Shown: positions 1 through 64,000 of the stretch, piece by piece
How positions within the stretch are numbered: the stretch's first letter is position 1
Layout: each line of letters begins with the position of its first letter
From: Brasilonema sennae CENA114
GTDB taxonomy: Bacteria; Cyanobacteriota; Cyanobacteriia; Cyanobacteriales; Nostocaceae
DNA length: 64,000 nucleotides
Direction: 5' to 3'
Assembly: GCF_006968745.1 (NCBI RefSeq)
Contig: NZ_CP030118.1
Coordinates: forward strand, 3,236,654-3,300,653
Notes under the pieces: model-generated
The model's database searches: none
Seen by the model: the letters and a program-made list of their open reading frames with translations, nothing else
Told to the model about the DNA's origin: nothing
Translations under genes and position numbers: made by a program

Positions 1-328
1 TTGGTGTGGGTAAAAGTCGTTGGTAGTGCGGCAGCTTACGTTCCTCCGCTTCCCCCCGAAACGTGCCTTGGCGATCGCATTTATGCCAATCCTTTATATC
101 TTGCACCTGAGCGTATCAATCGGCACGAACCAAAAATATGGGCAAAAAATTATATTATTTTTATAATCTTTATCTTGTTAAATAAGTGGAGTTTAGACTG
201 TCTAAACTCCAGTCATTAATCGCATTTCATATTATTTCAACTCACTGCAATCGACATTTGGGCACTCTGATTCCCCAAGCTATCCACTCCACACACAGTA
301 TAAGTTCCTGGTTCAACAGTCGCAAAGG
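1..328. other. Intergenic region, no gene seen
   Basis: No convincing coding region lies before the SLH gene. A 10-bp perfect inverted repeat (GGAGTTTAGA at 188-197 and TCTAAACTCC at 201-210, 3-base loop) could be a terminator for a gene left of the window or for the SLH gene read from the right. A GGCGATCGCA site near 70 fits a cyanobacterial genome. Confidence 0.5.
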
Positions 329-976
329 TTATAATGAAGCGTGTTCTAACTCAGTTTGCGGTTGTGGTGGGACGACAAGGTAGTCAGAGGGAATTTTTTG
401 CACCTCACCCATAAAAAAAAGCGCTTGATACACAGAAACTGCTACATCGGCGCGAGTTGCTGGTATATTGGGCTTGAGTAATTTTGTATTTGGGTAACTA
501 GCTACAAGACCTGCACTTGTGGCAATTGCAACCTGAGTTATTGCAGAATCAGGAATTAGATTGGTATCGTGATAAATCTCTTGAAGGGTTGCAAGCTTCT
601 CAGGCTTTACTTTTAAGGCAAGATCCAAGCCTTTTACCAGAGTCAGCAAAACTTCTAATCGAGAAATCCTACTGTCAGGAAAGAAGCGATCATTGAGAAA
701 CCCATTTAGAAATCCTATTGCATAAGCTGTTTGAATAGCTTTTGCTGCCCAGTGATGAGCCGCAACATCGATAAAACGAATATAGTCCCGTTTTTTCTTA
801 AGTTTTGTAAATGTCTTAGTAAGAATAACAGCAAATTCAGCACGGGTTACTGAAGTGTCAGGGCGAAACGTCCTATTGGGAAACCCGGTGATAACCCCTT
901 CATTCGCTAATGATTCTACAAATAAGCGTGCCCATTGATTTTGAATATCCCGAAAGGATTTAGGAGTAGATGCCAT
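329..976 (-). CDS. S-layer homology (SLH) domain protein
   Basis: A 215-residue protein made almost entirely of three SLH repeats. The first (about residues 8-50) has the typical FxDIQNQWA start followed by GVITGFPNRTFRPDTSVTRAEFA; the second (about 65-110) has FIDVAAHHWA and GFLNGFLNDRFFPDSRISR; the third, more divergent, has GLVASYP and PATRADVAVSVYQAL. SLH domains bind cell-wall polymers, and in cyanobacteria many sit in the periplasm or outer-membrane porins. This protein has no obvious signal peptide and no porin barrel. The ATG at 976 is preceded by GGAG about 8 bases upstream, which supports the start. The C-terminal 25 residues are Pro/Gln-rich. The family is clear; the role is unknown. 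Confidence 0.85.
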   Translation of the reverse strand: MASTPKSFRDIQNQWARLFVESLANEGVITGFPNRTFRPDTSVTRAEFAVILTKTFTKLKKKRDYIRFIDVAAHHWAAKAIQTAYAIGFLNGFLNDRFFPDSRISRLEVLLTLVKGLDLALKVKPEKLATLQEIYHDTNLIPDSAITQVAIATSAGLVASYPNTKLLKPNIPATRADVAVSVYQALFFMGEVQKIPSDYLVVPPQPQTELEHASL

Positions 977-1558
977 TGTCGCTCCAAGCTAGCTATTTTC
1001 CTGATGTTCTTGCTATGTATTATTTTTCCCATCAGCAGAAAACGGGAATTATTAGCTTGGTGATCCACGATCACGCTCAAATTCAAATTGTTTTGACGAG
1101 AGAGGCTTAATGGTATAGCAACAGACATATCGTTTAGGACATCGTATTTCTCTTAAGAGGGAACAGGGAACAGGGAACAGGGAAATGTCCTAACAATTAT
1201 GGCGACTGCTATAGTTGTATAGTTGCATCATCTGATAAATGTCTTAAGATGGGATGATGGTAACACAAGGATGAAAAAATCCAACAAACAAAACCTGTTC
1301 CATACTGAACCATAACAACTAAAGATATGGGTTGTACTGAGAAGAGTTTTTCACTGCCTTCAGTACGTAAAATCTTTAAGGTTGGAAAAGACGAAAGTAG
1401 CCGCACAGCCTAGAAATAAGTTGAGGCGGGTAGGACTGTTTGAACCAGTCAAAGTGCGTTCAGCACAGAATAACGTTGACTAGTAGGACTTTTAGTCCAC
1501 ATAGCAATATCAGTTCAAAATCCTGGTTTTTCAAAGCCAGGAGAGTTTAATATTAACT
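977..1558. other. Intergenic region with heptamer repeat
   Basis: About 580 bases between the divergent SLH gene and rnhA, with no gene supported. At about 1158-1185 the heptamer GGGAACA repeats head to tail, a cyanobacterial short tandem repeat whose complement recurs at 59348-59412. The remainder should contain the promoters of both flanking genes, but no motif is clear enough to call. Confidence 0.5.
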
Positions 1559-2455
1559 ATGTCTTTAGTTTCCACAATCAAAAGTATATACACTGATGGT
1601 GCTTGCACAGGCAACCCTGGCCCTGGTGGTTGGGGTGTGGTTGTCTATTTCAGTGATGGTTCGATTCACGAAATGGGCGGTGCATCCTCCCGAACGACTA
1701 ACAATAAAATGGAGATGCAAGCTGCGATCGCCGCCCTCCAATTTTTGCAAGACTCAGGACAAAATGAAGCCATCACCCTCCACACCGACAGCGAATATCT
1801 GATAAACTGCGTGACAAAATGGGTGAAAAGCTGGAAAAGGAAAGGCTGGAAAAAGTCAGATGGAAATCCTGTGCTGAACCAAGACCTGTTAGAAATCTTA
1901 GACGATCTTAATAGTCCACGAGTTAGATGGGAGCATGTGCGGGGTCATGCAGGTAATATTGGTAACGAACGCTGTGATACGATCGCCCGCGCCTTTGCCA
2001 ATAACAAAACTTTGTCCTTGCAACAACAAAACTTTTCTTTGGAACAAAAGAACGGTCTAAGTATATCAAGAGTATCAGATTCGGAAACAAATCCTACAAT
2101 CATTAACACAAAGAAAGAAGCAATCACTACTCTTGCAACAGATATAACCAATATGGAACCACAAACCCACTCTCCTAGTTCCGCAAATGAGGAATTACCC
2201 CGAGAAATCAGGGTAACACAACTGCGCAACTTAGTAGAAACTCTCCGCATTGCGGACGAAATTGCCGAGAAAGGTTACCTGATCACAAGTTCTGAACTGG
2301 CAGACTTGATGGATGTTCACGCCAGCGCTGTTACCAGTCGTGGAGACGAGTGGCGCTGGCGAAACTGGCTTGTCTCACGGGTGCGGCGTGAAGGTAATCA
2401 AATTCTCTGGGAATTGGAACGGGGCGATAAGGTAGAAAGTGAGACGGAATCGTGA
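1559..2455 (+). CDS. rnhA: Ribonuclease HI with C-terminal extension
   Basis: Degrades the RNA strand of RNA-DNA hybrids, as in primer removal and R-loop clearance. The RNase H fold fills residues 8-150, with catalytic acids D13 (YTDGACTGNPGPGG), E52 (KMEMQAA), D77 (TDSEYL) and D140 (GNERCDTIA), plus H130 in the RGHAGN loop. The protein is 298 residues, about twice the usual 150. After a polar linker (about 155-215) there is a second domain at about 218-290 with a helix-turn-helix-like run (ELADLMDVHASAVTSRGDEW) and a WRNWLVSRVRREGNQILW segment. This tail looks like an extension I associate with cyanobacterial RnhA; its function is not known to me. A convergent hairpin separates it from cruG. 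Confidence 0.93.
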   Translation: MSLVSTIKSIYTDGACTGNPGPGGWGVVVYFSDGSIHEMGGASSRTTNNKMEMQAAIAALQFLQDSGQNEAITLHTDSEYLINCVTKWVKSWKRKGWKKSDGNPVLNQDLLEILDDLNSPRVRWEHVRGHAGNIGNERCDTIARAFANNKTLSLQQQNFSLEQKNGLSISRVSDSETNPTIINTKKEAITTLATDITNMEPQTHSPSSANEELPREIRVTQLRNLVETLRIADEIAEKGYLITSSELADLMDVHASAVTSRGDEWRWRNWLVSRVRREGNQILWELERGDKVESETES

Positions 2456-2460
2456 AGTAT

Positions 2461-2486
2461 CCCAACAAAATCCCCTGTTTGTTGGG
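2461..2486. terminator. Hairpin between convergent rnhA and cruG
   Basis: Perfect 9-bp inverted repeat: CCCAACAAA at 2461-2469 and TTTGTTGGG at 2478-2486, 8-base loop. It starts 5 bases after the rnhA stop and lies between convergent genes. It lacks a strong T-run, so efficiency is uncertain. Confidence 0.5.
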
Positions 2487-2532
2487 GTAAGAACTTACGC
2501 GAGTCGTTAAACAATCAGCACTTCAGGACTCA

Positions 2533-3774
2533 TCACTGAGTACTGTACTTACGTCCTCGCCACTCTTTAGGGGTACGGAATGCAGATAGATAAATCCGCA
2601 GCACCGCGATTGGATCAGCCAAAGGCGAAAGCCAGAACAACCAACCGCCTTTTGCTTGATTGCGATCATAGGAGGGTGCGATCGCAAAAAGCATAGCAAA
2701 GCGAATCAGCAGTAGAAAAAGATTCAGTACCACCAGGAAAAGCAGAGGAGCAGGGGAGGTATTGAGCAGTGGAGAAAAAAAGAGGTAGATGAGGACAACT
2801 ACAAGCGGTAAACCTTGAACTGCTGTGAGGAGCCATAAATCTCCCCAAACTTGAGCACGGGACGAAGCGTCTTTCAAGTCAAGGCTTCGCCCCCATTGTT
2901 CCCAAGTTTCCATTGCTCCCTCATACATCCTTACCTTGAGCACTTTTGCCCCATCTAAAAAGCCAACTTTATACCCAGAGGCAGCTATGTTCCGTGCTAA
3001 AGTGACATCATCACAAAAAGAACCTTTCGCACTCGTATATCCACCCACAGCTTTTAGAACAGAGCGACGGCACAAATAGCATTGTCCATTCGCCATCACT
3101 CGTTCTGACTGCTGAGCATTCACACCAGCAGGATTAAATCGGTAAAGCAGAGTCATCAACAAAGCTGGTTGTAGCCAGCACTCTCCTGGATATTTGAGAA
3201 TGAACTGGGGTGAGAGAGAAACCAAGTCATAGCCTTGAGTTTCTGCTGTCTTCACCAAACCCGCAACCAAACCAGGTGATGGTTGTATATCAGCATCCAT
3301 ACCCAGAAACCACTCACTCGCCTCACAGGTGTGCAAAAAGCCGTAATGCAAAGCCCAAGGACGCCCCACCCAACCAGTTGGTAAGGGATCATCGCTCATC
3401 AGGCGAAAGCGAGGATCTTTTTGCTGTGCGGTTTTGACTAACTCAGGTGTGCCATCACTAGATTTGCTATCTACAATGATTATTTCTCGGACTTCATAGC
3501 TTTGGTGAGAAATCCCGTCTAGCAAAGGGGCAATACGAAGAGCTTCATTTAAGGTAGGAATGACGACACTCACACACCCCAAAAGTTCTGGTGTGGAATT
3601 TTGGGGTGTAATGGGAGGATGGCGGCTAGGTCCTTTTAACAGACGCGACAGCAAAATTGCTGTTGCGCTTAGTTGGATGAGCAGTAATAACAATGAAAGA
3701 GCACTTGCGAAACTCAACGCGTCTTGCACAGCAAAATACCTGGGGATGGAAATCAAAGCTTTATTTGACAGCAA
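2533..3774 (-). CDS. cruG: Glycosyltransferase family 2, CruG-type carotenoid 2'-O-glycosyltransferase
   Basis: Predicted to add the sugar to the 2'-hydroxyl of myxol-type carotenoids. It is 413 residues: an N-terminal membrane segment (about 20-42), a GT-A domain with SVVIPTLNEALRIAPLL near 70, DSKSSDGTPELV, and the metal-binding DMDADIQPSPG region near 160, a GGYTSAKGSFCDDVTLARNI acceptor region, then two or three C-terminal membrane helices (about 310-385). Its start overlaps the end of cruF by 14 bases, so the two are translationally linked. In Synechococcus sp. PCC 7002 the adjacent cruF and cruG act together in myxoxanthophyll synthesis. The family is certain; the carotenoid role rests on the pairing with cruF. 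Confidence 0.85.
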   Translation of the reverse strand: MLSNKALISIPRYFAVQDALSFASALSLLLLLIQLSATAILLSRLLKGPSRHPPITPQNSTPELLGCVSVVIPTLNEALRIAPLLDGISHQSYEVREIIIVDSKSSDGTPELVKTAQQKDPRFRLMSDDPLPTGWVGRPWALHYGFLHTCEASEWFLGMDADIQPSPGLVAGLVKTAETQGYDLVSLSPQFILKYPGECWLQPALLMTLLYRFNPAGVNAQQSERVMANGQCYLCRRSVLKAVGGYTSAKGSFCDDVTLARNIAASGYKVGFLDGAKVLKVRMYEGAMETWEQWGRSLDLKDASSRAQVWGDLWLLTAVQGLPLVVVLIYLFFSPLLNTSPAPLLFLVVLNLFLLLIRFAMLFAIAPSYDRNQAKGGWLFWLSPLADPIAVLRIYLSAFRTPKEWRGRKYSTQ

Positions 3775-4666
3775 CTTTGACGCTTGCTACAGTAACTTCG
3801 GTTGTTGGTGCAACAGCAACATTAGCAGATGCAGCAATTGATCTCCACCAAAGTACTACAGCTGGAACTACGCCCAAGACAAAGCCTAATGAAACTGGGA
3901 TAGCAAATCCAGCTGCTAAGCTCAGTCCTGCAGCAAAAGCAAAATTGCTAAGATAAACGACTAAGGGGACATTGAGTTGCGATCGCTCCAATTTTATGGG
4001 CGTGTTTCTCCACAGCAATGCTGCCACGCTCATAAACAGGGCGCTAGTGCCAAACCAACCCGCATAATTTTGATAGGGTGTTCCAAAGAACTCACCTGGA
4101 TTTTCCCAAAACCAAAAGGGGAGAGATGTTTGACTCATGGCTGGTTCCAATGCAAAGTCCCAGCAGGTAAAAAGCAAAGCGCCCAATGCTATAGCGCCTA
4201 CTTGGCCCACTAAACTGGGATTTTGAGCTACCCTCAAACCAGTACGAGCAATCAGGTAAGCAGACAAGCCCACATAAAACCAGGATAAGGGAATTGTAAA
4301 TGGCACAAGCCCCGCAATCTTATATCCTAAGCCACTCAAGTAACTGTAGTATCCAAAGGGAAATCCAGTACTTGTGCCCAGTAATTCACTGCCCACCGAT
4401 ATTAATACAGATGGTAGTAGAAACCCTAGCCAAGTGCGCCATCCCAATACTCGATATGCATAAATGGAGACGGCTATTGTCCCCAAAATAATATCTACCA
4501 CACCACCATCAGCCATACTCAACTGCATGGCTTTTTGTCCAACCTCTCCTGAATTGAAAATTGTTTCGGCATTAGGTATGACCAATAGAATGCCTATTAG
4601 TCCAAAAGCCTTTGCCAAGATATGACCAGTGAGGCATACACGCTGAGCGATAACAAGTTGTCTCAT
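3761..4666 (-). CDS. cruF: Carotenoid 1',2'-hydratase CruF (DUF422 family membrane protein)
   Basis: A 301-residue polytopic membrane protein with about seven to eight hydrophobic segments, matching the carotenoid-biosynthesis CruF/DUF422 family. CruF hydrates the psi end of monocyclic carotenoids to form the 1'-hydroxyl needed for myxol glycosides. Family-like signatures are EFLGTSTGFPFGYYSYL-type residues near 110-125 (here SELLGTSTGFPFGYYSYL) and CWDFALEPAMSQTSLPFW near 185-205. It is the first gene of a two-gene operon with cruG. Product glycosides sit in thylakoid and outer membranes. Confidence is high because of the sequence signatures and gene order. Confidence 0.9.
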   Translation of the reverse strand: MRQLVIAQRVCLTGHILAKAFGLIGILLVIPNAETIFNSGEVGQKAMQLSMADGGVVDIILGTIAVSIYAYRVLGWRTWLGFLLPSVLISVGSELLGTSTGFPFGYYSYLSGLGYKIAGLVPFTIPLSWFYVGLSAYLIARTGLRVAQNPSLVGQVGAIALGALLFTCWDFALEPAMSQTSLPFWFWENPGEFFGTPYQNYAGWFGTSALFMSVAALLWRNTPIKLERSQLNVPLVVYLSNFAFAAGLSLAAGFAIPVSLGFVLGVVPAVVLWWRSIAASANVAVAPTTEVTVASVKVAVK

Positions 4667-4992
4667 GATAATCCCTTAACAAGACATGATACGCGGCTAC
4701 AAAGCTTGTAATAGTTTACAAATGTTTAAGAAATTTTTTAATACTTTGAGCGGGAATTTTTTGCAAACTGACCTTGCTTTCTTTATGGAAAGCATAACAG
4801 CCTCTTGATAGAAGGTAAAAAAAATATGATAATAAACATATAGTTTAAGCTATTCAAGCCATTATCTATCAATTAAATTGGCTTTCCTGTGACGGCTTAT
4901 AGTGTTGCGATTCATGCTTTGCTACAAAGCAGTACGTATATGCTTTAGATAGCTGTGAAATTATAGCTTATTCTGTATGTTGGGAACAACTA
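4667..4992. other. Divergent intergenic region, cruF and small membrane protein
   Basis: An AT-rich stretch of about 325 bases between divergent genes. It should contain both promoters. I see no repeat, RNA gene or clear operator. Confidence 0.5.
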
Positions 4993-5418
4993 ATGTCAAT
5001 CTCGAAAAGACCGCCTTTGCTTTCCCTAGCATTACTACTGCTTACTTACACCAGCACTGGGTGGATAATATCTAAAATATACACTCCTTGGTATATGTGG
5101 CTACTGGCTGTTATTGCTATCTTACTTATCACGGGAGGTTTAACGATTTCCGGGACAAGGCTTGCAAACTTTTCTTTATTGTTATTCAAATCAAATCTTA
5201 GGTCTTTTGGTCTTAGCGTTTTAGCGGCTTTCTTGTTTTTTTTAATGATAGCCAGGTTTCGACTATTTCTTGATACGTTGCTCATCGTTGCTGCGACTGC
5301 ATTAGCAAGGATGGATCTTCAAACAGCTGGCTTTAATCAAGGACAAACCTTTTGCTTGTTGTCTATCTTGTGTTTGACGAGTTTAGCCTTAGGTGCGTTG
5401 ATTCATAAGTTGATTTAA
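4993..5418 (+). CDS. Small four-helix membrane protein of unknown function
   Basis: A 141-residue, strongly hydrophobic protein with about four predicted membrane helices (roughly 8-28, 33-53, 67-100 as one or two, and 115-138). It has no catalytic motif I recognise. The ATG at 4993 follows a long AT-rich leader. It is a single-gene unit: divergent from cruF and closed by a perfect hairpin terminator before rpmA. I do not recognise a named family. Confidence 0.6.
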   Translation: MSISKRPPLLSLALLLLTYTSTGWIISKIYTPWYMWLLAVIAILLITGGLTISGTRLANFSLLLFKSNLRSFGLSVLAAFLFFLMIARFRLFLDTLLIVAATALARMDLQTAGFNQGQTFCLLSILCLTSLALGALIHKLI

Positions 5419-5421
5419 CTC

Positions 5422-5448
5422 AACAGTCCATAGTTGCTATGGACTGTT
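5422..5448. terminator. Bidirectional hairpin terminator
   Basis: Perfect 12-bp stem, AACAGTCCATAG at 5422-5433 and CTATGGACTGTT at 5437-5448, with a 3-base TTG loop. It lies between the convergent membrane-protein gene and rpmA, 4 bases after the upstream stop codon. Confidence 0.75.
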
Positions 5449-5463
5449 AGGTTTAACTAATGA

Positions 5464-5745
5464 CTAGCTTGCAACTGCCTCGGCTGGTGCTGCAACTGGA
5501 TAAACGCTAACCTTTTTACGGGTTTTGCCCTTGCGTTCAAATGTGACTACGCCGTCAATTAAAGCAAACAAAGTGTCATCTTTGCCAATACCAACGTTGT
5601 TACCAGGATGAAATTTAGTCCCGCGCTGACGCACTAAGATATTTCCCGCCCGGACAACTTCACTACCGTAGTGCTTTACACCCAGTCTTTGAGCGTTAGA
5701 ATCACGACCGTTGCGTGTACTACCTGTTCCTTTCTTATGAGCCAT
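5464..5745 (-). CDS. rpmA: 50S ribosomal protein L27
   Basis: A 93-residue bacterial L27. The N-terminus [20 protein letters not shown] and the following [28 protein letters not shown] are canonical; the N-terminal arm reaches the peptidyl-transferase centre. It follows rplU by 30 bases on the same strand in the conserved bacterial rplU-rpmA order. The short C-terminal Val/Ala-rich tail ([14 protein letters not shown]) is usual for cyanobacteria. Confidence 0.97.
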
Positions 5746-5775
5746 AATTTCCTCTTGTGTCTCTACTTGTATCTA

Positions 5776-6249
5776 TTATTCAGCAGCTGTTTCTTCAGCG
5801 GGTGAATTCTGGGCGACTGGTTGTGCTACAACATCGACAGTCTCTGGAGTTTCAGTTGTTTGGGCTGGTTCTATAGTCACCTCAGTTGCTGCATTTAAGG
5901 CGATCGCCTTTTCTTCGGAAGCAAGCACCGAACCGTCGAGGCTAATTGAATTAATCAATAATCTAGTGATTTCCTGGCGATGACCCCGTTTTTTACGAGT
6001 TTTCTTTTTCGGTTTCATCTTATAAACCAGGACTTTGCGACCTCTTAGATGCCGCATCACCGTGCCTTCTACCTTTGCTCCTCCCACAAGCGGCTGTCCT
6101 ATGGTGACTTCGCCGTCGTGCTGCACTAGCAATACTTTATCTATAGTAACTTTCTCGTCTGGTTGAACATGCAGCAGTTCAATGTCATAAAACCGACCAG
6201 CTTCGACTTTTACTTGCTTGCCGCCGGTTTCAATAATTGCGTAGGTCAT
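5776..6249 (-). CDS. rplU: 50S ribosomal protein L21
   Basis: Begins [18 protein letters not shown] and contains [16 protein letters not shown], the L21 signature that contacts 23S rRNA. Length is 157 residues against roughly 100-120 in most bacteria; the extra 40 residues are an acidic Thr/Pro/Ala/Val-rich tail after about residue 117 that looks disordered. It is the first gene of the rplU-rpmA operon. The upstream segment (about 6250-6360) could hold a leader structure, as ribosomal operons often do, but no conserved fold can be asserted. Confidence 0.96.
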
Positions 6250-6389
6250 AAAATTGTCCTTGAGGTTGCCGTACAGGTAGCTGGACTATATGCTCGTTAA
6301 GACTGCTTTCCAGCTTTCGTATTGCCTTTACCTGATCCGAGCAGGATTGAGACACACAATCTCTCAATATACCTCAATGACTACAAGTA

Positions 6390-6855
6390 TGTCAAAATAA
6401 ATAAGGATTAACTCTTGACCAAGAAAAGGGTGTAGGGGAGCCAGTACTGCACAGAGAAGTGCCTTGCGGAGCCAGTACTTGATGAGGGTTTCCCGACAGA
6501 GGTATCTGGTGAGACCAGCGCTGCAGGAGGGTCTCCCTCCGTAGGCGACTGGCGAACCCGAAGGGCGTCGGGTTAAGCGCGTTGTGGAGCCAGCCCCGTG
6601 CCCAGAGCAGCGCCTTGCGGAGCCAGTGCTGAAGACGGGTTTCCCGTCGCAGGCATCTGGCGTTGGGGTTCCCCCCGTTGTGGCGACTGGCTGTCGGGTT
6701 CCCCCCGAGCCAGGGGACTGGCGTGCAACTAGCCCCGATAGGCGTAGCCGTGCCGCAGGCATAGGGGGCGCTACGCAAACGGAGAGGGTCTCCCTCGGTA
6801 GGTATCTGGCGTGTGTAAGCGTGTAGGGGAGCCAATTCGAGAGTGTATTGCACCC
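6390..6855. repeat. Dense block of GC-rich dispersed repeats (family A)
   Basis: About 460 bases made of related modules: a GGAGCCAGTRCTTGATGAGGG-like start, a GGGTTTCCCG or GGGTCTCCCTC palindromic core, then GCAGGCATCTGGCG or GTAGGCGACTGGCG. At least five modules are visible (about 6470-6510, 6515-6550, 6600-6660, 6660-6725, 6790-6840), some broken by short insertions. The block is much more GC-rich than its surroundings. Open frames across it encode Arg/Pro/Gly-rich nonsense and are not called. Related modules occur at 7368-7412, 13190-13265 (inside a gene), 27365-27410 and 44560-44800. Confidence 0.8.
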
Positions 6856-6899
6856 AAATGGAAACTGCAATTGTTCTTGAAAAACACCACTACAGTGAT

Positions 6900-7079
6900 T
6901 TATTTAGCGCTAACAAGAGCTTCGCAAAAAGGTTCAAAAGATCGGACATATAAAGAGCAGGCTTTCCATCCTGATTTGACCGATACATTTAATAATTGAC
7001 AAGTACCACCACGTTGACCCTCTGGAGTGTAGTACCGACAGTGACGACAAGTTGAAACACAGGATTTTATAGTTGTCAT
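6900..7079 (-). CDS. Small conserved cysteine-rich protein
   Basis: A 59-residue protein starting MTTIKSCVSTCRHCRYYTPEG, with cysteines at 7, 11, 14, 27 and 41. The CxxxCxxC cluster followed by two more Cys suggests a small zinc or iron-sulphur knuckle. I recall closely similar short proteins across filamentous cyanobacteria, none with a function I know. The in-frame ATG nine bases upstream (7088) is possible, but 7079 gives the N-terminus I remember. It stands alone between two repeat blocks. Confidence 0.72.
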   Translation of the reverse strand: MTTIKSCVSTCRHCRYYTPEGQRGGTCQLLNVSVKSGWKACSLYVRSFEPFCEALVSAK

Positions 7080-7676
7080 AACTAGCACTCTTATTAAGAA
7101 AATTTTCTCAAGTAAAAAATGGTTTTAACCCCTATCAGTATGGCAACTTTTTCTTGAGAAATGCATCTAAATTGAATAATTTTATGAGAAAATTTGCATT
7201 ACTAAATATTACTTTACGTGTCAGTTTAAAAATCAACTATACTTACGTATAAAACATTAAATCTGGAGAAATATACTGGTAAATACTGAATTAACAGATA
7301 CAGACAGTCACAAGCTTTCAAGTAATTGTTATCTTCTACTATAGGAATTCGGTTTGAGTTGGTTAGACCAGTGCTTGATGAGGGTTTCCCGACAGAGGCG
7401 ACTGCGTTCGCCGTTCGCCCAAGCCGCGTGCGCTGTGCGCTCAGGCGTGTCGAAGACATACCCGATAGCCGTAAGGCGTGGCGTTAGCCATAGGGTGAAT
7501 TGATAAAGTAGAGGTAGGGAACACAACGACCACGCTCCCTGAGTCCTGTGTCCTCCGGACACGCTTCGCGAACGGACTAGCTACGCCTTCGCTTTTAGCG
7601 TGCGCTTTGCGTATACGACAAGCTCAGGGCGGCGCAGTGCATCGCGCTTAACGCATAAGAAGCAATATAAGTTATT
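7080..7676. repeat. Intergenic region with dispersed repeats of families A and B
   Basis: The first 270 bases (to about 7350) are AT-rich with no gene. From about 7365 to 7660 the sequence is GC-rich: a family A module (GATGAGGGTTTCCCGACAG at about 7377) followed by family B pieces (GTCCTCCGGACACGCTTCGC near 7551, GCGTGCGCTTTGCG near 7598). These match segments at 21570-21605, 52960-53020 and 62575-62650. No intact coding region is supported. Confidence 0.7.
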
Positions 7677-7973
7677 TCAGAGAGTTTGAAATACGTAAAC
7701 AAAGCCATAAAGACTAATGCTGAGGAAGAAAAATGCTGCTAATTGGTTAACTCTTATATCTGGTGAAGGAGCAATAGCTTCTCGTACTAAGATAGAAATT
7801 GATGCCCCAATTACAAAGCTCCAGCCAAGTATCATATAGGGTGTCTGTAGTGTGAAGTTCCAGACTATTAGCATAACAATTGCTAGCAGTACCATCAGCA
7901 TCTCTACAAACCGAGGTGGGTTGTATTGGCTGGATAAAACAAAGCTATTGAACCAAAAGTGCCAAAATCTCAT
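7677..7973 (-). CDS. Small conserved membrane protein
   Basis: A 98-residue protein with three predicted membrane helices (about 22-42, 46-62 and 78-96) after a short aromatic N-terminus. No catalytic residues stand out. It lies 93 bases downstream of chlI on the same strand and might be co-transcribed with it. I do not recognise a named family. Confidence 0.6.
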   Translation of the reverse strand: MRFWHFWFNSFVLSSQYNPPRFVEMLMVLLAIVMLIVWNFTLQTPYMILGWSFVIGASISILVREAIAPSPDIRVNQLAAFFFLSISLYGFVYVFQTL

Positions 7974-8066
7974 ATTAAGTTATAAGTGCTAAGTGATAAT
8001 CTTTTATAAAGAAGATGAAAGAAAAAAAAGATAAAGCAATGTCTTTTCTTTCTTCACTCTTCCTTG

Positions 8067-9188
8067 TTAATTTCTAACTCCTAATTTTTGTCCTGTACCG
8101 TTTTGTTGTGTCGTCTCTTCGGGTACTTCTACGCCAAAGACGCGGCTAAAGGTTTTTTGTACTTTGTATCCAGAATCTATTGACTCTAAGGGGTCTTTTC
8201 GCAGTCTATGACGCAGACATAAAGTCATCACGCGACGGATATCATCTACTGTTACTTCGGTACGTCCTTCATATGCGGCGATCGCTTTTGCCGCACGGTT
8301 AGTCACAATGTCACCACGCAAGCCATCAACATCAAGTTCGGAACAGACTTCAGAAATCTTGACACGTAAATCGTAATCAATTGCCACAGATGGCAACAGA
8401 TTTTGGGCGTTAATGATGTTCTGTTGGAGTTCTTCCTGTTGAGATTTATACTGTTCGAGAAATACTGGTGGATTTTGGTCAAATTCTGAGCGTTGTTCTA
8501 CGATTTGCACCCGCAAAGCTGGTTCTTTAACTGTACGGATTTCTGCGTGCATTCCAAATCTATCTAGAAGTTGAGGACGCAGTTCTCCTTCTTCTGGGTT
8601 ACCAGAACCTACAAGCACGAAACGCGCCGGGTGACGTATGGAAATTCCTTCTCGTTCTACTGTGTTCCAACCACTGGCGGCGGAGTCAAGAAGCACGTCT
8701 ACTAAGTGATCATCTAGTAAGTTGACTTCATCCACATAGAGAATACCCCGGTTGGCTTTTGCCAAGAGTCCTGGTTCAAAGGCTTTAACACCTTCTGATA
8801 ATGCTTTTTCGATGTCGATGGTACCACAAACTCGGTCTTCTGTTGCTCCCAAGGGCAAATCGACCATTTGGACTTTTTTTGGAATAACGGGAATATCCAC
8901 CCCTTGCTGTAGCTGTTGGCGGACTTCATCACTCATCAGATCGGGATCACTAGGATCGCTGTTGAAGGGATCGTTAGCAACGACGGGAATTTCTGGAAGC
9001 AAATCAGCTAGCGCCCGGATAGTTGTGGATTTTCCGGTACCGCGATCGCCCATAATCATCACACCGCCAATTTTCGGGTCAATCACGTTCAACAATAGAG
9101 CCAGTTTCATTTCTTCCTGACCGACAATTGCTGTAAATGGAAATACCACGCGACGCGCCGCAGCGGTAGCTTGAGCAGTTGAACTCAC
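8067..9188 (-). CDS. chlI: Magnesium chelatase ATPase subunit I
   Basis: AAA+ subunit of the ChlI/ChlD/ChlH complex that inserts magnesium into protoporphyrin IX, the committing step of chlorophyll synthesis. It is 373 residues, a usual length. Walker [10 protein letters not shown] is at 47-55, Walker [14 protein letters not shown] near 148-160, a sensor/arginine region in [20 protein letters not shown], and the C-terminal helical domain has [20 protein letters not shown]. It acts in the cytosol or at the thylakoid surface. Isolated from chlD and chlH here, which is common in cyanobacteria. Confidence 0.97.
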
Positions 9189-9313
9189 TAAATTACCTTA
9201 TCTATATTTCTTTTATTACCGTTTTCATTGTGCCATAGGTGGGGTTGTCGAGGACAAAGGGAAGAGGGAATCAAAGATATGATCGGAATTATAAAATAAA
9301 TGCCGAACTCCTT

Positions 9314-9967
9314 ATGTTAGAGTACGATTCATTAGCTTGCTTGCCCTCCTCTGAGGAATTACCAGACTCTGATGATACGCCTGTGGATAATCAATTACAA
9401 CATTTGATTCCTGGTTTGCTAGAAGCCATACTCGCTATGGTGTGGGCAAATCGCATGGATTGGTTTTTTGGTGCTGATATGGGTGTTTATTATGATCCAA
9501 ATCAACCACCGATTGTACCAGATGGGTTTCTGAGTTTGGGAGTTGAGCGATTTTTTGATGAAAATTTGCGTCCGAGTTATGTGTTGTGGGAAGAAGAGAA
9601 AGTCCCAATTTTGACGCTGGAAGTTGTTTCTCAGAGATATCGTGGAGAATATACCACTAAGAAAGATGAGTATGCAAAGTTAGGGGTTTTGTACTACGTC
9701 GTTTATCATCCGACTCGCCGCCGTAAACCGCGTTTGGAAGTGTATAAGTTGGTGAATGGTGCATATGAATTGCATTCAGATAATCCTGTTTGGTTACCGG
9801 AAGTTGGTTTGGGAATTGGTATGGAACGGGGAACTTATCAAGGAATTACGCGGGAGTGGCTGTACTGGTATAACGAAGCAGGAAAGCGCTTGTTAACTCC
9901 AGAAGAACGCGCTCAAGTCTTGGCGGAACGCTTACGTGCGATGGGAGTCGATCCAGATTCTATTTAA
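9314..9967 (+). CDS. Uma2 family (DUF820) putative nuclease
   Basis: A Uma2-type protein with a PD-(D/E)xK-like core: IVPDGFLSLGV (about 72-82) supplies the Asp and ILTLEVVSQRY (about 98-108) the Glu, followed by a YAKLGVLYYVVYHP strand-helix. Such proteins are very abundant in cyanobacterial genomes, and nuclease activity is predicted rather than shown. The open frame reaches 9239, but I chose the ATG at 9314 (MLEYDSLACLPSSEELPDSDD) because this resembles the usual start of the family and the preceding 25 codons look like non-coding leader. It has no clear ribosome binding site. Confidence 0.8.
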   Translation: MLEYDSLACLPSSEELPDSDDTPVDNQLQHLIPGLLEAILAMVWANRMDWFFGADMGVYYDPNQPPIVPDGFLSLGVERFFDENLRPSYVLWEEEKVPILTLEVVSQRYRGEYTTKKDEYAKLGVLYYVVYHPTRRRKPRLEVYKLVNGAYELHSDNPVWLPEVGLGIGMERGTYQGITREWLYWYNEAGKRLLTPEERAQVLAERLRAMGVDPDSI

Positions 9968-10071
9968 GCTCATCTTAAAATTGCCAGGAAAATCAAGTAT
10001 CAAAGCTGTAGCTATTTATATCCTTGGAAACCAAAGATATAAAAAATGAGTAGTTATAAATTACAAGCTTT

Positions 10072-11424
10072 ATGATGATAGACTTACGCAAGTTTTTTGA
10101 AGCTACAGATCCCAGCAGAACTCTTGTTGTTAAGGACACACAGGATAAGAAGTATTATATTGACTTTTCTTCTGTGCGTGGTGGAGATATTATCTTCAAA
10201 CTAAAGCAGAAGATGACATTTTTTAAGCCGAATGACCCTACCTGCACGCTTTTTACTGGGCACATTGGGTGTGGGAAATCTACGGAATTGCGGCGGCTGC
10301 AACTGGAGTTGGAAGCGGATGGTTTTTGTGTTATCTATTTTGAGTCTAGCGAAGACTTGGAAATGACTGATGTGGATATTGCTGATGTGCTGTTGGGGAT
10401 CGCCCGTCGCGTCAGTCAAAGTTTAGAAAAACTCAATCTTGAAGAACCCAGCAGGCTGAAAGAGTTACTGCAAGGTGCTATCAGGGTTTTAAATGCTGAT
10501 GTGACTGGCGTCAAACTCAAAGTTCCGAATGTTGGTGATTTTGGTGTCACCTCTGAAAAAGAAAAGTTTACTTTGGCTTTTGGAATTGGGGAAATCACGA
10601 CTAAGGTTAAGAGTGACGCAACACTGCGGGAAAAACTCAACCAGTATCTGGGGCCACAAAAAATTAAACTGTTAGACGCGATTAATAAGGAGTTGCTGGA
10701 ACCTGCGATCGCCCAACTGAAACAGCAGGGCAAAAAAGGTTTAGTGGTGATTGTAGATAATCTTGACAGAATTGATAATCGTCCCAAGGCTTGGGGACGT
10801 CCACAACAAGAATACTTGTTTGTGGATCAGGGTGAGTATCTCACGAAGTTGAATTGTCATGTTGTGTATACAATGCCACTGTCTTTGAAGTTTTCTAATG
10901 ACTATGGAACCCTCACACAGAGATTTTTGGAAGATCCCAGAGTGTTACCGATGGTACCTGTACAATGGTCAGATGGCAGTGTTCATGAAGAGGGAATGGC
11001 GCTGATGCAAGAGATGGTAATGGCAAGAGCTTATCCTGACTTGCGACCAGACCAGCGTGCCAGTAATATTACGTTTGTTTTTGATCGTAAGGCAACTCTT
11101 GAGCACTTGTGTAGGATGAGTGGTGGTCATGTGCGCGACTTGCTCAGGCTGCTGAATACATGGATTATGGAGGAAATGTCACTTCCTTTGAGTCGTGAAA
11201 CTTTGGATACTGTGATTCGTGCTCGTCGCAATGAAATGGTTTTGCCCATTTCTGATGAGGAGTGGGAATTGTTGCGTCGTGTGAAGCAAACGAAAAAAGT
11301 GAGTGATGATTTGGGGTATCAGAAGCTGATTCGCAGTCGGTTTGTTTTTGAATATCGCGATCGCGGTGAGTCTTGGTTTGAAGTGAATCCCATTTTGGCG
11401 GAGGCGCGGGAGTTGAATGGCTGA
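10072..11424 (+). CDS. AAA-type P-loop ATPase, putative partner of the STAND protein
   Basis: A 450-residue ATPase with Walker A GHIGCGKST (about 63-71) and Walker B GLVVIVDNLDRID (about 222-234). The N-terminus FFEATDPSRTLVVKDTQDKKYYIDF and the middle GGHVRDLLRLLNTW segment (about 355-370) recall Orc/Cdc6- or KAP-like STAND relatives; the last 80 residues resemble a winged-helix (EEWELLRRVKQTKKVSDD). It has no membrane segment. The next gene in the same direction is the giant nSTAND-WD40 protein. I recall such ATPase plus TPR/STAND neighbours in other cyanobacteria, with the two genes close together; here a repeat array of nearly 1 kb lies between them. A regulatory or defence role is inference. 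Confidence 0.8.
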   Translation: MMIDLRKFFEATDPSRTLVVKDTQDKKYYIDFSSVRGGDIIFKLKQKMTFFKPNDPTCTLFTGHIGCGKSTELRRLQLELEADGFCVIYFESSEDLEMTDVDIADVLLGIARRVSQSLEKLNLEEPSRLKELLQGAIRVLNADVTGVKLKVPNVGDFGVTSEKEKFTLAFGIGEITTKVKSDATLREKLNQYLGPQKIKLLDAINKELLEPAIAQLKQQGKKGLVVIVDNLDRIDNRPKAWGRPQQEYLFVDQGEYLTKLNCHVVYTMPLSLKFSNDYGTLTQRFLEDPRVLPMVPVQWSDGSVHEEGMALMQEMVMARAYPDLRPDQRASNITFVFDRKATLEHLCRMSGGHVRDLLRLLNTWIMEEMSLPLSRETLDTVIRARRNEMVLPISDEEWELLRRVKQTKKVSDDLGYQKLIRSRFVFEYRDRGESWFEVNPILAEARELNG

Positions 11425-12394
11425 ACAATTACTATGTTCTCTATAAGTTTCACAACCGCCAGGAACTAGAAGTTCCTGGCTCATAGGCTAAGTCCATTAA
11501 AATGGACTCAAAACAAAGCTACGCGAAAGTGATTAGTCCTCTTGAGAGGACTTTGGCTATGAGACTGGGCTTTTTAACCCCAGGCGATCCTAAAAACAAA
11601 GCTACGCGAAAGTGATTAGTCCTCTTGAGAGGACTTTGGCTATGAGACTGGGCTTTTTAACCCCAGGCGATCCTAAAAACAAAGCTACGCGAAAGTGATT
11701 AGTCCTCTTGAGAGGACTTTGGCTATGAGACTGGGCTTTTTAACCCCAGGCGATCCTAAAAACAAAGCTACGCGAAAGTGATTAGTCCTCTTGAGAGGAC
11801 TTTGGCTATGAGACTGGGCTTTTTAACCCCAGGCGATCCTAAAAACAAAGCTACGCGAAAGTGATTAGTCCTCTTGAGAGGACTTTGGCTATGAGACTGG
11901 GCTTTTTAACCCCAGGCGATCCTAAAAACAAAGCTACGCGAAAGTGATTAGTCCTCTTGAGAGGACTTTGGCTATGAGACTGGGCTTTTTAACCCCAGGC
12001 GATCCTAAAAACAAAGCTACGCGAAAGTGATTAGTCCTCTTGAGAGGACTTTGGCTATGAGACTGGGCTTTTTAACCCCAGGCGATCCTAAAAACAAAGC
12101 TACGCGAAAGTGATTAGTCCTCTTGAGAGGACTTTGGCTATGAGACTGGGCTTTTTAACCCCAGGCGATCCTAAAAACAAAGCTACGCGAAAGTGATTAG
12201 TCCTCTTGAGAGGACTTTGGCTATGAGACTGGGCTTTTTAACCCCAGGCGGTCATGGACTAAAAACAAAGCTACGCGAAAGTGATTAGTCCTCTTGAGAG
12301 GACTTTGGCTATGAGACTGGGCTTTTTAACCCCAGGCGGTCGTGAACAATAATACATCAAAGAGCTAAGGAACCGCAGATGGACGCCGAAGTAG
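11425..12394. other. Intergenic region filled by a structured repeat array
   Basis: This 970-base gap between the ATPase and STAND genes is almost all repeat. It starts with a leader carrying two hairpins (CCAGGAACTAGAAGTTCCTGG at about 11458-11480 with an inverted-repeat stem, and AGTCCATTAAAATGGACT at 11491-11508), continues with ten 83-bp units, and ends with a dispersed phrase (CCGCAGATGGACGCC near 12373) that supplies the start codon context of the next gene. No open frame inside it is credible. Confidence 0.8.
11511..12345. repeat. Ten-copy 83-bp tandem repeat array with hairpins
   Basis: Units begin AAACAAAGCTACGCG at 11511, 11594, 11677, 11760, 11843, 11926, 12009, 12092, 12175 and 12263: eight steps of exactly 83 bases and a last step of 88. 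Copies are essentially identical. Each unit has two potential hairpins, AGTCCTCTTGAGAGGACT and CTGGG-CTTTTTAAC-CCCAG, and the segment CTATGAG that can pair with CTCATAG in the leader. The last two units end GGCGGTCRTG where the others end GGCGATCCT. A diverged single-copy relative is at 24098-24240. It is not a CRISPR array, since there are no spacers. Confidence 0.95.
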
Positions 12395-15300
12395 ATGGAC
12401 GCAGATGAATTTAATGTTGATGTCAACAATGAGCGCTCATTGAAGCAATTGGCTTGGGGGATTGAGGCTTCTGTTGGACAGTTTAAGCTGATTCTGGCAC
12501 GGTGCAATTATCGTAGTTTGCGCTTGCATCTAATAAAACGATTACGTGACATTTGTCAAGTTGAAATTCGCGTCCTGGTTCTGAAGGAATCTGCAAGGAC
12601 TCTTTATACTGCCATTCGCGAAGAATCCGGGGATGATGTGCAAGCCCTGATGGTTTTGGGTTTGGAATCAGTGCGGAATCTTGAGCAAATGCTGATTAGT
12701 GCAAATCAGGTGCGGGAGGAGTTTCGCAATCATTTTCCTTTCCCTGTGGTGTTGTGGATTGATGATGAAGTTCACAAGCAGTTCATGCAGTTTGCTCCTG
12801 ATTTGGAAAGTTGGGGAACAACGAAAATTTTTCCGATTGCTCCCAATGAGTTGATGGAGTTTTTGCAAGAAACAGCAGAGCAATTCTTGACTGGTGATTT
12901 CAGTCTGACTTTAGAAAAATATTCCGAGATTAAGTTAGCTTGGCAAGATTTGCAAAATTCCGGACAAGTTCTAGAACCAGGAGTAAAAGCGAGAATCGAA
13001 TATTTGTTGGGATTCACAGAATTTGTTGATAATCACTTAGATACTACTTTGGAGTATTATCAACAAAGTTTGGCTTTTTGGCAGCAAGTCAATGATTTAG
13101 TCTGGCAAGGCAAAGTCCTGAGCAATATCACTTTCTGTTATTACGAAAAAGCGAGACAACAAGAAAGAAATTCTCCTCAGAATGTAGAGACGTTGCCCTT
13201 ACGGGTTCGCCACTCGCCTGCGGAGGGAAACCCTCCCGCAGCGCTGGACTCACATGCAACGTCTCTACAACGTGATAAAACGGAAGATTCTGATTGGCAA
13301 GAAACAAGAAATTACCTTCAGCAATGTCTCCAAGTTTTGGAATCTGCTCAACGTTCAGATTTAATTGCTAATTTACTTGATAAGTTTGGCAAAATCTTAC
13401 GTGAATTACAAGATTGGGAGGAGTTAAAGAAGTTAGCGCAGCGTGCTTTACTCATCCATGAAGCTGAAGGAGATTTGCTGAGGGTATCTCAAGATTATGG
13501 CTTTTTGGCTGAAGTTGCTTTGGCAAATCAAAAATGGCAAGAAGCGAAAACTTTAGCGGAAAAGGCGTTAGAAGTTTTATCTACGAATCCGTCTGCGATT
13601 TCTAATCGCCAGGAATTTTTGTTTCTTTTAGCGAAAGCACAACAAAACTTAGGCGAAGAGCAAGCGGCTATTAATAATTTAAAAACAGCAATCCAAATAG
13701 GTGTTTCTGACTCTAAACCCGAACTATATCTTAGTCTTTTAAGAAATTTACGAAGTTTATATTTAAAACAAAAGCAATATCTCGAAGCTTTTCAAATTAA
13801 ACAGGAAGGGCTTTCGGTTGAACAACAATTTGGCTTGCGGGCGTTTATTGGTGCAGGAAGATTACAAGCGACACGACACGCAAATTTATCCAAAATTGTA
13901 GAGAAGTTGCCTGCAACGTCTCTACAGGAAAATATAGCGCCAGAAATTAGTGCATCTGGTCGTTTACTTGATGTAGAACGTTTGATTGAACGCATCGGTC
14001 GTCCTGATTATAAATTGATAGTTATTCATGGACAATCAGGAGTTGGCAAAAGTTCTCTGGTTAATGCGGGACTTGTTCCTGGTTTGAAAAAGAAGGCGAT
14101 CGGCATTCAAGATAATTTGGTTGTGCCGATACGAGTTTACACCAACTGGATGGATGAGTTGGGACGCCAGATAAAAGAGGCGTTGCAGGAGATGGGAAGA
14201 TGGGGAGATGGCGAAGCTGAAACTTCAGCTTTAGAAACTCAAGCGCAAGTGTCAGAAGTTGAAACGCCTGACTCTCGAACTACGCTGTTAAAAGAATTAC
14301 GAGAGTGTGAAACATATAATCTTCGTCCGGTACTGATTTTTGACCAATTTGAAGAATTTTTCTTTGTTGATATCGAACCACAGCAAAGGTGGCTATTTTT
14401 TGAGTTTTTAAAAGATTGCCTTAATATCTTATCGGTGAATATAGTATTGTCGTTGCGAGAAGATTACTTACATTATTTGCTCAAGTTTAATCGCTTCCGC
14501 GACAGTTCGATGATTCAGATTGATATTCTGAGCGAGAATGTTCTTTATGAGTTGGGTAACTTCTCCCGTGATGATGCTCAATCAATTATTCAGCAATTAA
14601 CTGAACGGGCTAATTTTCACTTAGAACCTGCTTTAATTGCAGAACTGGTGCGGGATTTGGCGCGTGAACTGGGCGAAGTGCGCCCGATTGAGTTGCAGGT
14701 TGTGGGGGCGCAACTGCAAGCGGAAAACATCAGAACTCTGGCAAAATATCAGGAGTGTGGCACAAAGGAAGAACTGGTAAAACGTTATCTGAATGAAGTG
14801 GTTCAGGATTGTGGAGAAGAAAATCAGCAAACGGCGGAATTTGTGTTGTATTTGCTGACGGATGAAAAAGGAACTCGTCCACTGAAGACTCATGCTGAAC
14901 TAGAACGGGATTTGCAGGTGTTAGCTGCAGATTTGAGTAAAGATGCGAGCAAGTTAGATTTGATTTTAGAGATTTTTGTGGAATCTGGCTTGGTGGTTTT
15001 GTTAAAAGAAAATCCGGCAAACCGCTATCAGTTGGTGCATGATTATTTAGCTGAGTTTATCCGCCACCAACAGGAACCGAAGTTAAGCCAGGTGATGGCT
15101 GAACTGGAACAGGAAAGAAAGCAACGCCTGCAAACTGAAGAACAGTTAAAACAAACTGAGCAGGCTAAGCAGATATTAACAAAAGCTAACCAGAAAGCAC
15201 AGCAGCGGATTCGTGTTGGATCGGGAGTGTTGATTGCATCCTTTGTTGTTGCAGGAATTGTCACATTACAAGCATTTGGGCTTGTGGGCAAGGCACAGAA

Positions 15301-17878
15301 AAGTGCAATTCTAGAACGACAAGGCGTTGCAGCAGAGAAGCTTTTTCAGATCCAACAAATAGAAGCATTGCTCTTAGCTTTAAACGCAGGGCAAGATTTA
15401 GACAATCTCATAAATAAAGAAAATGAACCAGCAGAATATCCAGCTGCTAGCCCTGTCTTAGCTTTACAGACGATTGTTGACAATATTCATGAGCAAAATC
15501 AACTCAAAGGGCATACAGGTTCCGTCAACAGCGCCAGTTTTAGCCCAGATGGTAAACGCATTCTCACCGCATCAGAGGACAATACGACGCGGCTGTGGGA
15601 TATATCGGGTAAGCAATTAGTAGAACTTAAAGGGCATAAAGGTTCTATCAACAGTGCCAGTTTTAGCCCGGATGGCAAACGGATTCTCACTGCTTCCGAT
15701 GATCAAACGGCGCGGGTGTGGGATAGCGCAGGTAAGCAATTAGCAGAACTTAAAGGGCATAAAGGTTCTGTCGTCAGCGCCAGTTTTAGCCCGGATGGCA
15801 AACGTATTCTCACTGTTTCATCGGATAATACAGCGCGGGTGTGGGATAGTGTAGGTAAGCCATTAGCCGAACTCAAAGGGCATACAGGTCCTGTCAACAG
15901 CGCCAGTTTTAGCCCAGACGGCAAACGTATTCTCACTGTTTCATCGGACAAAACGGCGCGGCTGTGGGATAGTGCAGGTAAGCCATTAGCAGAACTTAAA
16001 GGGGATACAGTTCCCGTCAACAGAGCTAGTTTTAGCCCAGATGGCAAACGCATTCTCACTGGTTCTGATGACACGGTGCGGCTGTGGGATACCTCGGGGA
16101 AGCAAATAGCACAACTTAAAGGGCATACATCTAGCGTTATCAGCGCCAGTTTTAGCCCAGACGGCAAACGTATTCTCACTGCTTCTGATGATACGGTGCG
16201 GCTGTGGGATACCTCAGGCAAGCAAATAGCACAAATCAAAGGGAATACATCTAGCGTCATCAGCGCCAGTTTTAGCCCGGATGGCAAACGTATTCTCACT
16301 GCTTCTGATGACATGGCGCGGCTATGGAATCTCTCGGGCAAGCAAATAGCACAACTCAAATGGCCTAGCGGTTCTATCTACAGCACCAGTTTTAGCCCAG
16401 ATGGTAAACGCATTCTCACTGTTTCATCGGACAATACGGCGCGGCTGTGGGATATGTCGGAGCAAATACCGGAAAAAGAGGATATATATTCTAATTTTGC
16501 AAATTATAAGCGCGATGGCAAACGCATTTTCGCCGCTTCATCGGATAGCGCACCAGTATGGGATAGCGCAGGTAAACAATTAGCAGAACTCAAAGAGGAC
16601 ACATCTGCTGTCAACACCGCTAGTTTCAGCCCAGATGGCAAACGCATTCTTACCGCTTCAAATAACAGAAGGGTACGGCTGTGGGATAGTGGAGGTAAGC
16701 AATTAGCCGAATTCAAAGGGCATACAGATAATGTCAACAGCGCTAGTTTTAGCCCGGATGGCAAACGCATTCTTACCGCTTCAGACAGTACAACGCGGCT
16801 GTGGGATAGTACAGGTAAACAATTTACCGAACTCAAAAAGCTTTCTGGTGTCTACAGCGCCATTTTTAGCCCAGATGGCAAACGCATTCTTACCGCTTCA
16901 TCGGACAAAACCGCGCGGCTGTGGGATAGTTCGGGCAAGTTATTAGCCGAACTCAAAGGGCATACATCTGATCTCAACAGCGCTAGTTTTAGCCCGGATG
17001 GCAAACGTATTGTAACTGCATCATGGGACAAAACAGCGCGGGTGTGGGATAGCACAGGTAAGCAATTAGCAGAACTCAAAGGGCATACAGGTTTTGTCCT
17101 CAACGCCAGTTTTAGCCCGGATGGCAAACGTATTCTCACTGCTTCATCTGACAATACTGCACGACTGTGGGATATATCGGGCAAGTTATTAGCCGAACTC
17201 AAAGGGCATAAAGATAATGTCAACAGCGCCATTTTTAGCCCGGATGGCAAACGCATTCTCACCGCTTCATGGGACACAACAGCGCGGCTGTGGGATAGCA
17301 CAGGCAAACAATTAGCTGAACTCAAAGGACACACATCTGGTGTTTACAGCGCCGTTTTTAGCCCGGATGGTAAACGCATTCTCACCGCTTCAGATGACAG
17401 AACGGCGCGGGTGTGGGATAGCGCAGGCAAACAATTAGCCGAACTCAAAGGGCATACAGGTTCTGTCCTCAGCGCCAGTTTTAGCCCAGATGGCAAACGC
17501 ATTCTCACTGCTTCGTGGGACAGAACCGCGCGGGTGTGGCAATATACAACTTTCGACGAACTTTTATCACAAGGTTGCCAATGGCTGGATGATTATTTTG
17601 TCATCAACCCTAAAGAATTGGAAAAACTAGAAGTCTGCCAAAATAAATCTAACTTAAAAGCAGCAGCTCCATTTTTGGTTAAAGAAGGTGAACAGCAAGC
17701 AAGAGCAGGTAATATTGATGAGGCAATTGCAACTTTCCGTAAAGCTTTGCAGTGGAATCCTAACTTAAAATTTGACCCCAAGGAAAAAGCACAAGAATTA
17801 GCTAACAAAGGCGAAGCTGAGCGCTTGGTTGCTTGCAGAAGTAAACGCAGAAGTAAACAATTTTGTTATAGAGGGTAA
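12395..17878 (+). CDS. Giant nSTAND NTPase with TPR and 17 WD40 repeats, C-terminus frameshifted
   Basis: An NLR-like protein of 1827 residues. Order: an N-terminal domain (about 10-170) with a Walker-B-like PVVLWIDDEV; TPR-like helices (about 190-480); an nSTAND NTPase with Walker A GQSGVGKSS near 546 and PVLIFDQFEEFFF near 650; a charged coiled coil with one membrane helix (about 938-965); 17 WD40 repeats (about 1037-1722), nearly all sharing ASFSPDGKRILTAS; then a TPR start. The frame is lost near 17825 (AERLVACRSK instead of an expected AERLLAEVN-type continuation) and the missing TPR lies in the +1 frame at 17829-18245. A family A repeat encodes about 30 residues near 263-293. STAND proteins are signal-sensing switches; the ligand and effector are unknown. 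The start lies in a dispersed repeat and is preceded directly by a stop codon. Confidence 0.85.
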   Translation: MDADEFNVDVNNERSLKQLAWGIEASVGQFKLILARCNYRSLRLHLIKRLRDICQVEIRVLVLKESARTLYTAIREESGDDVQALMVLGLESVRNLEQMLISANQVREEFRNHFPFPVVLWIDDEVHKQFMQFAPDLESWGTTKIFPIAPNELMEFLQETAEQFLTGDFSLTLEKYSEIKLAWQDLQNSGQVLEPGVKARIEYLLGFTEFVDNHLDTTLEYYQQSLAFWQQVNDLVWQGKVLSNITFCYYEKARQQERNSPQNVETLPLRVRHSPAEGNPPAALDSHATSLQRDKTEDSDWQETRNYLQQCLQVLESAQRSDLIANLLDKFGKILRELQDWEELKKLAQRALLIHEAEGDLLRVSQDYGFLAEVALANQKWQEAKTLAEKALEVLSTNPSAISNRQEFLFLLAKAQQNLGEEQAAINNLKTAIQIGVSDSKPELYLSLLRNLRSLYLKQKQYLEAFQIKQEGLSVEQQFGLRAFIGAGRLQATRHANLSKIVEKLPATSLQENIAPEISASGRLLDVERLIERIGRPDYKLIVIHGQSGVGKSSLVNAGLVPGLKKKAIGIQDNLVVPIRVYTNWMDELGRQIKEALQEMGRWGDGEAETSALETQAQVSEVETPDSRTTLLKELRECETYNLRPVLIFDQFEEFFFVDIEPQQRWLFFEFLKDCLNILSVNIVLSLREDYLHYLLKFNRFRDSSMIQIDILSENVLYELGNFSRDDAQSIIQQLTERANFHLEPALIAELVRDLARELGEVRPIELQVVGAQLQAENIRTLAKYQECGTKEELVKRYLNEVVQDCGEENQQTAEFVLYLLTDEKGTRPLKTHAELERDLQVLAADLSKDASKLDLILEIFVESGLVVLLKENPANRYQLVHDYLAEFIRHQQEPKLSQVMAELEQERKQRLQTEEQLKQTEQAKQILTKANQKAQQRIRVGSGVLIASFVVAGIVTLQAFGLVGKAQKSAILERQGVAAEKLFQIQQIEALLLALNAGQDLDNLINKENEPAEYPAASPVLALQTIVDNIHEQNQLKGHTGSVNSASFSPDGKRILTASEDNTTRLWDISGKQLVELKGHKGSINSASFSPDGKRILTASDDQTARVWDSAGKQLAELKGHKGSVVSASFSPDGKRILTVSSDNTARVWDSVGKPLAELKGHTGPVNSASFSPDGKRILTVSSDKTARLWDSAGKPLAELKGDTVPVNRASFSPDGKRILTGSDDTVRLWDTSGKQIAQLKGHTSSVISASFSPDGKRILTASDDTVRLWDTSGKQIAQIKGNTSSVISASFSPDGKRILTASDDMARLWNLSGKQIAQLKWPSGSIYSTSFSPDGKRILTVSSDNTARLWDMSEQIPEKEDIYSNFANYKRDGKRIFAASSDSAPVWDSAGKQLAELKEDTSAVNTASFSPDGKRILTASNNRRVRLWDSGGKQLAEFKGHTDNVNSASFSPDGKRILTASDSTTRLWDSTGKQFTELKKLSGVYSAIFSPDGKRILTASSDKTARLWDSSGKLLAELKGHTSDLNSASFSPDGKRIVTASWDKTARVWDSTGKQLAELKGHTGFVLNASFSPDGKRILTASSDNTARLWDISGKLLAELKGHKDNVNSAIFSPDGKRILTASWDTTARLWDSTGKQLAELKGHTSGVYSAVFSPDGKRILTASDDRTARVWDSAGKQLAELKGHTGSVLSASFSPDGKRILTASWDRTARVWQYTTFDELLSQGCQWLDDYFVINPKELEKLEVCQNKSNLKAAAPFLVKEGEQQARAGNIDEAIATFRKALQWNPNLKFDPKEKAQELANKGEAERLVACRSKRRSKQFCYRG
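13183..13273. repeat. In-frame dispersed repeat inside the STAND gene
   Basis: A roughly 90-base insertion flanked by inverted GTAGAGACGTTG and CAACGTCTCTAC. Its centre (CTGCGGAGGGAAACCCTCCCGCAGCGCTGG, positions about 13219-13248) is the reverse complement of the family A module at 6519-6550. It adds about 30 Pro/Leu/Arg/Ala-rich residues between two TPR-like helices without breaking the frame. A smaller relative with GTAGAGAAGTTG and CAACGTCTCTAC ends is at about 13899-13927. Confidence 0.8.
15503..17558 (+). repeat. Seventeen near-identical WD40-coding repeats
   Basis: Repeat units of 117-126 bases, each coding for a blade with LKGH, SASFSPDGKRILTAS and TARLWDSSGKQLAE segments. Long DNA stretches are nearly identical between copies, which indicates recent duplication or gene conversion. 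Blade 9 (about 16480-16590) is degenerate and lacks the FSPDGKRIL core. Antisense frames across the array are mirror images of it, not genes. Confidence 0.92.
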
Positions 17879-18245
17879 AGTGAAGGAAGCGATCGCAGCC
17901 TACAAAAAAGCCCAAGAGCTAGATCCAAAAGTTGAAATTGATGCTTATTTTTGGGACTCACTTTGCTGGTACGGTAGCCTGCATCGCCACGCTGCTGATG
18001 TGATGTTTGCCTGTGAAAAAGCCGTGCAACTTGCTCCTGACAATGGAGGAATTCGAGATAGTCGCGGTTTAGCCAGGGCGATGACAGGTAAAACTCAAGG
18101 AGCAATTGAGGATTTTGAGGCATTCATTGCCCAGACTGATGATAAGGAGCGAAAATTCCAACGCCAAAGGTGGGTGAAGGATTTACGTGCTGGGAAAAAT
18201 CCGTTTACAGATGCACAGTTGAAGAAGTTGCTGGGCAATGATTGA
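17829..18245 (+). pseudogene. Detached C-terminal TPR part of the STAND gene (frameshift)
   Basis: A 138-codon open frame beginning at TTG, in the +1 frame relative to the large gene and overlapping its last 50 bases. It encodes NFVIEGKVKEAIAAYKKAQELDPKV and CEKAVQLAPDNGGIRDSRGLARA, two TPR motifs that continue the TPR begun at the end of the large protein (DEAIATFRKALQWNPNLKFD). The join at 17820-17835 (CGCTTGGTTGCTTGCAG) contains TTGC/TTGG near-repeats, so a 4-base slippage insertion would explain it. Either a real mutation or an assembly error. It ends by overlapping the convergent gene at 18205 by 41 bases. Confidence 0.8.
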
Positions 18246-19257
18246 GGATAACTTCTATCCCATTTTGCACTTGCGTCAGTTCCTGAAGTTGCTGCTCAAT
18301 CCAAGCTTTTTCTGCTGCACGTTGTTCTTGTGTCTCTTGGCGATATCGCATTTGCCGCTCAAGAAAGTCGTTATGGAATGCCAGTGTTTGTTCAATCGCT
18401 TGTTCAGCTAATCTGATTAGTTCCTCAAAAACGATAACAACAATTGTTTCCAATTTTATCATAACTTCTTTGGAGCATTTATTAAACTGGTGCCAACTAA
18501 TACCTAAAAGACCTTCCTTACCCAAATTATCAGCAGCATTGCTTACAGAATTAACTAAATATGTAACACTAGTAGATGATTTGTATAACTGCGCATTAAA
18601 TGCTTTTTCAACTATATTCACGGTTGATTCAGATATTGAATTAAGCTTCGTAATAAGTTCAAATTTTTGTTTTTCATCTAGTTGATTGATACATGTTTGA
18701 ATAAATGGGATGTGGTATTGAATTTCATGATTAATTATTAAATCTGTGCTTTTGATAAGAATTTGTTTTACTACTTCTAACTGAGAACGTAATTCAAAAT
18801 TGAATTCACTCACTAAGTAATTTTTTTCAAAAATATTTAGTCCATCTTTAAAATTTGTCTGATTATAAAAATATTTTTTGGTAAGAATTCTTTCTCGGTG
18901 ACACCAATTGTTTCTCATTTTTTCAATCGCCTCAGATTCACATTGCTCTCCTAGACGACGAATTCTAAAAGTGCGCGCACTCAACTCGCCAATTTTTTCC
19001 CAGATTTCAAGGGTTGGTATTTCAACAATTCTTTGCTTGCTGTTCCAAACATCTTCAGCATGATACAAATTTTCAAAACATAACTGAATGCGGCTCTTGA
19101 GTTTAGTAGCTGAATCCTTAAGCTCTATGAAGCATGGTTCAACTGACTGTTTCAAAGTTGTAACAGCTTGCTTAATTTCTAGTGAACTCTGCTCATCCTT
19201 CAGCAGTGGTTCAACTGATTCGGTAATCCTTTGAAATGCAATCAAATATTCATTCAT
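18205..19257 (-). CDS. Unrecognised coiled-coil protein of 350 residues
   Basis: I do not recognise this family. The protein is nearly all helical and charged: helices at about 1-60, a middle region with SARTFRIRRLGEQCESEAIEK (about 93-113), a short hydrophobic patch IVVIVFEELI (about 276-285), and a long amphipathic coiled coil (about 286-340) rich in Gln/Glu/Arg. No signal peptide. It is divergent from the 422-residue gene at 19343 with only 85 bases between starts, so they share a control region. Its 3' end overlaps the TPR fragment of the STAND gene by 41 bases. The codon use is AT-rich. It may work with either neighbour, but nothing in the sequence proves this. Confidence 0.65.
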   Translation of the reverse strand: MNEYLIAFQRITESVEPLLKDEQSSLEIKQAVTTLKQSVEPCFIELKDSATKLKSRIQLCFENLYHAEDVWNSKQRIVEIPTLEIWEKIGELSARTFRIRRLGEQCESEAIEKMRNNWCHRERILTKKYFYNQTNFKDGLNIFEKNYLVSEFNFELRSQLEVVKQILIKSTDLIINHEIQYHIPFIQTCINQLDEKQKFELITKLNSISESTVNIVEKAFNAQLYKSSTSVTYLVNSVSNAADNLGKEGLLGISWHQFNKCSKEVMIKLETIVVIVFEELIRLAEQAIEQTLAFHNDFLERQMRYRQETQEQRAAEKAWIEQQLQELTQVQNGIEVILNHCPATSSTVHL

Positions 19258-19342
19258 CCGTATAATTACTAAGAAAAATAGAAGTTATATAAACTACAAT
19301 ATTAAGTAATGTATTCTTTGAAACATTAACGGAATAAATATT

Positions 19343-20611
19343 ATGATTTTTGTATTTCGCCCACAGCACATGATTGGTCTTGCCAATGGTACGCTAAAAC
19401 AGGTAGTATCATCCTCAGGGATTCCACTGAGTATGGTTAGAGATACGGAAACAGGTAAAATTGTTGGTCATGCTGTTGGTGTGATCACGCAGCCATTTCT
19501 GGCTGTACCACAGATGATATTTGACAGTGTACAAATGATTCAAGTCCATAAAGGTTTTCAAAAAACCTATGAAAAACTAGATACAATTCAGTTATGTTTA
19601 AATACTCTCCAGAAGAATGTTGGTGTTCTACAAGCAACTACAGCTTTGATTGGTGTAGGAACTGTAGCAGGTGTAGCCTTATCAGCAGTAAACCTTTATC
19701 AAACATTGAAACTCAGAGAAGACATCAAACAACTTCGAGTCGAAGTTAAGGATGGATTTTTTGACTTGAAAAAAGCCCTAACAGATCAGGGGGCAGAAAT
19801 TATCAAACGAATTGAGCAAGTGGCTCAAGATATTAACTTTAGGCAGCATCGTTTAGTCTTGATTCAAGCATACGGAAAGTTTCAGGCAGCGCTAAAGCTA
19901 ATTAAAACTGCTTTGTATACAGAGCTAAGTATCAGAAACACTGACTTAGCAACTGCACGTCATATTTTAACAAATGCTTTAGCAGATTATAACAATCCAC
20001 ACTTGTTATCAGAAACTTCTGCGGCTGGGCATCTTCGTCGAGTGGAATGTGCTTGGTTGATTGATCAGGCGATCGTCTTAACATACCAGTTGCAGAACCA
20101 GTTTGCTGCTGTAAGCGATCGCCTGATCCAACTTCAAGATAAAATCCGTCAAGATTGCGTTTCTGTTATTGAACGGTGTGAATCTGAGGAAGAGCTAGAT
20201 TTTTTATTTCCAGAAATTACTAGGATTTGCAAGCATGATTTAGTTTTGTTGGAATCCTGGCAAAACCACGTTGATTGGATACAAACTGTATCTCTACATG
20301 AACAGGATTTTTTCGCAAATTCAGATCTTCCATCTACTAATCTTTATCAAGATAATCAAGATTCCGCTATTGTTACCGAACCAAAAGAGTTATTACTATA
20401 TGAGACTTTAAAGCAAAAATCTCATTATACATCTCTACATAATCAGCTTCAATTTATGATTAAGCCAGATTCGCGCAGAGATTACGAAGATTATATAACT
20501 CAGAAAGCAACAGCAACTGGCTATAAAGGATTGGTTGCCTCAAATTGGCAAGAAATACCTGATTTAACTGTTGCTAACCTATACCATTACTTGAAAGACA
20601 AAAATAAATAA
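19343..20611 (+). CDS. Unrecognised helical protein with a Gly/Ala-rich hydrophobic segment
   Basis: A 422-residue protein of unknown family. After about 90 residues with an amphipathic N-terminus comes a hydrophobic Gly/Ala-rich stretch (about 93-120, ATTALIGVGTVAGVALSAV), then a long coiled coil (LKLREDIKQLRVEVKDGFFDLKKAL, about 122-146) and mostly helical sequence to the end. A hydrophobic segment embedded between long helices is a layout seen in helical pore-forming proteins, which is a weak structural analogy only. The start has GGAAT nine bases upstream. Divergent from the coiled-coil gene at 18205-19257. No enzyme motif is seen. Confidence 0.65.
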   Translation: MIFVFRPQHMIGLANGTLKQVVSSSGIPLSMVRDTETGKIVGHAVGVITQPFLAVPQMIFDSVQMIQVHKGFQKTYEKLDTIQLCLNTLQKNVGVLQATTALIGVGTVAGVALSAVNLYQTLKLREDIKQLRVEVKDGFFDLKKALTDQGAEIIKRIEQVAQDINFRQHRLVLIQAYGKFQAALKLIKTALYTELSIRNTDLATARHILTNALADYNNPHLLSETSAAGHLRRVECAWLIDQAIVLTYQLQNQFAAVSDRLIQLQDKIRQDCVSVIERCESEEELDFLFPEITRICKHDLVLLESWQNHVDWIQTVSLHEQDFFANSDLPSTNLYQDNQDSAIVTEPKELLLYETLKQKSHYTSLHNQLQFMIKPDSRRDYEDYITQKATATGYKGLVASNWQEIPDLTVANLYHYLKDKNK

Positions 20612-20700
20612 AAGTAAGTACTGAGAAGGAATATTGAACTAAGCTGAGAAGATAGTATAAGGCATAATAAAAAAAGAACGTAATTATCCTCAACTTTTTG

Positions 20701-21342
20701 ATGAGTAACCTACAAATAAAATTACCAACTGACACGTGGGTACCAGCAACTTGGAATGAATATCTTCAAATCATTGAAAATCCAGGATATGAAAAAGCCA
20801 AAGGCTACTACTACAATGGTAAAATGAGGATTGAAATGCCACCAGTAGGTAATGACCATTCACGAGATCACTCGATTGTTATCTATGCCGTACATTTGTT
20901 TGCCAGCATCAAAGATATTGATTTGAATGGAAACGATAATTGCACCTACCGGAAAACAGGCTATGACGATGCACAACCTGATGCGTCTTTTTACATTGGC
21001 AAAAATGCAGACGTCATCCCTTGGGGTACTTCCATTATTCACCTTGATAACTATCCAGCCCCAGATTTAGTCATTGAAGTTGCAAACACTTCTCTTGCTG
21101 ATGATAAAGGAGACAAACGTCTGTTATATGAGGAATTAGGGGTAGGTGAATACTGGATTATAGATGTAAAAAACGTTCAAGTTCTTGCTTTTGCTGTAGA
21201 AAATGGTGGTAGCCGTAAAATTTCTCAATCTCAAGTTTTACCTGGGTTAGCAATTTCTCTTTTGCAAGATGCTTTTCGCCGTACTCGTGAAATGAATCAT
21301 AGTAAGGTTGGCGCTTGGTTATTATCCCAATTTCAGCAGTAA
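20701..21342 (+). CDS. Uma2 family (DUF820) putative nuclease
   Basis: A 213-residue Uma2 protein. The core shows KGYYYNGKMRIEMPPVG near 35-50, the acidic pair QPDASFYIG (about 92-100) and PDLVIEVANTSLADDKGDKRLLYEELGVGEYWIID (about 120-155), which fits the PD-(D/E)xK arrangement with Asp, Glu and a conserved Lys. The ATG at 20701 is preferred to the TTG immediately before it. Together with the Uma2 gene at 9314 it frames the STAND region, but these genes are so common in cyanobacteria that this may be chance. Confidence 0.85.
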   Translation: MSNLQIKLPTDTWVPATWNEYLQIIENPGYEKAKGYYYNGKMRIEMPPVGNDHSRDHSIVIYAVHLFASIKDIDLNGNDNCTYRKTGYDDAQPDASFYIGKNADVIPWGTSIIHLDNYPAPDLVIEVANTSLADDKGDKRLLYEELGVGEYWIIDVKNVQVLAFAVENGGSRKISQSQVLPGLAISLLQDAFRRTREMNHSKVGAWLLSQFQQ

Positions 21343-21671
21343 TTTAGCAGAACTCTAATGTAAGTTTTACCATGTAGAATCCACAATTGAAGATGAGTTA
21401 TCACCCATTTAATTTACATAGAGTTAGGAGTAAGACGACTTGCTAGGAGTGGTTTTCTTGATTTTGAATTTTGCTTCGACTGCGCTCAGCAACCATGAAT
21501 TTTGAATTTTGACGTCTCGGCTCATTTCGACTTCGCTCAATGTAAACCGCTCGACGTCAAAGCTGAGCGAAGTCGTTCGCGTAGCGTGTCCGGAGGACAT
21601 AGCTTTGAATTTTGAATTGTTTCCCCCTGGCTTGTTGAACCAGGAGTATTCTGAGAAAAATAGACATCCGC
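21343..21671. repeat. Intergenic region with mixed dispersed repeats
   Basis: Contains TTTTGAATTTTG-type heptamer pieces (about 21461-21510 and 21602-21620), paired CGACTTCGCTCA and TGAGCGAAGTCG segments (about 21529 and 21562) that form an inverted repeat, and a family B piece GTTCGCGTAGCGTGTCCGGA at about 21574. A CCTGGCTTGTTGAACCAGG hairpin lies at about 21625-21643. No gene is supported. Confidence 0.65.
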
Positions 21672-22358
21672 TTACAACCGCTGTAGCAAGTTTAAACCGT
21701 GAGTATCAGTTCCACAAGTGTTCAAAAGACTATATTCATCAGCCAATTGTTGCACCTGCATCGATTCTCTAGCACTTGGTTTCCAAGGGTTGGGGTTGTT
21801 GTAGGCGTAAAAAGTTTCAACACCATCAATCCCGGCTTCTGCAGCAGCAGGAATTAATTCAAAGTGCGATCGCCTGTAACGAACTGGATGAGCGAGTACT
21901 GCTAACCCGCCTGCATTTTGAATTGCAGAAATCACGTTAGCTGCTTGATAGTCTTGCCCTGTGGTAACTCTTCTTTGAATGTAAGGTTTTATGCTGGGGT
22001 GTTCTGGCTCAAAAGCATAACCCAAAATATGAACTTCAATATTTAAAAGGTTGGCATTAATTTCTACGCCAGTCCACAGAATGGGAGCGTTTGCACCAGG
22101 GTTGTTCCACCTCCAGTTTTCTAACCAGCTTTGAGCTACCTGGTAGCCGCCTATACCATGATGATCGGTAATTGCAAGACCTTTTAAACCAATGGCGATC
22201 GCTTGTTCCATCAATGCGACCGGTTGCAACCTGCCATCGGAGTGGACAGTATGCATATGAAAGTTAAAATAGGTTGGGCAACTTTTTGCATCAATGGTCT
22301 GGAAGACTTGCTTTAATTCTTCTCTTGAAGTAAACTTCTCAACGATTTTGACAGTCAT
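21672..22358 (-). CDS. PHP-domain metal-dependent phosphoesterase
   Basis: A 228-residue protein of the PHP family, relatives of histidinol phosphatase and the polymerase PHP domain. Metal-binding motifs are NFHMHTVHSDGRL (about 30-42), ITDHHGIGGY (about 62-71), VLAHPVRY (about 155-162) and the terminal GTDTHG. I prefer the ATG at 22358 (MTVKIVEKF) over 22406 because AGAGGGGG lies just before it and the upstream 16 residues look like leader. The protein ends soon after the GTDTHG motif, as is usual. Likely substrate unknown; related enzymes hydrolyse nucleoside 3',5'-bisphosphates. Confidence 0.85.
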   Translation of the reverse strand: MTVKIVEKFTSREELKQVFQTIDAKSCPTYFNFHMHTVHSDGRLQPVALMEQAIAIGLKGLAITDHHGIGGYQVAQSWLENWRWNNPGANAPILWTGVEINANLLNIEVHILGYAFEPEHPSIKPYIQRRVTTGQDYQAANVISAIQNAGGLAVLAHPVRYRRSHFELIPAAAEAGIDGVETFYAYNNPNPWKPSARESMQVQQLADEYSLLNTCGTDTHGLNLLQRL

Positions 22359-22700
22359 AACCCCCTCTTTTCCAAAATACGTAATTGATTTTAGACACAA
22401 AAACAAACGACACCAACAGCCCAGACTGGACCAGCACCGTTATTAAGTGTTGGTTGCGACTTTCTGGGCATCATTGGCAAAATTTTTCAATATGTTAAAA
22501 CTACGTTAGCAAATTTAAAAGCTAGCGGTCATGTGTATTTTTGATTTGTTCTATAAGCCAAAGTCAGAAATATTGCCTCAAATCTCCGTTTAATCAACAT
22601 TTACTAACAACAGCAGAGATTAAGAAAATCTTAAAAATAGGACAAATCAACATATTTTCAGACAAAAAATAAAGATTTTATATTGTATAAATCTTGTCAC
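22359..22700. other. Intergenic region, nothing recognised
   Basis: About 340 AT-rich bases between purM and the PHP gene, both on the minus strand. I see no repeat, RNA or hairpin strong enough to report. Confidence 0.5.
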
Positions 22701-23729
22701 CTATATTGGTAATCCAATTAATTCACCGGAGCCAGTAATGACTTTACCAATTGTAAAAGCTGTAACGTTTTGTAACTTCATATACGTTATGACTTGCTCT
22801 GCTTGATGGGGAGGTACTATTAATACAAATCCCACCCCCATGTTGAAAGTGTTATACATTGCTTGGGGACTAACAGAACCAGTTTCTGCCAACCACTGAA
22901 ACACAGGTGGAATACACCAGCTTTGAGAGTTTATTTGCACAGCTTGATTTTTACCCAAACAACGGGGCAAGTTTTCTGGTAAACCTCCACCCGTGATGTG
23001 AGCCATACCGTGAATTTCTAACCCTGCTTGACGTGCGCTCAGTACAGGTTTAACGTAAATACGCGTGGGTGAGAGGAAAACTTCTCCTAATGTTTTACCA
23101 GCAAATATTTCTAAACTATCACTCCAGGAAAATCCTTTTTCGCTGACAATTTTCCTGACTAAACTAAAGCCATTGCTATGTACACCAGCGCTAGGGAGTG
23201 CGATCGCCACATCTCCCACTTGTACTTGGGAACCGTCCAGCATTTGGCTTCTTTCGACAATTCCCACACAAAACCCAGCCAAGTCATACTCACCCGCTTG
23301 ATAAAAACCGGGCATTTCTGCAGTTTCTCCTCCCAGCAAAGCGCAACCCGCCTGCTGACACCCAGAGGCGACACCTGCAACCACTTGAGTCAGCTGCTCT
23401 TTCTCTAACTGACCTGTTGCCAGATAATCTAAAAAGAATAGCGGTTCTGCGCCAGATGTCAGCACATCGTTGACGCACATGGCTACCAAATCAATCCCAA
23501 CGCTGTTGTGACACTTGAGAGCATGAGCGATTTTTAACTTAGTACCTACACCATCAGTTCCAGAAACCAAAACAGGTTCCTTATAACCACTTGGTAGTTG
23601 AAAGCAGCCACTAAAGCCACCCAGTCCACCAATAACTTCTGGTCTAAAAGTGCTGTGAACCAAATTACGAATTTGATTTACAAACTCTCGCCCAGCCTCA
23701 ACGTCCACTCCTGCATCTTTGTAATCCAT
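22701..23729 (-). CDS. purM: Phosphoribosylformylglycinamidine cyclo-ligase (AIR synthase)
   Basis: Catalyses the ATP-dependent ring closure of FGAM to AIR, step five of purine synthesis, in the cytosol. It is 342 residues, the usual length. It begins [20 protein letters not shown] and shows [16 protein letters not shown] (about 53-68), [24 protein letters not shown] (about 79-102), [11 protein letters not shown] and [13 protein letters not shown], all diagnostic. Single gene; neighbours are not purine genes. Confidence 0.97.
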
Positions 23730-23820
23730 CAGTTAAAACATCGCGATCACTTCAAGTAGCTAAAGTTTACAGTCAATCGTCCAAAATGAGTCCAAAATTA
23801 TTTACCAATGACTGATAACT

Positions 23821-24027
23821 TCAAAATACCTGATCTTCTATACCACGCCACCATTGCCCCAAGTTCATCAAATCTTGGTGAATGTCTGCTAACTGATGAA
23901 GATACTCACTGTCTGAAAGTGTTGCTCGACGTTCTTGAAGTTTCTTAAGTCGCAATTGCACCAATAGCCAAGGTTTGGTGATACTATCAGTTGCTTCCAT
24001 GTATTGCGCTAGTTCAGTACTATCCAT
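23821..24027 (-). CDS. Small conserved cyanobacterial protein of unknown function
   Basis: A 68-residue acidic, helical protein (MDSTELAQYMEATDSITKPW, later LSDSEYLHQLADIHQDLMNLGQWWRG). No cysteine cluster or membrane segment. It reads like a genuine short gene: regular composition, ATG start, no repeat content. I believe similar short proteins occur in other Nostocales but do not know a function. Just upstream of its start a 12-base TTGGGTAAATTT phrase repeats three times (about 24046-24073). Confidence 0.65.
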   Translation of the reverse strand: MDSTELAQYMEATDSITKPWLLVQLRLKKLQERRATLSDSEYLHQLADIHQDLMNLGQWWRGIEDQVF

Positions 24028-24097
24028 ATGCCTTTTAAACTTGTAAATTTTGGGTAAATTTTGGGTAAATTTTGGATTAAGTTTTATTAAAGACAGC

Positions 24098-24240
24098 CAG
24101 GAAGCGTGTTTCCTGGCTCATAGTTTAAGTCTACTCAAGTAGACTTAAAACCAAGTGATCTAAAGAATTTAGTCTTCTTGAGAGGACTTGAGCTATTAGC
24201 CTAGGGTTTTAAACCCTAGGTGGTTGTTGACACTATGCAA
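24098..24240. repeat. Single-copy relative of the 83-bp array element
   Basis: Aligns along its length with the leader plus one unit of the array at 11455-12345: hairpin CCAGGAA..TTTCCTGG (24098-24117), CTCATAG, hairpin AAGTCTACTCAAGTAGACTT, then TTAGTCTTCTTGAGAGGACT, and finally the stem CCTAGGGTTTTAAACCCTAGG near 24201-24221. Conserved hairpins with changed bases on both arms suggest that the folded form matters. It lies in the 3' flank of sodB. Confidence 0.8.
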
Positions 24241-24272
24241 CACAAAGTTATCGGCAGACGAGTTTTGCCAGG

Positions 24273-24875
24273 TTATTTACCTGCTTTGGCGTACTGTTCG
24301 GCTACAAAGTCCCAGTTAATCAGCTCCTTTAGGAAAGTTTCCAGGTAATCCGGACGACGATTTTGGTAATCCAGATAGTAGGCGTGTTCCCAAACATCAG
24401 CGGTTAACAAGGGAGTTTGACCGTTTGTCATCGGGTTTGCAGCGTTTGGTGTTTTCACAACCTTCAGTTCACCCTTATCCACCACCAGCCAAGCGTAACC
24501 ACTGCCAAACTGGGTTGCACCAGCTTCTTTGAATTGTTTTTTGAATTCATCTAAGCTACCAAAGCTGGCATTGATTTTTTCAGCGAGTTCCCCAGTGGGT
24601 GTACCAGAGCCTTTTTTCAAGCCGTTCCAGTAGAAGGTGTGATTCCACACTTGAGCCGCATTGTTGAAGATACCAGTTTTCGATGAATCATTGGCAGTTG
24701 CCAAAATGATATCTTCCAATGACTTGTTGGCAAGTTCTGTATCTTGAACAAGTTTGTTGAGGTTATCAACGTAAGTCTTGTGATGCTTGTCGTGATGGAA
24801 CTTTAGTGTGTCACTTGAAATCAATGGAGACAGAGCGTCGTAATCGTATGGTAGTGGGGGAAGTTCAAATGTCAT
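24273..24875 (-). CDS. sodB: Iron superoxide dismutase
   Basis: Converts superoxide to hydrogen peroxide and oxygen in the cytosol. It is 200 residues. Metal ligands are H27 (KFHHDKHH), H79 (QVWNHTFYW), and the Asp and His of TADVWEHAYYLDYQNRRPDYLE (about 160-170). AAQVWNHTFYWNGL, with FGSGYAWLVV, favours the iron form over the manganese form. No signal peptide, so cytosolic. It is a single-gene unit and a structured repeat follows its stop. Confidence 0.95.
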   Translation of the reverse strand: MTFELPPLPYDYDALSPLISSDTLKFHHDKHHKTYVDNLNKLVQDTELANKSLEDIILATANDSSKTGIFNNAAQVWNHTFYWNGLKKGSGTPTGELAEKINASFGSLDEFKKQFKEAGATQFGSGYAWLVVDKGELKVVKTPNAANPMTNGQTPLLTADVWEHAYYLDYQNRRPDYLETFLKELINWDFVAEQYAKAGK

Positions 24876-25156
24876 CGTGTCAATCCTCTCTTAAGGGTAT
24901 TTTAGTTTAGAGCTTATGGGGTAGCTTTGGAAAAACGTACCCGTACTAAGCACTTCTCACAGCTTGGCACTGTGTGATAAAACTTAAACAGTTTGATTCT
25001 ACTAATAAATGTGGCCTCAATAGCCTCATGCATAAGTAGGATATGTTCGAGATTGCGAATCGCCCCCAGGAACAGTCAACGTTTCCTAATGACTGGAAGC
25101 TTCTAAAAAGTGACGTTAGAATCACAAACAAGGTTTGAATCAGAAAGATAACAACT

Positions 25157-25648
25157 ATGAAGACTGCTGAAAAATTGGCTGCGGGTTGGCTACTGACACT
25201 CGGATTCATGTTTTTGTCGCTATCAGCCTCTGCTGTAATGCAGAAAAATGCTATGGACAGGCGTATCGAACCAAGTCTAAGACAGGTTATCGCTCTTAAT
25301 GATTTTCGTAATCAGGATGCCGTTAATGTACTTGATAATACTGCTTTGAATGGTCTAATTTTCGGCGTTCCTACCTCAGTGTTAGGAGTATGGTTAGCAT
25401 TGGGCGTATATCGTAAAAGTCGGGATGAGAGGAAGGCGATTAAGGAACAGACAACTGACCAGCTGCAATCCACCTTCTATCGTATGATTCAAGAAAATAA
25501 TGGGCGTATTACTCTTGTGAGCTTTGCAATGCAGTTACAATTGCCACCAGCAACTGCAAAGCAATATTTAGACGATCAAGCTAAAGTATTTAATGCTAAT
25601 TTTAAAGTAAACGAAGAAGGGGGAGTCTCTTACCATTTTGATGTTTAA
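25157..25648 (+). CDS. Two-helix membrane protein of unknown function
   Basis: A 163-residue protein with an N-terminal membrane helix (about 8-28), a polar loop, a second helix (about 70-88, GLIFGVPTSVLGVWLALGVY), then a basic linker and a cytosolic tail of about 70 residues. The tail (STFYRMIQENNGRITLVSFAMQLQLPPATAKQYLDDQA) resembles a winged-helix fold, so it might sense or bind something at the membrane. No named family is recognised. It lies 28 bases upstream of the DUF423 gene and probably shares its transcript. Confidence 0.65.
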   Translation: MKTAEKLAAGWLLTLGFMFLSLSASAVMQKNAMDRRIEPSLRQVIALNDFRNQDAVNVLDNTALNGLIFGVPTSVLGVWLALGVYRKSRDERKAIKEQTTDQLQSTFYRMIQENNGRITLVSFAMQLQLPPATAKQYLDDQAKVFNANFKVNEEGGVSYHFDV

Positions 25649-25676
25649 AGAACAAATTGGCTCAAGAGTGTAACTC

Positions 25677-26054
25677 ATGGCACGAATTTTTTTGAGTTTA
25701 GCAGCAATCTTAGCTGGTTTATCAGTTGCAGCAGGTGCATTTGGTTCCCATGCATTGCGTGAGAAAATCAGTGATCGCTCCCTAGAAATTTTTGAAGTCG
25801 GCGCTCGTTATCAGATGTATCATGCCTTAGCACTGCTAGTGGTGGCACTACTCCTCAGTCGCATCGAGTCACCTCCAGCTACTATGATCGCAAGCGGATG
25901 GCTGTTCATCATTGGTATCGTCATCTTTTCAGGGAGCTTATATGCTTTGAGCTTAAGCGGTGTTAAATCTTTAGGAGCGATCGCCCCACTGGGAGGAGCG
26001 GCGTTTCTTGCAGGTTGGGGCGCTTTAGCATTTGCTGCTTGGAGTTTGAAGTAA
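25677..26054 (+). CDS. DUF423 (YgdD-like) membrane protein
   Basis: A 125-residue protein with four membrane helices. The N-terminal pattern AAILAGLSVAAGAFGSHALREKISDRSLEIFEVGARYQMYHALALL and the later GWLFIIGIVIFSGSLYAL and SLGAIAPLGGAAFLAGW match DUF423, an inner-membrane family of unknown function. It follows the 163-residue membrane protein and ends before a strong hairpin terminator region. Confidence 0.88.
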   Translation: MARIFLSLAAILAGLSVAAGAFGSHALREKISDRSLEIFEVGARYQMYHALALLVVALLLSRIESPPATMIASGWLFIIGIVIFSGSLYALSLSGVKSLGAIAPLGGAAFLAGWGALAFAAWSLK

Positions 26055-26534
26055 TCAAAGGTTCGCCGATTTTTTTTGAGAGTTAGGAAAATCGATAAAT
26101 CTAGTTTTCATCAGGGTTTGAGATATGCGACGTCATATTACTCTTGAAAGAATACCTTGGTTTAGAACTTGATAGGTTCTTCACGCTGTCCTGCTCATTC
26201 TTTCGTTCCGTACTTTTTCTCAGTCCCTAGAAAATGAGCGATCGCTGACTTAATCTATGCTCAAACAAAAAACGAAACGTTCCTTAGCGTTTCGTTTTTT
26301 GTCAATCTGGGTGTTCGGTAGTCGGTCAATTCAATCTTCATACTGTCCACTCCTTGACTGTGACACCAAAGTATGAGTGCAAGTTAATGTTAATTTATGT
26401 AAACTGAAGTAGTGGGGAATACAATTTTTGCAGTCTGAAAACTAAGAGTGAGATTATAGCAGAAATTCATCTACCATTCCGGAGATTCTCACTATAAAAA
26501 CTTAATCTGTTCTACACAAGCAAATATCCTAATT
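26055..26534. other. Intergenic region with terminator and amidotransferase leader
   Basis: About 480 bases. The main element is the terminator at 26266-26301. A GAGCGATCGC site lies near 26235. The remaining 230 bases before the amidotransferase gene should hold its promoter; no conserved motif was identified. Confidence 0.5.
26266..26301. terminator. Strong hairpin terminator
   Basis: A-tract and T-tract inverted repeat: AAAAAACGAAACG (26267-26279) and CGTTTCGTTTTTT (26288-26300) with an 8-base loop. The T-run on the plus strand and A-run opposite make it a good intrinsic terminator in both directions. It is about 210 bases after the DUF423 stop. Confidence 0.85.
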
Positions 26535-27323
26535 ATGTGCCGATTACTTGGTTACCTCGGTTCACCTGTTTCTTTGGAAACTCTGTTGTACAAGCCTGAA
26601 CACTCGCTTATCGTTCAAAGCGATCAACCCCGTGAAATGCTATCTGAGGAGGTGAATGTTGATGGCTTTGGTGTTGGTTGGTATGATTCTCAAAAAGAAA
26701 CTGAACCATTTACTTACAAAAGTACACTGCCGATTCGGAATGAAATTAATCTGCCAAACCTCAGTCGTTACGTTGAGTCAGAGTGTGTGCTAGCTTATGT
26801 TCGCAGCGTTACATCTGGTCAAGTACTGGATATAAGTAACTGTCAACCCTGTGACTACCAGCGTCTGCTTTTCATTCATAATGGTGCAATTGACAACTTT
26901 CGGCAGACACTCTACAGACCTATACGCAAGGTGTTAAGCGATAAAATTTACCAATGGATAGAAGGAACGACAGATTCAGAACATATTTTTGCTTTGCTGC
27001 TAAACCACTGGGAAGCTAACCCTGGTAAAAGCCTAGAGCAGGCTTTACATGTAACGTTGCTTGAGCTTCAACAGTTAGCGCAAAATTATCAAACCAATAT
27101 TTCAGCTAATGTAGTCATCAGTGACGGACATCGCCTCATTGCTTCGCGCTTTAGCACAAAATCACCTGCTCCTTCGCTGTACACGATAGCTGATGATCCA
27201 AATTTCCCTAAATCTGTAATCATTGCGTCAGAACCAATGTTTGCAGGAAATTGGATTTCATGCCCTGAGAATAGCATCATCAGTGTGGGGCAAGACTGTG
27301 ATATCAGAATTGAGCAGATCTAG
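26535..27323 (+). CDS. EgtC-like class II glutamine amidotransferase
   Basis: An Ntn-hydrolase of 262 residues. After removal of Met1, Cys2 (MCRLLGYLG) is the nucleophile; NVDGFGVGWY (about 41-50) and FIHNGAIDNF (about 116-125) are the other family blocks, with TDSEHIFALLL later. It fits the EgtC/YafJ group; EgtC removes glutamate from the gamma-glutamyl intermediate in ergothioneine synthesis. No egtB or egtD is next to it, so the substrate is uncertain. Cytosolic, single gene. Confidence 0.82.
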   Translation: MCRLLGYLGSPVSLETLLYKPEHSLIVQSDQPREMLSEEVNVDGFGVGWYDSQKETEPFTYKSTLPIRNEINLPNLSRYVESECVLAYVRSVTSGQVLDISNCQPCDYQRLLFIHNGAIDNFRQTLYRPIRKVLSDKIYQWIEGTTDSEHIFALLLNHWEANPGKSLEQALHVTLLELQQLAQNYQTNISANVVISDGHRLIASRFSTKSPAPSLYTIADDPNFPKSVIIASEPMFAGNWISCPENSIISVGQDCDIRIEQI

Positions 27324-27739
27324 TAGCGCTGTTGCGATCGTCAAAAGTGAGCCAGCTTAGAACGCTTGTCACCTGCGGCGGGAAACCCGTCTGCATGGCT
27401 AGCGTTCGTCTTGGGGGTCATTCAATATCCAAGAAAAATCGGAATTATATCTGGGTTGCAAACTACTGGAGATACCTGAGTTAATTAGCGCTTTGCAAAG
27501 CACAGGACTATTGCGACGTGTAGTGTATGTAGCTAATTAATATAGCTGGAAGCAACGTAGTTTAAACAGTAGAATTCCTCAGCATAGACAAAAGATGCGG
27601 GTGCTAATCCCCTCGTTACTATCGTATTGTAAAGTTCTATTTACTGCCATAAAATAAACAGTATTTATACTGAACTCATGTTGTTAGTACGATGATAATA
27701 ATATATGAGTTGTGTAAAATTTAGCATATTACTGACAGT
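27324..27739. other. Intergenic region with a repeat and a possible gene remnant
   Basis: A family A module in reverse orientation (GGCGGGAAACCCGTCTGCATGG near 27376-27397) is followed by the 38-codon frame described separately at 27424-27540. The final 200 bases are AT-rich and probably hold the promoter of the coiled-coil gene. Confidence 0.5.
27424..27540 (+). pseudogene. Possible 3' remnant of a lost gene
   Basis: An open frame without a start encodes KLLEIPELISALQSTGLLRR followed by VVYVAN and a stop, a composition that looks like a real protein C-terminus rather than noise. A family A repeat lies directly upstream, where the rest of the gene would be. I do not recognise the parent protein. 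Too short to be sure; chance cannot be excluded. Confidence 0.3.
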
Positions 27740-29764
27740 ATGAACTGCAAAATTCTCAACAGTGCAGCGGAAATCTTCGAGGCTTTCAACGCTTGCAAGA
27801 ATCCAGGGGAAGAGATTGATCTATTTGAGTGTTTGGCAACTCACCCTGAGGCACCTATAGTAGCATTTGTAGAGATACTGCAAAAAATAAAACTAGAGCC
27901 TATATTGGCACTTACGTTACAGGCTTTTGGGAAGATTACTGATGCTGATGTGAAGCTGCGGTTGAAGCAAAGTGATGATTTGCTGATCATGCTGAGTGAA
28001 CAGGCGCGTTCTGGTTCGACAGACTTGATTCGCTGGGCTGCGGCGACAACGATTGATAAATTAGGATTTGATCTCACCGTAGTATCTCAACATCTTTCAG
28101 AGGAACCCGGAAGTATTGCCCAGAAGATAATGCAGTTTAAGATTAAAAGATTTGCTGACCAAAATCTTATAGAAAGTCATGATTATGATGAGTTTTTACG
28201 TTTCTGGATTTATGGATATTGGTACAAACTCAAGGAATTGACTCTAGATTATGAGTTTTGGACATTAAAGAAGGAATGGGAGTCTAAAAAAGAAAGAGGA
28301 TGGCAAGATTCACATGACTCTCAAAAGATTCAGCGTCTCAATAAATTTTCAGTTTGTTGGGAGGTAATGAATGCTCTTAGTTTGAGGGGATTAAATCAGG
28401 TGAACTTGGCACTAAAAAAAGCTGAAGATTGTGGAGAAAAGGCTTCAGATATTGATGAAAATGAGGTATTTGAAGGCATTGCCCAAGTTTTGTCAACTTA
28501 TCAATTGACTGAATTTAGTAGTGACAGTGATTTGCAAGTTTTAATGGAGACTCAATTTCACTGTTTGGAAAGTAATAATAAAACAACTCGCTTACTTGCG
28601 GCTCGAAAAATCCTGACTTTGGAAAACACTTGTTTAGATAAAATCCGAGATGAACAACTACAAATTTTCCATTCAACAGAAGCTTTGATGGAAATAGAAA
28701 CATACAATATTACTCGTAAAACTACCTATAAAAAATTAGAAATATTGTCCGAAAATATAGATTTTTTAGAAAAACAACTGAAGCGAAACAAAGTACTGGG
28801 TGAACTTTCTCAGATGAAGTTGCTAGTTTTAGACGAAATGAGTAAGAGAAAAAGTCAATTTGCTGCAGCTAAACTTTCCTGTGAAAATTTCCGAAAAAGT
28901 ATTCATGTGGAGATTGATAAATGTTTGAAAAAAATTCAATCAATCAGTACAGAAATTTATGAAAAAGTATTTGATGAAGTACAACTTGGTCAACTGCCTG
29001 ATATTAGTGTTGATCATGAACACGGACTTATCTTATTTGAAGATTATAAAAATCTATTGGCAGAAAAGTTATCAATAGCCTCTTCTGTTCATAAACAAGT
29101 GTTGACGTTTTATTCTCAATTAGAAAAATGTCAAAACCATCATGAGACAATTCAAAACAATTTAACGTTAATAAAATCTATAAATTATAGAGTTTATGGA
29201 TATTTAGCTTTAAAAGACGACTTAATTGAAATTCAATTGCCAAGTCGTATCACTTATCAAAACTATACACAATTGAGTTTGCTTGAGCAATATTCGACTT
29301 ATTTAAAAAATAAGTTAAATCAACTTAGAGATGAAGTAGTTTGTCGTTACGAAAGAATAATCCCAAGTCAATTATCACCTCTTGATACAGAAATAAAAAA
29401 AGCAAAGATAAAAATGGAGGCAGCTAAGAATATCGCCGATAAGATTAATAATTTTTCTAAAATATTATGCCTCTATCTAATTTCTCTTCTTCTGCTACCG
29501 TGGACGCTAACCATGATGGTTCCTGTTGGGTTACTTATAGGTATTGTGAAGATATTTTTTGGTGAGGCAGGAGAGAATCTAACTCGGATTTTGGGTTTGA
29601 TTGCTGCTCCTGGTATGTTAATTTATCTGGGAATTGAAAAAATAATATATAAACTCATTCAACAGTATGAAAAAAGATTAGAGTATCAAAGGATATTAAG
29701 ATATGAGAAACTCGAAAGTTTGAAAGATGAGGAAAGGCAGATACTAAATTTATTATCTATTTGA
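27740..29764 (+). CDS. Membrane-anchored coiled-coil protein with HEAT-like N-terminus
   Basis: A 674-residue protein. Residues about 10-140 form HEAT-like helices (EEIDLFECLATHPEAPIVAF, ALTLQAFGKITDADVKLRL). The middle (about 325-570) is long charged coiled coil. Two hydrophobic segments follow at about 575-605 (LYLISLLLLPWTLTMMVPVG) and 612-635 (ILGLIAAPGMLIYLGI), then a short basic coiled tail. The N-terminal block is one I recall from cyanobacterial proteins whose C-termini differ, suggesting a modular adaptor. No enzyme motif is seen. It stands alone, with a repeat region after it. Confidence 0.7.
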   Translation: MNCKILNSAAEIFEAFNACKNPGEEIDLFECLATHPEAPIVAFVEILQKIKLEPILALTLQAFGKITDADVKLRLKQSDDLLIMLSEQARSGSTDLIRWAAATTIDKLGFDLTVVSQHLSEEPGSIAQKIMQFKIKRFADQNLIESHDYDEFLRFWIYGYWYKLKELTLDYEFWTLKKEWESKKERGWQDSHDSQKIQRLNKFSVCWEVMNALSLRGLNQVNLALKKAEDCGEKASDIDENEVFEGIAQVLSTYQLTEFSSDSDLQVLMETQFHCLESNNKTTRLLAARKILTLENTCLDKIRDEQLQIFHSTEALMEIETYNITRKTTYKKLEILSENIDFLEKQLKRNKVLGELSQMKLLVLDEMSKRKSQFAAAKLSCENFRKSIHVEIDKCLKKIQSISTEIYEKVFDEVQLGQLPDISVDHEHGLILFEDYKNLLAEKLSIASSVHKQVLTFYSQLEKCQNHHETIQNNLTLIKSINYRVYGYLALKDDLIEIQLPSRITYQNYTQLSLLEQYSTYLKNKLNQLRDEVVCRYERIIPSQLSPLDTEIKKAKIKMEAAKNIADKINNFSKILCLYLISLLLLPWTLTMMVPVGLLIGIVKIFFGEAGENLTRILGLIAAPGMLIYLGIEKIIYKLIQQYEKRLEYQRILRYEKLESLKDEERQILNLLSI

Positions 29765-30105
29765 ATCCCCAAGTCTTGGCTCTTGGCGCGATAGCTAGCC
29801 CCTTAGGGGGCGCTGCGCAAACGCTGCTGCGCTCCGCGCAGATCGCTTTGCCTACCTTATTGCCTAAAGTCCCCCCACCGCCGCCTCAAAGTCGTCTGGT
29901 GTATGCACGACCGGAGAATAAATAGGACACGGAAATTTTAATTGCTGCCAAAATGATATAATAACCGTGCCTGTACAAGACGTAAAAACCAACCCCAAGA
30001 TTTGAAAAAGTAGACGCCCTTCTCACCAATAGACGTGGTCAAGGAAATATAACTCCGCGCTTGTCGTAAGATGGGGCTATGCAGAAAGGATGTCTGACAA
30101 GTGCT
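29765..30105. other. Intergenic region with GC-rich repeat
   Basis: Between 29785 and 29850 there is a GC-rich dispersed repeat (CCTTAGGGGGCGCTGCGCAA, CTGCGCTCCGCGCAG). The following 230 bases, up to the DUF177 start, have no frame I trust, and I looked for but did not find a tRNA or other structural RNA. Confidence 0.5.
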
Positions 30106-30612
30106 ATGGACGCAATTTTTATTCCGCAGCTTACAAAAGCGCCGCAAGCAACAGAGGAAGTTCAAGTTAAAGAGTTTCTAGCTGGTTTAGAAACTCTGAC
30201 ACCAGTTAAAGGTCGCATCCGCGTCCAGCATTGTGGGAATTACTTAGAAATACGTTCTCAAGCAGAAACAATCATCACTTGTACCTGTAGTCGATGCTTA
30301 CAAAACTACAATCATCGTTTAACTATTGATACAAAGGAAATCATTTGGCTAGATGAAGCTGCAAACGTTGATGATCTACCGCTAGAACGCGAAATCGCTT
30401 TTGATGATTTAGTAGAAACTTTATCACCCCAAGGGTATTTTGACCCTGGTACATGGCTGTATGAGCAAATATGCTTGGAATTGCCTCAGCAACAGTTGTG
30501 TGATGCCAATTGTTTAGGCATTCAACCAACCGCCCAGAGCAAATCTGATAAGCGTGTTGACAGGCGTTGGGCTTCTTTGGAAGGTTTTAAAAACCAATTT
30601 CCGGGAGCGTAG
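30106..30612 (+). CDS. DUF177 (YceD-like) protein
   Basis: A 168-residue protein starting MDAIFIPQLTKAPQ. It has the YceD signature TCTCSRCLQNYNHRL (about 65-79), a CxRC zinc-like motif, and near the C-terminus CLELPQQQLCDANCLG with two more cysteines. YceD proteins are linked to rRNA and ribosome assembly, and in many bacteria precede rpmF; here rpmF is not adjacent. The ATG at 30106 is preferred over 30079, which would add nine unrelated residues. Confidence 0.85.
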   Translation: MDAIFIPQLTKAPQATEEVQVKEFLAGLETLTPVKGRIRVQHCGNYLEIRSQAETIITCTCSRCLQNYNHRLTIDTKEIIWLDEAANVDDLPLEREIAFDDLVETLSPQGYFDPGTWLYEQICLELPQQQLCDANCLGIQPTAQSKSDKRVDRRWASLEGFKNQFPGA

Positions 30613-31005
30613 TTTGATAAGTTTGTAGTGGGCGCTTTTGTCTGAAAGCGTCTACTGCAAAGTAGGAAAATTTAATCGCTCATTTTGGCAAACTAGTTTA
30701 GTTTCATATAAGTTTCATAATTTTTTCACTGATTTGTTCTGTTGTTTCGCACTGCTGACTGGTCTAAACTCCAGAAGCGAGTTGTTGGAGAAATTGTTCA
30801 CAGCGATGGTTCTTCTTTGCCCAGAGGGGTTTTTTGAAGGAAACCCCTCTGGGCAAATCGGAGATTTGGGGCAAAGTCGCTGAGTCCTCCGGACACGCGC
30901 AAGGGACGCTTGGTTGGGGCTTAGCGTGATCGCTTTGAGAATTTTCACTCTGAAAAATTTAAGATGTAATATGATAGATGGCAGCACAGTCAAGCTTGCC
31001 AGACG
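30613..31005. repeat. Intergenic region with large palindromic repeat
   Basis: Contains a perfect 14-bp stem at 30819-30854 (GCCCAGAGGGGTTT, 8-base loop, AAACCCCTCTGGGC) followed by a family B piece (GAGTCCTCCGGACACGCGCA near 30881). A degenerate relative of the palindrome, ending AACCCTCTGGGCAT, is at about 47283-47320. No gene is supported. Confidence 0.7.
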
Positions 31006-32973
31006 ATGCTCTGCTGCCTCAACCCCGATTGCCCGCAACCTCAAAATCCTGAACAGATAATCCATTGCCAGAGTTGTGGTGCGCTACTCATACCGCTTTT
31101 GAGAGGTCACTATCGCATAACTCAGGTGCTTTCAGATGAAGGTGGGTTTGGTAGAACCTACTTGGCAAAAGACATAGATAAGCTCAATGAACGCTGTGTC
31201 GTCAAGCAACTAGCACCAAAAGTCCAGGGGACGTGGGCTTTGAAGAAGGCGATTGAGTCATTCCAACAAGAGGCGCAGCGATTGCAAGAACTCGGAAAAA
31301 ATTCGCAGATTCCTACCTTATTGGCTTACTTTGAGGAAGATAACTATCTGTATTTAGTCCAAGAGTTTATTGATGGGCAAACTTTGCTCAAAGACTTGCG
31401 ACAACAGGGAATATATCATGAAGCAAAAATTCGCCAAGGTTTACTCGATTTGCTGCCTGTTCTCAAGTTTATTCATGAGCGTGGGGTGATTCACCGCGAT
31501 ATTAAGCCACAAAATATTATGCGCCGTCAAAGTGATGGCAAGTTAGTACTCATTGATTTTGGTGCCTCAAAGCAACTAAGCGCAACAGTACGGACTAAAC
31601 CGGGGACGACTATTGGTACACGCGGCTATAGTCCTCTCGAACAATTGCAGGATGGTGAAGCTCATCCTGCAAGCGATTTGTTTAGCTTAGGGGCTACGTG
31701 TTTTCATTTAATGTCTGGTGTTTCACCAGGTACTCTTTGGGCAGAAAATGGCTATAGCTGGGTTACTTCTTGGCAGCTATATTTGAAATGTTCGATAAGT
31801 GCAGATTTAGCTAAAGTTTTCGATAAGCTTCTCAAAAAAGACATTAATGAGCGTTATCAGTCTGCGGATGAAGTCCTCAAAGACTTGGAACCTCGGCCAC
31901 CATCCCCACAGCCACCTAGACTGAAAAACAGACTTTTAGCAGGTGCTGGTATTGTGTTGTTAGGATTTGGGGGATTTTGTTACATAAACAATTTCGAGAT
32001 CCTAAATCTGATAGCGCAAAACAATTTCTTGATGAAAACCCTCAATGGGCATTCCAATGTGGTGACTTCTGTTGCTGTTAGTTCGATTCCCCCTGACTCC
32101 CCGCTTTATAAGGGGGGACTGGGGGGGATTGTTGCCAGCGGCAGTTTTGACACAACACTCAAACTGTGGAATTTGTCAACTAGAAAGGAAATTTTCACAC
32201 TTGAGGGCAATGCTGGTTCAGTTTATTCCGTCGCTACCAGTCCGGATGGTCGTACTGTAGCTAGTGGCAATGGTGACAAAACAATTAAACTATGGAATCT
32301 CTTCACTGGACAACAAATTTATACCCTTTATGGACATTCGAGTTCGGTTGAATCCGTTGCCATTAGTCCGGATAGCAAAATGCTTGCAAGTGGCAGTTTT
32401 GACGGTAGCATCAAACTATGGGATCTGCCATCGGGAAGGGAAATTGCTACCCTAAAAGAACATTCTGCTGCAGTGAAATCTGTTGCCTTTAGTCCGGATG
32501 GACAAATTCTTGCCAGTGGCAGTGAAGACAATACTATCAAACTATGGAATTTAAAAAATAAACAGCTGATCAGAACTTTAAAAGGACATTCTCAACCAAT
32601 TAGATCTGTGGCTATTAGTCCTATTCGTTCTGACTTGCGGAGTTTGGGAGGACGACTTGGAGGAATTCTTGCCAGTAGCAGTGCTGACGACACTATCAAA
32701 CTATGGGATTTAGGAACCGGACAGGAAATCTACACCTTTAAGGGACATTCTTTCTCAGTTAATTCTGTGGCTTTTACTTCAGATGGCAAAACCCTGGCAA
32801 GTGGTAGTAGTGACCATACCATCAAACTGTGGGATGTGGCAACGAAAAGAGAAATTCTTACCCTCCGGGGACATTCTAAAGAAGTTACTTCCGTGGCCTT
32901 TAGTCCCGATAATAACACCCTTGTGAGTGGTTGCACTGACGGGACTATTAATCTTTGGCGGGTGGTTCGGTAA
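31006..32973 (+). CDS. Ser/Thr protein kinase with zinc ribbon and WD40 repeats
   Basis: A 655-residue membrane kinase. An N-terminal four-cysteine ribbon (C3/C4, C9, C21, C24) precedes the kinase domain: glycine loop EGGFGRTYLAKD, VAIK-type Lys in CVVKQL, catalytic loop HRDIKPQNIM and DFGAS, so it should be active. A membrane helix (about 312-330) is followed by seven WD40 blades (about 340-655). This is the common cyanobacterial kinase-WD40 fusion that senses an unknown signal. Blades 1 and 5 contain unusual insertions (IPPDSPLYKGGLGG and IRSDLRSLGGRLGG) in the same loop. Confidence 0.93.
   Translation: MLCCLNPDCPQPQNPEQIIHCQSCGALLIPLLRGHYRITQVLSDEGGFGRTYLAKDIDKLNERCVVKQLAPKVQGTWALKKAIESFQQEAQRLQELGKNSQIPTLLAYFEEDNYLYLVQEFIDGQTLLKDLRQQGIYHEAKIRQGLLDLLPVLKFIHERGVIHRDIKPQNIMRRQSDGKLVLIDFGASKQLSATVRTKPGTTIGTRGYSPLEQLQDGEAHPASDLFSLGATCFHLMSGVSPGTLWAENGYSWVTSWQLYLKCSISADLAKVFDKLLKKDINERYQSADEVLKDLEPRPPSPQPPRLKNRLLAGAGIVLLGFGGFCYINNFEILNLIAQNNFLMKTLNGHSNVVTSVAVSSIPPDSPLYKGGLGGIVASGSFDTTLKLWNLSTRKEIFTLEGNAGSVYSVATSPDGRTVASGNGDKTIKLWNLFTGQQIYTLYGHSSSVESVAISPDSKMLASGSFDGSIKLWDLPSGREIATLKEHSAAVKSVAFSPDGQILASGSEDNTIKLWNLKNKQLIRTLKGHSQPIRSVAISPIRSDLRSLGGRLGGILASSSADDTIKLWDLGTGQEIYTFKGHSFSVNSVAFTSDGKTLASGSSDHTIKLWDVATKREILTLRGHSKEVTSVAFSPDNNTLVSGCTDGTINLWRVVR
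32083..32130. repeat. In-frame repeat insertion in kinase WD40 blade 1
   Basis: CCCCCTGACTCCCCGCTTTA followed by TAAGGGGGGACTGGGGGG, a near-palindromic dispersed cyanobacterial repeat. It replaces the usual short DG turn between two WD40 strands with PPDSPLYKGGLGG. A more diverged copy (CGTTCTGACTTGCGGAGTTT and GGAGGACGACTTGG) occurs at about 32625-32665 in blade 5. Confidence 0.75.
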
Positions 32974-34038
32974 TCAGACATCCTTTAGGACAACGCTATA
33001 AGGTTTTTTTCCGAATTCTTCTTGTTGAATGCGTCGTTTTTGACTAGCCCCGGCAATTTTTAAAGCAACAGACTGTACTTGATGGTACAGCTTGCGTGGC
33101 ATTAGCCAGAGAAAATAAGCTGCTGCGAGAGTGATAATTGTACGGTGTGGTTCTTCTAGTATAATTCGCCAGTGGGTAGATAGCGATCGCATGGCAAACT
33201 CCACAGCTGTTGAACCAGCTTCTAAAGTGACTGCTCTTCGGGCTAAATGGCGTAGTTGGTAAGCCATCGCGATTTTTTCCAACTCAGGCATAGATCCTGC
33301 AGGTACGTAGGCGCGTGCTTTTTCCAGCATTGTTTCCCAAGAACTTAACTTTTTCACCAGTTGAGCCGAAAATCCCTGGGAATTTATTCGGTAAAGCGTC
33401 AAGGCTTCTGGTATTCCTTCTATCAGCCATTTCGTTTTCATCGCTATCCGCAGCCAAAGTTCCACATCTTCTGAAGGATGCAGTTGGCGATCATCATCAA
33501 AATAAAAGTTTTCTACCACTCCATAAAGATTATCTTGGAATGCGATATCTTCAAAAACCTGACGCCGAATCACGGGTACTGATCCATTTCCAATGGGAGT
33601 CCGACAAAGTATATCAAGTGGAGTAATTTCCTTGAGCTTGGTTATCTGATAAATACCCAAAGGCTTCCCTGCTTCATCGATTAAAGAAGAACGACAAAAA
33701 CTCACCCCCACTGCTGGTGACTTCTTTAAATGTTCAACATGTTTTTCTAACTTTTCTGGAACCCATAAGTCATCTGCATCTAAAAAAGCCAAATATTCCC
33801 CTTGAGCATGACGAATACCAACATTTCGAGCCGCCGCCACTCCCCGGTTTTGCTGACGGATTATTTTGATTCTATTGTCTGTAAATTGCTGGCAAATTTC
33901 TATGCTTCTATCTGGGGAACCATCGTCAATAATGAGCAACTCAAAATTTGTATAGGTTTGCTCAAGAACTGATTGTATTGTTGCTGCTACATATTTCTCA
34001 ACTTTGTAAACTGGAATGATCACAGAAACTTTTTTCAT
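32974..34038 (-). CDS. Glycosyltransferase family 2
   Basis: A 354-residue GT-A enzyme. VSVIIPVYKVEKYVAATIQSV opens the fold, IIDDGSPDRSIEI binds nucleotide, and YLAFLDADDLW (about 88-98) supplies the metal-binding DxD. The C-terminal half carries SEDVELWLRIAMKTKWLIEG and one hydrophobic segment (about 300-318) that may dock it to the membrane. It is the third gene of the minus-strand polysaccharide arm, 8 bases after the flippase gene. It probably adds one sugar to the lipid-linked repeat unit; the donor is not predictable. Confidence 0.9.
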   Translation of the reverse strand: MKKVSVIIPVYKVEKYVAATIQSVLEQTYTNFELLIIDDGSPDRSIEICQQFTDNRIKIIRQQNRGVAAARNVGIRHAQGEYLAFLDADDLWVPEKLEKHVEHLKKSPAVGVSFCRSSLIDEAGKPLGIYQITKLKEITPLDILCRTPIGNGSVPVIRRQVFEDIAFQDNLYGVVENFYFDDDRQLHPSEDVELWLRIAMKTKWLIEGIPEALTLYRINSQGFSAQLVKKLSSWETMLEKARAYVPAGSMPELEKIAMAYQLRHLARRAVTLEAGSTAVEFAMRSLSTHWRIILEEPHRTIITLAAAYFLWLMPRKLYHQVQSVALKIAGASQKRRIQQEEFGKKPYSVVLKDV

Positions 34039-34046
34039 AGAAGCCC

Positions 34047-35396
34047 CTAAATTTTCTTAGTTTTTGGGAAAACATAATTTGTTGCCCACAATGTAAACAA
34101 AGGTAAAAACACAATATGAACTAATAAAACGGATATTGCTACAACAATTATTTGCCAGTGCTCTCCTAGATGAACTGATAACACAGATGTATCTACACCA
34201 AGAAATTGTAAGTTCACTCCTATCAGGATTGTTATGCTAAATAGGAAAGTGAATATGATATTCCAATATAAATCTAAATGAGGTTTACCAACAGCTATAA
34301 GCAATTGGGATGCAGCGTCTGCAAAAGGTCGTGGAATTGCCGATAGGCAAATGAGAATAACAATGGGGATAGCAGGCACCCATTTCTTACCAAAAACAAT
34401 TGGTACATAAATATGAGCTAAACTAGATTGGAGTATCACAAAAGGGATAATAGTAGCGCGAATAGTTTTCAGACTACTAAAATAGGATTTTTTCAATTCA
34501 GACAATTCTGAGCGAACTGCACATAAATGAGGTAAAATTGCTGAGTTAATAGCATTAATAATACTTAAACTTATTCCTAATCCGGCGTTAAAACCAAAGA
34601 AGTATAACCCTAATTCCTGAATTCCATATTCAGGGACTCCCTGCTTTACAACAAACCGACCAACTAACAGATAATCTAAGTTATTTCTTAGTGTTCTTAA
34701 CAAGGAGACCCCTAAAATATTTTTACCAAACTTAAAAATCTGACTCCAACTTTTGGTGGTAAATCCTGTGTTGACACGCCAAGACTGTGCTCTGTAGTAT
34801 ATTAAGGGTTCAAGAGGCGAAATTAATATTGAAGGCAACACCAACGACCATACACCCATACCTAAGACAGCAAAAATTGCAGTCAGTATACTTCCAGTAA
34901 AGTTTTGAGCACTATTCGCAATTGCTATTACTTTCAGACGATTTTCTCTTTGTATCAGAGTTTTTTGTATTGTAGATAAAGGCCAAATTAAATAAGCTAT
35001 ACCTGAGACAATGATTGGCAAAATCAGATTTGGACTTTTATAAAACCAAGCTATGGGAAAAGCTGCAATAGACTGAATAACAAAAAGACTAAAAAAAACG
35101 ACCCAACTTAACCAGTATGCAGAGTTACACAAATCCTCTAGTTCTTCTTCTTCAGCCTGAATAATTTTTGCACTTATACCGATGTCAGCAAACGTGAGTG
35201 AAAACTCACGTACTGTCATGATAATCGCACCCAAACCATAGTCATGGCGATTTAAATATCGAGCAATGATCACAACTAATCCCAAGCGCAAGACTCTGTA
35301 GATAATCTCTGAAATACTCAACCAGCCAACATTTCGGATGAATTGACCGGAGAATTTTTTCTTAATAATGTTTATTACAGGATGAATTGATCTCAT
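34047..35396 (-). CDS. Wzx-type polysaccharide flippase (MOP superfamily)
   Basis: A 449-residue membrane protein with about 12 helices and the MOP start FSGQFIRNVGWLSISEIIYRVLRLGLVVIIARYL. Members move undecaprenyl-linked repeat units across the inner membrane. It is the middle gene of wzc-wzx-GT2, with 53 bases to the kinase gene upstream. Its length and gene context fit an exopolysaccharide flippase rather than a multidrug exporter. Confidence 0.9.
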   Translation of the reverse strand: MRSIHPVINIIKKKFSGQFIRNVGWLSISEIIYRVLRLGLVVIIARYLNRHDYGLGAIIMTVREFSLTFADIGISAKIIQAEEEELEDLCNSAYWLSWVVFFSLFVIQSIAAFPIAWFYKSPNLILPIIVSGIAYLIWPLSTIQKTLIQRENRLKVIAIANSAQNFTGSILTAIFAVLGMGVWSLVLPSILISPLEPLIYYRAQSWRVNTGFTTKSWSQIFKFGKNILGVSLLRTLRNNLDYLLVGRFVVKQGVPEYGIQELGLYFFGFNAGLGISLSIINAINSAILPHLCAVRSELSELKKSYFSSLKTIRATIIPFVILQSSLAHIYVPIVFGKKWVPAIPIVILICLSAIPRPFADAASQLLIAVGKPHLDLYWNIIFTFLFSITILIGVNLQFLGVDTSVLSVHLGEHWQIIVVAISVLLVHIVFLPLFTLWATNYVFPKTKKI

Positions 35397-35449
35397 TACT
35401 ATCTTTGGGACAACTAACGAGTGACGAAAATATCACTGTCTATTACTAG

Positions 35450-37768
35450 CTACCGTTCAATGGTATCAGCTACTATACCCAAAACTGGAACCTGACCAGT
35501 TTTTAATTCTTCCAGGGCTTGGTGTAAAGAAGGACGAACTGTTTTACCTAGTCCTACAACCATTAAAACTCCATCAACACGATTTGCTAAGATGCTTGTG
35601 TCTAAAAGTCCCATAATATGTGGTGCGTCATACACAATTAAATCATAGTTTGCATGGGCTTCCTTCACGAAATTTTCCATTCTTTGAGAGGAAAATAGCT
35701 TTGTGGGATTTTGTGGTGCATCACCAGCTGTGATTACAAAAAGATTTTCTTCTCTGGGTGCTTGTCCAACAACATCATTTAAATCTATACCTAGAAAAAG
35801 TATCTCGCTAAGTCCTTTGATGTTAACTAAACCTAATGCATGATGAACTTGAGGATGACGTAAATTAGCATCTACTAATAGCACTTTTTGACCTGCTTGA
35901 GCTGCTATCTTTGCTAAATTGACTGCTACTGTAGATTTGCCATCGCCACTTGTAGCTGATGTGACGACTATTGAGTGGATAGAAGCTTGTGATTTGAGAG
36001 AATTTATTCTGTTAAAAAGAGAGCAGAAAGCTTCGCTAAAAGCAGTTGTTTGATACTCGTGAGTCTTTGCTTTTATCTGTGGTACAAATTGATGTTTTCC
36101 TTTTTGATTTGCATAAGCTAGTTCTTGATCTCTGACAGTAGTCGGGTGTCTTAATTCTTTGTGGAAAGGAACGACTGCAAAAACTGGTAGTTTAGTTGTA
36201 CGTTTGATTTCTTCAGGATCGCGAAAGACATTTTGCAAATTCTCCAGAACCAAAGCAGCCAGACTTCCCAAGAGTAAACCTCCAACAACTCCTAAGGCAA
36301 TGTTACGCTCACCATTGAGTCCAACTGGTATAAGATGCCCTTTTTTATCACGAGGGAGTGTGGGAGGCGTAATCACTTCCCAAGGAATATCCTGTTGAGC
36401 AGCATCTACCCGCAGTGCTTCTCGCTTAGCTAAAATCTGGTTGAGGGTGTCGGTAGAAACTTGCAAATCCCTTTGCAAATTGGCGTACTGACGTGAAAGG
36501 GCAGGATATTCCTGAATTTGTTGATTCAGCTGCACTGTTGCTTCTTTATTAGCTTGGAGGCTACTTTCTAACGCCTGAATTTGGTTAGCGCTATCAGCTA
36601 GTTGTTTGATCAGGTCACGCCGAACCGAGTTTTGATAAACTCCTACTTGGGAGTTCTCCCTCCCCTGATTTCTACCTAATGCCTGTTTTGCTTCTTGCTG
36701 TACTAAAGGTAAGAGTTTGCGTTGCTGTTCGCGCAAACTCCGCATGACTGGGTTGTTGTCAGTGAGGCGGGTTGACTCTGCAGCAATTTTTGTTTCTACC
36801 TCTTGCAGACGAGTCAGGACTTGCTGATATTGAGGTGATTCACTCAATGCTGATGAGGCGATCGCACTATTCTCTGACATTTGCAACTGCTTTTGCAAAG
36901 AAGCAGAAAGTGAGCGAGTCTCAGCTAAGCTTCTTTCGGTTTCTATGCGCTGTGTTTTTAGTTCATCAGCTCTGTTGAGCAATTGTTGCCCCTGAAGTTC
37001 CGGGTTGAGCATATTATACTTCTTTTGGAACACTTGCATTTGTCCTTGAAGTGTATTCACCCGGAGATGTCTTTTGGGAATCTGCTGTTCAACAAATTTT
37101 ATTCCCTGACGTAAGTTCGTCTGCTGTTGTTCTTTACTATAGTTTTGATATGCTTGTGATACCTCCTCTAAAACATACTGGACTTTTTGTGGGCTGGATT
37201 CTCGATACCGAACCTCCACGACTCTTGATAGGTCTTTGCCTTTACCAATCCGACTAATATGTAACGTGCCAACTCGTTCAGGAGACACTTTACCCGACGC
37301 ATCACTCGCAACAAGTTGATCGTAGGTAATGTCTGGATAGCGCGTTTTCAAGTCTTTCACTACTGGATCTATCAGCTTTGGACTTTTCAAAACCTCCATT
37401 AAAGCCTGATAATCCATTTCGGTTTTATTCTGTTTGGTGATTTCGTTGATATTTTGCTTTAAAGTTTCCGATAGTAAAACCAGTAACTCACTATCAGCAC
37501 TTTTTAATGGTTCAACTAATATCTGAAACTTCCCTTCATATTTTGGAGTTCGAGTTGCTGTCCACGCAATAGCCACTGTCGTCAAAATCACTGTCGTACT
37601 AGCAATCAAACCTAAGCGACGACGCAATACAGGGAAAATTTGATTTGAACCCGTATTTTCTTGTTCACCTTCTGGTCTTCTCCATAATAAATACGGTTCT
37701 TTCAAGACAGTATTGGAATTTCTCAAGTACTGCAAGCTTTGTTCCTTAGTTGGCATTGGTTTTCCCAT
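35450..37768 (-). CDS. Wzc-like chain-length regulator and tyrosine autokinase
   Basis: A 772-residue fusion. The N-terminal Wzz domain has membrane helices near 45-68 and about 490-512 (ALGVVGGLLLGSLAALVLENL) with a long periplasmic coiled coil between. The cytosolic BY-kinase has Walker A ATSGDGKST (about 603-612), Walker A' LLVDANLR and Walker B LIVYDAPHI. It controls polymer length and export through phosphorylation cycling. The usual tyrosine-rich C-terminal tail is missing: the protein stops at GIVADTIER, so autophosphorylation sites must lie elsewhere or be absent. First gene of the minus-strand arm. An ATG 12 bases downstream is an alternative start. Confidence 0.93.
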   Translation of the reverse strand: MGKPMPTKEQSLQYLRNSNTVLKEPYLLWRRPEGEQENTGSNQIFPVLRRRLGLIASTTVILTTVAIAWTATRTPKYEGKFQILVEPLKSADSELLVLLSETLKQNINEITKQNKTEMDYQALMEVLKSPKLIDPVVKDLKTRYPDITYDQLVASDASGKVSPERVGTLHISRIGKGKDLSRVVEVRYRESSPQKVQYVLEEVSQAYQNYSKEQQQTNLRQGIKFVEQQIPKRHLRVNTLQGQMQVFQKKYNMLNPELQGQQLLNRADELKTQRIETERSLAETRSLSASLQKQLQMSENSAIASSALSESPQYQQVLTRLQEVETKIAAESTRLTDNNPVMRSLREQQRKLLPLVQQEAKQALGRNQGRENSQVGVYQNSVRRDLIKQLADSANQIQALESSLQANKEATVQLNQQIQEYPALSRQYANLQRDLQVSTDTLNQILAKREALRVDAAQQDIPWEVITPPTLPRDKKGHLIPVGLNGERNIALGVVGGLLLGSLAALVLENLQNVFRDPEEIKRTTKLPVFAVVPFHKELRHPTTVRDQELAYANQKGKHQFVPQIKAKTHEYQTTAFSEAFCSLFNRINSLKSQASIHSIVVTSATSGDGKSTVAVNLAKIAAQAGQKVLLVDANLRHPQVHHALGLVNIKGLSEILFLGIDLNDVVGQAPREENLFVITAGDAPQNPTKLFSSQRMENFVKEAHANYDLIVYDAPHIMGLLDTSILANRVDGVLMVVGLGKTVRPSLHQALEELKTGQVPVLGIVADTIER

Positions 37769-38287
37769 TTCAATATATTAGATACACGATTTTGTCAATC
37801 TATCTTTTTAGATACTGAATTCTAGCCAACTTGCCAGAAACACAAACGCAATAAGTATTTGCAATGGTGTTGCATTTGCAACAACTAATTCTAGCGTGAG
37901 TATGGTACGGCTAACATCCAACAAGGCGATGCGGTTACAGACTCTGCACCCGTTAGTTATCTTTGCGCAGAGTACTCCCTGAACTTTAAGAATAAATCAT
38001 ATCAGATTTTTGCTAGTTTCAGTATCCTCTAACATACCCTCCTACGTATATATTATGCTCTCCTTTACATAAAATTTATAAAAAGGTTTTTTTCAATAAA
38101 GATAAAGTAAAGTCGAAAGTTATGACTGAATCAAAAATGACTTATGCGGACATAATGATACGAAAGTTGAATAAAATAATCTTTATACGATAAATGTATT
38201 TAAGACCTTTGTTCAAATTAAGCATCACTTTTTTTGTTCAACAAATTTTATTGAGACGGCTAACAAATTATTGCAAATAGAGTAGCC
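37769..38287. promoter_or_regulatory. Divergent control region of the exopolysaccharide cluster
   Basis: 520 bases between the two divergent arms of the cluster. It is AT-rich, with long T and A tracts near 38080-38110. A perfect palindrome TGTTGCA-TT-TGCAACA at 37868-37883 lies about 100 bases upstream of the wzc start and could be an operator. No sigma-factor boxes can be called with confidence. Confidence 0.45.
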
Positions 38288-39613
38288 ATGCACAGATTCT
38301 CAAGGCTAGCCGAAAAGGTATTTGTTGTATTGACTCTGTTTTTTTCAACAACTGCCTTGATACCTATTCTTATAGAAAAAGAAGATTCTGTAGATGCGAG
38401 CCAAGATCCATACACTCCAATCCTTTTTATGGGAATCTATATCGTGACTCTGTTGTTGGTTATGAAAAACTGGAAAAGTTTTTTGTACGTTGCACAGAGG
38501 GACATTTGGATCTGGTTACTGGTAGGAATTGCATTAGCATCCGTGTTGTGGACAGTAGCACCAGATATTACGCCACGTCGTAGTGTACTTTTTTTGGGGA
38601 CAACTGGATTTGGAGTATACTTAGCTACGCGTTACACGATGAGGGAGCAACTAGAATTACTCGCTTGGATGTTCGGCTTAATAATATTACTAAGCTTTGT
38701 GTTTGCCATAGCACTCCCATCTTATGGTTTAATGACCTTTCAGGAAAAAGGTATTCACGCGGGAGCTTGGCGAGGTGTCATAACGCACAAAAACACCTTG
38801 GGTCGTCTGATGAATGTCAGCACCATAGTCTTTCTGTTACTCTGTCTTGACAACTCGCTTTCTCAACAGAAATATAAATGGCTTTCGTGGCTTGGTTTTG
38901 TTTTATCAGTGGTTTTAATCATTCTTTCAACCTCAAAAACAGCTTTGATTGTTCTTCTGACTTTGACAATTATTTTGCCACTATATAAGGCTTTGCGAGG
39001 TAATTATAATCAAATAGTCCCTTTAGTTATAACTGTGGTTCTTGTGGTAGGAACTACAGCGACTTTGCTATTAGATAATTTACCACTTATCGCGACTGCA
39101 TTGGGTAAGGATTTGACACTCACAGGACGCACAGATATTTGGGGAGTAATGCTTGAGCTAATTTGGGAACGCCCTTTATTAGGCTACGGTTTTAATGCTG
39201 TTTGGCAAAGCTGGGATAATGAGGTGACAGCCTACCTTTGGCGCACTTTGGAATGGGAATCTCCTTATGGTCACAATGGTTTTATGGATTTATTGGCAGA
39301 ATTAGGGATACTAGGGTTAATAGTTTTTGCAATCAGCTATATAACCGCTTGCATAAAAGGAGTTATGTGGTTACGGTTAACAAAAATGGTAGAGGGATTA
39401 TTTCCTTTAATGTATCTGACATTTTTATTTATGTCTAACATCACAGAAAGTAATCTTGTAGTAACTAACAATATTTTTTGGATATTATACGTATCAATCA
39501 TTTTTTCAATGGCTGTGGAATCGGAACAAGCGAAGCTCTATAAATATGAAAGTTCTTATATAAACAATGAAGAATGGATTGAGATAGAAGCATCAAGTAA
39601 ACAAGATTTCTAG
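38288..39613 (+). CDS. O-antigen polymerase (Wzy/ExoQ-like)
   Basis: A 441-residue membrane protein with about 10-11 helices. The large periplasmic loop of the O-antigen ligase/Wzy family is present: LTGRTDIWGVMLELIWERPLLGYGF (about 275-299) and SPYGHNGFMDLLAELGILGL (about 323-342), where the His is typical. It most likely polymerises repeat units delivered by Wzx. First gene of the plus-strand arm; the next gene starts 13 bases after its stop. Confidence 0.9.
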   Translation: MHRFSRLAEKVFVVLTLFFSTTALIPILIEKEDSVDASQDPYTPILFMGIYIVTLLLVMKNWKSFLYVAQRDIWIWLLVGIALASVLWTVAPDITPRRSVLFLGTTGFGVYLATRYTMREQLELLAWMFGLIILLSFVFAIALPSYGLMTFQEKGIHAGAWRGVITHKNTLGRLMNVSTIVFLLLCLDNSLSQQKYKWLSWLGFVLSVVLIILSTSKTALIVLLTLTIILPLYKALRGNYNQIVPLVITVVLVVGTTATLLLDNLPLIATALGKDLTLTGRTDIWGVMLELIWERPLLGYGFNAVWQSWDNEVTAYLWRTLEWESPYGHNGFMDLLAELGILGLIVFAISYITACIKGVMWLRLTKMVEGLFPLMYLTFLFMSNITESNLVVTNNIFWILYVSIIFSMAVESEQAKLYKYESSYINNEEWIEIEASSKQDF

Positions 39614-39626
39614 TTGAGGTAAGAAA

Positions 39627-40598
39627 ATGTTAATTTCTGTGTGCGTGTCAACATACCAACGTCCTGAAGGATTAAAACGTTTACTCGATGGTCTCAATCA
39701 GTTAACTTTTAGTAAGTGTGAAACTCCAAATTTAGAGGTGATTGTTGTTGACAATGACTCAACTGGTTCTGCTAGTGCTCTTTGCTCTGTTAAAGAGAAG
39801 AATTTCAATGGAGTATTGAAATACTCCATTGAACCTACTCGTGGCATTTCTAACAGTCGAAATAAAGCTCTTGCTTGTATTAACAAAGATACTAACTTTG
39901 TTGCTTTTATCGATGATGACGAGGTTCCTGCATCATCATGGCTCGATGAGCTTTTATTTGTTCAGCAGAAATTGGATGCAGATGTCGTCACTGGACCAGT
40001 TTTTCCCCATTTTACAGAGACAGACGTTCCTAATTGGGTTCTCAAAGGAAAGTTTTTTGAGCCGACGCATTTTCCTACAGGTCATCCACTTAAAGTTGCT
40101 TTCACGAATAATGTGCTCATCCGCTTTGAGATCTTAAGGCAAATACACATAATGTTTGACGAGCGTTTTGCTCTGAGTGGTGGAGAAGATTCGCACTTTT
40201 TCATGCGCTTGTCTCGGGCAGGATACAAGATCGTGTGGGCAGATACGGCTTTAGTTTACGAGTGGATACCCCAAAACCGTACTAAGATGAAATGGATTCT
40301 TCGGCGAGGTTATCGTTGTTGGAGTACACAAAGTTTATGCGAGCGAGAACTATATCCTTCCATTATGGTTCTCAGCATACGTGCCTGTAAAGGAATCGGA
40401 TTAATTAGTCAAGGATTCTGCCTTCTTCTTCCTTCTTTAGTGTTAGGACAACACGCAATTGTGAAAGCATTACTACATATTTGTAGAGGAACAGGTACAC
40501 TTGCAGGTCTTGCTGGAGTCCGTTACCAAGAGTACAAAGTCATTAGTGGAATACAGAATGACCGCAAACCCAGTACAAGTTTTCGTAGCGGTTGCTGA
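39627..40598 (+). CDS. Glycosyltransferase family 2 (ExoM-like)
   Basis: A 323-residue GT-A enzyme: SVCVSTYQRPEGLKRLLDGL at the N-terminus, VIVVDNDSTGSA, EPTRGISNSRNKAL and FVAFIDDDEVPASSWL (about 91-106), where DDD binds metal. GGEDSHFFMRLSRAGYKIVW near 190 is the acceptor/catalytic acidic region seen in ExoM-like enzymes. A hydrophobic C-terminal stretch (about 258-275) may bind the membrane. GAGGTAAG before the ATG is a good ribosome binding site. Translationally close to the polymerase gene. Confidence 0.9.
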   Translation: MLISVCVSTYQRPEGLKRLLDGLNQLTFSKCETPNLEVIVVDNDSTGSASALCSVKEKNFNGVLKYSIEPTRGISNSRNKALACINKDTNFVAFIDDDEVPASSWLDELLFVQQKLDADVVTGPVFPHFTETDVPNWVLKGKFFEPTHFPTGHPLKVAFTNNVLIRFEILRQIHIMFDERFALSGGEDSHFFMRLSRAGYKIVWADTALVYEWIPQNRTKMKWILRRGYRCWSTQSLCERELYPSIMVLSIRACKGIGLISQGFCLLLPSLVLGQHAIVKALLHICRGTGTLAGLAGVRYQEYKVISGIQNDRKPSTSFRSGC

Positions 40599-40851
40599 AA
40601 AATTATAAAAGTTTGCTAGTACGTTTAGTTTAACTATTAGTCTGAAATCTATATTTAGATGAGGATGCACTCGCATAAGCATTAAGACAACGCTCAAAAT
40701 TATTGACGAATGTTCCTTATGCAATCAATTCAATTTATTTCACAAAGCTGATTTCGCAAAGTCGGGTGTCTGAAAATATCATTTCATGATTCTAACCGCC
40801 TCGGTAAAGAGGTTGTCAAAATATCGATAAGCTTAATGAGAGTAATTAATA

Positions 40852-41940
40852 ATGAAGGTAATTTTGCTTAATAACTATAGCATGACTGCTCAGTGGGAAA
40901 AGTGGAAAGAAGAAAATTATGAGTATCCAAGTCATCATCTTTGGGGAGCGACAACATTACCGAAACATGGTATTGATGTTGAGCTTATGCCTTATGAAAA
41001 GTTTGATTTTTTAAAAAAGATTAGTGAAAAAGTAAAAATATTAGGAGACTTAGATCAGCAACTTAGATTACTTTTTGGAAAATACGATTACGATATTATT
41101 TACTCGGGAAATCAAGGATCTACATACTTCCTCGCAATTTTACGCGCTATAAAAATTTTAAGAAAACCAGTTGTTACTGTACAACATCAATCATTTAAAA
41201 AAAGTATTTGGAGTCTATTATTTATAAAAATAATTTTATCTTCCTATGATCGGCTTTTTTGCTTAAGTAATGGACTAAGAGAGCACCTTATAAAAGAGTT
41301 CAATGTACCAGAAAATAAAGTTTCTTTGTTAGAATGGGGCATTGATTTACCTTGTTATGACAAGATAAAAATGAAGAACACAGTTGACACAATAAAAGAG
41401 GAAGAAAATAGTTTTATTTTGAGCGCGGGTAGAACATACAGAGACTACAAAAGCCTAATAAAAGGTTTCAAAAATATCAGTTATCCCTTAAGGATATATA
41501 GCCCTGAAGAGCCTTTTTTTAAAAAAAATTCGGAGATGAAGTCAAACGTAAAAATTGTCACAGATTACGTATCATGGCGAGAAATATTAACTGAACATGC
41601 CAAAGCTTATGCAATTGCTATACCTCTAGATACAACCCAGCCTAAATCATATATTAATGTGCTTGGAGTGACTAGTCTTCTAGATGCAATGGGTATGGGA
41701 AAAGCAGTTGTCATGACGAGAACTATAGAGCCTTGCATTGATATTGAAAAAGAAGGAATTGGAATTTTTGTTGAACCAGGAGACGAGAAAGGATGGGAAC
41801 AGGCAATATCCTATTTATTGGAACATCCAGATGAAACTCGGGAGATGGGAAACAGAGCTCGACGTTTATGTGAGGAAAAATATAACTTAGAAGTTTTTAC
41901 ATCAAAATTATCTAAACTTTTGAAAGATGCTTTGAGATAG
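40852..41940 (+). CDS. Glycosyltransferase family 4
   Basis: A 362-residue GT-B enzyme. The N-terminal half ends in VQHQSFKKSIWSLL; the C-terminal domain has SAGRTYRDYKSLIKGFK (about 196-212) and TSLLDAMGMGKAVVMTRT (about 280-297), then GIFVEPGDEKGWEQAISYLL, the normal donor-binding region of family 4, with the E replaced by D in LLDAMGMGK. The gene is noticeably more AT-rich and lysine-rich than neighbours, which may point to acquisition from outside. Part of the plus-strand cluster, separated from the previous gene by 253 bases. Confidence 0.87.
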   Translation: MKVILLNNYSMTAQWEKWKEENYEYPSHHLWGATTLPKHGIDVELMPYEKFDFLKKISEKVKILGDLDQQLRLLFGKYDYDIIYSGNQGSTYFLAILRAIKILRKPVVTVQHQSFKKSIWSLLFIKIILSSYDRLFCLSNGLREHLIKEFNVPENKVSLLEWGIDLPCYDKIKMKNTVDTIKEEENSFILSAGRTYRDYKSLIKGFKNISYPLRIYSPEEPFFKKNSEMKSNVKIVTDYVSWREILTEHAKAYAIAIPLDTTQPKSYINVLGVTSLLDAMGMGKAVVMTRTIEPCIDIEKEGIGIFVEPGDEKGWEQAISYLLEHPDETREMGNRARRLCEEKYNLEVFTSKLSKLLKDALR

Positions 41941-42005
41941 CAAGTCTTGTACACGGAGAGTCATTTATACTATAAAGAATTTTGACATAGGGATTCTCAA
42001 TTTAT

Positions 42006-43046
42006 ATGCATTGGACAATTGCAGCACCGTTTATAAACCAACAGAACCTCGTGAACGAGCATTGGTTAACACGAAATGTTCCTGGCGATCGCCACCAGTT
42101 CCATATCGTTCCACGTTCAATACCGTTAGGAAACTGGCACAATCAGAAGTCTTCTGTGACTGGGTTCAAGAGTTGGCTTATTTATTGGCAACATGGTATG
42201 GAAGCGATGAAGGCGTCTGAGGGAGGCGTGATTACCCTTTTTCCTCAGCTACCAGCAGTCATAGGAATGCAACAACGGATGACTGGCAAGAAGCGCGTTC
42301 CTGTAGTAGCTTGGTTATTTAATGTTGGCACCTGTTCTAGTGGAATTCGGCAGGCGATCGCCCAATATACCCTCAAACACATTGATCGCTTTGTTGTCCA
42401 TACACGCCGTGAAATAGATATCTATCACCACTGGTTGGGAATCCCAAAAGAGCGTTTTGAATTTGTTCCCTTTCATCAATCAGAGATTCCCATAACTCAT
42501 CAAGAGAATACGACTCATCCTTTTATTGCAGCACTTGGTTCTGCTCATCGCGACTTTTCCACCTTCTTCCAAGCAGTGTCCAAGCTCAACCTACCAACGG
42601 TTGTCGCATCAAGCGAACGTGCATTAGAAGGATTAACTATTCCACCGAATGTGAAAACACCATTCGGGATTGAAAGGCAAGATTGCTTGGATTTAGCTCA
42701 ACAGGCGCGGATCAATGTCGTACCTCTGCGTCCATTGCCCCAAGTGACAGCAGCGGGACAAATCACTATTGTAGAAGCTATGCTCATGGGACGTGCTGTC
42801 ATCGCCACCCGTTGTCATGGAGCAGAAGATTATATTCAGCATGGCGAGACAGGTTTGTTAGTTGAACCCCAATCTGTTGATGACTTAGTGCAGGCGATAG
42901 AAATGTTATGGAACGATTCAGCACTACGCAACCGTCTTGGTCAGGCAGCTAAACGCTATGCTGAAGAACATTTTTCTTGTAATGCAGCAGGAGCAGCTTT
43001 GGGCAGAATTCTAGATAAAGTTGCAGATACTGCAGGTATGTACTAA
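42006..43046 (+). CDS. Glycosyltransferase family 4
   Basis: A 346-residue GT-B enzyme. ALGSAHRDFSTFFQAVSKL (about 178-196) begins the C-terminal domain, and QITIVEAMLMGRAVIATRCHGAEDYIQHGETGLLV (about 252-286) contains the EX7E-like donor-binding element. DDLVQAIEMLWNDSALRNRLGQAAKRYAEEHFS closes the fold. Base composition is closer to the genome average than that of the preceding gene. 23 bases separate it from the GH5 gene. Confidence 0.9.
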   Translation: MHWTIAAPFINQQNLVNEHWLTRNVPGDRHQFHIVPRSIPLGNWHNQKSSVTGFKSWLIYWQHGMEAMKASEGGVITLFPQLPAVIGMQQRMTGKKRVPVVAWLFNVGTCSSGIRQAIAQYTLKHIDRFVVHTRREIDIYHHWLGIPKERFEFVPFHQSEIPITHQENTTHPFIAALGSAHRDFSTFFQAVSKLNLPTVVASSERALEGLTIPPNVKTPFGIERQDCLDLAQQARINVVPLRPLPQVTAAGQITIVEAMLMGRAVIATRCHGAEDYIQHGETGLLVEPQSVDDLVQAIEMLWNDSALRNRLGQAAKRYAEEHFSCNAAGAALGRILDKVADTAGMY

Positions 43047-43069
43047 CTTGTACTAACTAATAATGTCTT

Positions 43070-44326
43070 ATGAGTAGACCAATTTTTGTTAAACAGGGAT
43101 TTACCATAATACGCAAGATTGGTTTTTCCGTTGTTTACTATTACAAAAAGTGGGGGCAAGTCACAAAAAACATTGTGGCTGGCTTGGCTTTAGTGTTACT
43201 TTACACAATGTTCAGTAGTTGTTCGCCGTGGTTTGTAAACCAATTTGGCATGGCTAGAAGTGAAGCAGCTACGACTATTGTGCCTCCTTTGTCTACTCGC
43301 GGTTCTGCGATTATTGATGCCAAAGGTCGAGTCGCTCTGCTGCGCGGCGTCAACTGGTTTGGTATGGAACTACCAAATCATGTTCCTCACGGACTTTGGG
43401 CGAGGGATTACAAAGATATGCTTGCTCAGATAAAAAGTCTGAGCTACAACGTCATTCGCTTGCCCTATTCCGTGGAAGCTTTGCGTTCTAGTGACATCAG
43501 TGGTGTTGATTTTTCCATTGGTGCAAATAAAGATTTACAAGGTAAAAATCCTCTGGAAGTCATGGATCTGGTGATCCAGGAGGCGCAACGGCAAGGATTA
43601 CTGATTCTGCTCGACAGTCACCGCCTCAACGACAAGCTTGAGTCTGAATTGTGGTATAACGATTCCTTTAGCGAGAAAGACTGGATTGACAGTTGGACGC
43701 TGCTAGCAAAACGCTACAAAGGCTATAGCAACGTCATCGGGGCAGATCTGAAAAATGAACCTCATGGTCGTGCTAGTTGGGGAACAGGCGATCGCCCAAC
43801 AGACTGGCGCTTAGCCGCAGAACGAGCTGGAAATAGTATTCTCAGTGTCAATCCAAATTGGCTGATTTTGGTAGAGGGAGTCGTGGGAAACGTGCCTAAT
43901 CAAAAACAGCCTATCTATGCTTGGGGTGCTAATTTGGAAGGTGTGCGGAAATACCCAGTGCGTTTGAAAGTCCCAAAAAAGCTAGTCTATTCTCCTCATG
44001 AGTATGCAGCTCCTCACCTACCGTGGGTTAAAGAACCTATACTTCCTGGTAATTTATATAAACGTTTGGAGATTGGATTTCACTATATTGCGACTCAAGG
44101 TATTGCCCCAATTTGGATTGGTGAATTTGGTGGAAATCAAGTAGATACTAAATCTAATGAGGGGATTTGGCAGAGATGGTTTGTTGATTATATCAATCAG
44201 AAAAAGCTTAGCTTTACCTATTGGTGCTGGAATCCCAATAGCAAAGATACCGGAGGTATTCTACTAGATGATTGGAAAACTATTAATACTGATAAGCAAA
44301 AACTTTTGGCTCGGCTGCTGCGTTAA
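43070..44326 (+). CDS. Glycoside hydrolase family 5 (cellulase-like), membrane-anchored
   Basis: A 418-residue beta-glycosidase. A membrane helix at about 36-55 (NIVAGLALVLLYTMFSS) after a basic N-terminus suggests anchoring or secretion. The (beta/alpha)8 domain shows RGVNWFGMELP, NVIRLPYSVEAL, the acid/base Glu in GADLKNEPHG (about 224-233) and the nucleophile in APIWIGEFGGNQ (about 347-358). In an exopolysaccharide cluster a GH5 enzyme usually trims or releases the polymer during export. Substrate is not predictable from sequence. Confidence 0.9.
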   Translation: MSRPIFVKQGFTIIRKIGFSVVYYYKKWGQVTKNIVAGLALVLLYTMFSSCSPWFVNQFGMARSEAATTIVPPLSTRGSAIIDAKGRVALLRGVNWFGMELPNHVPHGLWARDYKDMLAQIKSLSYNVIRLPYSVEALRSSDISGVDFSIGANKDLQGKNPLEVMDLVIQEAQRQGLLILLDSHRLNDKLESELWYNDSFSEKDWIDSWTLLAKRYKGYSNVIGADLKNEPHGRASWGTGDRPTDWRLAAERAGNSILSVNPNWLILVEGVVGNVPNQKQPIYAWGANLEGVRKYPVRLKVPKKLVYSPHEYAAPHLPWVKEPILPGNLYKRLEIGFHYIATQGIAPIWIGEFGGNQVDTKSNEGIWQRWFVDYINQKKLSFTYWCWNPNSKDTGGILLDDWKTINTDKQKLLARLLR

Positions 44327-45066
44327 CAAATAAGGTAAGTAGTTGTCACTCGCTGAGTCGCAAAGCGACACGCTGCGCGTTCGCTAAAGGTCATGCTGAA
44401 CCTAGCGTCCCTTGCACGTGTCATATCATGTCCGGTGAAAGACTTATCATTAAGACGGCTCTTCCCAGGGAGAAAGAGGATTTCCCGGTTTTTGCACAGA
44501 TTTTGTAATCACAACTAATTAGCCGGACATGATATCACGCCACTTGCTCCACTTGGGGAGCCAGTGGGTTTGTGTAACCTTGCGTCGCAAAGCACAAGCG
44601 CGTGAAACCCCAAGACGAGCCACTGCTGCAGGAGGTGACGACAACCGGCTGCGGTCCTTGTTTCCCGACAGCCAGGCATCTGGCGTCCCTTGTCCCCTTG
44701 GGACACGCGCGTCTGCGAACGCGAGTGCGGGCAAGGCAGGGCTATAGAGATACCCGAAGGGGTCTCCCGACCTAGGCATGTGGCGTCCGCAGTGGCTCCC
44801 CTTGGGACACGCGCTTACTGTAGGCGCCTTCCAAGAGCATTTTTGCAGGAGATACGCTCCCTTGCCCGCTACGCTAACAGAATGACAACTTTATACCTTC
44901 TTGGACTTTTAAAACATCCTCTGAAGTGCCTTCACCAAAACTGATAATTTTTTCTCATTTTTCTCTGCTCAGGTGCTATTTTTAGCATATATTCATAATA
45001 ATAATACAGTGTTTTCATCAGTCTTATACTAATATATTATTCGACACATCATACATGTATTGAATC
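44327..45066. repeat. Repeat-rich intergenic region
   Basis: About 740 bases of dispersed repeats. Family B pieces at 44353-44390 are followed by a MITE-like element at 44423-44535, then a block of family A modules from 44560 to 44860 (TTTCCCGACAGCCAGGCATC, GGGGTCTCCCGACCTAGGCA). The last 180 bases are AT-rich and hold the promoter of the next gene. Open frames within the block are repeat artefacts. Confidence 0.75.
44423..44535. mobile_element. MITE-like element with 13-bp inverted ends
   Basis: A 113-base segment bounded by perfect inverted repeats ATATCATGTCCGG (44423-44435) and CCGGACATGATAT (44523-44535). It has no coding capacity. Size and ends fit a non-autonomous miniature transposable element. 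I do not see a clear target-site duplication, and no transposase with such ends is in the window. Confidence 0.6.
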
Positions 45067-46236
45067 ATGTTGACAAAAAATCCTCAAAAGATTTTTACTA
45101 AACCTTTATCTTTTTATTCAAATAAAAAACCACGCATTTTGGTAGTATCAATGCGTGGTTTTCATTCTGAGGTCTATCGCTCTGTTGACTTTGAATTTGA
45201 AGATCTTCTTTGTACTTTTGACTATGCTGATATACTCACTCCTACATTAGCTTCTGGTAAAGTTAATTCATTCAAAAAAAAGCTATCAAACAATACAGCT
45301 AGAGCTTTTGTTAAAGGTAAACTTCTCAATTCTGGTTGCATGTCCTCTATTCTAGACAGAGAATACGACTTATTATTTTTTCTCTGTCAACACTTTTGGG
45401 ATATCACTTCCATAAATTCTATTAAAGGATGGCGAGAAAAATGTCGAAAAACTGTTTTATGGATTGATGAAATCTGGGTAAAAGAAATGGAGGAACAGAA
45501 AACTAAACTTTGTTTTGAACTGGCTAAAGATTTTGATTATATCTTTACGACACTAAGTTCTAGTGTTGATGCTATTGCTAATCTGGTTCAGCGTCCTTGT
45601 ATTTCTTTACCTTTTGCTGTAGATGCTATAAAGTTTTGTCCCTATCCAGAACGACCTCAACGCCATATAGATGTTTATAGCATTGGTCGCCGTTCACCAA
45701 TAGTACACAAAACTTTGTTGGAAGTAGCGGAACGAAAAAACTTTTTATACCTATTTGATTCTCTGAAAGGTTTACAAATGGGGGACTATAAAGAACATCG
45801 AACTTTATATAGTCATTTGATTAAAAGAAGTCGTTATTTTATTGCTAATAAAGCAAAGTTTGATGCTATTGATCAAACAGGTGCTCAAGATGAATTATGT
45901 TCTCGCTTTTTTGAAGGCGCTGCTGGCGGAACTGTTATGATTGGGACTCCTCCAGTTTGTGAAGCTTATACAACTTACTTTAATTGGTCTGATGCAGTAA
46001 TTCAAATTCCTTACGATCCTGCTAATGTAGCGGATATGATCACAGAATTAGATGCACGACCTGATTATGTAAATAGAATTCGTAAAGAGAATGTCATGAA
46101 TTCGCTACTGCGTCATGACTGGGTGTATCGTTGGGAACAAGTTTTAAAACAAGTAGGACTTGAGAGCACGCCAGAAATGTTATCTCGAAAAACTGACTTA
46201 GCAAACTTAGCTGACAAGGTGAAAACTGAGTGTTAA
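45067..46236 (+). CDS. Glycosyltransferase-like protein (family 1 C-terminal type)
   Basis: A 389-residue protein with a GT-B-like layout. The N-terminus KPRILVVSMRGFHSEVYRSVDF begins a Rossmann-like domain; the middle has YIFTTLSSSVDAIANLV, and the C-terminal part, CSRFFEGAAGGTVMIGTPPVCEAYTTYF (about 277-304), contains the ExxxxG donor loop seen in spore-coat CgeB-type and family 1 transferases. It is AT-rich and isolated from the cluster by the repeat block, but the context supports a polysaccharide role. Confidence 0.78.
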   Translation: MLTKNPQKIFTKPLSFYSNKKPRILVVSMRGFHSEVYRSVDFEFEDLLCTFDYADILTPTLASGKVNSFKKKLSNNTARAFVKGKLLNSGCMSSILDREYDLLFFLCQHFWDITSINSIKGWREKCRKTVLWIDEIWVKEMEEQKTKLCFELAKDFDYIFTTLSSSVDAIANLVQRPCISLPFAVDAIKFCPYPERPQRHIDVYSIGRRSPIVHKTLLEVAERKNFLYLFDSLKGLQMGDYKEHRTLYSHLIKRSRYFIANKAKFDAIDQTGAQDELCSRFFEGAAGGTVMIGTPPVCEAYTTYFNWSDAVIQIPYDPANVADMITELDARPDYVNRIRKENVMNSLLRHDWVYRWEQVLKQVGLESTPEMLSRKTDLANLADKVKTEC

Positions 46237-46254
46237 ATTTATACCTAAAATCTG

Positions 46255-47043
46255 TTAGCAATTTGCACTCATTGGGTTCTTCTTCTTGTGTTCCTTAGTT
46301 ATAGAGAACTTGAACTTTTGTTTCAAAATTAATATGAAAAAAGGGATATCATCTACCAAATATCTTTTCCACAATCTTTTTGGATCACATAAAATTCTGA
46401 ACAACCACTCGAAACCAACTTCACTCATCCACTTTGGAGATCTTTTCAACTTTCCTGCTTCAAAATCAATAGTGGCACCGAGCGCCATAAATATCTTTAT
46501 ATGGGGTAGCATACTCTTGTACTTGTATATCCACTTTTCTTGCTTTGGGGCACCAACTCCGATAACTAAGACAGTCGCACCGGAGCTATTTATCATGTTA
46601 ATGATGTTCTGACACTCTTCTTCGTCTTTTTCAAATCCAAAAGGTGGAGAATAGGAGGCAACAATAATATTCCTGCCTGTTTTCCTGTTGATTTCATTTT
46701 GAGCTTTACTGGCTACCCCAATACCTGCTCCCAAAAGAAAGATTTTGATGTTTTGATTGTTCTTGTGATAATTATAGAAAGCCGGGAACAAATCTGAACC
46801 CGATATCTTCTCTTGAATTGGCGTGCCCAAAAACTTAGATGCGTAAAGGAGTATTTGACTATCACAAATCTTATAGTCACTAATGCTATATGCTTGTAAA
46901 AACTCCGGATCTTCTTGTAATTTCATCAAATGATCGACATTGGGTGTAAACACTACCCCAGAGCGCAATTTATCCAACAGTTCTACCTTAGATAAATTGT
47001 CAATCTCCAAGTTCAAAATTTTAACTTTATTCATGGCTTGCAC
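46255..47043 (-). CDS. WecG/TagA/CpsF family glycosyltransferase
   Basis: A 262-residue GT26 enzyme. Signatures are VVFTPNVDHLMKLQEDPEF (about 30-48, with the T-P-N-x-D core), YKICDSQILLYASKFLGTP, the GSDLF motif, KIFLLGAGIGVASKAQNEIN, and VLVIGVGAPKQEKWIYKYKS (about 155-174). Such enzymes add N-acetylmannosaminyl-type residues to a lipid-linked sugar, early in polymer synthesis. It is convergent to the previous gene, with 18 bases between stops. Confidence 0.93.
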   Translation of the reverse strand: MQAMNKVKILNLEIDNLSKVELLDKLRSGVVFTPNVDHLMKLQEDPEFLQAYSISDYKICDSQILLYASKFLGTPIQEKISGSDLFPAFYNYHKNNQNIKIFLLGAGIGVASKAQNEINRKTGRNIIVASYSPPFGFEKDEEECQNIINMINSSGATVLVIGVGAPKQEKWIYKYKSMLPHIKIFMALGATIDFEAGKLKRSPKWMSEVGFEWLFRILCDPKRLWKRYLVDDIPFFILILKQKFKFSITKEHKKKNPMSANC

Positions 47044-48461
47044 AGTTACCCTTAAATCTTACTTTCGGTTAATTGACTCAGTAGACAATGAGAAAGGAGA
47101 GAATATCTTGAGAATTCGAGCATGCCCTGATTTTGGATTTTCATCTTAGTTGTGTATAGCACCTATCTTTCAGCAAATGAACAGATTTAAAAGAGAGTTG
47201 TATGGAAATTGCCAACCTTGAGAAGGTTTGGCACGTCTATGCTTCAATCTGGATGCGCCGGATTAGTCTGAATTCTCGATTCAGGGAGAGGGCTGTTTTT
47301 TGTGAAAACCCTCTGGGCATGATACGGGTGAGGCTATGGTCGCCACCAAGGGCGATAAGCCGGAGGTTGATCGCATGTGCGTATCGTAATAAGGCACGAA
47401 AATAGTGTCCTTGCGGAGGCAGATTGTGCCTTTGAGAAAACCGCGCACACTCGCACTCGTTTCTATGATCAAACTGAGAACACCTAACTGAACTGGGTTT
47501 TTAGTCGATACAATACCTGGTAACTAGTAAATTGGGCACGGACTGTATCATTCAAAACAACCAAAAACTTAACAATAAAAGCTTTTTAAATTTTGAATGA
47601 GTGAACGCGTGAATTTCCCAAACGGTAGTTCATCTCCCGTAAACGCAAATCGCATGGCAGCGTGTCTGTAGGAAATATGAACGAGAGGGTTACTTTGCTC
47701 TCAGATGACGAATGTGCTTTAGAACTCAATTTTTTAGGCGTATTTACGGTTTAATTTCGTTGATTTTTTCACTTTAACGGCTATCAAATTTAATTACTAT
47801 GTGACAATTTATCATGAAAACATAAAGCAAAATTGTCACTTCACATATTTTTCATAAAAAAAAACGACATAATTTCAGTGTATCTACAGTGAGCAAGAGT
47901 CTAAAATATAGTTATATCAACGCTTTCGACCAAAGTTTGCACACTTACTAGACATATATGAAAAATTTGTAAAGTAATCATGAAAATGAATAGTGTATTA
48001 AGAACAACATTAGAAATAATGACACCTCTTCCAAAAGTGAGATTTTACAAGGTTATGTTAAGCGTTAACCGTTCCCGACTTCTGTAAGAAGCCTATTGTG
48101 TATGTTGTATCTGCTGCGCGCCAAAAGATTTTTGCAGATGCTCCTTACAAGAGTCAGTACTTGCAGCGTTATATCCAGTAAGATTTCATTTTTGTATAAG
48201 AAAACTATAGATCTAGGTTAGAGTTTCCCTTTGTTAGTTAAAATTTTTATTACCATTAGATATATTTACCATGATATAAAGATTTTTTGCCCTCTGTCAA
48301 ATTGAGAATCTATGCGTTGAAATTCTTCTTTCAAACTTTAGGTAATCTAGCCAAATAGAAGATGTGAAAATTGGTATTTTGATGTTAAATGGTGGGGATT
48401 GCCAAAAGTTGACTAAAAATCATATCACTGTTATTTATTGAGGCAATATTCAGGAGTGAAC
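47044..48461. other. Long gene-poor region upstream of an outer-membrane-type gene
   Basis: About 1.4 kb without a convincing gene. At about 47280-47325 lies a degenerate copy of the AACCCTCTGGGC palindrome (compare 30819-30854). A 25-codon frame at 47677-47754 (ATG after GGAAAT) is too short to call. From 47760 the sequence is strongly AT-rich with homopolymer tracts, as in a long regulatory region. GTTCCCGACTTCTGTAAGAAG near 48069 is half of the palindrome found whole at 62839. Confidence 0.5.
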
Positions 48462-49343
48462 GTGAACATTATTATTTCTCGTAAAAATGTATTTTCTTTG
48501 CTGAGTTTATCGGCTATGGCGGTTTTGGGAAGCGGTTTATCTGCTGCTGCCCAAACGGTAGAGGCCACAAGCGCTCAGCAATCAATCCAGTCTTCCAGAA
48601 CTGATGCGTTTGTTAATCAGGTAAGTCCTGAAGTAGAAAGCTTCTACCCACCAGCTTTTAGCTCTAGTGCGGTAGAGTCCACTGCTGTACAAGATAATCA
48701 TCTATCGTCAGTATCAAATGTAAATAACCAGCAGCAGTTACCAACTAGCACACACCAAGCTAATAATAATGTAGTTACACCTGTTCCTGGAACAACAGCA
48801 ACTTCATCTGCGGCACTTATAGATTCCCAGAATGCAGAAGCTCAATCATCCACTTCTGGGTCGTCTAAGTCTAAGGTGGCACAATCAGATATTAGTATTG
48901 ACCCCGGCAGACCAACCCGTGGTGGTTCAAGTTACATTGGAATTGGTGGTAACATTGGTTTAGGTGGTAACTCTGCTTTGGGTGATGGTAACTTTATGGT
49001 TATCAGCAAAATCGGTCTAACAAATGCGATATCAGTGCGACCAGCAGCAGTGATCGGAGACAATACAACTATCTTACTTCCAGTAACCTACGACATTTCA
49101 TTCAGGCAGCTATCAGATCCTTTTGCTGCTCCCTTGCCTATTGCCCCATACATAGGAGCAGGTGCAGCTATCAACACTGGTGACGGCTCTGAAGTTGCCT
49201 TTCTTGTCACTGGCGGAGTCGATGTGCCCATAACTCCTCGATTTACAGCAACAGCCGCTTTGAATGCCGCATTTTTCAATGAAACTGATATAGGTTTATC
49301 AATAGGAGTTGGTTATAACTTTGGTCGTCTTTTTGGTTCATAA
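48462..49343 (+). CDS. Secreted outer-membrane-barrel-like protein
   Basis: A 293-residue exported protein. The GTG start at 48462 is chosen because AGGAG lies six bases upstream; the signal peptide (MNIIISRKNVFSLLSLSAMA start) likely ends at SAAAQT about residue 32. Residues 35-150 are Ser/Gln/Thr/Asn-rich and probably disordered. The rest (about 160-293) has alternating Gly-rich strands (YIGIGGNIGLGG, IAPYIGAGAAINTG, FLVTGGVDVPITPRFTATAALNAAF, DIGLSIGVGYNFG) like an eight-stranded barrel. I cannot name the family. The unusually long upstream region may be part of its control. Confidence 0.7.
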   Translation: MNIIISRKNVFSLLSLSAMAVLGSGLSAAAQTVEATSAQQSIQSSRTDAFVNQVSPEVESFYPPAFSSSAVESTAVQDNHLSSVSNVNNQQQLPTSTHQANNNVVTPVPGTTATSSAALIDSQNAEAQSSTSGSSKSKVAQSDISIDPGRPTRGGSSYIGIGGNIGLGGNSALGDGNFMVISKIGLTNAISVRPAAVIGDNTTILLPVTYDISFRQLSDPFAAPLPIAPYIGAGAAINTGDGSEVAFLVTGGVDVPITPRFTATAALNAAFFNETDIGLSIGVGYNFGRLFGS

Positions 49344-49421
49344 ATAATACCATAAAGCCCAAAGTTACCACCGATGTGACTTGACACAGAGTCATATCTT
49401 TGGTTTAAACGGTGGATATCA

Positions 49422-50906
49422 GTGAGGCAGCACATAGAGAATAGTCTCACTGAGTTTCTCAACCCTAAAAATACACCTTGGAGAATTACCTTGCCTCATT
49501 CGATTCAACAAGCTCAACCGCCCCTGGAGTATATTCCCCAGCATTTTAACTTAGCAGTGTACCATATCACCAAATGGGCACTGCCTGTTTTAATGCGGTT
49601 CCGGACTCGACCGTGGTTACCAGCTGGTATTGCGGAGGTTGAAACTGTGAATGTCGAGAGGCTAGTTAATCTCTACCAACAATTTCAAGCTGGCAAAATT
49701 CGCTTTTTAATGGCATTTCGCCACCCAGAGGTTGATGATCCCCTTTGCATGATGTATTTACTTTCTCAGGCTGTGCCGAAAGTTGCTCGTCAAAGGGGAA
49801 TTTTATTACAGTATCCGACTCATTCTCATTTTATCTATGATCGGGGGATGACTCTGTGGGCTGGCGATTGGCTAGGTTGGTTTTTTTCTCGGTTAGGAGG
49901 CTTTCCGATTCATCGAGGTAAGCGGCTAGACAAGGTTGGTATGCGGACAGCGCGGGATGTGTTCGCCAATGGTCAACTACCAATCAGTGTAGCTCCAGAA
50001 GGCGCAACTAACGGACACAGCGAAATTGTCAGCCCTTTAGAACCTGGTGTTGCTCACATGGGCTTCTGGTGTGTAGAAGATTTGCTCAAAGCTAACCGAA
50101 CTGAGGAAGTTTTCATTGTGCCAATATGCAATCAGTATCGCTACATCAATCCATCTTGGGCAAAACTAGATTGGCTTTTGGGCAAATTGGAAGCAGATTG
50201 CGGCTTATCTGTGCAACAAGTTGGTGAATCAAACCTGGTTGAGCGAGAAAAAGTTTTCTATGAGCGACTCTTCCGGCTTGGTCAACATATCCTTTCCCAA
50301 ATGGAGCAGTTTTACGCTCGCTTTTACCATCAAAGTACACCAGTCACAACGCAAATAGATTCATCTGCAAGTCGTAACCAAGTACTTGAGGCTCGACTAC
50401 AGACGGTATTAGATAATTCCCTACAAGCAGCTGAGCAGTTTTTTGGACTGGAAAGCCAAGGAACTATCATTGAACGTTGTCGCCGCTTGGAGTCAGCAAG
50501 CTGGGATGATATCCACAGAAAGGATTTGCCAAACTTACATGCATTATCACCTATGGAGCGCGGCTTGGCAGACTGGATTGCTGAAGAAGCATCTTTGCGG
50601 ATATTACATATGCGCCTAGTTGAGAGTTTTGTCGCAGTCACAGGAACTTATGTTCAACAAAAGCCTACTTTTGAGAGATTTGCAGAAACGTCCTTAATCT
50701 TATTCGACGTCATCGCGCGGATAAAAGGAGAGAAAAATCCTGCACGACCTCGGTTAGGTTGGCGAAAATCACGCTTAACAGTCGGTGAGCCAATTTCAGT
50801 AACAGAACGTTGGTCAGCTTATCAGACAAGTCGTCAAGGAGCAAGACGTGCTGTTAATGATATGACGCAAGATTTGCAAATGGCGTTGGAGAAGATGATT
50901 TGCTAA
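49422..50906 (+). CDS. PlsC-domain acyltransferase, long form
   Basis: A 494-residue glycerolipid acyltransferase. The catalytic block FRHPEVDDP (about 99-107) is the Hx4D motif, GGFPIHRGKRLDKVGM is the substrate-binding block II, and SVAPEGATNG (about 188-197) is block III. It is twice the size of simple PlsC enzymes; the second half (about 300-494) is helical and without a known domain. It starts at GTG, 78 bases after the preceding stop. Likely acts on membrane lipid or lipid-linked precursors. Confidence 0.83.
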   Translation: MRQHIENSLTEFLNPKNTPWRITLPHSIQQAQPPLEYIPQHFNLAVYHITKWALPVLMRFRTRPWLPAGIAEVETVNVERLVNLYQQFQAGKIRFLMAFRHPEVDDPLCMMYLLSQAVPKVARQRGILLQYPTHSHFIYDRGMTLWAGDWLGWFFSRLGGFPIHRGKRLDKVGMRTARDVFANGQLPISVAPEGATNGHSEIVSPLEPGVAHMGFWCVEDLLKANRTEEVFIVPICNQYRYINPSWAKLDWLLGKLEADCGLSVQQVGESNLVEREKVFYERLFRLGQHILSQMEQFYARFYHQSTPVTTQIDSSASRNQVLEARLQTVLDNSLQAAEQFFGLESQGTIIERCRRLESASWDDIHRKDLPNLHALSPMERGLADWIAEEASLRILHMRLVESFVAVTGTYVQQKPTFERFAETSLILFDVIARIKGEKNPARPRLGWRKSRLTVGEPISVTERWSAYQTSRQGARRAVNDMTQDLQMALEKMIC

Positions 50907-51084
50907 GGCTTGCGAACCTTAAACAGTTGGCGTATCAATAAATAAGTTTTGTCATACCGCCGACTGTCCCTGTTTAGACACAATATCCCAGTTGACTTTT
51001 ATATAGCCCCGATCAATGTGGGGAAAGTGCGAACTCAATTGCTTATGGGCTTTTGGCAGCGCAGCGCTGATAAAACCTTGCAGA

Positions 51085-51678
51085 TTAAGCGCTTTCATGT
51101 CTGATATGCTCGATCGCAACGATTAGAGCATTGAGCATAACTTCATAACTGGTATCCGTCGAGTGCTCTAGTGTCATTAATCCTGCTTGTTCTAGACTAA
51201 TAAAACCGTAAATTGCAGCGTTCACCATCCGCATGACATCAATCAATTGGCTGTCATTTAACTCATACAGTTGTAGTGACTTTTTGAGTAAGCCAAGAGA
51301 TTCTTGTATAAGTGCAGCAGCATCCGGTTCAGTTGGCTGTAACTGAAATTGCATCATCACCTTGTACAGTGCTGGATGCAATCGCGCAAAGTTACGAGTT
51401 GCATGTCCGCCTGCTCTTAGTAAAGCATGAGGTTCACTCAGTCCAGCCATTTGTTCCTGGCTGTACGTTAAATATTTTCGCCAAATTGCCAATACCACTG
51501 CTCGCCGGAGTCCTGCATTTCCATCGAGATGCTTGTAAATCGCGGGTGGTTTGATTCCCAATTCCCGCGCGACTCGATTCACCCCAAGAGCAGATTCTCC
51601 CTCTTTTTCTAAGCAGGCGATCGCCGCTTCAATTACATCCTGTTGTCTCAGAGATTTTTCTTTCGTGGGACGACCCAT
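51085..51678 (-). CDS. TetR family transcriptional regulator
   Basis: A 197-residue repressor. The HTH covers about 12-55: QDVIEAAIACLEKEGESALG then VNRVARELGIKPPAIYKHLDG. The C-terminal domain (about 80-195) resembles the WHG-type ligand-binding half. It is divergent from the amidase gene at 51907, and the intergenic space has a strong palindromic operator. It therefore probably controls itself and the amidase; the ligand is unknown. Confidence 0.9.
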   Translation of the reverse strand: MGRPTKEKSLRQQDVIEAAIACLEKEGESALGVNRVARELGIKPPAIYKHLDGNAGLRRAVVLAIWRKYLTYSQEQMAGLSEPHALLRAGGHATRNFARLHPALYKVMMQFQLQPTEPDAAALIQESLGLLKKSLQLYELNDSQLIDVMRMVNAAIYGFISLEQAGLMTLEHSTDTSYEVMLNALIVAIEHIRHESA

Positions 51679-51683
51679 AATAC

Positions 51684-51722
51684 CAATTCAAAATTCAAAA
51701 TTCAAAGTTCAAAATTCAATCC
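51684..51722. repeat. Heptamer repeat (ATTCAAA)
   Basis: Five tandem ATTCAAA-type heptamers, a short repeat common in heterocystous cyanobacteria, immediately upstream of the TetR start codon. Pieces of the same motif occur near 21465 and 21605. Confidence 0.7.
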
Positions 51723-51792
51723 GGAAGAAAGCCGAGACGAAACTTGGGTTTAGGAGTGTGTATCTGTCGCATTCTTTTTTCAAATTCGTATA

Positions 51793-51838
51793 AGTTAATT
51801 TAGTTAACTGAATTAACTAAAAGTGAATATAATTAACT
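51793..51838. promoter_or_regulatory. Putative TetR operator between regulator and amidase
   Basis: AGTTAATT (51793-51800) and AATTAACT (51811-51818) form a perfect inverted repeat with GTTAAC in its centre; a third half-site AATTAACT lies at 51831-51838, exactly 20 bases further. It is 115 bases from the TetR start and 69-114 from the amidase start, where a divergent TetR operator is expected. Confidence 0.65.
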
Positions 51839-51906
51839 TTATCAAGTTCTGCACTGTCGCGACTTCCCCCTAGAGTCTTTTCCTCCTACATTTCACAGGA
51901 GTCATT

Positions 51907-53433
51907 ATGACCGATTTAGTGTTTACACCTGCTCACCAGCTTGCTCGCATGATTCGCGCTCGCACTGTCTCTGCTGTTGAAGTACTAGATGCACAATTAA
52001 TACAAATTGTCAAACATAACACCAAACTCAACGCTATCTGCACCTTAGATGAAGAACACGCCCGTCAACGAGCAAAACAAGCGGATGAAGCTTTAGCACG
52101 AGGTGAGAACTGGGGCGTTCTTCACGGAGTGCCCATCACGATTAAAGACATATTTGAAACAGCTGGACTTCGCACGACTGCAGGCTATAAACCTCTCAAA
52201 GATTACATTCCTAAACAAGACGCAACCGCTGTTGCTCGCCTGCGTGCTGCTGGGGCAGTTATCTTGGGTAAAACGAATCAGGCTGAACTCGCGGGTGATT
52301 TCCAAAGTACCAACGACATTTTCCCCCGTGTCAACAATCCTTGGAACCTAGATTACACAGCAGGTGGGAGTTCTGGTGGTAGTGCTGCTGCTGTTGCTGC
52401 GGGGCTTTCACCTCTAGACTTAGGCAGTGACATTGCAGGTTCGATTCGCCAGCCTGCTCATTTGTGTGGAGTATTTGGACTCAAACCAACAGATCGCCGC
52501 GTATCGACAGCAGGTCACATTCCGGAAGTTCCAGGGATGCCTAGATGCATTCGTCAAATGCTGACTGCTGGACCGTTTGCTCGCTCAATTGAAGATTTAA
52601 CTCTATGCCTGCAACTCATCGCTGGAGCTGATTTACGTCAACCTGAAATTCCACCTGTTGGGCTGGATACTCCTGCTCCTCAAAGCTTACAAACGCTGCG
52701 AATTGCTTGGACAGATGAATTCTCAGCTTTTGGAGTTGCCTCAGAAATTCGTTTAGCAATGCAAGCTGTTGCAAATACTCTGGTACAAACGGGCGTTCAA
52801 ATCGAGCAATGGGTTCCACCAGGGTTTGATTTTGCCGCCGGTTTGCAACTCTACAACGTCGTTGTTGCTTACACCATGCTTTACTCTCAACCTATTAATT
52901 TAGATGCAGTTGGGAAGACGATTTCTCTGATGTTTCGGGAGTGGACTCAAGGGGATAGGTCACTGCGTTCGCGTTCGCGCAGCGTGTCCGAAGGACTCAG
53001 CGTGCGCTCTGCGCAATCGCTCTACAAGGTGACTGGAGTCTTGCCTACGTTCTTGAACCCAACGATGAAGGGTTACTTTCAGGCATTGCAAGAGCGCGAT
53101 CGCCTGATTGCCCAAATGGAGCAAGCGCTCTTACAATGGGATGTCTGGTTGTGTCCTGTAGCAATGACAACCGCATTTACACACCGCCCGAAAGGTGAAG
53201 CGGTGGAAGTGGATGGCAAAAAAGTGCCTTACTTCATGGCTTCTGGTGCTTACACAATGCCATTTAGTCTCACGGGACATCCAGTTGTTGTGATACCTAT
53301 CGGACAAACCAAAGACGGATTACCGATTGGAATGCAAATTGTGGGTAAGCGATGGCGAGAGATGGAATTGTTGGCAATCGCCCAGGAGATTAACAAAGTT
53401 ATTGGTGCTTTTCAACGTCCATCTGGTTATTGA
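51907..53433 (+). CDS. Amidase signature family enzyme
   Basis: A 508-residue amidohydrolase. The Ser-cisSer-Lys triad is visible: Lys in VPITIKDIFET (about 75-85), cis-Ser in the AGGSSGGSAAAVAAGL block (about 151-166) and the nucleophile in GSDIAGSIR (about 172-180). It cleaves amide bonds in a broad range of substrates, cytosolic. A family B repeat adds about 22 Arg/Ser-rich residues at roughly 350-372 (LRSRSRSVSEGLSVRS) without frame loss. CACAGGAG before the ATG is a strong ribosome binding site. Likely controlled by the divergent TetR gene. Confidence 0.9.
   Translation: MTDLVFTPAHQLARMIRARTVSAVEVLDAQLIQIVKHNTKLNAICTLDEEHARQRAKQADEALARGENWGVLHGVPITIKDIFETAGLRTTAGYKPLKDYIPKQDATAVARLRAAGAVILGKTNQAELAGDFQSTNDIFPRVNNPWNLDYTAGGSSGGSAAAVAAGLSPLDLGSDIAGSIRQPAHLCGVFGLKPTDRRVSTAGHIPEVPGMPRCIRQMLTAGPFARSIEDLTLCLQLIAGADLRQPEIPPVGLDTPAPQSLQTLRIAWTDEFSAFGVASEIRLAMQAVANTLVQTGVQIEQWVPPGFDFAAGLQLYNVVVAYTMLYSQPINLDAVGKTISLMFREWTQGDRSLRSRSRSVSEGLSVRSAQSLYKVTGVLPTFLNPTMKGYFQALQERDRLIAQMEQALLQWDVWLCPVAMTTAFTHRPKGEAVEVDGKKVPYFMASGAYTMPFSLTGHPVVVIPIGQTKDGLPIGMQIVGKRWREMELLAIAQEINKVIGAFQRPSGY
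52955..53022. repeat. In-frame family B repeat inside the amidase gene
   Basis: About 66 GC-rich bases with GTTCGCGCAGCGTGTCCG, matching pieces at 7551, 21574 and 62578. The insertion is in frame and lies in the variable part of the amidase beyond the catalytic core. Confidence 0.75.
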
Positions 53434-53560
53434 GCAGTTATAACCTCTGACATCACTTTTCTGAGATTATCGAATTGTGGTATTGAATTTGGCTAAACTC
53501 GATTAGCTAAAGGAACAATTCCCAAAAATATCTCGTTGTAACACTCAAAACTCACTCAAC

Positions 53561-53794
53561 ATGACCAAAGAATTTGCCATTGGTAGTAAAGTCCGCCTCG
53601 TAGCCCTACCCCCCTACGTGAAAACTGCTGAACCTATGCCTATGCTTCGCCCGCCCGATGTGATTCAAATTGGGGAAGAAGGTATAGTTCTTGACCGCCG
53701 TCCTGGTGGATACTGGGGTATTCGCTTTACAAAAGGAGCTTTTCTCCTTGACAGTCAATATATTGAAAGCATAGAAACCGCTTCGGATTCTTAA
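53561..53794 (+). CDS. sipA: SipA-family regulatory protein
   Basis: A 77-residue SH3-like protein. FAIGSKVRLVALPPYVKTAEP, PMLRPPDVIQIGEEG and RRPGGYWGIRFTKGAFLLD are the SipA hallmarks. SipA was found as a partner of the NblS histidine kinase, which controls high-light and nutrient-stress genes. It is cytosolic. The next gene, a peroxiredoxin, starts 66 bases later and may share a stress context. Confidence 0.88.
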   Translation: MTKEFAIGSKVRLVALPPYVKTAEPMPMLRPPDVIQIGEEGIVLDRRPGGYWGIRFTKGAFLLDSQYIESIETASDS

Positions 53795-53860
53795 GAATCT
53801 GAGAATAGTAACTAGAAATTGTAAACTTATCTTAAGTTGTGTTTCTGGTCTTTATATATA

Positions 53861-54415
53861 ATGATTTCCCGCCGCACTTTTTTAAGCGTATTATTTGCCA
53901 CATGTTTAGCTGTTATCAGTTGGTTAAATTTTGTCCCAACTGCTGATGCTCTTGGTGGAAAACTTCCTGCAATTAATCAAAGCGCGCCAGACTTTACCTT
54001 GCCAACAAACACTGGTAATGGTAAAATGTCTCTTGCTGACTTGAGAGGTCAGTGGGTTGTCCTTTACTTTTACCCCAAAGACTTTACCTCTGGTTGTACC
54101 ATTGAAGCTCGTCGCTTTCAGCAAGATTTACCCAAATACATCGAAAAGAAAGCTCAAATTATTGGTGTCAGCGCTGACGATGTTGATTCCCATGCGGAAT
54201 TTTGCGATTCAGAAGGACTCAAATTCCCTCTGTTAGCTGATACCACTGGTGCGGTGAGCAAGGCATATGGTTCTTGGTTGGGCTTTATGTCTGTGCGCCA
54301 TAGTTTTATTATTGATCCGCAAGGGATTGTGCGTGAGACTTTTGTCAAAGTCAATCCAGTCATCCACAGTAAAGAAGTTCTGGCGCGACTTGAGGAGTTG
54401 CAAAAAGCAGCATAG
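53861..54415 (+). CDS. PrxQ/Bcp-type peroxiredoxin, exported
   Basis: A 184-residue thiol peroxidase. The N-terminus MISRRTFLSVLFATCLAVIS carries a twin-arginine-like SRRTFL motif, so it may be exported through Tat to the periplasm or thylakoid lumen. The peroxidatic cysteine is C79 in PKDFTSGCTIEAR. The usual PrxQ resolving Cys five residues later is an Arg here, and the only other mature Cys is C115 (AEFCDSEG). The ATG at 53861 is preferred to a TTG at 53837. It reduces hydroperoxides; reductant unknown. Confidence 0.88.
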   Translation: MISRRTFLSVLFATCLAVISWLNFVPTADALGGKLPAINQSAPDFTLPTNTGNGKMSLADLRGQWVVLYFYPKDFTSGCTIEARRFQQDLPKYIEKKAQIIGVSADDVDSHAEFCDSEGLKFPLLADTTGAVSKAYGSWLGFMSVRHSFIIDPQGIVRETFVKVNPVIHSKEVLARLEELQKAA

Positions 54416-54429
54416 AAACTCCAGGCGCA

Positions 54430-54469
54430 CGCAGAAGAACACAGATAAATTATTTTGTGTTCTTCTGCG
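54430..54469. terminator. Hairpin after the peroxiredoxin gene
   Basis: Perfect 14-bp stem: CGCAGAAGAACACA (54430-54443) and TGTGTTCTTCTGCG (54456-54469), 12-base AT-rich loop, 15 bases after the stop codon. Also resembles a dispersed cyanobacterial palindrome, so a repeat origin is possible. Confidence 0.65.
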
Positions 54470-54593
54470 GTTCATTATTTCAAAAAATTCACCGAGCCAA
54501 GAAGTTTCTTATTCTTGTGGCGCTCTGTAAAATGAAATTAAAGGCAAATTTTTTTGTTTGCCCCAACGGCTGCTAGCTGCTTAAAAGACGACT

Positions 54594-55079
54594 ATGGACT
54601 TTGAACCCCAAACCACTCGAACTGCTTCAGCAAAGGTAGAATTTGCTCCTGAACCGCTTCCTCGTAAGCCTCTGGAATTGCTACGAGATACTGAGGCTTT
54701 ATTGCGTCGTCCTACAGTCGGAGCAATTGTACCGATGTTATCTCCAAAGGTGGCTAGGCGTGTGGAAGCAGCTTCGTTCGTTGCAGAGGATTTTCTGGAA
54801 GATTTAGCTGAGATTGATTTAGACAAGATTAGCGATTGGGAACTGCAACCTGCACGCATTCGAGTTGGTTTAAGCTTTGTAGGGTTTGGGGCTTTGATGA
54901 TAGTTGTGCTGTTGCTGTATCTCAACACGCAGCATCCAGAACTGAGTGCAGTTCAGCAAATTGGAAAATATTGGTATCAGTACGTCTGGTTTGTTTGTTT
55001 GGGCGTCGCGGGGATGTTTGTTCTCGGGCGAGAAGCAATGCGTTCTGCTCAACAGCAGCAAAATTCAAATAAATTATGA
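54594..55079 (+). CDS. Conserved two-helix membrane protein
   Basis: A 161-residue protein: a polar N-terminal half (about 1-95) with LRRPTVGAIVPMLSPKVARRVE, then two membrane helices (about 100-119 and 130-147). No named function. It overlaps the PPK2 start by four bases (ATGA), so the two are translationally coupled. Possibly an accessory to membrane or phosphate metabolism, but this is only inferred from coupling. Confidence 0.68.
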   Translation: MDFEPQTTRTASAKVEFAPEPLPRKPLELLRDTEALLRRPTVGAIVPMLSPKVARRVEAASFVAEDFLEDLAEIDLDKISDWELQPARIRVGLSFVGFGALMIVVLLLYLNTQHPELSAVQQIGKYWYQYVWFVCLGVAGMFVLGREAMRSAQQQQNSNKL

Positions 55080-55942
55080 ACCACACTCCTTTTATTGTTA
55101 AACCAGGCTCAAAAATCTCTTTGAAAGATTCTGATCCGAATTACACAGGTGATTTTCACAAAAAAGCGGATGCACAAGGCAAATTAGAAGCTGATATTCA
55201 ACAGCTTAAGAAATATCAAAATGTTCTTTATGCTCAAAACACTTATGCCTTGTTGATTATTTTTCAAGCAATGGATGCTGCTGGAAAAGATAGCACCATC
55301 AAACATGTAATGTCAGGCGTCAACCCGCAAGGATGTCAGGTATTTAGTTTTAAATCTCCAAATAGTGAAGAATTAGACCATGACTATCTTTGGCGAAGCA
55401 CAAAAGCTTTGCCTGAAAGAGGTCGAATTGGAATTTTTAATCGTTCGTATTATGAAGAAGTCCTTGTAGTTCGCGTTCACCCAGCACTTCTCACAAAGCA
55501 ACAACTTCCCCATATTCCAGAGGAAAATAAAATTTGGAAGCAACGCTTTGAGGAAATTAATAATTTTGAAAAATATTTGGTAAATAATGGGATTGTTGTC
55601 CTAAAGTTTTTTCTGAATGTTTCAAAAAAGGAACAGAAAAAACGTTTTTTAGACAGAATTGAATTGCCAGAAAAACATTGGAAGTTTTCCATCAGCGATG
55701 CTCAAGAACGAGCTTTTTGGAATGATTACATGCACGCTTATGAAGATGTTTTCAATCACACCAGTACGAATTGGGCACCTTGGTACATTATTCCTGCCGA
55801 TCGCAAATGGTTTACACGTCTCACCGTTGCTAACATCATTTGCACTAAGTTAAAAGAACTCAATCTCCAATACCCAACAGTTACTGAGGAACATCAACAG
55901 TACCTTCTGCAAGCGAAGCAAATGCTAGAAAATGAAGAATAA
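55076..55942 (+). CDS. ppk2: Polyphosphate kinase 2 family protein
   Basis: A 288-residue PPK2 that transfers phosphate between polyphosphate and nucleotides. Walker A is FQAMDAAGKDSTIKHVMSG (about 62-80), followed by NPQGCQVFSFK and the lid/Walker-B region GIFNRSYYEEVLVVRVHP (about 120-137). EHWKFSISD-like KHWKFSISDAQERAFWNDY and WYIIPADRKWFTRL complete the fold. The sequence fits the one-domain PPK2 group that includes AMP- and ADP-phosphorylating enzymes. Cytosolic; coupled to the membrane-protein gene before it. Confidence 0.95.
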   Translation: MNHTPFIVKPGSKISLKDSDPNYTGDFHKKADAQGKLEADIQQLKKYQNVLYAQNTYALLIIFQAMDAAGKDSTIKHVMSGVNPQGCQVFSFKSPNSEELDHDYLWRSTKALPERGRIGIFNRSYYEEVLVVRVHPALLTKQQLPHIPEENKIWKQRFEEINNFEKYLVNNGIVVLKFFLNVSKKEQKKRFLDRIELPEKHWKFSISDAQERAFWNDYMHAYEDVFNHTSTNWAPWYIIPADRKWFTRLTVANIICTKLKELNLQYPTVTEEHQQYLLQAKQMLENEE

Positions 55943-56453
55943 GCTTATGACATCGCCACCACTAAAGAAATGGCCCCGCCCCTGTACCGAAGTTATCATA
56001 AATGTGGGCAATCCTAAAAAAGCTCAAGAGTAGTACGCCTTCATGAAGCGAAATTAACTTGCATGCTCCCAATCACTCAGCAACTCATGTTGCTGCTGCT
56101 TAATCTGACGTGGGCGCAAAAGTGTTAAAGGAGTACCAACACTCGTGTAGGGAAAAGACTTCTGTTTTTTCTTCGCGGATTTGTTGTCTTGTTTGTTGGA
56201 GTTGATTTCTAAGGTAGTCATAGCATTCACCAATATGGTTGTCGTTTTGGGATTTGTGATTTTTGAGGCATCGATAAATCTGCAACCATTGCTTGTCCTT
56301 TCATCTATCTGCTCAAATCTCTATTTAGATCATCACTCTGTGAAGACTAAATTCCGGAAAAAGAAAAAACAACAAACATAGACTCCTGAAGTTGTGCACA
56401 GAGTCTGTCTATTAAGTGGATGTTTCTTAGTGTTTGAGGGGATTGATAATAAA
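55943..56453. other. Intergenic region, nothing recognised
   Basis: About 510 bases. A 61-codon minus-strand frame (56100-56285) has no convincing features and is not called. No repeat of the known families is visible. Confidence 0.45.
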
Positions 56454-56660
56454 TTATTGCATTTGCTGCTCGTACAGCCTCAACTCACGAGACTCCTGTC
56501 GAATCTTCCCTAAACTAGCAACCTCTTGCAATGTCATAAAAGCATTGAAATCTTCCAACTCATACTTTTTCTTCAGAAGATTTCGCAATTGTTCTTCTGC
56601 TGCAAGGCTGAGATATCCAGCTGCTATAGCTTCTTGAACAACGTCACGGATTAACACCAT
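56454..56660 (-). CDS. Small conserved helical protein
   Basis: A 68-residue protein (MVLIRDVVQEAIAAGYLSLA, then EEQLRNLLKKKYELEDFNAFMTLQ). It is helical and without Cys or membrane segments. I recall similar short proteins in other filamentous cyanobacteria, of unknown function. It is divergent from the GH1 gene. Confidence 0.65.
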   Translation of the reverse strand: MVLIRDVVQEAIAAGYLSLAAEEQLRNLLKKKYELEDFNAFMTLQEVASLGKIRQESRELRLYEQQMQ

Positions 56661-56888
56661 AGCCTGAAAAATTTTAGTGGGTTCTGATAATAACTACAAC
56701 TTCTTCATCAGAAATTTCGTGTTTCTTTTACAAATCTTTACAATAAACTTCTTGCAGAAGTAGGGAATAGGGAATTCTGAAGGCTTAACTTTTAACAGAA
56801 CCTCCTAAAATCTCACTTTTGCAAGAAGTCTCATAACCGAATTGAGCTTTAATTCAAGAAAATAGTGACGTTATCTAAAATTGTGATT

Positions 56889-58256
56889 ATGTATAAATTT
56901 CCAGAAGATTTTTGCTGGGGTACTGCGACTGCTGCTTATCAAATTGAAGGTGCATATCGAGAAGGAAGACGTAAACCCAGTGTGTGGGACACTTTCAGCG
57001 CTACTTCAGGAAAAGTTTTGAATGGCGATACAGGTGCTGTAGCCTGCGATCACTACCATCGCTATAAGGCAGATGTACAGCTTATGGCACAATTGGGCAT
57101 CAAACACTATCGTTTTAGTATTGCATGGACTCGCATCATTCCTGACGGTCGTGGCACAGTGAATGAAGAGGGCATAGATTTCTACAAACGTTTGGTGGAT
57201 TGTTTGCACGAATATGGCATCACTCCCCATGCAACCCTGTTTCACTGGGATAGCCCTCAAGCATTAGAAGACTTGTACGGTTCTTGGCAAAGTCGCCAGA
57301 TGGCGTACGATTATGCTGATTATGTGACGGCGGTTGTGAGGGGGTTGGGCGATCGCATAACCCACTGGATGACTCTCAACGAAATCCCCTGTTTTACCCA
57401 CATGAGTTATGACGTCAAACACAAACCTCCCCACGCCCCTGGGAAACAAGTCAGGAGTAGAAAGGAAGTTTGGCAAACTTCTCACCATGCGTTACTTGCT
57501 CATGGGTTGGGATGTCAAGCGATCCGCGCTGCTTCACCTGTTCCTTGTCAAGTTGCTCTAGTCGATAATATCTCCGTTACAGTTCCGATCAACGAATCAC
57601 CTGTTAATGTCGCAGCAGCTAAAAATGCCTTCCACAGCTGCGGGCAAAATGGTGGCATTATTTTCCCTGCCCTGACTGGGGCTTACAGTTCCACAATGCT
57701 AGACAATTTGAAAAAAGATGCCCCAGATATACAACCAGGTGACTTAGAAATCATTCACCAACCTCTTGATTCTCTTGGTCTGAACATCTACACTGGCACA
57801 TATGTTCGTGCTGCTGATAATGAATTAGGTTACGAATTCCTCAACTTTCCCAAAGGCTACCCGCAAATGCATATGCCTTGGTTGAATATCTTACCTGAAA
57901 GTATTTATTGGGGAATCCGGCATATCAGCGAAACGGTGGGGCGTAATGATTTACCAGTGTACATCACCGAGAGTGGCTGTGCGGCTCAAGATGAAGTTAA
58001 TGCAACTGGTGAAGTTCTGGATACTGACAGGATAATGTACTTGCGACAGCATCTAAAGTCAGCGCATCGCGCTGTAAGTGAAGGGTATCCTTTGAAGGGA
58101 TATTTCTTGTGGAGTTTGATGGATAATTTTGAGTGGGCTTGGGGATACTCCAGACGCTTTGGGATTGTTTATGTGGACTACGAAACACAAAAACGTATTC
58201 CAAAAGCCAGCTTTGAATGGTATGCGGAATGTATCCGCCAGAATCGAGTGGTTTAA
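56889..58256 (+). CDS. Glycoside hydrolase family 1 beta-glucosidase
   Basis: A 455-residue beta-glycosidase. MYKFPEDFCWGTATAAYQIEG is the standard GH1 N-terminus, so I start at 56889 rather than 56865. Catalytic acid/base is the Glu of TLNEIPCF (about 160-167), where most family members have NEP; the nucleophile is in VYITESG (about 356-362). WSLMDNFEWAWGYSRRFGIVYVDY near the end is diagnostic. It hydrolyses beta-glucosides or beta-galactosides, presumably in the cytosol as no signal peptide is seen. Confidence 0.94.
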   Translation: MYKFPEDFCWGTATAAYQIEGAYREGRRKPSVWDTFSATSGKVLNGDTGAVACDHYHRYKADVQLMAQLGIKHYRFSIAWTRIIPDGRGTVNEEGIDFYKRLVDCLHEYGITPHATLFHWDSPQALEDLYGSWQSRQMAYDYADYVTAVVRGLGDRITHWMTLNEIPCFTHMSYDVKHKPPHAPGKQVRSRKEVWQTSHHALLAHGLGCQAIRAASPVPCQVALVDNISVTVPINESPVNVAAAKNAFHSCGQNGGIIFPALTGAYSSTMLDNLKKDAPDIQPGDLEIIHQPLDSLGLNIYTGTYVRAADNELGYEFLNFPKGYPQMHMPWLNILPESIYWGIRHISETVGRNDLPVYITESGCAAQDEVNATGEVLDTDRIMYLRQHLKSAHRAVSEGYPLKGYFLWSLMDNFEWAWGYSRRFGIVYVDYETQKRIPKASFEWYAECIRQNRVV

Positions 58257-58258
58257 GC

Positions 58259-58295
58259 AGTTATCAGTGAACAGTTATCAGTTATCAGTTGGTAA
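58259..58295. repeat. CAGTTAT-type heptamer repeat
   Basis: Short run of CAGTTATCAGT repeats between the convergent GH1 and hydrolase genes. The same repeat, longer, lies on the far side of the hydrolase gene at 59262-59345. Confidence 0.75.
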
Positions 58296-58307
58296 GTGTT
58301 CACTGGT

Positions 58308-59243
58308 TTAATAAAAATTAGTTTCCTGCAAAAAATGAAGAATCGCTGCATTCACTGCTTGTGAAGCACCAGTGGACGCATCATGACAGCAGTTTGGTAA
58401 AATTTGTAATCTTGCATCCAGAAGGCGTTGACGCAATTTTTCTCCATCGCTAGCAGGAAACCAACTATCTAGTTCACCCCATAAAATCAGGCTAGGACAT
58501 CTAATTGCACCGAGATTCTCCTGAACTTTACTGATGAGATTCGGTTTATTGCTTTGGAATTGTTCGATTTCTTGTGCTGCGATTTGTAACTCTTCTGCTA
58601 CCTTCGTAAGAGTTCCTGGAATTTCAGTGTAAGGATAAGTTATCCAGTAAACATCTTCCTGCGTCAGTATTGATGGATCGTATAAAACTCCACGTCTTTC
58701 TATTGCCATAATTTCTCTGACAAGTGGTGCAAATAGATGCGCTAGACGAAAAGAGTCGATCGCTTGCACCATTTCTAATGGTATTTGAGAAAGTAACGAC
58801 ATTCCCCAATGAGGTAAACGTTGAGGAAAAATAGGTACATTCAAGACTACAAGCCGTGCAATTAAGTGGGGATTTGTTTGAGCAAGCCCAAGAGCAATTA
58901 ATGCACCTAAAGATTCTGCCACAAGAACAACGGGTTCATCGCATAAAGAAAGAATAATTCTTTCAAATTCAATAATTTGATGACCACTTTGTTCCCGACG
59001 AGACACCGGTTTTTCGGAAAACCCGTAACCTTTGGCATCAAAACAAATGACTCGAAAATGCTCAGAAAGTGGCTGAACACTATGACGCCAATTGTAGCTC
59101 CAACTGCCAACACCATGTAACAGGAATAAAGGTTTACCTGTTCCTTTTTCTCCGTAAGCTATTTTGACAGGATACCCATTCGCATCGGTAATTATAAGAT
59201 TTTGCCGACCTTTCGGGAAAGTCTCTTGCCACCAATCTTTCAT
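58308..59243 (-). CDS. Alpha/beta hydrolase
   Basis: A 311-residue hydrolase. GKPLFLLHGVGSWSYNW (about 36-52) gives the oxyanion loop, VLVAESLGALIALG (about 104-117) the nucleophile Ser in an A-E-S-L-G elbow, LILWGELDSWFPASDG the Asp region, and ILPNCCHDAS (about 288-297) the His. No signal peptide. Substrate unknown; the family includes esterases and haloalkane-dehalogenase relatives. It is bracketed by identical heptamer repeats. Confidence 0.88.
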   Translation of the reverse strand: MKDWWQETFPKGRQNLIITDANGYPVKIAYGEKGTGKPLFLLHGVGSWSYNWRHSVQPLSEHFRVICFDAKGYGFSEKPVSRREQSGHQIIEFERIILSLCDEPVVLVAESLGALIALGLAQTNPHLIARLVVLNVPIFPQRLPHWGMSLLSQIPLEMVQAIDSFRLAHLFAPLVREIMAIERRGVLYDPSILTQEDVYWITYPYTEIPGTLTKVAEELQIAAQEIEQFQSNKPNLISKVQENLGAIRCPSLILWGELDSWFPASDGEKLRQRLLDARLQILPNCCHDASTGASQAVNAAILHFLQETNFY

Positions 59244-59261
59244 TTATTTTGTCGTAACTTA

Positions 59262-59412
59262 TTTAACCAGTTATCAGTTACCAGTTATCAGTTATCAGTT
59301 ACCAGTTACCAGTTATCAGTTATCAGTTATCAGTTATCAGTTTTTATTTCCCATAACCCTGTTCCCTGTTCCCTGTTCCCTGTTCACTGTTCCCCGTTCC
59401 CTGTTCACTGTT
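59262..59412. repeat. Two adjoining heptamer repeat tracts
   Basis: Tract 1 (about 59262-59342) is CAGTTAT/CAGTTAC repeated about ten times. Tract 2 (about 59352-59412) is CCCTGTT with ACTGTTC variants. Both are cyanobacterial short tandemly repeated repetitive sequences. Plus-strand frames through them give Ser/Tyr/Pro/Val-rich periodic peptides and are not genes. Confidence 0.9.
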
Positions 59413-59940
59413 TTAACCGCCACTTAACAATCCCTGTAGCATTACAAGCAGTGATCCAAGCAGTCTAATGAACATTACGGTAAATGCGACTAATGCAATA
59501 GCAACTATGAATAATACAATAAAAACCCCAAATACAAACCACTTGTCTGCACTCTTCCTGTGGCTAGGAGACCTCAGATGATCTTCGAGTAGCTTAACAT
59601 TACGCTCGTTCGCTTTCCAGGCGAAATCAAACAGGTCTCCTGCTATGGGTATTGCACCTACTAAGCCATCAAGAATGATATTGATCATCATTCTACTTAA
59701 AGTAGCGCCAGGTGCTCCTAGTCGTGCAGCTTCAAGGACAATGTACGCTGAAAGCATGACTCCTAAAAAATCACCACCAACAGGTATTAATCCTATGATT
59801 GGATCTAGACCAACACGAACTTGCGTTCCTGGAACGGTAATAGCTCTATCGAGTAAATGACTTAACTGACGCAGCCTTCTTAAAGTCGGTACTCTGACAT
59901 CAGGTTCAATTATGGGGTAGGAAGGGGGAATTTCAGACAT
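59413..59940 (-). CDS. DUF4112 membrane protein
   Basis: A 175-residue protein: TLRRLRQLSHLLDRAITVPGTQ, VRVGLDPIIGLIPVGGDFLGVMLSAYIV and LVGAIPIAGDLFDFAWKANERNVKLLE are the DUF4112 pattern, with two amphipathic Gly-rich hairpins (about 44-72 and 95-115) and a C-terminal membrane helix (about 135-160). The function of the family is unknown. The stop codon abuts the heptamer repeats. Confidence 0.88.
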   Translation of the reverse strand: MSEIPPSYPIIEPDVRVPTLRRLRQLSHLLDRAITVPGTQVRVGLDPIIGLIPVGGDFLGVMLSAYIVLEAARLGAPGATLSRMMINIILDGLVGAIPIAGDLFDFAWKANERNVKLLEDHLRSPSHRKSADKWFVFGVFIVLFIVAIALVAFTVMFIRLLGSLLVMLQGLLSGG

Positions 59941-60098
59941 TACGGCGTTTACATTTGAGTTTTCAAACCGTTAAATATTTTAACTCTCTAACTGGGTATG
60001 GTTATACTTGATCCTTAATTTTGTAAAACTTCGTTAAAGTAGTACAGTACTTGTGTAACAAAAAATACCATTAAAAACAGTAAAAAACAAAAGCATTT

Positions 60099-60548
60099 AT
60101 GACAGAAGAATTAACCTCACAGTGGTTGGCAGAAATTAAAGCCCTCAAACAGCAGATTGTGGAAATTCAAGCCGAACAGGACGCGGGGTGGCAAAGTGGC
60201 GAAAAATGGCGCAAACTTTACAACATCGAAGCGGAACAACGCCGTACAGATGCTCAAATGGCGCAACAGACAATTGCCTCTTTAAAAGCAGAAATACAGC
60301 AAATTAAAGGTATTGAGGACGCACGACTTGATGATCCCACTGCTGCAACAGTCATTGAACAACAAGTCGAACAACTAAAATCTGTGGAGGAATTGCAAGC
60401 AAAATTGATTTTGGTTACCAAAGAACGCGATCGCCTGCTACAAGCTTTGAAAACAGAACAAGACAACCACACCCAAACGCGCAAAAGTTTAACCACAGCT
60501 CTTGCTGATGCTATAAATGGTTTGACAAACCAGAAGCAGGGGAGATAG
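60099..60548 (+). CDS. Coiled-coil protein of unknown function
   Basis: A 149-residue, almost wholly helical protein rich in Glu, Gln, Lys and Ala, with heptad character from about 10 to 145 (WLAEIKALKQQIVEIQAEQD, LQAKLILVTKERDRLLQAL). No membrane or enzyme motif. It begins ATG after an A-rich leader. Conserved coiled-coil proteins of this kind occur in cyanobacteria, but I do not know a function. Confidence 0.65.
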   Translation: MTEELTSQWLAEIKALKQQIVEIQAEQDAGWQSGEKWRKLYNIEAEQRRTDAQMAQQTIASLKAEIQQIKGIEDARLDDPTAATVIEQQVEQLKSVEELQAKLILVTKERDRLLQALKTEQDNHTQTRKSLTTALADAINGLTNQKQGR

Positions 60549-60613
60549 GGGAGCGCTTGGGTGTAGGGGAGATAGAAAGTTATTGTTATTTATTCCCCTT
60601 GTCCTTTACTGTT

Positions 60614-61705
60614 CTAAAATCCCATTGCCTCTGCGACTGCCAACAGTTCTGGCTCAATGCCTTGTTTAAATTGGCTCTGGCTGTGTTTGATTGCTGTATC
60701 TGGATCTTTGAGACCATTTCCGGTGAGGACGCAAACGACTGTCGCACCTGTGGGAACTTGGTCTTTCACCTGTAACAAACCGGCGACGGAAGCGGCGCTA
60801 GCAGGTTCGCAGAAAATCCCTTCTTCGCATGCCAAAAGGCGATAAGCTTCAATAATTTCCGCATCGGTGACGGCGTGGAAATTGCCCGTGCTTGCTTGTT
60901 GGGCTGCAACTGCTTTTTCCCAACTGGCGGGGTTGCCAATACGAATTGCTGTAGCTATGGTTTCTGGATGTGCGACTGGCTGTCCTGTCACGAGGGGAGC
61001 TGCACCTGCTGCTTGGAATCCCATCATCTTAGGTAGGCGATCGCACTTTTGGATTTGATGATATTGACAAAATCCCATCCAATATGCTGTGATATTTCCC
61101 GCATTCCCCACTGGGATGCATAGCCAGTCTGGAGCATTACCCAAAACATCAACAACTTCAAACGCCCCTGTTTTTTGACCTTCTAAGCGGTAAGGATTGA
61201 CAGAGTTTACCAAAGTGACTGGATAAGTTTCGGCCATTTCGCGCACAATTTCTAGCGCTTGGTCAAAATTACCTTTGATTGCCAGGACTTCTGCCCCATA
61301 CAGCAACGCCTGTGCCAACTTGCCCAGCGCCACGTAACCATCAGGAATTAAGACAAAGGCACGCATTCCTCCACGGCGAGCATAAGCTGCTGCGGCTGCT
61401 GAGGTATTACCCGTGCTGGCACAGATAACAGCTTTTGCTCCAGCTTCTTTTGCCTTAGAAATTGCCAATGTCATCCCTCGGTCTTTAAAGCTACCAGTGG
61501 GGTTAAGACCATCGTATTTGACGAAGACACGCACTTGTCTACCAACAAGTTGTGCAATTGAGGGAACAGGTATTAAGGGTGTATTGCCCTCCTGTAGAGT
61601 GATAACTGGTGTTTTTTCGTTGACAGGCAAGTACTCGCGATATTGTTCTATAAGTCCAAGCCAGGGTTGGCGATGAGATTTAGCAGCAGACAGGCTCAAA
61701 GTCAC
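60614..61705 (-). CDS. thrC: Threonine synthase
   Basis: PLP enzyme converting O-phosphohomoserine to threonine. It is 363 residues. [20 protein letters not shown] (about 35-54), the PLP Lys in [21 protein letters not shown] (about 89-109), [17 protein letters not shown] (about 117-133) and the phosphate-binding [15 protein letters not shown] (about 196-210) are all present. Cytosolic, single gene convergent to the coiled-coil gene, 65 bases apart. Confidence 0.95.
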
Positions 61706-62201
61706 GGTATTTAAAAGCTCTTAGCTCCAATTGAGAACACTATGTAGTATTTATTTTGCACCTTAGATGCTATGCAAGCGCAAGGGGTATCTAGCATCTA
61801 TCGATTAAACCTCTCCAAAAATCGATTTTTAGTGCAAGCGCCGTAAAGGTTTCATAGCCATTTTTGGAGAGGTCTATTGGTGAAATTGTTTTTTGGAACA
61901 AAACTGTCCCATGTCCAGTCTCCTAAAATACAATTCTAAAGGATGTTTGTGAAAGTCAAAATTGTCATATTGAAGTGCGGTGCAGTGAAAGATAACTCCT
62001 AAAAAAGGAGTTGCTGATCTTGCGTAACACGCTTGTACACCTTACCGCTACGGAAACAGTACGATAAATGAACACTTTTCAAACATCCTGTCAGAGGTGT
62101 TAAATTTGTGCGAGAAAAATATACAATTATTTAATGATTATTAAAACTCGCCTATTATAATATCTCTAATGGTGTGAGTTGATTTATGGATAGATACGTC
62201 A
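61706..62201. other. Intergenic region with inverted-repeat elements
   Basis: About 500 bases upstream of thrC. It holds the 65-base element at 61808-61872 and a small hairpin AACTCC-TAAAAAA-GGAGTT at 61994-62012. No gene is seen. Confidence 0.55.
61808..61872. repeat. Short element with 14-bp perfect inverted ends
   Basis: ACCTCTCCAAAAAT (61808-61821) and ATTTTTGGAGAGGT (61859-61872) bound 37 bases. Could be a miniature repeat element or a long hairpin in the thrC leader on the minus strand. Only one copy is in the window. Confidence 0.6.
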
Positions 62202-62384
62202 ATGTCTACATCTAGTGTGTCAGAAAAAGAAACCCAAAGTATCTTGGCAAGCAAACTAAACAAGTGTTATTACCAAGATGAGCAGTTAACAAAATTTATG
62301 CATTTGCAGGCAGAAGTCGATTGCTTGCTAGAGCAGTTGCAAAGTATGAAGACGGAAAAATCAATCACGAACAAGGAGGAGTAG
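62202..62384 (+). CDS. Small conserved protein
   Basis: A 60-residue acidic helical protein (SEKETQSILASKLNKCYYQD, then QLTKFMHLQAEVDCLLEQLQ). Short coiled coil near 30-50. It looks like a genuine small gene by composition and I recall similar cyanobacterial ORFs; function unknown. Confidence 0.55.
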   Translation: MSTSSVSEKETQSILASKLNKCYYQDEQLTKFMHLQAEVDCLLEQLQSMKTEKSITNKEE

Positions 62385-63043
62385 GTCAGTATCCAGTAAC
62401 GGTGCTAGCCGCATATAGTCACAATATCATGACGAGCACGCAATTGAAAGCGGTGTTTGTTGTGTCAGCAGATTTTTAGACCAGAACTGTGGGCAGTTTT
62501 TACGACCGAAGTCAGGAAATGCCCTAGTACGAGTCTAACTAGACACATTTTTGTGTTTGTTACTCTGTTGCGATCTGCCGTTCGCGTAGCGTGCGCTTTG
62601 CGCTTAGGCAGCAGCGAAGCTATCGCCCAAAGGGCAGACGCCAAAGGCGTATCTCAGCTAATACTTCCTCTAAATCACTTTTAAAACCAGTATAAATCAG
62701 TTGACATTATTACACAACAAAAGCGTCGGAAGACTGATCAGCATAACATAGTGCTTCTGGTTTGAAGCAAATATACCAATCCGATTTTATTTGTGTAGGT
62801 GTAGCCTGCGCAAAGCGCATAAATCACGCATACTCAGATTCCCGACTTCTTTTAAAGAAGTCGGGAATTTTGTTGTTAGGGTAAGTCCAAAGTGCATGAA
62901 TGGGGCGTTGCAAGAGGGTTATATAGCGGTTCCATTTGAATCACATACACTACCACGACTAAGTGAAAATATGCAAGTTCAGTATATTTACGTATTGTGT
63001 ATCACAAAAATATCGAATATAAATGTTGTTATGGAAGTTGCAT
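62385..63043. other. Intergenic region with repeats and a hairpin
   Basis: Family B repeat at 62575-62650 (GTTCGCGTAGCGTGCGCTTT, CCCAAAGGGCAGACGCCAAA). A perfect 14-bp palindrome with a 3-base loop lies at 62839-62869 (ATTCCCGACTTCTT and AAGAAGTCGGGAAT) followed by TTTT, terminator-like but also a dispersed repeat type. No gene seen. Confidence 0.65.
62839..62873. terminator. Palindrome with terminator-like T-run
   Basis: Stem ATTCCCGACTTCTT (62839-62852), loop TTA, stem AAGAAGTCGGGAAT (62856-62869), then TTTT. Far from any upstream stop codon, so a dispersed-repeat origin is as likely as a working terminator. Confidence 0.5.
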
Positions 63044-63800
63044 TTTATACAAATTAATTTTACAGCCATTTTTATGTAAATAGACCACAGTCGTAGGGGC
63101 ACAAAACATTGCGCCCTTACAAAAGGTGCGGTTCATTTATGTGAAAACTGCTGTAATAAACAGCATTTAGAAGTAGGGGGAGATGAAGCGCCCACCTACT
63201 ATCTTTGAATGCAACGCGCTTATCAGTATTACTTGTCCAATTGAAAACAAGGGATTTGGCGATCAAGAGCGATCGCCCAGTTTTTTTGAGCTTTTCCACT
63301 ACGGGAAAAGTAGATATGTTTGTTTTCTCTGTGAGTGATATTTTACCAAATGAATAATCATCTGGTCAACCGCTTCATTTTTCGTAAACAAAACGGAATA
63401 ACCTTTCCAGTTTTGCGGATTTTTATACCAATTAATTTTACAGCCATTTTTAGGTAAATAGACCACAGTCATAGGGGCACAAGACATTGTGCCCTTACAA
63501 AAGGTGTGGTTCATTTACGTGAAAACTGCTGTAAAAAACAGCATTTAGAAATAGGGGGGCATGAAGCGCCCACCTACTATCTTTGAATGCAACGCGCTTA
63601 TCAGTATTACTTGTCCAATTGAAAACAAGGCATTTGGGGATCAAGAGCGATCGCCCAGTTTCCAGTTTTTTGAGCTTTTCCACTACGGGAAAAGTACATA
63701 TGTTTTTTTCTTTGTGAGTCAAATTTTACTACATGAATAATCATCTGGTCAACCGCTTCATTTTTCGTAAACAAAACGGAATAACCTTTCCAGTTTTGCG
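63044..63800. repeat. 378-bp tandem duplication of a promoter and gene start
   Basis: Two copies in direct order with a period of 378 bases (CAGCCATTTTT at 63063 and 63441). Differences are few. Each copy contains the upstream region and the start of the secreted-protein gene: ATG at 63350 in copy 1 and at 63733 in copy 2. In copy 1 the coding sequence runs into copy 2's beginning after about 26 codons and stops; only copy 2 leads into the full gene. Confidence 0.9.
63350..63460 (+). pseudogene. Truncated duplicate of the gene start
   Basis: Same first 26 codons as the partial gene at 63733 (MNNHLVNRFIFRKQNGITFP), then the duplication junction and unrelated residues. It would yield only a short truncated signal region. 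A by-product of the tandem duplication. Confidence 0.7.
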
Positions 63801-64000
63801 GATTTTTGGATCTTGTTTGTTGATATTATTCTCAATAGGTAGCCAAACAAAGCCAGGATTGGCTAGTCTTACGGATAAGTTATCTACAAAGTTGTCGAGT
63901 TCTGCGATCGTTTCCCCCAACTCAAAGCAGAACAAGTCTGCAACACAGGGAAAAACGCTATATGTCGGCCTTAACGGCAAGGGGAATGCCTGTACAACAA
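63733..64000 (+). CDS. Secreted protein, N-terminal part only, possible surface beta-helix protein
   Basis: An open frame from ATG 63733 to the window end, 89 codons with no stop. It starts MNNHLVNRFIFRKQNGITFP, then a hydrophobic stretch VLRIFGSCLLILFSIGS (about 21-37), a typical signal peptide ending near PGLA about residue 44. The mature part is Ser/Lys-rich and reaches TLYVGLNGKGNAC, which recalls the 'LYV-x-x-NG' opening of secreted right-handed beta-helix polysaccharide-acting proteins. This last point is weak. The minus-strand frame over the same bases is rejected. Unusual upstream: its promoter is duplicated. Confidence 0.65.
   Translation, partial: MNNHLVNRFIFRKQNGITFPVLRIFGSCLLILFSIGSQTKPGLASLTDKLSTKLSSSAIVSPNSKQNKSATQGKTLYVGLNGKGNACTT

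Follow-up and report, generated by a model that had tools for sequence, protein, structure and literature searches.

The window, by which we mean the whole 64,000-nucleotide stretch of Brasilonema sennae CENA114 DNA that was analysed, contains two neighbouring genes transcribed in the same direction that code for an ATPase and a large nSTAND1-WD40 protein. The gap between them is occupied by a hairpin element followed by a tandem array, and a second, single copy of the element lies further downstream. The features are as follows, with the strand given for the genes:

10072–11424, + strand: gene for an AAA_22/ATPase_2 ATPase of 450 aa, upstream neighbour of the array (Pfam)
11456–11588: complete four-hairpin element, the head of the array, running from CCGCC to GGCG (covariance model R1)
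11458–11480: hairpin 1, GCCAGGAACTAGAAGTTCCTGGC, occurring once (sequence, fold, covariation)
11491–11508: hairpin 2, AGTCCATTAAAATGGACT, occurring once (sequence, fold, covariation)
11510–12338: tandem array of 10 units, each made of linker, hairpin 3 and hairpin 4, in eight 83-bp steps and one 88-bp step
11535–11552: hairpin 3 of unit 1, AGTCCTCTTGAGAGGACT, present in every unit (sequence, fold, covariation)
11565–11583: hairpin 4 of unit 1, CTGGGCTTTTTAACCCCAG, present in every unit (sequence, fold, covariation)
12247–12268: aberrant junction of the 88-bp step, where unit 9 meets unit 10, GGCGGTCATGGACTAAAAACAA (unit-by-unit reading; comparison with B. bromeliae)
12395–17878, + strand: nSTAND1-WD40 gene, 1827 aa, downstream neighbour of the array (Pfam)
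24094–24224: second member of the family, single-copy and diverged (124.1 bits with R1; fold z −6.1 relative to shuffles)

An earlier note on this DNA had described ten near-identical 83-bp units with two hairpins each between the two genes, and had read them as the recently amplified 3' part of a larger structured element. TRF analysis returned one tandem array at 11510–12338 (period 83, 9.9 copies, 99% matches). Unit-by-unit reading revealed that units 1–8 are letter-for-letter identical and that units 9 and 10 have unchanged hairpins, their differences being confined to the spacer. The last step is of 88 bp, not 83 (3248827 to 3248915 on the contig), and its junction sequence consists of GGCGGTC joined to ATGGACTAAAAAC. 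The head element shows the order CCGCC, hairpin 1, hairpin 2, linker, hairpin 3, hairpin 4 and GGCG. Unit 1 is its second half, and units 2–10 are extra copies of linker, hairpin 3 and hairpin 4. Both the description and the reading as an amplified half were thus borne out, and a recent expansion was supported. The head element scored with R1 on both strands (118.8 bits for the + strand, 105.7 bits for the − strand) because it is near-symmetric, and its fold had a z of −4.9 relative to shuffles. Element and array together are flanked by an 8-bp direct repeat, TGAACAAT (11422–11429 and 12343–12350), as is the copy in B. bromeliae; this repeat differs from the 4-bp duplication of the family described below and is unexplained. 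Other tandem repeats of the window are a run of about 17 copies of a 123-bp repeat within the STAND gene (15501–17539), encoding its WD40 repeats, and two adjoining heptamer arrays at 59268–59412 (CAGTTAT x 10.7 and CCCTGTT x 8).

The history of the locus was followed in related genomes. A conserved motif of the downstream STAND gene was found next to the ATPase gene in 38 of 54 Nostocales loci, in line with the earlier view of the two genes as partners. In these 38 orthologous pairs the gap to the STAND motif measures 93–733 bp (median 275), versus 1015 bp in B. sennae; four of the gaps hold a single element, 34 hold none and an array occurs in none of them. Orthologues of the ATPase in six same-genus or sibling genomes showed 93–97% identity, and the gene pair was kept in all six whatever the state of the element. 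In Brasilonema bromeliae SPC951 a single element lies between the same flanks, Scytonema tolypothrichoides VB-61278 has a remnant consisting of the arm of the last hairpin (4) and flank, Scytonema sp. RU_4_4 lacks the element, and B. angustatum, Brasilonema sp. CT11 and Brasilonema sp. UFV-L1 carry different repeats in the gap. In UFV-L1 (L101/L203) these are tandem repeats of its own, including copies of the 3'-end of the ATPase gene. The single copy of B. bromeliae could be an assembly collapse, since this is a draft assembly of 450 contigs. Three Nostoc genomes have an element copy whose flanks differ, suggesting a separate insertion. The sequence at 24098–24240 had been proposed as the single-copy form of the array. 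It belongs to the same family and is indeed single-copy, but it is a distant paralogue; the nearest single-copy forms are the array's own head and the B. bromeliae copy.

Covariance model R1 was built from ten copies, and 150 candidates were scored with it in the B. sennae genome. The family occupies at least 70 loci of this genome, and since the element almost equals its own inverse, most of these loci match on both strands. The family also ranges across the order: matches at E<=1e-19 were obtained in 15 of the 40 genomes searched, B. sennae included. Both 15-bp terminal inverted repeats (TIRs), CTNAGATCTTGCACC, were present in 35 of 60 family copies; 31 of these 35 measure 140–190 bp, intact copies being of about 170 bp. 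An exact 4-bp TSD flanks 20 of the 35 TIR-bearing copies, versus 1.4 expected by shuffling, and 3-bp and 5-bp matches were near expectation. The exact TIR pattern occurred 92 times and its reversed control 0 times, and the family TIR, written CTCAGATCTTGCACC, goes with 4-bp duplications. These results indicated that the four-hairpin family is a MITE. At the two copies of the window (the array head and 24094–24224) the TIR is not recognisable and a clear 4-bp TSD was not found; both copies look old, and it is through the shared four-hairpin core alone that they are traced to the TIR-bearing MITE. No autonomous element or transposase with the family TIRs was found, and TIR pairs 0.2–1.1 kb apart in the B. 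sennae genome hold only nested repeats. Searches of plasmid and phage collections gave weak matches in Allocoleopsis franciscana plasmids alone and 0 matches in phages. A description of the family was not found in the literature searched, which missed key cyanobacterial repeat work (Elhai et al., 2008; the Nezha sequence), and the family may already have been described; hairpin sequence strings gave chance matches alone in the literature.

Several loci showed other combinations of ends and cores. At L170:106–429 (C1 3305705–3306028), TIR CTNAGATCTTGCACC surrounds another core of hairpins (about 121 bp long, of the GAAACCCGG type) beside a four-hairpin copy, from which TIR ends and cores seem to have been shuffled among elements. 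The four-hairpin core was also found between other inverted ends (AGGGCTATTTC..., GGTGTCAA...) at L139, L151 (G012), L142 (G034), and L137, L153 (G038), as if it were used by several transposon types. At L161, L162 and L163, a composite repeat of larger size, starting with AGGAGGCACTGCGTTGGG or its complement, has interrupted the linker of several MITE copies.

Tandem half-units were not restricted to B. sennae. A search of 291 genomes of the order for two half-units in tandem gave matches in 22, the reversed control giving 0, and arrays of 3–5 copies with unrelated unit sequences were found in G201, G302, G276, G165, G275, G097 and G114 (4 x 81 in G302, 5 x 93 in G201 and 3 x 81 in G276). Several of them repeat the layout of one head followed by n halves, and a head with a variable number of tandem modules was read in the window and at L196, L197 and L199. 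Where read, the arrays of the seven other genomes sit at unrelated loci; the one in G302 directly precedes a gene that reads, at its start, as glycogen synthase. The ten copies of B. sennae form the largest array seen. We take the half-unit arrays to have arisen separately in these seven genomes, and their recurrence at other loci indicates that expansion is a habit of the element, not of the STAND operon.

Based on these results, the array very probably arose when the linker and hairpins 3 and 4, which make up one half of an old element copy, were amplified locally in tandem. The element itself is dispersed, palindromic and non-coding, of MITE type, and the array would have no dedicated role towards the STAND gene. 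The process would have started from an old element in the ATPase–STAND gap. The first duplication of its second half would have been the 88-bp step, in which 3' flank just outside hairpin 4 became joined to the end of hairpin 2; the 88-bp junction would be a relic of this event, as suggested by the unit reading and by the comparison with B. bromeliae. A version 5 bp shorter, the 83-bp unit, would then have been multiplied by replication slippage or unequal recombination, probably helped by the hairpins. Transcription of the operon through the array, if it occurs, would add about 0.83 kb of hairpin-rich RNA as a by-product. What appears to be a regulatory RNA array thus becomes the local expansion of a mobile-type repeat, an expansion seen repeatedly across an order.

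The best surviving alternative, which we nevertheless regard as improbable, is an evolved regulatory RNA array in which transcribed tandem hairpins would attenuate, stabilise or process the ATPase–STAND transcript; tuning of the STAND gene had been suggested before. It draws on the position between co-directional genes, the high stability of the hairpins and a strong covariation seen throughout the order. Among 33 copies taken from many genomes, 96.1% of stem cells pair, and two-sided changes were counted in 236 cells, versus 73 in shuffles and 20–29 when partners were slid; the copies of alignment A2 were chosen by a model favouring paired stems. The covariation is carried by the four hairpins (225 two-sided versus 6 one-sided changes), and there is little of it in the stem closing over hairpins 2 and 3 or in the terminal CCGCC/GGCGG stem. 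However, mismatches in the stems of 80 copies were G-T in 34 cases and A-C in 37 (17 and 26 when oriented by codirectional flanking genes, p 0.22), and no within-copy tendency to one mismatch type, that is, no strand bias, was detected. This lack of a G-U excess argues against a selected RNA strand, where such an excess is expected. Family copies showed no clear preference with respect to flanking genes (47 codirectional, 14 convergent and 14 divergent, p 0.09); orientations relied on simple ORF calling, and hairpins were located by Watson-Crick matching. No promoter- or terminator-like sites beyond chance were found in the array units. Together with the mismatch pattern and the absence of a clear gene-orientation preference, this makes an RNA function shaped by evolution less likely. 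The locus itself also gives no support to tuning, since the array is absent or single-copy in six of six siblings, which keep the gene pair with one copy, a remnant or none, 34 of the 38 orthologous gaps lack the element, and half-unit arrays of other genomes lie, where read, at other loci.

Other contents of the units were also considered. Rfam 15 gave 0 matches in the window at gathering score and nothing relevant at relaxed thresholds. A CRISPR array was rejected, the whole 83-bp unit being identical and the Rfam CRISPR-DR matches falling far under gathering score, and so was a protein-coding array, since the ORFs within units are of 26–37 aa and the period is not divisible by three. With siblings lacking the array, and with no promoter or terminator signal beyond chance, no long ORF and no Rfam match, a dedicated role is left unsupported. 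As far as the sequence allows, 0.83 kb of hairpins may still have an incidental effect on read-through transcription or STAND expression.

The mismatch pattern fits palindromes whose upkeep takes place in the DNA; template switching, a process proposed for RNA hairpins (PMC8794818), could be one such mechanism. We tentatively put forward, as a possibility that falls short of probable, that template switching between arms at the DNA level keeps and rewrites perfect hairpins, which would give the appearance of covariation in the absence of RNA selection, and that the same hairpins drive the repeated amplification of half-units across the order. Compensatory changes are normally strong evidence for a functional RNA, and the family, which shows neither G-U excess nor strand preference, counsels caution in this respect; its many copies make the template-switching idea testable.

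The array could also be a tandem cluster of REPINs, that is, REP sequences moved by a RAYT (Y1 tyrosine transposase), but this is rather less likely still. Paired inverted hairpin units in tandem clusters do resemble REPINs (PMC3116915), and the B. sennae genome has a RAYT-like Y1 transposase gene (189 aa; L171:1180–2060, C1 ~493980–494860). However, the GTAG tag was not seen on the element, the family has TIRs and 4-bp TSDs, and the only RAYT-like gene of the genome is flanked on both sides by a different, GTAG-tagged palindrome, GGTGGGCA-TGCCCACC; on these flanks a RAYT was rejected as the mover of the family. A palindrome similar to this one fills the ATPase–STAND gap of B. angustatum (L099).

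We consider an assembly artefact, with a wrong copy number or no array at all, very unlikely. The copy number is known from the assembly alone; against an artefact, this assembly has three contigs and is 99.99% complete, and a simple assembly error would hardly produce the distinct 88-bp junction and the spacer variants. Least likely of all is an array of small-RNA genes like NsiR1 of Anabaena, in which each unit has its own promoter: short tandem units do precede a gene here, and the organism is a Nostocales cyanobacterium, but the only match of the promoter scan in this region was no better than chance and lay at the array's end, in place of one per unit.

Among known systems, two cyanobacterial ones are likened to the present family by their description: the type II MITEs of Anabaena sp. 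90, for which a secondary structure is predicted and a matching IS was not found (PMC3542288), and Nezha, also a cyanobacterial MITE according to its mention in PMC3733652. REP/REPIN elements are likewise intergenic paired inverted palindromes with known tandem clusters (PMC3733652; PMC3116915); unlike them, the present family has no RAYT flanked by the element and no GTAG tag, with TIRs and 4-bp TSDs instead. BrickBuilt of Porphyromonas gingivalis is similar in being an intergenic MITE with a tandem repeat array inside it, but its repeat unit is of 23 bp and promoter activity has been reported for it (PMC4596501), whereas no promoter-like sites were seen in the units described here. The BOX elements of Streptococcus pneumoniae (boxA-boxB(n)-boxC) are MITE-like dispersed repeats with TIRs and TSDs, an internal module of which occurs in a varying number of tandem copies; the proposed mechanisms include slipped mispairing or unequal crossover (PMC3049150). 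The likeness is drawn from the layout, and the host is unrelated; unlike in BOX, what is repeated here is half of a near-symmetric four-hairpin element together with its linker. By analogy, the family would be a new MITE with BOX-like modular expansion, which appears to work like BOX and is not counted as one of its members.
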